From NCBI GenBank assembly GCA_903856025.1, contig CAIOAQ010000185.1:1-40399 (forward strand): DNA of 40,399 bases, given 5' to 3'. A program made the translations under genes and the position numbers. Positions 1-40,399 of this stretch are shown here, piece after piece (position 1 is the first letter of the stretch; every line of letters begins with the position of its first letter). The DNA comes from an uncultured beta proteobacterium (GTDB taxonomy: Bacteria; Pseudomonadota; Gammaproteobacteria; Burkholderiales; Burkholderiaceae_C). A model generated the notes under the pieces. That model searched no databases, had not been told where the DNA came from, and saw nothing but the letters and a program-made list of their open reading frames with translations.

Positions 1-1224
1 CGGGACTACGGGGCTTGCGCTGCGTCGGCGGTGTCGGATACCCCGGCTGGCTCGGCCGCCATCCGCATGAATTACGGCATGCAGCGGGTACACGGTGGTG
101 CCAATGCGGTGCGGTTGATTGCCAGTTTGCCTGCGCTGATTGGTGCTTGGCGCAAGCGTTCGGGTGGCGTGTTGCTGTCCAGCTCTGGTGCTTTTCCGGT
201 TCAAAAGGCGGCCCTGCAGCGCCCGGATTTGATGAACGGACGCACGTCGCGCGTCATCAACATGGTGACCATTGGCGATGATTTGTTGCGCGCGGCCAGC
301 CCCACGTTTGGCCCGGCGATTGAAGCCGTCATCGTCTACAACAGCAACCCAGTGGCGGTGGCACCTGAATCTGCCAAAGTGGTGCAAGGCTTTGCGCGTG
401 AGAACCTGTTCACCGTGGTGCTGGAGCATTTTCAGACCGATACGGCAGACCATGTCGACTACATCCTGCCCGCCACCACGCAACTGGAGCACTGGGACGT
501 GCACGGCAGTTATGGCCACACCGACGTGTTGCTGAACCGACCGGCGATTGCGCCACTAGGGCAGGCCAAGACCAATACGCAGATTTTTCGAGAGCTGGCG
601 CAGCGCATGGGTTTTGATGAACCTTGCTTCAAAGAGACCGACGAAACCCTGTGTCGCCAGGCCTTTGGTGAGCAGGTGGATTTTGAGGTGCTGCTGGACA
701 AGGGTTTTGCGACCCTTTCCACGCCGGAGGCCCCGTTTGCCCAGGGGCACTTCCCCACGCCTTCGGGCAAATGCGAGTTTTTCAGCGAACGTCTGGCCCA
801 GCAGGGGCTCGATGGCTTGCCCGACCATGTGCCCAACCACGAGCCTTTCAAATCGTCAACTGCCTACCCGTTGGCCATGATCTCGCCGCCAGCGCGCAAT
901 TTTTTGAATTCGACCTTTGTCAACGTCAAAAGCCTGCGCGACATCGAGCGCGAACCCTTGCTTGAAATCCACCCCACCGACGCCGCCACCCGTGGCATCT
1001 CCCAGGGCGACACGGTGCGTGTGTTCAATGACCGCGGCAGTTACCGTTGCCACGCTGATGTGAGTGAACGCGCCCGCCCCGGTGTGGTCAACGGGCTGGG
1101 CGTGTGGTGGCGCAAGCTGGGGCTGGACGGCACCAACGTGAACCAGCTCACCAGCCAGAAACTGACCGATCTGGGGCACGGTCCGACGTTTTACGACTGT
1201 CTGGTGGAAGTACGGCGGGCCTGA
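1..1224 (+). CDS. Molybdopterin-dependent oxidoreductase, C-terminal part (5' end outside window)
   Basis: Frame is open from base 1; MNYGMQRVHGGANAVRLIASLPALIGAW, VVLEHFQTDTADHVDYILPATTQLEHWD and a C-terminal molydop-binding-like region (ATRGISQGDTVRVFNDRG) are typical of the family. Confidence 0.9.
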   Translation, partial: RDYGACAASAVSDTPAGSAAIRMNYGMQRVHGGANAVRLIASLPALIGAWRKRSGGVLLSSSGAFPVQKAALQRPDLMNGRTSRVINMVTIGDDLLRAASPTFGPAIEAVIVYNSNPVAVAPESAKVVQGFARENLFTVVLEHFQTDTADHVDYILPATTQLEHWDVHGSYGHTDVLLNRPAIAPLGQAKTNTQIFRELAQRMGFDEPCFKETDETLCRQAFGEQVDFEVLLDKGFATLSTPEAPFAQGHFPTPSGKCEFFSERLAQQGLDGLPDHVPNHEPFKSSTAYPLAMISPPARNFLNSTFVNVKSLRDIEREPLLEIHPTDAATRGISQGDTVRVFNDRGSYRCHADVSERARPGVVNGLGVWWRKLGLDGTNVNQLTSQKLTDLGHGPTFYDCLVEVRRA

Positions 1225-1366
1225 ACCGGCCAGCCAACGCGCAGCTGAAGTGGTTCAGCCCACTTGTCTTGCGTTGACACTTGTCCTGCGTCAATGTGGT
1301 GCCCCACGGTGCTGGTTAATATTTCAGCCAGTATTTGGCATCTAGTTATCACCCAAGGGACACACC

Positions 1367-2113
1367 ATGACAGCAAGACTTTCCAACAAGGTTTCCATCA
1401 TCACTGGCGCGGCGCAGGGCATTGGCCTGGCAACCGCACTCAAATTTGCCAAGGAAGGCGCGATCGTCATCGTCTGCGATGTCAAGCAAGCCGGGGTGGA
1501 CGACGCCGTGGCCCAGTGCCAGGCGCTCGGTGCCACTGCACAAGGTTTTGTCATGGACGTGACCCAGCGCCCCGTGGTGGATGCTGTGGTGGCGCAGGTG
1601 AAAGAAAAATTTGGCCGCATTGACGTGCTTGTGAACAACGCCGGCATCACGCAAGATGCACGGCTGCAAAAAATGACCATCGAGCAGTTTGACAAGGTGA
1701 TTGATGTCAATCTGCGCGGTGTGTTTCATTGCACCCAGGCGGTGGTTGATGGCATGGTGGGACAAGGCAGTGGTGTGATTCTGAGCGCCAGCTCAGTGGT
1801 GGGCCTGTATGGCAATTTTGGCCAGACCAACTACGCGGCCACCAAATTCGGCATCATCGGCTTCACCAAAACCTGGAGCCGCGAGCTGGGTCCCAAGGGG
1901 GTGCGGGTGAATGCGGTGGCACCGGGTTTCATTGCCACACCCATGGTGGCGGCCATGCCCGAGAAAGTGCTGGCCGATCTGGCCGCCAAAGTGCACCTGC
2001 GCCGCGTGGGGCAACCAGAAGAAATCGCCAACGTCTATGCCTTCCTGGCCAGCGACGAAGCCAGCTATATCAACGGCGAGGTGATTGAGGTCTCGGGCGG
2101 CATCTCGCTCTGA
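1367..2113 (+). CDS. SDR family oxidoreductase, FabG-like 3-oxoacyl-ACP reductase
   Basis: TGAAQGIG cofactor motif, [17 protein letters not shown] catalytic motif, PGFIATPM, C-terminal [11 protein letters not shown]. Confidence 0.92.
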
Positions 2114-2120
2114 TCCTTAA

Positions 2121-2146
2121 CCAGCCCAGCAACGGCTGGGTTTATT
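2121..2146. terminator. Hairpin between convergent genes (candidate bidirectional terminator)
   Basis: CCCAGC-AACG-GCTGGG followed by TTTATT, between the SDR stop (2113) and the M48 gene stop (2142). Confidence 0.5.
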
Positions 2147-3752
2147 GGCGCTCTTTGGCCTGTTCTTTGATCAAGGCGTCTATCTGGCGGCGGCGGGCAT
2201 CGATGATCGAGGCATCGATGTGGTCGGCGCTGGATGGGTTGGAGCCGACGGCGCGCATCCGGTCCTGCGCGCTTTTCAACCTGTCTATCGCGCCTTGGTA
2301 GTCCAGGTGCGCCATGCGGGACTCTGCTTCTGCGCGCAGCGAACGCAGGGGTTCGTTTTGGAGAGCGGTGATGCTGGCCAGCCATTGCCAGGCCAAGGCA
2401 TCGTTGGGATCGGTGGCAACCCAGGTTTGCAGTTTTTGCGCCACGGCGCTCAAGGTCTGCGCCTGCCCGGTTTGCAGGGCGATCTGGGCCTGCAGCAACA
2501 ACGCCGGGCGGCGCAGCGCCGAGGTCGTGTTCTGGTTCACGCCCACCAAATGACCGAGATCGAGCAGCTTGGCGGGGGGCAAATCACGTGCGGCCAGCGC
2601 AATTTCTACCGCCAGCCAGTGCGCTTGTTGGGTGGCATCTGGGTCGTTTTTGGATAATTTATCCAGCTGCGCCAAGTCGCTGCGTGCCAGGGAAAAGTCA
2701 TGCAGTTCAATCGCCGCCAATGCGGCGCCATACCAGACCCCCACCTGGACCGCCAGCGATTTCTGGCTCAACCCGGTGTCTTGTGCTTGAGCCTGCCAGC
2801 TGCGCAGCGCATCCACGCCAGGATTGGACAACACCCTGGCCCGGGCCGTGAGCATGGCGTGCGCCATGGTGGGTGTGATGTCGAGGTTGTGTGGGGTGTC
2901 CAATGGCATGCGGGCCTGCATGTCCCCAATGCGCTCAGTGGTCAACGGGTGCGTGCGCAAGTAGGGATAGGCGCCGCTGTCGTTCAGGCGCGAGGCCTGT
3001 TGCAACTTGTCGAACATGCTGACGAAACCCTTGGCATCAAAGCCCGCCTGGGTCATCACCGCAAAGCCCATGCGGTCGGCTTCGCGTTCCATGTCGCGCG
3101 AGAAATTCAGTTGGTTTTGTGCGGAAACCGCTTGTCCACCCACCATCAGTGCGTTGCCAGCGTCCACGTTCTTGCTGGCCGCCAGCGCACCCAGAATCAT
3201 GGCCCCGATCATCCACGGTGTTTGCTGGCTGTTTTTGGCCATCAGCCGTGGAATGTGACGCTGGGTGATGTGACTCAGTTCGTGTCCCAGTACCGAAGCA
3301 AGCTCGTCCTTGCTGCTCACCACGGCCATCAAGCCCAGGTGCAGTCCCATATAACCGCCAGGCAGCGCAAAGGCGTTGACGCTGCGGTCTTTGCCAAGCA
3401 AGATGCGCCAGGCAAAATGCTCGTCAAGCTCGGGTGTCAGGTCGCCACGCTGGCGCGCCGCCGTCAGCAGGGGTTGCCAGATGCTTTGCACGTAGTCCAC
3501 CAGCACCGGGTCATCAATGAAGTCGGGGTCCTGAAACAATTCACGTGCAATGCGGTCGCCCAGCCGACGCTCGGCGCCGCTGGTGATTTCACCGCCGTCG
3601 CCCAGCTGTGGCAAACCAGAACTGACCGCAGGTGCGTTGGATTGTTGTGCGCCAAGGGGCAACGAAAACCCGATCCACATTGCTGCGATAAAAATAGCGA
3701 GCTGCCCTTTTTTTACAAGGGCTAGAAGCTTGTTTGTCTTAAAGTTTCGCAT
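2142..3752 (-). CDS. M48 family metalloprotease with C-terminal TPR-like region (BepA/YfgC-like), signal peptide
   Basis: HELSHITQRH zinc motif, EREADRMGF, N-terminal hydrophobic signal, C-terminal helical repeats. Confidence 0.9.
   Translation of the reverse strand: MRNFKTNKLLALVKKGQLAIFIAAMWIGFSLPLGAQQSNAPAVSSGLPQLGDGGEITSGAERRLGDRIARELFQDPDFIDDPVLVDYVQSIWQPLLTAARQRGDLTPELDEHFAWRILLGKDRSVNAFALPGGYMGLHLGLMAVVSSKDELASVLGHELSHITQRHIPRLMAKNSQQTPWMIGAMILGALAASKNVDAGNALMVGGQAVSAQNQLNFSRDMEREADRMGFAVMTQAGFDAKGFVSMFDKLQQASRLNDSGAYPYLRTHPLTTERIGDMQARMPLDTPHNLDITPTMAHAMLTARARVLSNPGVDALRSWQAQAQDTGLSQKSLAVQVGVWYGAALAAIELHDFSLARSDLAQLDKLSKNDPDATQQAHWLAVEIALAARDLPPAKLLDLGHLVGVNQNTTSALRRPALLLQAQIALQTGQAQTLSAVAQKLQTWVATDPNDALAWQWLASITALQNEPLRSLRAEAESRMAHLDYQGAIDRLKSAQDRMRAVGSNPSSADHIDASIIDARRRQIDALIKEQAKERQ
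3680..3738 (+). repeat. Degenerate dispersed element copy (antisense within M48 gene signal-peptide region)
   Basis: TGCTGCGATAAAAATAGCGAGCTGCCCTTTTTTTACAAGGGCTAGAAGCTTGTTTG; matches TTTACAAGGGATAGAGG in the aroE copy at 15/17. Confidence 0.6.
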
Positions 3753-3899
3753 GCAGTCAAAATCCAGTTGATCAACCCTGCCAGCACCGGACCACGAGTG
3801 GGCGTGGCTGACTTACCCGTATGATGCCACCTGTGCGTAAAGGTTCAGTGAAGCCGCTTACCCCATTTTTTGTCAACCCCATTTGAAGTGAACACGGTC

Positions 3900-4391
3900 A
3901 TGAGCCAGCTTACCCATTTTGATGCCCAGGGCCAGGCCCACATGGTGGATGTCGCCGCCAAGGCCGCCACGCACCGCATCGGCATTGCTGGCGGGCGCAT
4001 CGAGATGCAGGCCGCCACCTTGGCGCTGATTGCGTCTGGCACCGCCAAAAAAGGGGATGTACTGGGCATTGCACGTGTGGCGGGCATCATGGCGGCCAAA
4101 AAAACCAGCGACCTGATCCCGTTGTGCCACCCGCTGGCGTTGACCCGGGTTGCTATTGAATTTGAAGTAATTCACGCAAGTGCTACGGGGGCTGACAGCG
4201 TATTTTGTACTGCAACCGTAGAAACCGTGGGTCCCACGGGGGTGGAGATGGAAGCCCTCACCGCCGTGCAGGTGGCCTTGCTCACCATTTACGACATGTG
4301 CAAGGCGGTGGACCGCGGCATGACCATCACCGACTGCAAATTGCTGGAAAAGCACGGTGGCAAGTCGGGAAGCTTTGTGGCCGCAACCTGA
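3900..4391 (+). CDS. moaC: Cyclic pyranopterin monophosphate synthase MoaC
   Basis: [51 protein letters not shown] at 3900 preferred over upstream TTG at 3870. Confidence 0.95.
4150..4208 (+). repeat. Degenerate dispersed element copy inside moaC
   Basis: TTGCTATTGAATTTGAAGTAATTCACGCAAGTGCTACGGGGGCTGACAGCGTATTTTGTA; ~34/60 ungapped identity by hand to the intergenic copy at 11867. Confidence 0.55.
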
Positions 4392-4413
4392 GACGAAAAC
4401 GACTGCAGACGCT

Positions 4414-6003
4414 TTATTTCGCAGGGCCTTTGGCCACCCAAAGGCCATAGGCTTCCGGGAATGCGGCTTGGTAGCGGGGTGTAAAAAACTGCACCTCGTC
4501 GGTTTTTCCCAATAACTTCGCGCTGCCGATCAGCATTTCAACCACCTGGCTTTCGGGTGAAAAATGCAGCATGTTCAATGCCAGGGCGTGCACTTTTTTG
4601 GCATTTTCAGCATTCAGCTCGGTGGTGGTCAGTTCGGCAAACCGTTGTTGGTCCTGAAACATCGCTACATTCCGGGTTTTGTCCAAGGTGTTTTCACGGT
4701 AGGCCGCCAGCCGCGCCTCCGGTGGCAGGTAGATTTGACTGACAAGTTGATAGTTCCAGGTTGCGTACGCGATGGCAGCTATCAACAACGTAGCTGCAGT
4801 TGCTGATAAATAGAGGGCTACAGGCTGATATTCCTTATGCGTTGGGGTTTGCTGCGCATGTTGATCCGTGTGCCACAGCAACCAGATGGCAAGCAGCGCG
4901 GCCATCTGAAAGGGGCCGTACCACAGCGGGTACTCCAGCAGACTGTGCAGCCCGATCACCGCCAGCACGATCCAGGCCATTTGCCGGGTGGGAGGGGCAG
5001 CCCGCCACGGTTTGGCGCGCCATACCAGCGCCAGAATGACCCCACACCCCAGAAGTGACACCGGCACCCCCAACTCCACCGCCAGGTGCAGTGGCAGGTT
5101 GTGGGCGTTGTCCAGAATGTCGCAAAACCGGGTGCCAGGGTACAAGGTGATGAAGTGGGCGTAGCTCAGTTCCCCCCAACCCCAACCGAGCCAGGGCTTC
5201 TGACCAATCAGCTGCAGCACGTTGCCCCACAGCGTCAGGCGGCTGCCACAAGCCGAGTCACCATTGCGCAAGCGGGCCAGGGCGCTGGTGGCCATCGGGT
5301 CCTGCCCGGCCAGCAGCGGCAGGGCGATCGTTGCCACGGCGTAACCCACCACCGCGGCGATCAAGATCGGGTACACCGCTGACAGTCCGGGTCGTGCAAG
5401 GGCAGGTTTCTGGCTTTTGAATTTCCAGAAGCAGGTCAGCGCCACGATCAAGACCAGCTGAAACAAGCCGGTGCGTGATGCTGAAGCGGCGTTGGCGGCT
5501 TCCAGCAGCGTGGCGGCCACCACCAACAGGATCCTGTCAAGTTGCGGGTGGTCGCCGTCGCGAGGGGACGATTCGCTGTGCGCGGCCCACCACAACAAGG
5601 CCGCCAGCCCGATGGCCAGCAAGCTTGCAAACTGGTTGCGCTGGCGCAGGTTGCCAAAGGCCTGACCCACGTCGGTGTGGTTCAGCCACACGCCCGCCCA
5701 AGAGGTCGCCCCCACATATTGCAGCAAGCCGATCACCGCGCTGACGCATGCTGCCGTGGCCCAGGCCAGCGCCACGGTGCGGACCATGTCTGAGGTGCGC
5801 CCGCGTAGGTGGGCTGCCACCAACGTGGGGGCAGCCAAGGCGATGCACAACCATGAAAACAAGAACGGCATCACCGCCGGCGTCGGCCCCGGTGAAAACG
5901 GGTTCAGCCAAGGCAGGGTCGTTAGGACGAAAGTGGCAGCAAACAGCATCGTGTGAGAAAGATCAGCGGGTGGCGTGGCTCGAAAGCGTCGGGTGGATGT
6001 CAA
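4414..6003 (-). CDS. PglL/Wzy_C-type O-oligosaccharyltransferase (O-antigen ligase superfamily)
   Basis: Multi-TM protein; [64 protein letters not shown] motifs. TTG start overlaps ruvB stop; alternative ATG at 5949. Confidence 0.88.
4774..4832 (+). repeat. Degenerate dispersed element copy (antisense within pglL-like gene)
   Basis: CAGCTATCAACAACGTAGCTGCAGTTGCTGATAAATAGAGGGCTACAGGCTGATATTCC; shares GAGGGCTACAGGCTGAT core with other copies. Confidence 0.5.
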
Positions 6004-7064
6004 AGACCAAGCAGGTCCGAGGTGTTCTGGTTGGCCGGTGGAGTGACCCCCAAATGCCGGTAAGCGGCCGCCGTGGCGATGCGTCCGCGCGGGGTGCGCT
6101 GCAGGTAACCTTGCTGGATCAGGTAGGGTTCGATCACATCCTCAATGGTTTCGCGCTCTTCACCAATGCTGGCGGCAATGTTGTCCAGCCCCACCGGGCC
6201 GCCGTCAAAACGGTGAATCACGGCCTCCAGCAGTTTGCGGTCCATCAAATCAAAGCCTTGCGGGTCCACATCCAGCATGGCCAGCGCCCGGTTGGCAATG
6301 TCCAGGGTGATCTCGCCTGCGCCTTTCACGTCGGCATAGTCGCGCACCCGGCGCAACAGCCGGTTGGCAATGCGTGGTGTGCCGCGCGATCGGCGGGCAA
6401 TCTCAAACCCGCCTTGCTCGTCGGTGGGCACCTTGAGCAAACCGGCGCTGCGTTTGACAATGCGCGCCAGTTCCTCAGACGTGTAAAACTCCAGCCGCGC
6501 CACGATGCCAAAGCGGTCGCGCAGTGGGTTCGTGAGCATGCCTGCGCGGGTGGTGGCCCCCACCAGCGTGAAGGGTTGCAAATCGAGCTTGATGCTTCGG
6601 GCCGCCGGACCTTCGCCGATCATGATGTCGATCTTGTAATCTTCCAGTGCGGGGTACAAAATCTCTTCCACCACCGGGCTCAGGCGGTGGATTTCGTCGA
6701 TGAACAGCACATCGTTTTTTTCGAGGTTGGTCAGCAGGGCGGCCAGATCCTTGGGCTTTTCCAGTACCGGACCGCTGGTTTGGCGCAGGTTCACGCCCAA
6801 CTCATGGGCGATGATGTGGCTCAGCGTGGTTTTGCCCAAGCCCGGTGGCCCAAACAGCAGCACATGGTCCAGCGCCTCATCACGTTTTTTGGCCGCGCCA
6901 ATGAAAATTTCAAGTTGTTCGCGTGCCTTGGTTTGCCCGACGTAGTCGTCAAGCAGCTTGGGGCGAAGCGCGCGCTCAATGGCCTCCTCGTTGGGCGAAG
7001 CGGGGGCATTGGACACTACCCGTTTGGGCGGCGCAGGGGCAAAGTCGTCGGTTTGGATGCTCAA
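6000..7064 (-). CDS. ruvB: Holliday junction branch migration ATPase RuvB
   Basis: [22 protein letters not shown] (Walker A), [15 protein letters not shown] (Walker B), [19 protein letters not shown]. Confidence 0.98.
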
Positions 7065-7199
7065 ATCAGGCCCGATTTCAAAGGGAAAGTGGCACTATAG
7101 CGCCCCGCGTCGGGTTCCAGCGTTTAAGCTTCACTGGTTTTTTGCCGATAACTGTTTGTAAAAAACCTTTTTTGGGCCTGCACCTGTCCCACGGCTGCC

Positions 7200-8486
7200 A
7201 TGAACACCATGTTTGAACATCTCCATTTGACCGATCTCCCCTTTGCTGCCAGATGCCGGTTCAGCGTCCGGTTTTGTCGGACGTTTCTGGTATCCCTGAT
7301 GGGGTGTGTAGCTTTGATTGGTTTGACGCCGCTGGCATCGGCGGCCACCGAAGCTGCGCCCGCCCATGGTGTGGCCCCAACGGCCGCCGCACATGCGCCT
7401 GAAAAGAAATCGTCCGCGGCGGACGGTGCATCTGAAGAAAAATCGGTGGCGGTGGACATTAAGGCGGCGCTGCGCGAACAGATGTTGGGTAAAAAAGGCA
7501 TCATGCTGGTGGTGCGGGACAAGTCATCCGCCAAGTCGGGGGCAAGTTCGGAAGACGCCCCCGAGCCCGCGCACGCGACACCGGCTGCACACGCCGCTGT
7601 TGCAACCGCCGCAGATCATGCGCCTGCCCGGGTGATCACGGTGCATACCTCGGCCGCACATGCAACTCCGGCGTTCAATGCGCGTTCCAGTCGGGCGTAC
7701 ATCCGAGCCAAGGCAGCAGCCCTGACCGGTCACGAAGTAGCAGACGTTTCGGCTTCGGAAACGCATGGTGCAACTGCGCACGGGAGTGATGCACACGCTG
7801 GCGAGCCGCATTGGGCCTACGAGGGCGAAAACGGCCCGCAAAACTGGGGCAAGCTCAAGCCTGAATTCAACCTGTGCGCGATTGGCAAACGCCAGTCGCC
7901 CATCAATATTGAAGAATCCGCGACCTTGCAAGGCCCAGCAGAACCGTTGCAATTCAATTACACACCCTCCATCGGCAGTGTGGTGAACAATGGTCACACC
8001 ATCCAGGTGGACGTGGCGGGAGACAACACGCTGACGGTGCGTGGCTCGGTCTACAAACTGGTGCAGTTTCACTTTCACACCCCTTCCGAAGAGCAGGTGA
8101 ATTTCCGCAACTTCGCCATGGTGGCGCATTTGGTGCACAAAAATAACGAAGGCCAGTTGGCCGTGGTGGCGGTGTTGCTGGATCCTGGCGTGGCCAACGC
8201 ATTGATCAACAAGGTCTGGACCTACATGCCGCTGGACACGAGCGACCGGGTGCGCATGCCCGATGGTTTGATTGACATGAACGAACTGCTGCCCAAAGAC
8301 CAGCGCTACTACCAGTTCATCGGGTCATTGACCACCCCGCCGTGTACCGAAGGCGTGCTGTGGATGGTGATGAAGCAACCCACACTGCTGAGTCGTGAAC
8401 AGATTCGTCTGTTCCAGCAACTGTTTCCCAACAACGCGCGACCGGTGCAGCCGGTGAATGCTCGCGCAGTGCGCAACGCCCAATAA
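7200..8486 (+). CDS. Alpha-class carbonic anhydrase with long Ala/His-rich N-terminal extension
   Basis: RQSPINIE, QFHFHTPSEE, AHLVHKN, GSLTTPPCTEGVLWMVM; hydrophobic N-terminal segment. Confidence 0.92.
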   Translation: MNTMFEHLHLTDLPFAARCRFSVRFCRTFLVSLMGCVALIGLTPLASAATEAAPAHGVAPTAAAHAPEKKSSAADGASEEKSVAVDIKAALREQMLGKKGIMLVVRDKSSAKSGASSEDAPEPAHATPAAHAAVATAADHAPARVITVHTSAAHATPAFNARSSRAYIRAKAAALTGHEVADVSASETHGATAHGSDAHAGEPHWAYEGENGPQNWGKLKPEFNLCAIGKRQSPINIEESATLQGPAEPLQFNYTPSIGSVVNNGHTIQVDVAGDNTLTVRGSVYKLVQFHFHTPSEEQVNFRNFAMVAHLVHKNNEGQLAVVAVLLDPGVANALINKVWTYMPLDTSDRVRMPDGLIDMNELLPKDQRYYQFIGSLTTPPCTEGVLWMVMKQPTLLSREQIRLFQQLFPNNARPVQPVNARAVRNAQ

Positions 8487-8588
8487 TTCCATTCCTAAAT
8501 CATCCGCGTCGTTGTTGCAACGCCATGTCGTGCGTCAGCACTGCCCGTGGCTTCGCGCCTAGACAAAAATGATTTGGAATTGGAATAA
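8485..8588 (+). repeat. ~104 bp structured palindromic repeat, copy A
   Basis: AATTCCATTCCTAAATCATCCGCGTCGTTGTTG...GTCGTGCGTCAGCACTGCCCGTGGCTTCGCGCCTAGACAAAAATGATTTGGAATTGGAATAA; matches copy B at 29291 with imperfect terminal inverted repeats. Confidence 0.9.
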
Positions 8589-8685
8589 CGACGGTGGCGT
8601 GATGGCGAGGGCGTGAGCAGGCGAAAATGCGGGTTGGGCACTGATTTGAGCCCGTATTGACATCAACCTCTTACCCCTTTTGCCG

Positions 8686-9408
8686 ATGCATACCTCTGCC
8701 CTCGTTCTATTTTCTGGTGGCCAGGATTCCACCACCTGCCTGGCGCAGGCCCTTTCCAAATACCAACGTGTTGAAACCATTGGTTTTGATTACCGCCAGC
8801 GGCATCGGGTGGAACTTGATGCCCGGGTGAAGGTGTTGGCCGAAATCCGTCAAACTTTTCCGGCATGGAGCGACAAGTTGGGCCAGGACCATCTGCTGGA
8901 TCTGGCGGTGCTGGGCGAGGTGAGCGAGACTTCGCTGACGCGTGACACGGCTTTCAAAATGGAGCAAAGCGGCTTGCCCAACACCTTTGTGCCAGGGCGC
9001 AACCTGCTATTTTTGACTCTGGCTGCGGCCGTGGCCTACCGGCGCGACCTGCAGGTGATGGTCACCGGGGTGTGCGAGACCGATTTTTCAGGATACCCGG
9101 ATTGCCGCGACGACACCATGAAAGCCATGCAGCTGGCTTTGTCGCTCGGAATGGACAAGCGGTTTTTGGTGGATACGCCGCTGATGTGGATCGACAAAGC
9201 CGCCACCTGGACCCTGGCGCACGAGCTGGGCGAAAAATCTGGCGTGGTCGGTGGCGGGGATGCGCTGGTGAAGCTGCTCATCGAGCACACCCACACCTGT
9301 TATTTGGGCGACCGTGAGCACCACCACCCTTGGGGCTATGGTTGTGGCGATTGCCCGGCTTGCCTGCTGCGGGCGCGGGGTTATGAGCAGTTCGTACAGG
9401 CTGTTTAA
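8686..9408 (+). CDS. queC: 7-cyano-7-deazaguanine synthase QueC
   Basis: [59 protein letters not shown] zinc site. ATG at 8686 preferred. Confidence 0.97.
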
Positions 9409-10265
9409 GCCAATTTTTCAAGCAACCACTGACACAGTCGGCTGTCCGAATGTTCAAACCCGTGAAGGCCGCGAAAGTGGTCGGCATCGGGCAGAGCGCT
9501 TAACTCACCGGTGTTTCCGGTCTGCAGCCAAGCCGCGTGAAAGCTGCTGGCCTGGCGGGCAAACTCGGTGGATTCCTCTGCGCCCCAGTTGACCCAGATC
9601 GGCGTGCGGCATGGGCGCACTGAAAACATCGGCGACTGGCGGCGGATCACCCCGTCATCGAGTTGGATCATGGGCTGCAAATAGCAGTACCGCAGCGGCG
9701 CAAGGTCGTAAATGCCACTGACCAGCACCGCGGCCAACAGCGGGTCTTGCGGCAAGCCGTAATCCTCAGCCCAGGGTGTTTGCAGGCACATGGCGCTGAG
9801 GTGCCCCCCGGCTGAATGACCGCCAAGAGCGACGCGATGCGGGTCGCCGCCGTGGTCGGCGATGTGGCGGTAGGTCCAGGCGATGGCCGAACGCACCTGG
9901 CGCGTGATTTCGTCGATGGTCACACTTGGGCACAACGCGTAATTGACCACCACCGTGGTGATGCCCAAGGGTTGCAGCCCCAGCGCGATGCAGCTGAATT
10001 CCTTGCTGGACAGCGCACGCCAATAGCCACCGTGCAGAAACACAAACACTGGCGCATTGGGCACGCTGGCCGGGAAAATATCCAGCGTTTCGGCACGCGT
10101 CGGACCGTAAGGCACGTCCAGCAGGCAGCGCAATTGGCTGCGTGCAGCCTCAGATTGGCGGGCGTAATGTTGGCCGGGTGCGCTGGCATCCGCCAGTTTC
10201 AATGACGGGTTGTACTGCGCATCCAGTTGCGCCTGGGTTTCAAATGCCCGGTAAAGCGGTGTCAT
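9405..10265 (-). CDS. Alpha/beta hydrolase (carboxylesterase / kynurenine-formamidase-like)
   Basis: [43 protein letters not shown] at 10265 chosen because the longer ORF overlaps ruvA. Confidence 0.88.
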
Positions 10266-10305
10266 GGTGTCGGCCTGTGGTGAAACGTGCGAAATGCCGG
10301 GTGGT

Positions 10306-10878
10306 TTATCTGGCCAATGCCCGCAATGCCAGCTTGATGCCGTCGCTGACACCTACGTCCTTGGGCAGTGCTTTCAGGGCGGCGGCGGCCTCCTTGTCGC
10401 TGTAACCCAGGGCCAGCAGGGCTTGCAAAATGTCGGCCTGCGTGTCGCTGGCTTGTGTGGCCACCACGCCGATGTCTGGCCCGAGCTTGCCTTTGAGTTC
10501 CAGCAACAGGCGTTCGGCGGTTTTCTTGCCAATGCCCGGCACTTTGATCAGGCGACCCGCCTCTTGCAAGGTGATGGCTTGCGCCAGCTCAGGCACCCCC
10601 ATGCCTGACAAAATCGACAGCGCCGTGCGCGGCCCCACGCCTGATATTTTGATCAACTGGCGAAATGCCTCACGTTCCTGGTGGTTGGCAAAACCGTAGA
10701 GAATTTGGGCATCTTCTCGCACCACAAAATGGGTCAACAGGGTCACTTTCGCACCCAGCTCTGGCAGGTTGTAAAACGTGTTCATGGGCACAAATACCTC
10801 GTAGCCCACACCGTGGCAATCCACCACAATGGCGGGCGGGTTTTTGGTATCGAGCGTACCGGTTAACTTGGCGATCAT
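10306..10878 (-). CDS. ruvA: Holliday junction branch migration protein RuvA
   Basis: [64 protein letters not shown]. Confidence 0.96.
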
Positions 10879-10918
10879 TTTTTGCCTATCATGGGGGAAT
10901 ATTTTTGGAATTATCAAC

Positions 10919-11863
10919 GTGATCCTTCGGCATATCTTTTCCCCGCCCAGCAATTCCCGCTTAGCGCACCTGTGCGGCCCCACAGACGAGCATTTGCGCA
11001 CCATCGAGACCGCTTTGCAGGTCAAAATCGCGCACCGGCATGAACAGTTCAAGGTCGATGGCCTCAAGGCCAACGCCAAGCGTGCCATGGAAATGCTGCA
11101 GGCGATGTACGAAATGGCAGCTCGCCCAATTGAGCCGCGTACCGTGCAGCTGATGCTTTCTGGCGACGGTGATGTCAACGGCGCCGATGGCCCGGCATTG
11201 AAGACCAAGCGCGCAGAACTCAAACCCCGTTCCATGAACCAGGCGCGTTACCTGGACAGCATTGCCAGCCACGACATCACGTTTGGCATTGGTCCGGCAG
11301 GCACTGGCAAAACCTACCTGGCGGTGGCTTGTGCCGTGGACGCGTTGCAGCGCAGCACCGTGCAGCGCATTGTGTTGACGCGCCCGGCGGTGGAGGCGGG
11401 CGAGCGATTGGGCTATTTGCCCGGTGATCTGGCGCAAAAGATCGACCCTTACCTGCGCCCGCTGTATGACGCCCTGTATAACCTGATGGGGTTTGAGGCG
11501 GTGCAAAAAGCGTTCGAGCGGCAAACCATCGAGATCGCGCCTCTGGCTTTCATGCGCGGCAGAACGCTCAACACGGCGTTTGTCATTCTGGACGAGGCGC
11601 AAAACACCACGCCCGAGCAGATGAAGATGTTTTTGACCCGCATCGGTTTTGGCTCCAAAGCAGTGGTCACCGGTGACGTGAGCCAGATTGACCTGCCCAC
11701 CACCCAGCTCAGTGGCTTGATTGATGCCGAGCGCGTGCTCAAAGGGGTGGAAGGCATCGCCATCTGTCGCCTGACCAGTACCGATGTGGTGCGTCACCCG
11801 CTGGTGGCGCGGATTGTGGATGCCTACGACGTACCCGCACGCCGCAGGTCAAACGCAGCCTGA
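10919..11863 (+). CDS. PhoH family protein (PhoH-like ATPase)
   Basis: [19 protein letters not shown] Walker [44 protein letters not shown] start at 10919 is likely. Confidence 0.95.
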
Positions 11864-11866
11864 TTG

Positions 11867-11926
11867 ATTGCAATCGTATTGATAGCGCTCTGCGCTTATT
11901 ATTCGAGGGTTAGAAGCCGATTTTTT
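11867..11926 (+). repeat. Degenerate dispersed element copy (intergenic phoH-ybeY)
   Basis: TTGCAATCGTATTGATAGCGCTCTGCGCTTATTATTCGAGGGTTAGAAGCCGATTTTTT. Confidence 0.6.
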
Positions 11927-11943
11927 ATATAAAAAGTGAATCC

Positions 11944-12387
11944 ATGAACCCACTCACCCTGTCCCTCCAATTTGCCAAATTCAACGATGCGCCGCTGCAC
12001 CGTGCCGCCTTGCCTCGCCACAAAGTCACCCGCTGGCTGCGCGCGGCGCTGCAAAGCGATGCCGAACTGACGGTGCGCATCGTCGATGCCGAAGAGGGCC
12101 AGGCATTGAACCGTGATTACCGTAAGAAGGACTACGCCACCAATGTGCTGACCTTTGATTACACCCAGGAACCCCTGGTCACCGCGGATTTGGTACTGTG
12201 CGCGCCGGTGGTGGCCCAGGAGGCGAAAGAGCAAAACAAAACACTGGAAGAGCATTACGCCCATTTGTTGGTGCACGGCGCATTGCACGCCCAGGGCTGG
12301 GACCACGATGAAGAGGAAGATGCGCAAGTGATGGAGTTGCGCGAAAGCGAAATCATGGCGCGGCTGGGTTTTGAAAATCCGTACTGA
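11944..12387 (+). CDS. ybeY: Endoribonuclease YbeY (rRNA maturation)
   Basis: [25 protein letters not shown] metal-binding motif; [18 protein letters not shown]; adjacent to phoH. Confidence 0.97.
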
Positions 12388-12466
12388 GCCAGCGCCTGCA
12401 GGTCGTATAGTGTGCTGAAATTTTCTGAGCTATCAACGTGAAATCAATACTTGGGATGAGCCGGTA

Positions 12467-13747
12467 ATGGATGTGGTTGCCATCGTTGGATTGGGTTACG
12501 TGGGCCTGCCGTTGGCCGTGGCGTTTGGCAAGTTGTCGCCAACCATGGGCTACGACTTGTCCAGCCAAAAAATGGCCAGCTACCAGCAGCATCTGGACCC
12601 CAGTGGCACCGTGTCAACGGCAAATATGCGTGCCGCGTCCCATTTGACGTACACCAGCGATGCGGCGGATTTGGCTCGGGCAGATATCGTCATCATTGCT
12701 GTGCCAACACCGATTGACGCTGCCCGTAAACCAGACTTTGGCCCCTTGATGGCGGCCAGCGAAAGTGTGGGCAAGTACCTTAAACCGGGTGCCACCGTGG
12801 TTTATGAATCCACGGTTTACCCTGGCGCAACCGAAGAGGTGTGTATTCCGATTCTTGAGCGCGCATCGGGCCTGAAGTGGAAAAGAGATTTTTTTGTAGG
12901 CTATTCGCCGGAGCGCATCAACCCTGGTGACCAGCAGCACACACTGACCAACACGGTCAAAGTCGTCGCCGGTGATTGCCCGGACACCTTGGCACGCGTG
13001 GCCGGGTTGTACAAAAAGGTGGTGACGGCGGGTGTGCATCCGGTCTCATCGATCCGGGTGGCTGAAGCTGCCAAGGTGATAGAAAACACCCAACGTGACC
13101 TGAACATCGCGCTGATGAACGAACTGGCGGTGATTTTCAACATGATGGGCCTGGATACCACCGAGGTGCTGGAAGCCGCTGGCACCAAATGGAACTTCTT
13201 GCCGTTTCGCCCCGGGCTGGTGGGCGGTCACTGCATTGGCGTGGACCCCTATTACCTGACCCACAAGGCCGAGATGCTGGGCTACCACCCTGAAGTCATC
13301 CTGGCCGGGCGGCGTATCAACGACAGCATGGGCAAATACATTGCCGAGCAAACCGTCAAGCAAATGATCCAGGCGGGCAGCCAAGTCAAAGGTGCAAAAG
13401 TGAACGTGTTGGGCATCACTTTCAAAGAGAACGTGCCCGACCTTCGCAACTCCAAGGTGGCGGGTTTGGTGAGTGAACTTCAGGCTTACGGCATCGAGGT
13501 CTTTGTGCACGACCCGGTGGCGGATGCGCTTGAGGCGCGGCAGGAGTATGGCGTTGAACTGGTGGCGTGGCAAGATTTGCCGCAGGCCGATGCGGTGGTG
13601 GTGGCCGTGGCGCATCAGCAGTATTTATCAAAATCAATAGCAAAATACCTTGAAATAACAAGGGATGGAGGCTGTTTTATTGATGTGAAGGCGCAGTTTG
13701 ACAGGGTTCAACTCAGTGCGGCTGGGCTGCTGGTTTGGCGGTTGTGA
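12467..13747 (+). CDS. tviB: Nucleotide sugar dehydrogenase, VipA/TviB (WbpA-like) family
   Basis: VAIVGLGYVGLPLAVAFG, VYESTVYPGATEEVCIPILE, FRPGLVGGHCIGVDPYYLTHKAE, GITFKENVPDLRNSKV. Confidence 0.9.
   Translation: MDVVAIVGLGYVGLPLAVAFGKLSPTMGYDLSSQKMASYQQHLDPSGTVSTANMRAASHLTYTSDAADLARADIVIIAVPTPIDAARKPDFGPLMAASESVGKYLKPGATVVYESTVYPGATEEVCIPILERASGLKWKRDFFVGYSPERINPGDQQHTLTNTVKVVAGDCPDTLARVAGLYKKVVTAGVHPVSSIRVAEAAKVIENTQRDLNIALMNELAVIFNMMGLDTTEVLEAAGTKWNFLPFRPGLVGGHCIGVDPYYLTHKAEMLGYHPEVILAGRRINDSMGKYIAEQTVKQMIQAGSQVKGAKVNVLGITFKENVPDLRNSKVAGLVSELQAYGIEVFVHDPVADALEARQEYGVELVAWQDLPQADAVVVAVAHQQYLSKSIAKYLEITRDGGCFIDVKAQFDRVQLSAAGLLVWRL
13624..13680 (+). repeat. Degenerate dispersed element copy inside tviB-like gene
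   Basis: TTTATCAAAATCAATAGCAAAATACCTTGAAATAACAAGGGATGGAGGCTGTTTTAT; ~31/52 identical to the aroE copy, including AACAAGGGAT / TACAAGGGAT. Confidence 0.65.
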
Positions 13748-13760
13748 TGAAATTCGCCTT

Positions 13761-14387
13761 ATGAATCAGCCAATTTCTTCCAGCAAGAGTACCAACGTGA
13801 CATGGCAGCAGGGCCAGGTGTCTCGTAGGGAAAAGCAGCACCTCAATGGGCACCGCAGCGTGGTCATTTGGTTCACCGGCCTGTCTGGCGCTGGGAAGTC
13901 AACCTTGGCCTATGCGGTAGAGAAAAAGCTTCACCAACTGCAATGCCGCAGCTTTGTGCTGGATGGCGACAACGTGCGCCATGGGCTCTGCGGCGATTTG
14001 GGTTTCTCAGAAGCCGATCGGCAGGAAAACATTCGCCGCGTCGGAGAAATGGCCAAACTGTTTGCGCAGGCGGGGGTGATCACGCTGACAGCCTTCATTT
14101 CGCCCTATTACGCAGATCGAGATCGGGTGCGTGCATTGCTTGCGCCGGGTGATTTTGTCGAGGTGTATTGCCGCTGCGATCTGGAAGTCTGCGAAGGTCG
14201 CGACGTGAAGGGCATGTACCGCAAGGCCCGTATGGGAGAAATTCGTGATTTCACGGGTGTTTCGGCGCCTTATGAAGCACCAGAGCATGCCGAATTGGTC
14301 ATTGAAACCGGCAAGCTGCCTTTGGATGAATGTGTGAATCAGGTAGTGCAATACTTGCAAAACCATGGAGTGATGGCGGGGTCATGA
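13761..14387 (+). CDS. cysC: Adenylylsulfate kinase (APS kinase)
   Basis: WFTGLSGAGKSTLAYAVEKKL, LDGDNVRHGLCGDLGFSEADRQENIRRVGEMA, FISPYYADRDRVR, DVKGMYRKAR. Confidence 0.95.
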   Translation: MNQPISSSKSTNVTWQQGQVSRREKQHLNGHRSVVIWFTGLSGAGKSTLAYAVEKKLHQLQCRSFVLDGDNVRHGLCGDLGFSEADRQENIRRVGEMAKLFAQAGVITLTAFISPYYADRDRVRALLAPGDFVEVYCRCDLEVCEGRDVKGMYRKARMGEIRDFTGVSAPYEAPEHAELVIETGKLPLDECVNQVVQYLQNHGVMAGS

Positions 14388-15193
14388 GCAGCATGGTGTG
14401 GAATCCGCTTTGTATCGTGACCGACATTTGGCAGCACCGCTATCTGCTTGGACAGCTCATCAAACGCGATGTGCTGCTGCGCTATCGGGGGGCGATGTTT
14501 GGTGTGGCCTGGATATTTTTGAGCCCACTGTTCATGCTGACCATTTTTGCCTATGTGTTTGGTCAGGTTTTTCAATCGCGTTGGCCGCAGCAAGACAGCA
14601 CGCTGCCGTTTTGGTTGCTGCTGTATGCAGGCTTGATCGTGTTCAATATCTTTGCTGAAACCGTGTCGCGCGCCCCCGCAGCCGTGCGCGGGTATCCGAA
14701 CTTTGTGAAGAAAATCATTTTCCCGGTGCATATCCTTCCGGTGGTGCCACTGGGTGCGGCGCTGGTCCATGGGTTGTTCAATTTTTTGATTCTGCTGGTG
14801 GCCTTGTTATGGGTTGGCGGCTTGCATCTGCAGGTACTGCTTTTCCCGTTGCTGATGTTGCCTGCGTTGTTGCTGGCATTGGGCTTGTCCTGGTTTGTGG
14901 CGGCCTGGGGCGTGTTCATCAAAGACATGACCCAGATCGTGCCAATGTTTGTGCAAATGCTGATGTTTTTGTCGCCGGTGTTTTACCCAGTGAGTGCGGT
15001 GCCAGCTGCGTTGCGTCCGTTTTACCATCTCAACCCGCTGGGCAGCGTGATTGAAGCCACACGGGCGGTGGTGATTGGCCAGCAAGTTGCGTGGGGCACT
15101 TGGTGCATGACGCTGGCGCTGTGTCTGGCAGGTGCCATCTTGGGTCATGCCTTCTTCCAGCACAGCCGTGAGGAGTTTGCAGATGCACTCTGA
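14384..15193 (+). CDS. Polysaccharide ABC transporter permease (Wzm-like, ABC2 family)
   Basis: LIKRDVLLRYRGAMFGVAWIFLSPLFMLTIFAYVF, LSPVFYPVSAVPAALRPFYHLNPLGSVIEATRAVV; ATGA overlap with cysC. Confidence 0.93.
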   Translation: MSSMVWNPLCIVTDIWQHRYLLGQLIKRDVLLRYRGAMFGVAWIFLSPLFMLTIFAYVFGQVFQSRWPQQDSTLPFWLLLYAGLIVFNIFAETVSRAPAAVRGYPNFVKKIIFPVHILPVVPLGAALVHGLFNFLILLVALLWVGGLHLQVLLFPLLMLPALLLALGLSWFVAAWGVFIKDMTQIVPMFVQMLMFLSPVFYPVSAVPAALRPFYHLNPLGSVIEATRAVVIGQQVAWGTWCMTLALCLAGAILGHAFFQHSREEFADAL

Positions 15194-16529
15194 TGTGGCT
15201 ATCTCGGTCAAGAATCTGACCAAAACTTACCGCATTTTTGGTCACCCTGGGGACCGGATCAAACAGGCGCTGACGTTTGGGCAAAAGCAGTATCACAAGG
15301 AATTTACGGCACTGAAGAACGTGTCTTTTGAGATCAAGAAGGGCGAGACGGTTGGCATCATTGGGCGCAATGGATCTGGCAAGAGCACCTTGCTGCAGTT
15401 GATTTGCGGGATTTTGAAGCCTACGTCGGGGTCCGTGGAAGTCAATGGCCGAATTTCGGCGTTGCTGGAACTGGGGGCGGGATTCAATCCCGAATTCACC
15501 GGGCGGGAGAATGTGTATTTTCAGGGGGCTGTGACGGGTATCCCACGCGAGGAGATGGTGAAGCGGTTCGACGAGATTGCCGCTTTTGCGGATATTGGGG
15601 AGTTTATTGACCAACCCGTGCGGACCTATTCGAGTGGGATGTTTGTCAGGTTGGCATTTTCAGTCGCCATTCATGTGGATCCGGATATTCTGGTGATCGA
15701 TGAGGCATTGGGCGTCGGTGATGCATTCTTTGTGCAGAAATGCTTTCGCTTTCTTAACGAATTCCGCAAAACGGGTACGCTTATCGTGGTCAGCCACGAT
15801 CTGCAAGCTGTAAAAGGTTTGTGTGAAAGGGCCATTTGGCTAAAACAAGGCGCAATACAAGCAAGTGGCTTAACGAAGACGGTTTGCGAGGGCTATCTGT
15901 CGGATTTGTTTGATGGGGAACTGCCCAGACTTCATGTTGGAGAGGACCAGGACGTTGATGATTGGGGAGATCAGCGAATACCTTATCTAAACGCCAGCAA
16001 TCTTCGGAATGATTTGAAACTGTTCCGATTCAATCCCGCAGCCCCCGCGTTTGGTGATGGTAGAGCGCAGATCGTGGATGTTCAACTGACTGATCAGGCG
16101 GGGCGACCCTACAGTTGGGCACTGGGTGGTGAGGTCGTGACTTTGTCCATTGAGGCGCGAGTTAATGAGATATTGATGTCTCCAATCATCGGTTTCATCG
16201 TGAAAAATGGAATCGGGCAGGCGTTGTTTGGCGACAATACCTACTTGAGCTACGCAGATCATCCCATAGTGGCAGCGGCGGGATCGGGTTTACACGCTTG
16301 TTTTCGCTTCCGGATGCCCCGGTTACCCATCGGAGACTACTCGGTGGCAGTTGCCATCGCCGATGGTAGTCAAGGTGAGCACCAGTTTCAGCATTGGATC
16401 CACGATGCATTGATGTTCCAGTCTCATCGGAGCAGTGTGGACGGATCGCTAGTGGGGCTACCGATGCAGGAAATACTATTGAAGGCGACGCCCGCTGTTC
16501 AAACAGTGAAAAGTAAGGAGCTCACTTGA
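15183..16529 (+). CDS. Polysaccharide ABC transporter ATPase with C-terminal Wzt-type carbohydrate-binding domain
   Basis: IIGRNGSGKSTLLQLICGI, YSSGMFVRLAFSVAIHVDPDILVIDEAL; C-terminal ~200 aa beta-rich extension (IGFIVKNGIGQALFGDNTYLS) as in Wzt_C. Confidence 0.93.
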   Translation: MHSDVAISVKNLTKTYRIFGHPGDRIKQALTFGQKQYHKEFTALKNVSFEIKKGETVGIIGRNGSGKSTLLQLICGILKPTSGSVEVNGRISALLELGAGFNPEFTGRENVYFQGAVTGIPREEMVKRFDEIAAFADIGEFIDQPVRTYSSGMFVRLAFSVAIHVDPDILVIDEALGVGDAFFVQKCFRFLNEFRKTGTLIVVSHDLQAVKGLCERAIWLKQGAIQASGLTKTVCEGYLSDLFDGELPRLHVGEDQDVDDWGDQRIPYLNASNLRNDLKLFRFNPAAPAFGDGRAQIVDVQLTDQAGRPYSWALGGEVVTLSIEARVNEILMSPIIGFIVKNGIGQALFGDNTYLSYADHPIVAAAGSGLHACFRFRMPRLPIGDYSVAVAIADGSQGEHQFQHWIHDALMFQSHRSSVDGSLVGLPMQEILLKATPAVQTVKSKELT

Positions 16530-17428
16530 ATCAAATCGGCGATCGATCAAAGGAACTTGAATGGACGGGCGAACGTTATGTTCCTTTTGTACACGGTGAC
16601 ATCGAAATAGAACATCTCCATCGTTATGCCTTTGCACGTGAATTTGTACTGCAAAAAGATGTTCTGGATATTGCAAGTGGTGAAGGATATGGATCGTATC
16701 TCTTGGCTGGCGGGGCGAGAACAGTCATCGGCGTAGATATTTCCAAAGACGCAGTTCTTCACGCACAAACGAAATACGTTGCACCAAATCTGCAGTTTCG
16801 TCATGGTGATTGCAGATGTATACCTTTAGATAACAACAGCGTAGATATTGTGATCAGTTTCGAAACCATTGAACATCACGATCAACACGATGTCATGCTT
16901 GCCGAAATAAAGCGGGTACTCAGACTAGGTGGCATGTTAATCATATCCACGCCGGAACGTGATTTTGACGAAGCGTGTATTCAGAAACGCAATGACTTCC
17001 ACGTTAAAGAACTTAGCCAGTTGGAATTCAGAACGCTGCTACTGTGCTACTTTAGAAATATCAAGTTGGTTGGCCAAAGAGTGCGATATGGCTCACTCAT
17101 TTCCCCCATTGATAGCAGCGAAGAGGGGCAGCAATTTTCCTTTCACTCGGGAACAAGTGCGTCTGTTGTCAGTCAGCTTATTGATCCCAATCCACTTTTC
17201 TTAATTGCTTTTGCATCTGAGAGTTCAATAGGATTTCAAAAAGCCAGTTTTTTTGATGGCACAGATTTTCTGTCTCATGCGATGGCATCTTTGCGGTTAG
17301 ATAGGGATGCGTTGCGTACAGAGGTGGATCGTGTAAAACAAACCCTGTCTTGGAGATTCACCAAGCCGTTTCGTTATTTTTGGAATATGGTGCGTAGATT
17401 TCTGGGTAACAGAGTGGAAAATAATTAG
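16526..17428 (+). CDS. Class I SAM-dependent methyltransferase with C-terminal SWRFTKPFR tail
   Basis: DVLDIASGEGYGSYLL, VIGVDIS, FETIEHHDQHDVMLAEIKRVLRLGGMLIISTPE; TTG start overlaps the wzt stop codon. Confidence 0.88.
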   Translation: MNQIGDRSKELEWTGERYVPFVHGDIEIEHLHRYAFAREFVLQKDVLDIASGEGYGSYLLAGGARTVIGVDISKDAVLHAQTKYVAPNLQFRHGDCRCIPLDNNSVDIVISFETIEHHDQHDVMLAEIKRVLRLGGMLIISTPERDFDEACIQKRNDFHVKELSQLEFRTLLLCYFRNIKLVGQRVRYGSLISPIDSSEEGQQFSFHSGTSASVVSQLIDPNPLFLIAFASESSIGFQKASFFDGTDFLSHAMASLRLDRDALRTEVDRVKQTLSWRFTKPFRYFWNMVRRFLGNRVENN

Positions 17429-17471
17429 TAGTGTGGATGTATTGCATTATTTTTTTGATTGAAATTATCTA

Positions 17472-19235
17472 ATGTCTATTGTTGGTGGCTACATTAAATA
17501 TAATGGTGGATTATTAGGCGCAGCAAAAAAGCTGCTGGTAGTTATTGCAACACTCATTCGCACGCGAGGGTTGTATGGTATTTACATCCAATGGATGGAA
17601 ACTCGATCTCGTATGAGGCAACTCGATTACGAGGAAAGTCGTGTCACGGCCCTGGCAATATATACTAAAAGTAGAATATTGCGTATTATATCGACCCAAC
17701 ATACCGCTTATGTCGCTTATATGTTGGATGTTCAATTCTGTAAGTACGGAATTGTATCAGAAATCATCTTCGATCTTCAGCACAAACCAGATAATAATGC
17801 GCTTTATTTGGTGATATGTCCACAAATGGTTGCCCATATACCACGGCATATGATCGCATTTCAGATGGAACAAAGCACTTCGAAACGCTGGTTTACGCCG
17901 AAATACATAAAACTTCTGTCGCAGTCAATTGCGGTGTTGGATTACAGCAGTTTCAACTTGAAATACTTGCAAGAACTAGGACTGAACACCAGCAATTTAT
18001 ACCTCTACCCAGTGCATCCTTTATCAACTTATAAAGAATATCTTGGCAAGCGCGGCATTAATTTTGAAACAGCTGGTGATGCCGGGTATGACGTCGTTTT
18101 TTATGGTGATGCCGAATGTGAACGAAGAAAAATAATACTCACGGAGCTGTCCAAGAGATTTCGATTGAAGATTATCTCTGAAGTATTCAGTTCTGATTTA
18201 TATTCTGCACTGTTGTGTGCAAAGGTCGTACTCAACATCCACTACTATGCACCTGCTTTGCTCGAGACAACGCGAATAAGTGAATGTGTTTCTTTGGGAA
18301 TTCCAGTAGTCTCCGAGTTGGGAATGTCAGGTGAAGATCATGAAGAATTTGGTGGTTTGGTTCGATACGTTCCCGTCGGTGACATTGATGCCATGTCTGT
18401 AGAGATCGTGTCTCTTTTGAATGGCTCCAAACATGAAGGTCCGTCTTATCAAGCCCAAGAAGAGCAGAAACAAGTCACGGACCTCAGCACTGCTCGTTTT
18501 TTGGTGGGTTGTGGTTTGATTGCTCCATCCGAATTATTGGATAAACCTTCTGACATCACGCTGAAAGATGCCAGCCCTGTTTGTCTGAGTCTCCCAGAAA
18601 CACCTCTGCGTCGGATGCATGCACAGCAATCTTGCGTTGAACAACCCAAATACTTTGACGGTTTGCGTCATGTGCAAGGATGGAAGGGGTGCGCATTGAG
18701 CTACTGGTACCTCGCGATTGCAGCTAAGCGACAGGGGCTCAACCAACTGGAAGTCTATGAAGATGACTGTCAGTTTTACCCCGGAAGCCTCGATGCACTA
18801 AAAATTAGCAGACGCTATCTGCATACCCAGAGCGGTGAATGGGATGTTTTCTCGGGTCTGATCACGTCCATCAATGAAGGTGTACAAATTGTTAAAGTTG
18901 AAATATTTGAAGGTATCAAGTTTGTTCACCTGAACAAGACCTTGGGTACCGTTTACAGTATTTTTAATAACACAATATATAATCACTTGACAGCCTGGGA
19001 TGTCTCGGATAGCAATGCTGCTTCCAATACCATAGATAAATACATTGCCTCAAAACCTGGTCTACGTGTTATTACATGCCTCCCTTATATTGTGGGACAT
19101 GCAGAGGGGGTAGAGTCCACACTTTGGGGATTTGGTAATCAGGCCTACAACAACCTGCTTGAAATATCGCAACATCAACTTGACAAACTTGTCTCTGAAT
19201 TTGAAGAATTTTCAAAATTGACGGTGAAAATATAA
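17472..19235 (+). CDS. Two-domain glycosyltransferase-like protein (N-terminal glycosyltransferase-like, C-terminal GT25-like)
   Basis: LETTRISECVSLGIPVVSELGMSGEDHEEFGGLVRYVPVGDID resembles GT C-terminal motifs; GCALSYWYLAIAAKRQGLNQLEVYEDDCQF resembles the GT25 acceptor/EDD region. Confidence 0.6.
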   Translation: MSIVGGYIKYNGGLLGAAKKLLVVIATLIRTRGLYGIYIQWMETRSRMRQLDYEESRVTALAIYTKSRILRIISTQHTAYVAYMLDVQFCKYGIVSEIIFDLQHKPDNNALYLVICPQMVAHIPRHMIAFQMEQSTSKRWFTPKYIKLLSQSIAVLDYSSFNLKYLQELGLNTSNLYLYPVHPLSTYKEYLGKRGINFETAGDAGYDVVFYGDAECERRKIILTELSKRFRLKIISEVFSSDLYSALLCAKVVLNIHYYAPALLETTRISECVSLGIPVVSELGMSGEDHEEFGGLVRYVPVGDIDAMSVEIVSLLNGSKHEGPSYQAQEEQKQVTDLSTARFLVGCGLIAPSELLDKPSDITLKDASPVCLSLPETPLRRMHAQQSCVEQPKYFDGLRHVQGWKGCALSYWYLAIAAKRQGLNQLEVYEDDCQFYPGSLDALKISRRYLHTQSGEWDVFSGLITSINEGVQIVKVEIFEGIKFVHLNKTLGTVYSIFNNTIYNHLTAWDVSDSNAASNTIDKYIASKPGLRVITCLPYIVGHAEGVESTLWGFGNQAYNNLLEISQHQLDKLVSEFEEFSKLTVKI

Positions 19236-20255
19236 CTATCGAATAGATGGTATCCCATGCCGAAATAACAAATGTATTTTTCGATGAATTGGATAAAAGA
19301 CGGATACCTGTTTGCAGAAAGTGATAACAGTTCTTTTAGCTATACGCTTTCTCAAGTGCAATAGTATTGGCAATTCATGTATTACATCTTTCCAGGCCGC
19401 AAAGTAGATTCGTCTCACAAGACTGTAATTTTTCTTGATCACCCCCAGTAAAAGTGATTCCAACAAGGACAACGCCAGGTGTATGCAAAGAGCAATCCAC
19501 AAAATATAAGGTGGGTAGGTTGCAATCAAGGTGTAAATTTTGTTCCGCTCCGACATGTATCGTCGCCGGACATTGGTACTGAGCCGTCCTTGTTGTACTC
19601 GATTCCCTCCAAAACTTTTCCCCTGCCAATGCCGGTAGCCAGATGCCGCTAGCGCCCGCACCGCATATCCCGCCAAGCGCGCACGGCAGCACAGATACAT
19701 ATCCTCTGCGATCGACCCAAACCATTCAGGGAAACCTTCTAGTTCATCCCACAGGGTTTTTGGAATCCACAGGCAGGCGCCAATCACCATCGCTACATCG
19801 GCACGGTTAGGGTTCAGATTGGGAACCGGGTTGTAAAACGGGTCCAGCAAACACCCCCGGTCAACCAGTACGCCCGTCGTGGCATCAAATTGCGGCAGGG
19901 TCAGGATGGCCGGTTGCGCAAGGCGGACCGCCTCTGTGAGCAGCGTCTGCAACGCATCAGCAAACAAGGCGGCGTCGTTGTTAAGTAGCAAGATAAATTT
20001 GCCTCTAGCCCTCGTCATCATTCGGTTGTTTGCTATACAAAAACCAACGTTGGTGTCACTTTCAATCAGCACAACTTCCGGGTAATGTTCGCGGATGTGG
20101 GCCACAGATGCATCGGTTGACGCGTCGTCATGCACCAGAATTTCCACGCTGATGCCGCCTTGTTGTCCCAGTACCGAGCGCAGGCAATCGTCAATCACCT
20201 CCATGCCGTTGTAGTTGGCGATGCAGACCGAGATCAGCGGAGCGGTATCCATCAT
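19236..20255 (-). CDS. Glycosyltransferase family 2
   Basis: ISVCIANYNGMEVIDDCLRSVLGQQGGISVEILVHDDASTD, GKFILLLNNDA, C-terminal hydrophobic region. Confidence 0.92.
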   Translation of the reverse strand: MMDTAPLISVCIANYNGMEVIDDCLRSVLGQQGGISVEILVHDDASTDASVAHIREHYPEVVLIESDTNVGFCIANNRMMTRARGKFILLLNNDAALFADALQTLLTEAVRLAQPAILTLPQFDATTGVLVDRGCLLDPFYNPVPNLNPNRADVAMVIGACLWIPKTLWDELEGFPEWFGSIAEDMYLCCRARLAGYAVRALAASGYRHWQGKSFGGNRVQQGRLSTNVRRRYMSERNKIYTLIATYPPYILWIALCIHLALSLLESLLLGVIKKNYSLVRRIYFAAWKDVIHELPILLHLRKRIAKRTVITFCKQVSVFYPIHRKIHLLFRHGIPSIR

Positions 20256-21112
20256 GGGTGCTTCAGGTCTTTCCATGTGTATTCAATGCCCTCTTCCAGA
20301 CCAACGGATGGAACCCAGTTCAGGCGCGTTTCCAAGCGGGTGTTGTCCAGCACCACACCGCGCACGTCCACGTCGCGAGAGGGGCGACACGCCGTATTCA
20401 ATTTCGCACCGCAAACCCTCTCCACCATGTTCTTCACCCGGTTGATGCTGTAGCCCACGCCGCTGCCCAGGTTGTAGGTGCCGGCATCGTCGGGCAGGCC
20501 AACGAATCGCACAGTGGCCTCGACCACATCGTCAATGTAAATGTAGTCGCGCACATTTTCGCCATCACCCCAAATGTCTAGCGTGGTGCTTGCCCGGGCA
20601 TGTTCCAGCATCGTACGAATCAAACCAAAACCCTGGCGCAGGTTCTGGCCTGGGCCATAGGCATTGGAGGGGCGCAGCACCGTGACGGCGTGTCCTTGGG
20701 TACTGAGGGTTCGGCACAAAATCTCTTGTGCCGCCTTGCCCGCGCCATGGTGTGACAAGGGGGCAATCGGACAAGCTTCTGTGACAGGAAACGTCGCAGG
20801 GTTGCCATAAACCGTGCCACCTGATGAGAAAAATACGAGATGAGTTGGCGGCTGCGTTTGCAACAGCTCCAGCAACTGCAGGGTCAACGCCAGGTTACCT
20901 GTTTCCAACTCAGGGTGCCGGGCAGACGAGCCGGGGGTGGTGGCGCTGGCCAGGTGCACCACGGTGCCGCACAGGGGCAGCAGGCGGTCCAGCGACGCAA
21001 GATTTTCCCTGCCAACCACATGCACCGGTATGCCTTCAAGCTGCAGCCGTCGGGTCAGCGCTCGGCCAATAAAGCCACCGCCACCCAACAATAAAACCGC
21101 GTCACGACTCAT
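20252..21112 (-). CDS. NAD-dependent epimerase/dehydratase (UDP-hexose epimerase-like)
   Basis: VLLLGGGGFIGRAL Rossmann motif, VFFSSGGTVYGNP, RPSNAYGPGQ, DDVVEATVR; ATGA overlaps on both sides. Confidence 0.92.
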   Translation of the reverse strand: MSRDAVLLLGGGGFIGRALTRRLQLEGIPVHVVGRENLASLDRLLPLCGTVVHLASATTPGSSARHPELETGNLALTLQLLELLQTQPPTHLVFFSSGGTVYGNPATFPVTEACPIAPLSHHGAGKAAQEILCRTLSTQGHAVTVLRPSNAYGPGQNLRQGFGLIRTMLEHARASTTLDIWGDGENVRDYIYIDDVVEATVRFVGLPDDAGTYNLGSGVGYSINRVKNMVERVCGAKLNTACRPSRDVDVRGVVLDNTRLETRLNWVPSVGLEEGIEYTWKDLKHP

Positions 21113-22206
21113 GGGCGTGGCTCCAGCAAATCGCGGTAAGCCGTGGCGTAGCGGTCTGCGCAATCGTCCCAGGTCCCCACCGTATCCTTGACCCATTGGC
21201 GAGCCGCTTGTCCAACGGCCGGGTTATTCAAGGGGTCTTCCAGCCAGGTCAGACCCTCGCGCAAGTCGCTGCGTGTCGCGGCCAGCCAACCGGTGGCGCG
21301 GTGCTGCAACATGTCCCGGTGCGCAGGCAAGTCGGTTGCCAAAATGGGCAGCCCCGCTGCCATGGCTTCGAGCATGACTTGTGGCCGACCTTCGTCGTGT
21401 CGACTCAATGTGATCAGCCCACGAGCTTTGGGAAACCAGTCTTGCAGCAACTCTGCCGGATGCGTGGGGCCGTGGTAGTGCACCCAAGAGGGCAGCGCGA
21501 CTTGTTCTTGCATCGGTCCAAACAAGTGCAATTGCCGCTGCTGACCAAATTGCCCCTCGCCCCAGGTGAACAAGTCGCCAATTTTGTTGTGTGTGAGCCG
21601 TGTGACCGCCAGCCAATGGTGTTCGTTGTTGTCGATAGGCGCTCGCACCACGTCAAACCACAGGTCGTCCACCCCGAAAGCAATGGAGCGTATCTCCACC
21701 AGATCACCAAACGCTTTTTCTAGCACCGGGCGCATCCAGTCGGCATTGGGTGCCAGGATGGCGCGGCGCTGTTTCAGCAGGGCGCGCAACAGTAGTTTCA
21801 TTCCTGGCAATTTCAGCAAGGCAAAGTCGGTGCCAAGCACGGTTATCAAAACAGGCGTGCGTGTGCCAAAAAGTGGCAGTGCGTTTTGCAACCAGTTGAC
21901 ATGCGCCACTTCTGGTGATGCCTGACGGTAAACACGACCAAGACGAAACAACAATCCCAGCACAGTACTCATCGCCATCACCTTGCGGGTGCGCAACTGG
22001 TGAGCCATGCCCCCCTGCTCAGTCAAATGACTCAGCCAGCGTGAATCGGAGGGTCTGTTGGCGCTGGTTACCAAAGCAGGCAGTTCACCCGGTGGAGCCC
22101 ACAACGACAGATCAACATCGCTGCGCCGCGCCAGACCAGCCGCCATATTGGCGATGAATCGGCCTTGCCAATCCTTGGGGCTTTGCGGGTAAGAGGTGCT
22201 GGTCAT
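21109..22206 (-). CDS. Glycosyltransferase family 4
   Basis: MTSTSYPQSPKDWQGRFIANMAAGLARR, RGLITLSRHDEGRPQVMLEAMAAGLPILATDLPAHRDML. A TTG at 22218 is an alternative start. Confidence 0.9.
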   Translation of the reverse strand: MTSTSYPQSPKDWQGRFIANMAAGLARRSDVDLSLWAPPGELPALVTSANRPSDSRWLSHLTEQGGMAHQLRTRKVMAMSTVLGLLFRLGRVYRQASPEVAHVNWLQNALPLFGTRTPVLITVLGTDFALLKLPGMKLLLRALLKQRRAILAPNADWMRPVLEKAFGDLVEIRSIAFGVDDLWFDVVRAPIDNNEHHWLAVTRLTHNKIGDLFTWGEGQFGQQRQLHLFGPMQEQVALPSWVHYHGPTHPAELLQDWFPKARGLITLSRHDEGRPQVMLEAMAAGLPILATDLPAHRDMLQHRATGWLAATRSDLREGLTWLEDPLNNPAVGQAARQWVKDTVGTWDDCADRYATAYRDLLEPRP

Positions 22207-22219
22207 CAAGACCTTCAAA

Positions 22220-23107
22220 CTAGTCTCCTTCCGGGTCTTGGGTATCAATATTCTTGTAATGCAGCGCCGAAATTTGCTCGGAAACAATGCCGATCAAAAA
22301 CGTAAAGATGGCAGAAATGAACAGCAGCGCGCTCATGTTGGTAAAACGCCCAGAGCTCAGGTAGGTGTACAGGTAGTAACAACAAGCGGTCAGAAAAAAC
22401 CCGGCGCTCACCGGCAAAAAAAGTTTCAACGGCGAAAACAAGGTGCCCACCTTGATGATGATCAGCAAAAAACGCACGCCGTCACGCAGCGGGCTGATGT
22501 GGCTGGCGCCGGTGATTCTGGGCGGTGAATGGATCGGCACATAGGCCACGCTGTAACCCGCCCTGAAAAAGCTCATGGTGATGGTGGTCGGGTAAGAAAA
22601 ACCATTGGGCAGCAAGTACAAAAACTGCCTGAACTTGGTCGCCCGCACGACCCTGAACCCGGAAGTCAAATCCGCAATGGGCTGCATTACCATCCAGCTG
22701 GCAAAGCGGCTAAAGACATCGTTGGCAACCGCCCGGTGCAAACCTGCTTGCGAGCCAGATTGGCGGGCGCCGATCACCATGTCATAACCCTGATTGAACT
22801 GCTCAAGCAGGCGTGCAATATCCGCTGGCTGGTGCTGACCGTCTGCATCCATAAAAATCAGCACATCGCCTCTGGCAGCCCGCGCGCCGGTTTTGACGGC
22901 CGCGCCATTTCCTTTGGCGTAGGGGTGTGTCAACACCCGAACGCCGTGCACAGTGCAAACAGCAGCGGTGTCGTCGGTAGAGCCATCGTTGACGACGATG
23001 ATCTCAGCGCCCACCATCAGTTGCTTCAGTTGTGGCAACAGGCTGCGCAAGCCACCGGCTTCGTTTCGGGCGGGGATGATGATGGAATACTGCGTGGTGT
23101 GGGTCAT
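22220..23107 (-). CDS. Glycosyltransferase family 2, dolichyl/undecaprenyl-phosphate hexosyltransferase-like (C-terminal TM helices)
   Basis: YSIIIPARNEAGGLRSLLPQL, IIVVNDGSTDDT, GDVLIFMDADGQHQPADI; two hydrophobic C-terminal segments. Confidence 0.9.
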   Translation of the reverse strand: MTHTTQYSIIIPARNEAGGLRSLLPQLKQLMVGAEIIVVNDGSTDDTAAVCTVHGVRVLTHPYAKGNGAAVKTGARAARGDVLIFMDADGQHQPADIARLLEQFNQGYDMVIGARQSGSQAGLHRAVANDVFSRFASWMVMQPIADLTSGFRVVRATKFRQFLYLLPNGFSYPTTITMSFFRAGYSVAYVPIHSPPRITGASHISPLRDGVRFLLIIIKVGTLFSPLKLFLPVSAGFFLTACCYYLYTYLSSGRFTNMSALLFISAIFTFLIGIVSEQISALHYKNIDTQDPEGD

Positions 23108-23122
23108 TCGCAAGGGTGCGTA

Positions 23123-25036
23123 TCAATGGTTCGCCATGGTAAACGCTGCCAACAGTTCGTTGAGGGTTTTGCGCTCTTCACTTGAAAAATTCTGGTCTTT
23201 CAGCGCCAGCAGCAGTTGCCGGGCCGGTTCGCGTTCGCCATCCAGATAGAGCAGCTGCGCCCATTTCAGTCGATTGCTCTGGTTGGCCGGATTGAGCTTG
23301 AGCGACTGTGCCAGTGCCGTGCGTGCTGCAGGCATGTCTTTTTGGCTGAGCCAAAAATAGTCGGCGTGCCAAGAATGCAGCATGGCTGCCACACCCGACG
23401 ACACGGTAGGATTTGCGAGCGCCGCCGCAAACAATCTGTCAATGTCCGGACGCTTCAGGCAGATGGTGCCAGCGATGGACATTTCTTTCAGACTGTAGAG
23501 CACGGTTCTGTCACCGGGGGCAAAAGGTGTGGATTGAAGCCGGTGCGTCAGTTCAGTGATCCATGCCGCGTCGGGTGATTGCCCCGTTTGGCAGCTGAGG
23601 TGGATCATGGCCAGCCAACCCATCTTGAAAGCAGGGTCAAGCGCACCTGCAATTTCGTAATGTCGCAGTGCAAAAGTGTAGGTGGGCGAGTTGGCTGATG
23701 CGGCATCTGAGAGACCTGCCAGAAATTGACCGGCTTCGTACTGCGCACGTGGCGAGGCTCGATGGTGTTGTGCCTCGATCTGCGTGCGCAGGCCATCGTC
23801 ACCAAACTGGTTGGAGCGCAAAGTAGTCACAAACGCAAAGTAGGCCAGTGCCGCCAACGTTAGCGACACGCCAATCGTCTTGCGCTCGCCCTTGCTTTGC
23901 AAAGCCTGCAACAAACCCCAGCCGCCAGTCAACGCCAGCCCAAACAGCGGCAAATAGTTGCGGTGCTCGTGCGCCAGTTCCAGCGGCAACACGGTGGACT
24001 CCAGCAAGTGCCCGATAAAAAACCATGCCAAACCAAAAGACACCACGGGTGCGCGTTTGCGCGACCACCATGCCACTCCCAGCAGGGCCAGCAAACCCAA
24101 CAGGGCGGGCAGCGTGGTCCACGGGGTCAGCCAGCCGGTGGACATGGCCATGTCGTCGTGGTACAGCCCAAACACCTCCAGCCGGGGTAAGACCATCAGT
24201 CCTAAGTAAAACCACAGCACCCGTCCTTCGGTGAGCAAACGTTGTGCCAAAGAAAACGGTCGCGTCTCAAAACCTGCCCACAACCACTGCGCGCGTGGCG
24301 ACAAGACATAGACCATTACCGCCGCCACACACACGCCAGCCAGTGTGGCCAGGATGCGGGCAAAGCGGTCAAGGTGGCCTTGGGCGCTGCGGCGCAAGAT
24401 CAGCTCCCAAGCCAGCACAAAGACGGGGAATAGTAGACCTGTTTCTTTGCTTAAAAATGAGAGCGGCCACAGCACAATCCACGAGGGCAAGAGTATCAAA
24501 ATGCTTGCTAAACCGGTGCGTTCGCGGGCACGGATGTGTAGCCACAAAGCGGCCAGTAAAAAGAGCGCAGACAGGCTGGTCATGCGCTGCACCACATGTA
24601 ACACCGGCAACAGCTGAATCGGGTGCAGCAGCCACAGTGCGGCCACTGCGCCTGATGACATCAGCAGATCACGTTGCTTGGCCAGCGGCTGTGCTGCTTT
24701 GAGCAGCAGCTTGGCGAGAGAAAATACCAGCAACCCATTCGTCAAATGGATGGCGAGGTTTGTGGCTTTGAAGGCGAAGGGGTCAAAACCGCTGAAGAAG
24801 TAGTTCAGCGCAAAACTGAGTTGGGCGACCGGGCGTCCTAAGGGACCAGCGCCGCCGCTAAACCAGGCCTGGCGGAGTGATTCCAATGACAAATTGCCAA
24901 GCTGTACACCCGGGGCTTGAAGAATACTTGGGCCATCGTCAAAAAAGAAGCCGCCGTGTAAACCGGACCAGTAAAGGACTACGGTCATCGCTGTGAGCAA
25001 TAGCGCGGCGAGTGCATTCAAGGAGCGGGTTTGCAT
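23123..25036 (-). CDS. Multi-TM GT-C-like membrane protein with C-terminal TPR-like domain (candidate pilin glycosyltransferase)
   Basis: GGFFFDDGPSILQAP (DD in first loop), GRPVAQLSFALNYFFSGFDPFAFKATNLAIHL, many TM segments; ATG at 25036 chosen because the longer ORF runs across a terminator hairpin. Confidence 0.75.
   Translation of the reverse strand: MQTRSLNALAALLLTAMTVVLYWSGLHGGFFFDDGPSILQAPGVQLGNLSLESLRQAWFSGGAGPLGRPVAQLSFALNYFFSGFDPFAFKATNLAIHLTNGLLVFSLAKLLLKAAQPLAKQRDLLMSSGAVAALWLLHPIQLLPVLHVVQRMTSLSALFLLAALWLHIRARERTGLASILILLPSWIVLWPLSFLSKETGLLFPVFVLAWELILRRSAQGHLDRFARILATLAGVCVAAVMVYVLSPRAQWLWAGFETRPFSLAQRLLTEGRVLWFYLGLMVLPRLEVFGLYHDDMAMSTGWLTPWTTLPALLGLLALLGVAWWSRKRAPVVSFGLAWFFIGHLLESTVLPLELAHEHRNYLPLFGLALTGGWGLLQALQSKGERKTIGVSLTLAALAYFAFVTTLRSNQFGDDGLRTQIEAQHHRASPRAQYEAGQFLAGLSDAASANSPTYTFALRHYEIAGALDPAFKMGWLAMIHLSCQTGQSPDAAWITELTHRLQSTPFAPGDRTVLYSLKEMSIAGTICLKRPDIDRLFAAALANPTVSSGVAAMLHSWHADYFWLSQKDMPAARTALAQSLKLNPANQSNRLKWAQLLYLDGEREPARQLLLALKDQNFSSEERKTLNELLAAFTMANH
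24447..24502 (+). repeat. Degenerate dispersed element copy (antisense within GT-C-like gene)
   Basis: TTTGCTTAAAAATGAGAGCGGCCACAGCACAATCCACGAGGGCAAGAGTATCAAAATG; shares AAAAATGAGAGC with the RNB-gene copy. Confidence 0.4.
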
Positions 25037-25049
25037 GGCATTCGCCAAT

Positions 25050-25082
25050 GAAAAAGCCCCTTGGCAATGCCAAGGGGCTTTC
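25050..25082 (-). terminator. Rho-independent terminator downstream of pilA
   Basis: Perfect 13 bp stem AAAGCCCCTTGGC-AAT-GCCAAGGGGCTTT, with TTTTT on the minus strand. Confidence 0.9.
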
Positions 25083-25097
25083 ATTTAAATCAAATGA

Positions 25098-25544
25098 TTA
25101 GAAGTCTTTGCAAGAACTTGGTAGATATTTAACATCGATGGTACCTACCCCGCAAGTCCAAGCGACTTGGCCTGTACTGGTATCCCCCAACGCTTTCATC
25201 TGAACAGTTTTTCCAGACACAGCTGTACCAGCTACGGCGTTCATTGTCACTTCCAAAGTACCATGCGTGGCATCAGTGCCAGTGTATGTTAAGGATGTAA
25301 CGTACTTACTTGTTTGAGGCTGTACGCCCATTGATGCCTGACTGAGCATCAACGTAGATTTATTTGCAAACGTTTCACTAATCGCGGTACGCCCTGACGA
25401 AAGCGCCAATATACCTTCTGAAACCTTTGCGCGAATCATGTAATCCTGATAAGCCGGCAAAGCCACAGCAGCCAAAATACCAATGATCGCAACGACGATC
25501 ATCAATTCGATCAGGGTAAAACCCTTTTGGATAGAACGCTTCAT
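25098..25544 (-). CDS. pilA: Type IV pilin (PilA-like major pilin)
   Basis: [35 protein letters not shown] prepilin motif; C-terminal Cys pair [26 protein letters not shown] ribosome-binding site upstream. Confidence 0.96.
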
Positions 25545-25595
25545 ACTAAGCTCCTTAAAAAATTGAAAATGTGACCACAAGAACACAGGCCATTC

Positions 25596-25611
25596 AGCAG
25601 CTTTCGTGCCA
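25596..25611 (-). promoter_or_regulatory. Candidate sigma54 (RpoN) -24/-12 promoter for pilA
   Basis: Minus strand TGGCACGAAAGCTGCT: GG and GC elements with the required 10 nt between them, ~52 nt upstream of the pilA ATG; consensus TGGCAC-N5-TTGCW. Confidence 0.8.
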
Positions 25612-25794
25612 GCGGTATTAAACACCAAATTTTGACTTTCCCCGTGGTTTTGGGGCATTTTGTGCAGGTGCCTGTGCTCATATCCTGGATTGGAGGAAAA
25701 ATGAAACGGGAACCATCGTTTCAGGTGGGTGATGTGAAACGAATTTAATCGTGTCATAGCTGAAAATGGGGGTGACGTTCGGTATCATCCCGCC

Positions 25795-26283
25795 ATGCAA
25801 CTGCAAATCATCAGCGTTGAAGCCGCCATTCAAATGACCGAGCGCAGTCGCAGCACCTGGTGGCGGCGCATGTCCAAAGGTGAGGCCACGCGGGTGGCGG
25901 ACGATGCGCGCGGCCGGGCCATGTTGTTGTGGGCCGAGGTGCAGCCACAGCTTTGCGTGCCTCTGGCTCCTGAAGACGGCGAGCTTGCCTTGTTGGCAGA
26001 CGCTGGCTATGCAGAGGCACAAAACGACATGGGTCAACTTTTTTTAACAGCGGGTAAACCCAAAGCGGCGGTGTACTGGTTTGAGCTGGCCGCCGCGCAA
26101 CACCACCCGGATGCCATGCAGTGGCTGGGGCACTGCCATCTGTACAGCCAAGGTGTGCCCCAAGACGACCATTTGGGCCTGATGTGGCTGGCTAAAGCGG
26201 CAGCGCACGGGCATGTCATTGCGCAAGAATTGATGCATGGGTTGATGCGCGTGGAGCTGCGCGCACCGGCTGTCCTGAAATAG
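25795..26283 (+). CDS. Sel1/TPR-like repeat protein, divergent from pilA
   Basis: AEAQNDMGQLFLTAGKPKAAVYWFELAAAQHHPDAMQWLGHCHLYSQGVPQDDHLGLMWLAKAAAHGH. Confidence 0.8.
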   Translation: MQLQIISVEAAIQMTERSRSTWWRRMSKGEATRVADDARGRAMLLWAEVQPQLCVPLAPEDGELALLADAGYAEAQNDMGQLFLTAGKPKAAVYWFELAAAQHHPDAMQWLGHCHLYSQGVPQDDHLGLMWLAKAAAHGHVIAQELMHGLMRVELRAPAVLK

Positions 26284-26365
26284 GCGGCTTGGTGATTTCC
26301 AGCGTCAAGCGTGCGCGGCTTGCTTGAATGCCGAAAACCAAAACCCGCCATGTGACAATCTGCCC

Positions 26366-28438
26366 ATGTACTTATTATTTGAAGAAACCGGCAAGTTCCT
26401 GGCGGGGCGCATGCTCTCTGAGGCGGACACCTCGGCGCAGGTAGAACTTGATTCCGGCAAGCGCCTCAAGGTCAAAGCCGCCAACATTCTGTTGAAGTTT
26501 GAAAAACCCGAGCCCTCCCAACTGATGGCCGCAGCGCAGGCCGTGGCGGCGGGCATTGAGCTGGACATGGCCTGGGAATTCGCCCCCGAGGGGGACTTTG
26601 CTTTTGCGGAGCTGGCGCGTGACTATTTCTCAGCGCAGGCCACGCTGGCGGAGCAAGCTGGCACGCTCATGGCGCTGTATGACGCGCCCCATTACTTTCG
26701 CCGTGCAGGCAAAGGGCGGTTTCGCAAAGCCAGCGCTGACATCCTGACCCAGGCCTTGGCGGCGATTGAGAAAAAGAAACAAATCCTGTTGCAAATTGAA
26801 GCCTGGGTGAAGGAATTGAGCGAAGGCGTTTGCCCGCAGCCGATTCGCGACCAGCTCTACAAGATTCTCTTCAAGCCTGACAAAAACGCGCCTGAATACA
26901 AGGCCGTGGTGGAAGCCTCCCGCGCCACCCACCTGGGGCCGCTGGATTTGCTGATCAAGGCCGGTGCCATTGACTCGCCCTACCAGTTTCACTGGAAGCG
27001 GTTTTTGTTTGACAACTTCCCCAAGGGCACCGGGTTCCCGAAGCTGGATGCGCCGCTCATCACCGACGAGCTGCCGCTGTCCAGCGCGCGCGCGTTTTCG
27101 ATTGACGACTCGGCCACCACTGAAATTGACGATGCCTTAAGTGTGCAAGGCCTGGGCACGGGGACGGTGTTAGTGGGCATTCACATTGCGGCACCGGCGC
27201 TGGCCATCACGCCAGGCAGCGCGGTCGACCACGTGGGCCGCGCGCGCCTGTCCACGGTGTACATGCCAGGCTACAAGCTGACCATGCTGCCGGATGAGGT
27301 GGTGCAAAACTACACCCTGATGGAAGGGCGCGACTGCCCGGCGGTGTCACTTTACGTCACGCTGGATGAAGCCACGCTGGAGATCAAAAGCAGCGAAACC
27401 CGCTTGGAGCGGGTGCACATAGGTGCCAATTTGCGCCACGACCAGCTCGATGCGGTGGTCACGCTGGACTGGCTGACTGATCCCGCTGTTAAACATGAAA
27501 TTGACCCGCAGCCCCTGCAACACAAGCGTGAGCAGCTCTCATTTTTATACCGCCTTGCGAATGACCTGAAGGCCAAGCGCGAAGTGGTGCGCGGCAAACC
27601 TGAAAACTTCAACCGCCCGGACTACAACTTCAGGCTGGTCGGAAACGAGGGTCGTGCGCCCGATGGCTCTGAAAGTGTAGAAATCAGCGTGCGTCAGCGC
27701 GGCGCGCCGCTGGATTTGATTGTGTCCGAGGCGATGATCCTGGCCAACAGCACCTGGGGCAGTTGGATGGCCGAGTTGGGTGTGCCCGGCATTTACCGCA
27801 GCCAGGCATCGATGTTGCCCGGTGTCAAGGTACGCATGGGCACCAAGGCCTTGCCGCACGCCGGCATTGGCGTGAAAAGCTACGCCTGGAGCAGTTCACC
27901 ACTGCGCCGTTACGTCGATCTGGTCAACCAGTGGCAAATCATTGCCTGCGCGCGCCACGGGAAAATGGCGGCGCTGGCCGCACCGTTCAAGCCCAAGGAT
28001 GCCGAACTGTTTTCCATCATTTCGGGTTTTGATGCCACTTACAGCGCCTACAACGGCTATCAAAACGCCATTGAACGTTTCTGGACGCTCAAATACGTGC
28101 AGCAAAATGACCTGGTGGAGGTAGAAGCCACGCTGTTCAAAGACAACCTGGTGCGCGCTGACCACCTGCCGCTGGTGCTGCCGGTGACGGGCGCACAGGG
28201 CCTGCCGCGCGGCGCACGGGTGCGGGTCAAGCTGGGCGACATCGACCTGGTGTCGCTGGACATTCACGGCACGGTGCTGGAGCGGCTGGACGCAGAGCCA
28301 CAAGCCATGGAGGGCGACGACGACCAGGACGACGATACCGTTTCCGGCCCGATCGCCATCGCGGTGGATGTCAATGAAGTGGACGCTGGCGACGCCGCTG
28401 CCCCATCCGTCACCCCAGAAGCTAACCAGGCACCGTGA
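26366..28438 (+). CDS. RNB domain exoribonuclease (RNase II/R family)
   Basis: ARAFSIDDSATTEIDDALSV, VGIHIAAPA, YMPGYKLTMLPDEVV, SSPLRRYVDLVNQWQI. ATG at 26366 preferred over 26324. Confidence 0.92.
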   Translation: MYLLFEETGKFLAGRMLSEADTSAQVELDSGKRLKVKAANILLKFEKPEPSQLMAAAQAVAAGIELDMAWEFAPEGDFAFAELARDYFSAQATLAEQAGTLMALYDAPHYFRRAGKGRFRKASADILTQALAAIEKKKQILLQIEAWVKELSEGVCPQPIRDQLYKILFKPDKNAPEYKAVVEASRATHLGPLDLLIKAGAIDSPYQFHWKRFLFDNFPKGTGFPKLDAPLITDELPLSSARAFSIDDSATTEIDDALSVQGLGTGTVLVGIHIAAPALAITPGSAVDHVGRARLSTVYMPGYKLTMLPDEVVQNYTLMEGRDCPAVSLYVTLDEATLEIKSSETRLERVHIGANLRHDQLDAVVTLDWLTDPAVKHEIDPQPLQHKREQLSFLYRLANDLKAKREVVRGKPENFNRPDYNFRLVGNEGRAPDGSESVEISVRQRGAPLDLIVSEAMILANSTWGSWMAELGVPGIYRSQASMLPGVKVRMGTKALPHAGIGVKSYAWSSSPLRRYVDLVNQWQIIACARHGKMAALAAPFKPKDAELFSIISGFDATYSAYNGYQNAIERFWTLKYVQQNDLVEVEATLFKDNLVRADHLPLVLPVTGAQGLPRGARVRVKLGDIDLVSLDIHGTVLERLDAEPQAMEGDDDQDDDTVSGPIAIAVDVNEVDAGDAAAPSVTPEANQAP
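27497..27553 (-). repeat. Degenerate dispersed element copy (antisense within RNB gene)
   Basis: Minus strand GCGGTATAAAAATGAGAGCTGCTCACGCTTGTGTTGCAGGGGCTGCGGGTCAATTTC. Confidence 0.5.
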
Positions 28439-29292
28439 AGCTGCGGCAATTCAGTACCCTCCAACTTGCACTGGGTGCCTCCCTGGTGGTGCATGCGGCT
28501 TTGCTGACGGTACGCTTTGTGGACCCTGAAGCCTTCAACAAGGTGTTTGAAGACACGCCGCTGGAAGTGATTTTGGTCAACGCCAAGACGGATGAGCGCC
28601 CGACCAAAGCGCAGGCCATTGCCCAGGCCAACATGGCCGGTGGTGGCGAAGCGGAGCGTGGCCGTGCCACCAGTCCGTTGCCGCCGGCGCTGATCAACCT
28701 GTCGGGTGAAGACAACGTCTCACAGACCGAGCGGGAAGTGCTCAATTTGCAGGAACAGCAAAGCCTGATGCTTGGGCAGGTGAAAAACATGCTGCGGGCT
28801 TTGCCGCCGGTGGACCTGCACAAGCCTGAGGTCACCCCCGAGCAGGCACAGCGTGAGCAAAAGCGCCGCGAGCTTGTCAAGCTGCTGGCCGAAATTGAGC
28901 GCCGCATCAACCAGGAAAACGCCCGCCCGAAAAAACGCTATGTCAGCCCGGCGACCAAAGAGGCGGTGTACGCGCTCTATTACGACCATTTACGCCGCGC
29001 CATTGAAGACAGAGGTACCGAGAATTTTCCGCAGTTGAACGGTCAAAAGTTGTATGGTGAGCTGACCATGATCGTCACCATCAACCACAACGGCCAGGTG
29101 CTTGCCACCGAGATCGTGCAAAGTTCGGGGCGAGGGGCGCTGGACCGACGTGCCCAATTGATTGCCCGCAGCGCCGGGCCGTTTGAACGATTCAGCAAAG
29201 ACATGCGCCGCCAGGCCGATCAAATCGCCGTGGTGTCGCGCTTCAAGTTCACCCGCGACGATGTACTCGAAACCAAACTCAGCCACAATTAA
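28435..29292 (+). CDS. TonB C-terminal-like (energy transducer TonB family) protein
   Basis: N-terminal hydrophobic anchor, PLEVILVNAKT, C-terminal GELTMIVTINHNGQVLATEIVQSSGRGALDRRA; GTG start overlapping the upstream stop. Confidence 0.8.
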   Translation: MKLRQFSTLQLALGASLVVHAALLTVRFVDPEAFNKVFEDTPLEVILVNAKTDERPTKAQAIAQANMAGGGEAERGRATSPLPPALINLSGEDNVSQTEREVLNLQEQQSLMLGQVKNMLRALPPVDLHKPEVTPEQAQREQKRRELVKLLAEIERRINQENARPKKRYVSPATKEAVYALYYDHLRRAIEDRGTENFPQLNGQKLYGELTMIVTINHNGQVLATEIVQSSGRGALDRRAQLIARSAGPFERFSKDMRRQADQIAVVSRFKFTRDDVLETKLSHN

Positions 29293-29395
29293 TTCCATTT
29301 CTAAATCATCCGTGTCGTTGTTGCTTTGCCTTGTCGTGCGTCAGCACTGCCTGCGGCTTCGCGCCTAGACACCCATGATTTTGAAATGGAATAAA
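29291..29395 (+). repeat. ~105 bp structured palindromic repeat, copy B
   Basis: AATTCCATTTCTAAATCATCCGTGTCGTTGTTGC...GTCGTGCGTCAGCACTGCCTGCGGCTTCGCGCCTAGACACCCATGATTTTGAAATGGAATAA; ends TTCCATTTCtAAATCATccGTGTC / GACACccATGATTTtGAAATGGAA pair at 21/24. Confidence 0.92.
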
Positions 29396-29409
29396 AACCG
29401 AATCGAACC

Positions 29410-30243
29410 ATGACACTTGACCACTACTGCGTGATGGGCAACCCCATCAGCCACAGCCGCTCGCCGTGGATTCACACCCGGTTTGCCGAACTCACTGGCG
29501 AGCCGGTGTTTTACGACAAACGCGAAATTCCGTTGGACCACTTTGACCGCAGCGTGCAAGCCTTCATTGCCGAGGGGGGGCGTGGCTGCAACATCACCGT
29601 GCCCTTCAAGTTTGAAGCCGCGGCCCTGGCCACCCACACCAGCGAGCGCGGGTTGTTGGCACAGGCCTCCAACGTCCTGACATTCAAAGACGGCCAGATA
29701 CTGGCGGACAACACCGATGGCATCGGACTGGTGGACGACATCGAGCGCAATGCAGGCGTGCCGCTTAAAGGTCTGCGTTTGCTGTTGATCGGGGCCGGTG
29801 GTGCCGCTGCGGGCGTGCTCGGCCCGCTGATCCATGCGCAACCGACCCACATCAGCGTGGCCAACCGCACTGCGCACCGCGCGCAGCAGTTGGTAGAGCG
29901 GCATCAACCCTTGGCATTGCTTCAAAAAACAGAGCTTGTATCCCATGATTTACAAGGGATAGAGGGCGATTTTGATGTGGTTATCAACGCCACCGCCAGC
30001 AGTCTTGGTGGCCACGGCGTGCCGGTGCGTGCCAGCGTGCTGAAGCCGGGTGCGCTGGCCTACGACATGATGTACGGACCCGGCGCCCAAGGTTTCATGG
30101 ATTGGGCCAAACAACACGGCGCGGTGGCGCGCGATGGTTTGGGTATGCTGGTGGAACAGGCCGCCGAGGCCTTTTTGATCTGGCGCGGCGTGCGTCCACC
30201 CTCCGCTCAGGTGTTGACCGAGCTGCGCAAGGTGATGGGCTGA
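29410..30243 (+). CDS. aroE: Shikimate dehydrogenase
   Basis: YCVMGNPISHSRSPWIHTRFAELTG, GCNITVPFK, ADNTDGIGLVDDI, LLIGAGGAAAGVLGPL, DMMYGP. Confidence 0.97.
   Translation: MTLDHYCVMGNPISHSRSPWIHTRFAELTGEPVFYDKREIPLDHFDRSVQAFIAEGGRGCNITVPFKFEAAALATHTSERGLLAQASNVLTFKDGQILADNTDGIGLVDDIERNAGVPLKGLRLLLIGAGGAAAGVLGPLIHAQPTHISVANRTAHRAQQLVERHQPLALLQKTELVSHDLQGIEGDFDVVINATASSLGGHGVPVRASVLKPGALAYDMMYGPGAQGFMDWAKQHGAVARDGLGMLVEQAAEAFLIWRGVRPPSAQVLTELRKVMG
29917..29974 (+). repeat. Degenerate dispersed element copy inside aroE
   Basis: TTGCTTCAAAAAACAGAGCTTGTATCCCATGATTTACAAGGGATAGAGGGCGATTTTG. Confidence 0.65.
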
Positions 30244-30247
30244 GGCG

Positions 30248-31063
30248 ATGAAAGCCGCGTTGCGTTGGCTCGGGCTGATGGCGCTGGCGCTGGTGCTGTT
30301 GCAATTGTTTTTTGTGGCACGCATTGCCGCCATGGTGGCCATCGACCCCCAGTCCACCGCGTTTGAGCGCTCCGAGGTCTGGCGTGTGGCCACTGAAAAA
30401 GGCAGCCTGCATTGGCGGCAGCAATGGGTTCCGTATGCGCGCATCTCCAACCACCTCAAACGCGCGGTGATCGCCAGCGAAGACGATGGGTTTGTCAATC
30501 ACGACGGGGTGGACTGGAACGCGTTGGAGAAAGCCTGGCAAAAAAACGCCAAAGCCGAAGAGCAGGCCGCCAAGGCGCAAGCGGCACTGGAGGCCCAGCA
30601 GGCCCGAGCCGCAGCGAGAAACCCCGGTAAAAAATCTGCGCTTTCCCCGGTTAAACCTGCGCCGGTCGTGGTGGCAAAACCCGTCAAAGCGCCCAAAGTG
30701 GTGGGCGGCTCGACCATCACCCAGCAGTTGGCAAAGAACCTGTTTTTGTCGGGCGAACGCACCCTGATGCGCAAGGGACAAGAGTTCGTGTTGACGCTGC
30801 TGCTGGAGGCGATTTTGACCAAGCAGCGCATTCTTGAAATTTACCTCAACAGCGTGGAGTGGGGTGACGGTGTGTTTGGTGCCGAAGCGGCTGCGCAACG
30901 TTACTTTGCCAAACCTGCGTCCCAGCTCAGTGCCTATGAAGCTTCCCGCATGGCAGTGATGTTGCCGCGGCCCAAGTATTTTGAGAAGCTGCCCAACTCC
31001 AGCTATGTGGCGGGTCGTGCCGACATCATCGTGCGCCGCCTGGACAACGCCGAACTGCCATGA
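30248..31063 (+). CDS. mtgA: Monofunctional biosynthetic peptidoglycan transglycosylase
   Basis: AVIASEDDGFVNHDGVDWNALEKAW, GGSTITQQLAKNLFLSGERT, RILEIYLNSVEWGDGVFGAEAAAQRYF. Confidence 0.95.
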   Translation: MKAALRWLGLMALALVLLQLFFVARIAAMVAIDPQSTAFERSEVWRVATEKGSLHWRQQWVPYARISNHLKRAVIASEDDGFVNHDGVDWNALEKAWQKNAKAEEQAAKAQAALEAQQARAAARNPGKKSALSPVKPAPVVVAKPVKAPKVVGGSTITQQLAKNLFLSGERTLMRKGQEFVLTLLLEAILTKQRILEIYLNSVEWGDGVFGAEAAAQRYFAKPASQLSAYEASRMAVMLPRPKYFEKLPNSSYVAGRADIIVRRLDNAELP

Positions 31064-31746
31064 ATCCCCCCGCAGACAATGCCAACCCTGAGTCCTCGGG
31101 CCTGCGCGCACGACTGAAGGCGCTGGCTTCGCCCCTTGCGGCTGAGGTGGTTCGCCTGTTTCTGCTGGGGCTGGTGCGCACATTGACGGGTTCACAGGCG
31201 CGCTGGTGGGGATGCCCGCCCAAAGCCGAGCAACGCATTTATTTTGCCAACCACCAAAGCCATGTCGACTTTGTGATGATCTGGGCGGCGCTGCCCAAGG
31301 AGTTGCGCCACGAGACCCGTGCAGTGGCGGCTCGGGAATATTGGACAAAAACGCCTTTTAAACACTGGCTGACCAGTGCCGTGTTCAATGCGATTTACGT
31401 GACTCGAGAACGCAGTGCGCAGGAAGACCCGCTGGAGCCTTTGTTCGACGCGCTGGCGGCGGGAGACTCGCTGATTTTGTTCCCAGAGGGCACCCGTGGC
31501 CACGCAGACGAGCCCCAGCCTTTCAAGGCTGGGCTGTACAACCTGGCGATCAAGTTCCCCCATGTGGAACTCATTCCCGCCTGGATTGCCAACGTTCAGC
31601 GCGTCATGCCCAAGGGCGAGGTGGTGCCGGTGCCGGTGCTGTGTTCGGTCACTTTTGGCGTCCCCATGAAGCTGCAGGATGGCGAAGAGCTACAGACATT
31701 TTTGCATCGGGCACGCAGTGCAGTGATGGCCTTGCGCGACATTTGA
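31060..31746 (+). CDS. 1-acyl-sn-glycerol-3-phosphate acyltransferase (PlsC family)
   Basis: YFANHQSHVDFVMIW (NHxxxxD), FPEGTRGHADEPQPFKAGLYNLA. Confidence 0.92.
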   Translation: MNPPADNANPESSGLRARLKALASPLAAEVVRLFLLGLVRTLTGSQARWWGCPPKAEQRIYFANHQSHVDFVMIWAALPKELRHETRAVAAREYWTKTPFKHWLTSAVFNAIYVTRERSAQEDPLEPLFDALAAGDSLILFPEGTRGHADEPQPFKAGLYNLAIKFPHVELIPAWIANVQRVMPKGEVVPVPVLCSVTFGVPMKLQDGEELQTFLHRARSAVMALRDI

Positions 31747-31752
31747 TTCACC

Positions 31753-32751
31753 ATGTACCAAACGCTCAAACAACTCTCGGCCACCCAACAGGTAGGGGCT
31801 TTGTTTGTCATCGTGTTTGGCTTGCTGATGGTCGGCGAGCTGGTCATTTTTTTGCTTTCAATGCGTGAACATGACGATGCCCAGCAGACACACGATCACG
31901 CGGCATCTGTCGAAAACCTCAGCCAACTGCTCAAAACCAGCTGGCTGCTGATTTTTATTTTCTGGCTGGCCTGGATGGCGGGGGATATCGCACGCCTGGT
32001 GTTGTTTGGGCTGGGTTCCTTTTTCGCGCTGCGCGAGTTCTTGACGCTGTCGCCCACGCGCCAGGGTGACCACCGCAGCCTGGTGTTGGCTTTTTTCGGG
32101 GTGTTGCCTTTTCAGTATTTTCTGGTCGGCACGGAGAATTTCAACCTGTTCTCGGTGTTCATCCCCGTGTACGTGTTTTTGGCCTTGCCGGTGGCCAGCG
32201 CCTTGGCCAACGACCCCCATCGTTTTTTGGAGCGCAACGCCAAGCTGCAGTGGGGCATCATGGTCTGCATTTACGGCATGAGCCACGTGCCCGCGTTGTT
32301 GTTGCTGGACTTTCCGCATTACGACAAGAAAAACGCGTTTTTGGTGTTTTTCCTGGTGCTGGTGGTGCAAACGTGCATGGTCACCCAGCATCTCGTGGCG
32401 CGGCGCTTGATGCAGCTGGGTAAACAACCGGTGGCACCGCAGATCAGCCAGAGCTTCATCTGGCGTGCGTGGTGGGCGGGCATGGCGGCAGGCAGCTTGC
32501 TGGGTGCGTTGTTGGCAGGGATTACCCCTTTTGTACCGGGACAGGCTTTTGCGCAGGCATTCATCGCCTGTGCGGCTGGGTCACTGGGACACTTTGTGAT
32601 GAAGGCTTTGAAGCGTGACCGTGGCATTCCCATCTGGCGCGGTGAAGGCAAAGCCATCACCGGTGCCGGTGGCATGCTGGACCGGGTGGATTCCCTGTGC
32701 TTTGCCGCGCCGGTGTTTTTTCACTCTATTAGATGGTATTTTGGGCTGTAG
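31753..32751 (+). CDS. CdsA-like phosphatidate cytidylyltransferase family membrane protein
   Basis: Multi-TM; C-terminal KALKRDRGIPIWRGEGKAITGAGGMLDRVDSLCFAAPVFFH matches the CDP-diglyceride synthase signature. Confidence 0.85.
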   Translation: MYQTLKQLSATQQVGALFVIVFGLLMVGELVIFLLSMREHDDAQQTHDHAASVENLSQLLKTSWLLIFIFWLAWMAGDIARLVLFGLGSFFALREFLTLSPTRQGDHRSLVLAFFGVLPFQYFLVGTENFNLFSVFIPVYVFLALPVASALANDPHRFLERNAKLQWGIMVCIYGMSHVPALLLLDFPHYDKKNAFLVFFLVLVVQTCMVTQHLVARRLMQLGKQPVAPQISQSFIWRAWWAGMAAGSLLGALLAGITPFVPGQAFAQAFIACAAGSLGHFVMKALKRDRGIPIWRGEGKAITGAGGMLDRVDSLCFAAPVFFHSIRWYFGL

Positions 32752-32796
32752 ACCACGTTAAATAAGCATAACAAGCTCCTAAGTAAATAGCAAATA
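32736..32796 (-). repeat. Degenerate dispersed element copy overlapping the cdsA-like 3' end
   Basis: Minus strand TTTGCTATTTACTTAGGAGCTTGTTATGCTTATTTAACGTGGTCTACAGCCCAAAATA; 30/44 ungapped identity to the murC-ddl copy by hand. Confidence 0.6.
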
Positions 32797-32827
32797 TGAA
32801 TCTGCCACTCACAAGAAAACTTCAGTC

Positions 32828-33388
32828 ATGAGGATCCTGGGGATTGACCCGGGCTTGCGCACCACCGGTTTTGGCGTGGTGGATGTGAACGGGTCTGAAC
32901 TCACCTACGTGGCCAGTGGCACCATCAGCACCACCCATATTGAAAAGGACCAACTGCCAGCCCGGTTGAAAGTGCTGTTCGACGGCATCCGGGAAGTGGT
33001 GGCGCGGTACGAGCCCGATGCCGCTTCGGTGGAAATTGTGTTTGTCAACGTCAACCCGCAATCCACCTTGTTGTTGGGGCAGGCACGCGGTGCGGCGATC
33101 ACGGCGTTGGTGGCCAGTGATTTGCCGGTGGCTGAATACACCGCGCTGCAAATGAAGCAGGCGGTGGTGGGCTATGGCCGTGCCGACAAGACCCAGATTC
33201 AGGAAATGGTGCGTCGTTTGCTCAGCTTGCCGGGTTTGCCGGGGCCGGACGCCGCGGATGCGCTTGGCTTGGCCATCACCCACGCCCATGCCGCCAATTC
33301 AATCGCGCGGTTGAGCCAGGCCAAAGGCTTGGGCGGTGCGCAAATCCAGACGCAAAAAGCTGCTTACAAGGCCGGGCGCAGCCGCTGA
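32828..33388 (+). CDS. ruvC: Crossover junction endodeoxyribonuclease RuvC
   Basis: [77 protein letters not shown]. Confidence 0.97.
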
Positions 33389-33409
33389 GGTGCACCCGCT
33401 ATCAGACGG

Positions 33410-33586
33410 TCAAACCACCCGCTCCAGAATCAAGATGGCAAAAAACCCGAAGGCTGACAGCAACGCCCACTTCAGGACGACCCAGCCGTAACGCTTGAAA
33501 CGCGGGTCACCGGTGCCCGCGTAAAAGCCAAACGACACCAGTGCCGCCAACAGCATCAACAAAACCAGCCAGCGAAACAGCAGCAT
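33410..33586 (-). CDS. Small two-TM hypothetical membrane protein
   Basis: MLLFRWLVLLMLLAALVSFGFYAGTGDPRFKRYGWVVLKWALLSAFGFFAILILERVV; two hydrophobic segments, immediately downstream of lpxC. Confidence 0.65.
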   Translation of the reverse strand: MLLFRWLVLLMLLAALVSFGFYAGTGDPRFKRYGWVVLKWALLSAFGFFAILILERVV

Positions 33587-33605
33587 GGTGTTCCTTGTGT
33601 AGGGG

Positions 33606-34529
33606 TTACCAGGCCCGCGCCAACTGGGCAAAGCCAGTGGGGGCGAGTTTTTCGTTGTCAAAAGTTACCACGTCCCAGGCCTCGGTGTGGTTCAGCAGTT
33701 CACGCAGCAACAGGTTGTTGAGCGCGTGGCCCGAGCGAAATGCGCTGTAGCTGGCCAGCAGCGGTTTGCCCACCAGGTACAGGTCGCCCATGGCATCCAG
33801 AATCTTGTGTTTGACAAACTCATCGTCATAACGCAGGCCACCGGCGTTGAGCACCTTGTAGTCGTCCATCACGATGGCATTGTCCAGCCCGCCGCCCAGT
33901 GCCAGGCCATTGGCCCGCATCATCTCGACATCTTTGGTGAAACCGAAGGTGCGGGCGCGGGCAATGTCTTTGGAATACGACCCGGTGCTCATGTCGAACA
34001 GCACGCTCTGGCCGGTGGAGTCCACCGCCGGGTGGCTGAAGTCGATCTCGAAACTCAGCTGGTAGCCGTGGTACGGTGCCAGCCGCGCCCACTTCACGTT
34101 GTCACCCTCGCCTTGACGTATTTCCACGGGTTTGAGCAAACGGATAAAACGTCGTGGAGCGTCCTGAAACACAATGCCTGCGCTTTGCAGCAAAAACACA
34201 AAAGAGGCGGCCGAGCCATCCAGAATCGGCACTTCTTCAGCGGTGATGTCCACATACAGGTTGTCCACACCCAGACCGGCACAGGCGGACATCAAATGCT
34301 CCACCGTGTGCACTTTGGCATCGCCCTTGGAAATGGTAGAGGCCATGCGCGTGTCTGTCACCGCCAGGGTAGACACCGCGATGTCCACAGGGTCAGGCAG
34401 ATCCACGCGCCTGAAGACAATGCCAGTATCGGGCGCTGCAGGGCGAAGGGTGATTTCTACCCGCTGGCCGCTGTGCAGGCCAACACCCACCGCACGTGTC
34501 AGAGTTTTGAGGGTTCGTTGTTTAAGCAC
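33606..34529 (-). CDS. lpxC: UDP-3-O-acyl-N-acetylglucosamine deacetylase
   Basis: [69 protein letters not shown]. Confidence 0.98.
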
Positions 34530-34746
34530 GGGGGGATTTTACGTTTTCCAGATTCAAACGTCAGCCAGTGAGGCTACTGGGGCAAAAGCACTTTGCTGGT
34601 TGCTGCGTCGGCCTGAGCCTTGACGAGTCAGTCGGGTCAAGTTACCAATGACTCCTTGCTACATCTTCGACACAGACTGGCACCCAACGTGTTCCACACG
34701 AAACCCGCCGCCCACAACCTCAAATTGCAGGCGGCTGCGTCACGGC

Positions 34747-36000
34747 TTAATCCGCTTGTTTGCGCAAAAACGCCGGGATTTCGAAGTCGTCCATGCCGCC
34801 GCTGGACAGGGCATCCACTTTGGCTGCGGCGCTGGTGCGGTCGCGGGTTCGCCAGACGCTGGGGGTGGCCATGGAACCGTAGTCGGGCTGGGCGCGGCCC
34901 ATGCTCGAACCTGCCATCATGGCCGATGGCTGCATGCTGACCGGATTGTCCAGCGTGGGCACGTTGAAAGGTACGTTGTCGGTGCCGGTGCGCAGCACGC
35001 TTTGCTGTTGGGTGCTTGGCATGACTTGCAACTTGGGACGGGCGCGGCTCAAACCGGTGGCCACCACTGTGACGCGAATCTGGTCGCCCAGGTTGTCGTC
35101 GTAAGCCGTGCCGTAGATCACATGTGCGTCGGGGGACGCATACGCACGGATGGTGTTCATGGCCAGTTTGGACTCTGATAACTTCAGCGAACCTTTGGCC
35201 GCAGAAATCAGCACCAACACGCCCTTGGCACCGGACAGGTCAATGCCTTCAAGCAGCGGGCAGGCCACGGCTTGTTCTGCAGCAATGCGGGCGCGGTCCG
35301 GGCCGGCGGCCACCGCGGTACCCATCATGGCCTTGCCTGGCTCGCCCATGACGGTGCGCACGTCTTCAAAGTCGACGTTCACATGGCCGGGCACGTTGAT
35401 GATTTCAGCAATGCCACCCACGGCGTTTTTCAACACGTCGTTGGCGTGGGAAAAGGCTTCGTCTTGTGTCGCGTCGTCGCCCAGTACTTCAAGCAGCTTT
35501 TCGTTCAGCACCACGATGAGGGAGTCGACATTGGCTTCAAGCTCGGCCAGGCCGCCATCGGCGTTGGCCATGCGGCGCGCGCCTTCAAACTCGAAGGGCT
35601 TGGTGACCACACCCACGGTCAGGATGCCCATTTCGCGTGCCACACGGGCAATCACAGGGGCTGCGCCGGTGCCGGTGCCACCGCCCATGCCTGCGGTGAT
35701 GAACAGCATGTGTGCGCCTTCAATGGCGGCACGGATGTCATCCACTGCCAGTTCAGCGGCTTCGCGGGCCTTTTCAGGTTTGCTACCAGCACCCAGACCG
35801 GTACTGCCCAATTGGATCAGGCGGTGTGCGTCGCTGTTGTTGAGTGCTTGTGCGTCAGTGTTGGCACAAATGAATTCCACGCCTTGTACTGCACTGGCAA
35901 TCATGTGGCCGACGGCGTTGCCGCCACCACCGCCTACGCCAATGACTTTGATCTGTGTACCTTGGTTGAAAGCTTCTTCGTCGATGAGTTCAATGGACAT
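34747..36000 (-). CDS. ftsZ: Cell division protein FtsZ
   Basis: IKVIGVGGGGGNAVGHMI, ITAGMGGGTGTGAAPVIA, C-terminal peptide DDFEIPAFLRKQAD. Confidence 0.99.
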   Translation of the reverse strand: MSIELIDEEAFNQGTQIKVIGVGGGGGNAVGHMIASAVQGVEFICANTDAQALNNSDAHRLIQLGSTGLGAGSKPEKAREAAELAVDDIRAAIEGAHMLFITAGMGGGTGTGAAPVIARVAREMGILTVGVVTKPFEFEGARRMANADGGLAELEANVDSLIVVLNEKLLEVLGDDATQDEAFSHANDVLKNAVGGIAEIINVPGHVNVDFEDVRTVMGEPGKAMMGTAVAAGPDRARIAAEQAVACPLLEGIDLSGAKGVLVLISAAKGSLKLSESKLAMNTIRAYASPDAHVIYGTAYDDNLGDQIRVTVVATGLSRARPKLQVMPSTQQQSVLRTGTDNVPFNVPTLDNPVSMQPSAMMAGSSMGRAQPDYGSMATPSVWRTRDRTSAAAKVDALSSGGMDDFEIPAFLRKQAD

Positions 36001-36141
36001 GGTGTGCTCCTTGGGGTTTGATTGTAAAGAAATAAAGGTAAAAATCAGTGAAATAAGAGCTGTCTAGATCCGGCGGCGGATCCATGCAACGCCATCGTCT
36101 TGGGGGGCCAGCGCGGCTGAGCCAAAGGGCGTGTGTCATGG

Positions 36142-37371
36142 TCAGAAATTCCCCACAATCCAGTCCTTGAGACTGCCAAAAGCAGTTTTCATGGAGCCGT
36201 TTTTTTGTGACACCTTGAAGCCGCGCAGGTGTGCCATGCGGGCTTCTTCCATGAGTCCCATTACCGTGGCTGCGCGCGGTTGGGCCACCATGTCGGACAG
36301 GGCACCTCGGTACTTCGGAATGCCACGGCGAACGGGTTTCAAAAAGATGTCTTCGCCCAGCTCGACCATGCCCGGCATGACGGCGCTGCCACCTGTGAGC
36401 ACAATCCCGCTGGAGAGCATTTCTTCGTAGCCAGAATCACGCATCACCTGGTGCACCAGGCTGAATATTTCTTCAACCCGTGGCTCTATCACTCCGGCCA
36501 ACGCCTGGCGGCTTAGCATGCGCGGGCCACGGTCACCCAGGCCGGGTACCTCGACCTGGGCTTCGGGGTCGGCCAGCAGTTGTTTGGCGTAACCGTTCTC
36601 GACCTTGATTTCTTCGGCATCCTTGGTCGGTGTGCGCAGCGCCATGGCAATGTCGCTGGTGATCAGGTCACCAGCAATCGGGATCACCGCGGTGTGGCGG
36701 ATGGCGCCGTTCGTAAAGATGGCCAGATCGGTGGTGCCTGCACCAATGTCCACCAGCGCTACGCCCAGTTCGCGCTCGTCTTCCGTCAGCACTGACAAGC
36801 TGCTGGCCAGCGGATTGAGCATGAGCTGCTCGACTTCCAGGCCGCAGCGGCGCACGCATTTGATGATGTTTTCTGCCGCGGTTTGCGCGCCGGTGACGAT
36901 GTGCACCTTGGCTTCCAGGCGGATGCCACTCATGCCGATGGGCTCTTTCACATCCTGCCCGTCGATGATGAATTCTTGCGGCTCCACCAACAGCAGACGT
37001 TGGTCGGTGGAGATGTTGATGGCCTTGGCGGTTTCTACCACCCGGGCCACATCCGCGGCCGACACTTCGCGGTCCTTGATGGCCACCATGCCGTGGGAAT
37101 TGATGCCCCGGATGTGGCTGCCGGTGATGCCGGTGTAGACCCGGGTGATCTTGCAGTCGGCCATCAGCTCAGCCTCTTTCAGGGCTTGCTGGATGCTTTG
37201 CACGGTGGCATCGATGTTGACCACCACGCCGCGCTTCAAGCCGTTGCTGGGAGCCACACCCAGTCCCGCCAATTTAAGTTCACCACCGGGCAGCACCTCG
37301 GCCACGACCACCATCACCTTGGCGGTGCCGATGTCCAGCCCGACGATCAGATCCTTGTATTCTTTTGCCAT
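36142..37371 (-). CDS. ftsA: Cell division protein FtsA
   Basis: LIVGLDIGTAKVMVVVAEV, DIGAGTTDLAIF, GIVLTGGSAVMPGMVELGEDIF. Confidence 0.98.
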   Translation of the reverse strand: MAKEYKDLIVGLDIGTAKVMVVVAEVLPGGELKLAGLGVAPSNGLKRGVVVNIDATVQSIQQALKEAELMADCKITRVYTGITGSHIRGINSHGMVAIKDREVSAADVARVVETAKAINISTDQRLLLVEPQEFIIDGQDVKEPIGMSGIRLEAKVHIVTGAQTAAENIIKCVRRCGLEVEQLMLNPLASSLSVLTEDERELGVALVDIGAGTTDLAIFTNGAIRHTAVIPIAGDLITSDIAMALRTPTKDAEEIKVENGYAKQLLADPEAQVEVPGLGDRGPRMLSRQALAGVIEPRVEEIFSLVHQVMRDSGYEEMLSSGIVLTGGSAVMPGMVELGEDIFLKPVRRGIPKYRGALSDMVAQPRAATVMGLMEEARMAHLRGFKVSQKNGSMKTAFGSLKDWIVGNF

Positions 37372-37375
37372 TGAT

Positions 37376-38176
37376 TCACCTGTTACTTTGTTGTGCTGTT
37401 TTCAAGCTGGTATCTACCGTGCTTACCCCGTTGAGACGTATCGCGTAGCCGTCGGAGTGGCGCAAATCCACCGAGGCGAGTTGCTCTATCGTGCGGTTGT
37501 AGCGGGATGTGATCTGGGTCGCGGTTTTTACAAAACGCTCCACACGAGCGATAAGATCCGACGTGCTGCCCCCGCCAAGCTCCAATTCGGTGCCGCTGTC
37601 AAACTGTGCCCGCCAGCCACCACGGGGTGTCAATTCGAGTTGAACAATGGTCATGTCGATGGGCTTCAACACGGGTTGCAGCGTTTGCAGCATGGCCAGC
37701 ACCTGGGCGCTTTGCCCGTCCGGACCGGACAGTCGGGGCAGGTCTTCTTTTTCAAGTTCACCCAGATTGGCTTCGAACACTTCGCCATAGCTGTTGACCA
37801 GGCTCGCATCACCCTCCACACCCCAATAGGCTACGGCCTGGTGTTCCTGCAATTGCACCTTGAGCCGGTTCGGGAAGTCCCTGCGGACGATGGCCTGACG
37901 CACCCAGGGCATGGCTTCAAAAACCTTGCGTGCGGCGTTCACATCCAGCGTGAAAAATGTACCTTGCAAATGTGGCATCACATTGGCCCTGAGCGTCAGT
38001 GCGTTGTAGTGCGCCACGTCTCCCGCCACGGTGACGCCGCGGATGTTGAACTGCGGCATGCGAGCCACCCACGCCAGTGCGGAGCCCAACAGCATGAGCA
38101 GCACCACTCCGAACAGGGCCGTGGCGACCCCGTTCATGAGTTTGATGTCCAGCGGCAGGGGCGTGTTGGGTTTCAT
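37376..38176 (-). CDS. ftsQ: Cell division protein FtsQ
   Basis: Single N-terminal TM, POTRA-like [54 protein letters not shown] overlap with ddl. Confidence 0.95.
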
Positions 38177-39123
38177 GCGGTGGCGTAATCCCGTGTGGCG
38201 GAACTGAGCACTTGCAGGCAAAGTGCGGGGTAGCTGATGCCTGCGGCCTTGGCCGACATCGGAACCAGCGAATGACCGGTCATGCCGGGGCTGGTGTTGA
38301 TTTCAAGCAGGTAGGGTTTGCGGGTGGTGCCATCAATCATCACGTCGGCACGTGCCCAGCCACGGCAGCCCAGGCTTTTATAGGCTTGCAGTACCAGCGC
38401 CTGGATGTGGGCTTCTTCGCCTTCGGGCAGCCCACAAGGCACCAGGTACTGGGTGTCGTTGGTGAAATACTTGTTCTGGTAGTCGTAGTTGCCGTCCGGG
38501 GCTTTGATGCGGATCACCGGCAGGGCGTGCGCCTCTGTGCCGCTGCCCAGCACCGGAATCGTGACCTCATCACCGGCGATGAATTGTTCACACAGCACAT
38601 CGTCATGGGTGCCCGCAGCCAGTGCGTAGGCGGCGTCGCATTGCGCCAGCGAGGTCACCTTGGTCAGGCCGATGGTGGAGCCTTCGCGGGCGGGCTTGAC
38701 GATCATGGGACAGCCCAACTCGGCAAATGCCGCGCGCGTGCCGTCGGCACTGTCCACTTTCTTCCAGGCGGGGGTGGGCAAGCCATCGGCGCGCCAGATG
38801 TGTTTGGTCATGAGCTTGTCGATGGCAATGCTGGAGGCCATCACGCCCGGGCCGGTGTAAGGGATGCCCAGCAACTCCAGGGCACCTTGGACCGTGCCGT
38901 CTTCACCAAAACGGCCGTGCAGGGCGATGAAGCAGCGGGTGAAACCTTCTTTTTTGAGGTCGCCCAGGTCACGCTCGGATGGATCGAATGCAAACGCGTT
39001 CACGCCCAGGCTTTGCAGCGCCTGCAGCACGCCGTTGCCCGACATCAAGGACACCTCACGCTCGGCAGACGCTCCGCCCATGAGCACGGCCACTTTTTCA
39101 TTCTTCATATCAAATTGATTCAT
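38173..39123 (-). CDS. ddl: D-alanine--D-alanine ligase
   Basis: [69 protein letters not shown]. Confidence 0.97.
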
Positions 39124-39166
39124 AGCCCTCGTCCTTATTGCGTAAGAAGCTCTGAAGTTAATAGCA
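39111..39166 (-). repeat. Degenerate dispersed element copy spanning the murC end / ddl start
   Basis: Minus strand TGCTATTAACTTCAGAGCTTCTTACGCAATAAGGACGAGGGCTATGAATCAATTTG. Confidence 0.6.
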
Positions 39167-40399
39167 TGGTGGCTACTTTGCCAGCCACCGCTCCGATTGA
39201 ACCTGCACCCATGCACAGCACCACGTCGCCGTCTCTGGCGGCATCCACGATGGCCTGCGGCATGGCGGCAATGTCATCCACAAACACCGGCTCTACCTTG
39301 CCCGCCACACGCAGTGCGCGCGCCAGGCTGCGGCCGTCGGCAGCGACGATGGGGGTTTCGCCAGCGGCATACACCTCTGACAGAAGGACCGCGTCGGCTT
39401 GTGCGATCACTTTCACGAAATCGTCAAAACAATCCCGGGTGCGGGTAAAGCGGTGCGGCTGAAACGCCAGGACCAGGCGACGGCCCGGAAAGGCCCCACG
39501 TGCGGCCGCCAGCGTGGCGGCCATTTCGACCGGGTGGTGGCCGTAGTCTTCCACCAACGTGAAGCTGCCACCGCCGTGCGATGCGCTGACGGGTTGTTCG
39601 CCGTGGAGTTGAAAGCGTCGACCCACGCCTTTGAAGCTGGCCAGGGCACGCAACACGGCATCGTCGTCAATGCTCAGTTCGACCGCAACCGCGATGGCCG
39701 ACAAGGCATTGAGCACGTTGTGCCGGCCGGGCAGGTTCAGCACCACGTCCAGGTCGGGCAACACCACGCCGTTGCGCCGCTGCACGGTGAAGTGCATCTG
39801 TCCCCCCACCGCACGCACATTCAGGGCGCGAACCTGCGCACCTTCTTCAAAGCCGTAGCTGGTGATGGGGCAGGTGACTTGCGGCACGATGTCGCGCACG
39901 GCAGCGTCGTCGGTGCACAAAATGGCCGTGCCATAAAACGGCATGCGGTGCAGAAAGTCCACAAAGGCTTTCTTCAGTTTTTCAAAATCGTGACCATAGG
40001 TTTCCATGTGGTCGGCGTCGATGTTGGTCACCACCGCCATCACCGGCAGCAGGTTTAAAAACGAGGCATCCGACTCATCAGCCTCCACCACGATGTAGTC
40101 GCCACTGCCCAAACGGGCATTGGCACCGGCGCTATTGAGGCGCCCGCCGATCACAAAAGTGGGATCCAGTCCGGCCGCGGCCAGCACGCTGGCCACCAGG
40201 CTGGTGGTGGTGGTCTTGCCGTGCGTGCCCGCGATGGCGATGCCCAGCTTGAGCCGCATCAGTTCGGCCAGCATCAGCGCGCGCGGCACGATGGGAATGT
40301 GCATCTCGCGGGCGCGAATCACCTCGGGGTTGTCCTGCTTGACGGCGGTGGACGTCACCACCGCATCGGCGCCGGTGACATGGTCGGCGCTGTGGCCTA
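39135..40399 (-). CDS. murC: UDP-N-acetylmuramate--L-alanine ligase (N-terminus outside window)
   Basis: [26 protein letters not shown] read to the window edge, [60 protein letters not shown]. Confidence 0.96.

Follow-up and report, generated by a model that had tools for sequence, protein, structure and literature searches.

The palindromic repeat that occurs twice in the 40,399-nt stretch of DNA analysed here (the window) is probably a non-autonomous MITE of the IS630 type, which targets TNA, is inserted in a way that spares stop codons and carries a conserved 3'-UTR hairpin core between ends that change from one repeat family to another.

That two copies of a repeat lie about 20.8 kb apart had been claimed in an earlier note made from the letters alone, and they are real: copy A (8484-8588) and copy B (29290-29394), each 105 nt long including the flanks, are 88% identical and spaced 20,806 bp. 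The element proper of copy B, whose borders were set by the alignment of more than 100 copies and by empty sites in relatives, is a mobile element of 99 bp without a gene (29293..29391, + strand, as are all features given below). It begins with a left terminal inverted repeat, TTCCATTTCTAAATCATCCGTGTC (29293..29316), that resembles the ends of an IS630-family IS, and terminates with the right inverted repeat GACACCCATGATTTTGAAATGGAA (29368..29391), the two ends being paired at 21 of 24 positions, exactly as had been stated. Between and partly within them lies the hairpin core (29310..29374; 82 bits with our covariance model R2), topped by the apical hairpin GCCTTGTCGTGC-GTCA-GCACTGCCTGCGGC (29328..29357), with near-invariant arms and a variable loop. 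A TAA stands on either side (29290..29292 and 29392..29394); the left one is the stop codon of the upstream gene encoding a TonB C-terminal domain (28435..29292), whereas the right one is found 15 bp ahead of aroE (shikimate dehydrogenase; 29410..30243), which adjoins the TonB_C gene in relatives devoid of the element. Copy A (8487..8585, with TAA duplications at 8484-8486 and 8586-8588 and a core at 8504..8568 scoring 69.6 bits with R2) has an equivalent position: it follows a carbonic anhydrase gene (PF00194; 7200..8486), whose terminal TAA was the target, and precedes queC (8680..9408). Thus a stop codon is indeed present at the junction of both copies, as had been noticed, but its TAA lies outside the element proper and represents the target-site duplication instead of the first bases of the repeat. 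The RNA of copy B folds with -39.9 kcal/mol (z = -6.9 vs shuffles) and that of copy A with -35.9 kcal/mol (z = -4.1), so that the stem of the former is better, although not to the extent previously suggested.

The draft genome to which the window belongs (labelled G000; 4.04 Mb, 592 contigs) contains 31 matches to the repeat. Matches occur in 25 of the 37 genomes of the genus that were searched (G000 being counted) and in none of 24 genomes outside it, an abundance that is far above chance, and exact core matches among named records are mostly from Rhodoferax. No match to the element was found in phages and none to the whole element in plasmids, and the exact Rhodoferax end is contained in none of the viral contigs; the pattern of the apical hairpin recurs without mismatch in 11 IMG/VR contigs (L420-L430). 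When the copies are aligned by their ends, an element of 99 bp emerges, TTCC...GGAA, flanked by three bases that are equal on both sides (TAA/TAA, TGA/TGA, TTA/TTA or TCA/TCA) and usually bordered in turn by a G or C. An identical TNA is present on both sides in 66 of 108 independent full copies of the genus, and where both flanks are TNA the same N is found in 65 of 73 copies, 21 being expected by chance. Since the flanks form a direct repeat, their middle base being equal and not complementary, they constitute a 3-bp target-site duplication. In about 25 relatives the tonB-aroE junction is found devoid of the element, such empty sites consisting of the tonB TAA, a spacer of 4-44 bp and aroE; four of the relatives shown have unrelated sequence or Ns in that place instead. 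The persistence of this gene pair in the absence of the element indicates that copy B is an insertion. Short length, lack of coding capacity, 24-nt terminal inverted repeats, target duplication and empty sites are all found, and the identification of the repeat as a MITE that duplicates a 3-bp TNA target is well supported. The surmise of a MITE-like element with a preference for targets that include TAA is thereby borne out, the actual target being TNA, mostly flanked by G or C.

A related IS with matching ends had also been proposed as something to look for, and an IS630-family IS is present in the same genome. Searching G000 for the ends revealed ~20 sites at which contigs break 26-200 bp after TNA-TTCCATTTCTAATTCAT, these breaks being those of a multi-copy IS collapsed by the assembly. 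The sequence TNA-TTCCATTTCTAATTCAT(T/A)AGTG is present at 19 IS ends of G000, with a G or C before the TNA in 17 of them, and the left ends of the IS share 20 of 23 bases with those of the MITE; the MITE thus has in common with an autonomous IS both its ends and the STNA target. The left end of the IS runs into a reading frame, the relative of which in G001 encodes a transposase; two frames that overlap at an A8 run make up this gene, and its parts match HTH_33, DDE_3 and the NCBIfam IS630 model. The only nearly complete IS copy seen, that of G001, has a decayed left end and flanks (TCA/TAA) that do not match. By its transposase the partner IS belongs to the IS630 family; the target described for the IS630-type RUP is TA (PMC2229807), whereas the present group duplicates TNA. 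A 1.7-kb element having both MITE ends (G000:C380) was considered as a possible parent and rejected, being a nested IS of the IS1182 family.

Outside the genus, an order-wide search with the element yielded matches in ten other genomes, in all cases restricted to the middle (~80-90% identity over ~50 nt), and these middles are located between other inverted repeats. One such end set, TATAGTGGATTAA, delimits a 107-bp element that matches named Neisseria gonorrhoeae records at 97%, in at least 40 places each, and which is the Correia element described in the literature (PMC3898611, PMC2229807); another, AGAGCGGCTAACA, has matches in Cupriavidus metallidurans CH34 and Eleftheria terrae and is likewise flanked by TNA. 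When aligned, the cores fold into a hairpin of three parts in which compensatory changes are seen, and altogether at least nine distinct sets of inverted-repeat ends surround them. Order-wide, the covariance model R2 finds the core in 106 of the 399 genomes, belonging to 58 of the 159 genera sampled, and it does so in 25 of 399 genomes of a phylum-wide draw, a second large family being among them; the counts per genome are lower bounds, capped at 13. So wide a distribution over genera, combined with such a variety of ends, indicates that the core is the conserved unit and that the ends are replaceable. In 45 distinct matches 94% of the pairs are standard, with an apical helix that pairs in all of them, and the covariation score is 0.53 vs 0.18 ± 0.012 for shuffled and at most 0.134 for slid alignments; this alignment was fitted to the model and leans towards it, and a MAFFT alignment agrees (0.349 vs 0.147). 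In the apical hairpin of 108 copies of the Rhodoferax genus the arms are conserved at 0.92-0.93 and the loop at 0.53, which points to a constraint on the stem and not to mere youth of the copies. No Rfam 15 family reaches its gathering score in the window, the only match being a chance one with an E value of about 1. From these comparisons the homology of the core between families is well supported, and the earlier reading of the repeat as a palindrome, correct as far as the MITE-like character is concerned, had missed a core that is common to the Correia elements and to many other repeats. Convergence on a generic hairpin would be conceivable for so short a sequence, yet it is very unlikely, being at odds with the ~80-90% identity over ~50 nt that extends to unpaired positions, with R2 E values of about 1e-15 and with the lack of a match in 374 of the 399 genomes of the phylum-wide draw.

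The position of the copies was compared with genes predicted by a simple codon-score caller. Of 134 independent left junctions, 50 fall precisely on a stop codon, and any other spacing from the upstream stop is seen at most twice; the right junctions do so in 16 of 129 cases, giving an orientation bias of 50:16 sense to antisense (p = 3e-5). The null initially used for stop codons (9%) was too generous, and the effect persists when the null is restricted to the short gaps between called genes: here 44 of 64 copies are on a stop codon vs 22% of the candidate TNA sites (p = 1.5e-15), with a sense:antisense ratio of 32:12. The bias varies by genome: 15 of 22 left junctions are on stops in G000, whereas in G021 this applies to 1 of 25 junctions on the left and 4 of 21 on the right. 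G021 carries the repeat at the highest density, with 43 pattern matches in 2.7 Mb, many of them decayed and often flanked by TCA. Similar placement is seen in five further genomes whose elements have about four other end sets: the upstream stop, 17-23 nt before the core, coincides with the border of the element, with about 26-28 of 45 copies in the sense position and at most 6 in its mirror image, and in one of these genomes (G383) all nine copies directly follow a TGA. Forty loci of mixed origin, for which the gene calls were poorer, gave a sense excess of 12:6, which is not significant. The catalogue of copies, advocated in the earlier note with the proviso that the idea should be abandoned if neither stop-codon bias nor consistent boundaries were seen, has therefore returned both: fixed borders with an identical TNA base in 65 of 73 cases and a strong stop-codon bias, mostly in the sense orientation, though not in every species. 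On the other hand, none of the 19 junctions of young IS630 copies in G000 is on a real stop codon, a finding which argues that the bias is not a simple insertion preference of the transposase.

The following sequence of events probably accounts for these observations. The 99-bp non-autonomous transposon, probably moved in trans by the IS630 transposase, inserts at TNA and duplicates it; because TNA includes both TAA and TGA, an insertion into a stop codon preserves that codon, so that the upstream gene would remain complete with its stop restored and the whole downstream spacer would stay joined to the next gene. Such insertions would survive, and they are indeed strongly over-represented. The ~50-nt core, not being tied to a single transposon, would be carried by many unrelated ends and would be retained because it acts in the RNA of the 3' UTR of the upstream gene, possibly as a processing or stability hairpin or as a device that renders the insertion harmless. 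The survival of insertions that keep stop codon and spacer accounts for part of the bias; the orientation bias asks for something more than insertion preference and survival. In the sense strand the apical helices contain G-U wobbles in 42 cells and A-C in none, many of these cells being of common ancestry. The fold energy, tried as a proof of a sense RNA, fails as such, since in whole Rhodoferax elements the antisense RNA is more stable than the sense RNA (-42.1 vs -36.9 kcal/mol). Transcripts of NEMIS are reported to be substrates of RNase III (PMC2229807), and their processing represents a precedent, as NEMIS carries a homologous core; an RNA role in the 3' UTR seems likely but unproven. 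The widest version of this reading is put forward tentatively, its chances being somewhat short of even: a single conserved RNA hairpin module would have spread through Burkholderiales and other proteobacteria by means of unrelated transposon ends, would settle in sense at stop codons and, as a mobile part of the 3' UTR, would influence the transcript of its host, Correia being only its Neisseria branch.

A purely selfish MITE, whose core is kept only for transposition as a host-factor site or for DNA fold-back and whose excess at stop codons is survivorship, the stop codon being the safest TNA of a short spacer, is a substantial, if rather doubtful, alternative. It would be in keeping with the TNA target and its duplication, with the stop-restoring geometry, with the young IS copies being elsewhere than on stops and with the missing bias in G021; survivorship alone, however, does not lead one to expect sense excesses of 32:12 and 50:16, nor the recurrence of the same placement with unrelated ends, and the occurrence of G-U in sense but never of A-C suits an RNA. 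That the host has recruited the element as a transcription terminator or another 3'-end signal, as had been suggested, is unlikely: in its favor are the stable hairpin right after the stop codon and the convergent gene faced by 15 of 37 left-stop copies, whereas scans of copy B detected neither an intrinsic terminator, with its G+C hairpin and T run, nor a sigma-70 promoter, and the other 22 of these 37 copies lie ahead of a same-strand gene, 13 of them within ~50 bp, which together make a strong terminator improbable; at copy B such a signal would cut off aroE. As for the proposed kinship with REP/BIME palindromes mobilised by a RAYT (Y1) transposase, the existence of many copies of an extragenic palindrome is the feature that invites it, but members of that class are palindromes of 20-40 nt with a GTAG foot and without target duplication, a description contradicted here by the two-sided 3-bp TNA duplication, by the absence of the GTAG foot and by ends common to a DDE IS, so that this origin is extremely improbable.

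Correia elements have so far been treated as a peculiarity of Neisseria. The presence of their core elsewhere opens the old question of the function of these repeats to comparison in harmless bacteria, and the stop-codon geometry offers a simple account of how a transposon may enter short operon spacers without damaging them. The Correia elements (CREE, NEMIS) are similar to the present one in being ~105 bp long, in having terminal inverted repeats and no gene and in carrying the homologous core in the same orientation; they differ in their 26-bp ends (TATAGTGGATTAA as opposed to TTCCATTTC), in the duplicated target (TA as opposed to the 3-bp TNA) and in their suggested partner, which is IS1106, an IS5 member (PMC3898611, PMC2229807), and not an IS630-like element. 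There is a precedent for a MITE that has its ends in common with an IS630 element, namely RUP of Streptococcus pneumoniae (~107 bp), which is believed to depend for its movement on an IS630-family transposase with such ends (PMC2229807); it differs in its TA target. BRE is a ~90-bp repeat of many betaproteobacteria (Bordetella, Polaromonas, Delftia and Rhodoferax, with four copies in R. ferrireducens), some copies of which overlap the ends of ORFs by a few bases and one of which overlaps the small RNA BprJ (PMC3110155); it has been reported as a tandem VNTR with 69% GC and no described ends and, compared with the present core by description only, may be a lead to a further member of the same group. 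A 2008 survey of stem-loop repeats had already singled out a 46-bp central core within NEMIS and a structured Bordetella family, Bor-1, between which the passages concerned draw no link (PMC2267715). As far as the literature consulted and Rfam show, it is new that an element spread through the genus duplicates TNA and is placed at stop codons and, most importantly, that a covarying core joins Correia to many betaproteobacterial repeats with unrelated ends.

Some minor observations may be added. The tonB-aroE spacer is longer or unreadable in four relatives (L266, L271, L273 and L275) and seems therefore to be prone to insertions; in one of them (G032:C320, L266) a different palindromic repeat of ~130 bp occupies the same junction. 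Copies side by side in tandem, an arrangement also reported for BRE, are found at G000:C129 2017-2212 and G021:C181 4149-4302. The genome G010 contains a short form of ~57 bp without core (L086, near 2490) as well as a longer form, in which an additional hairpin is present internally (L087, 1182-1309), which indicates that the ends can move with other middles. The ~20 near-identical IS630 copies fragment the G000 assembly, many contigs (e.g., L088-L105) ending inside the IS. Finally, the nested IS1182-family IS, which encodes a 445-aa transposase (L083, 1566-3241), has entered a MITE copy at its CTAG and duplicated this tetranucleotide, and the CCTAGAC of the core may serve as an IS landing site.
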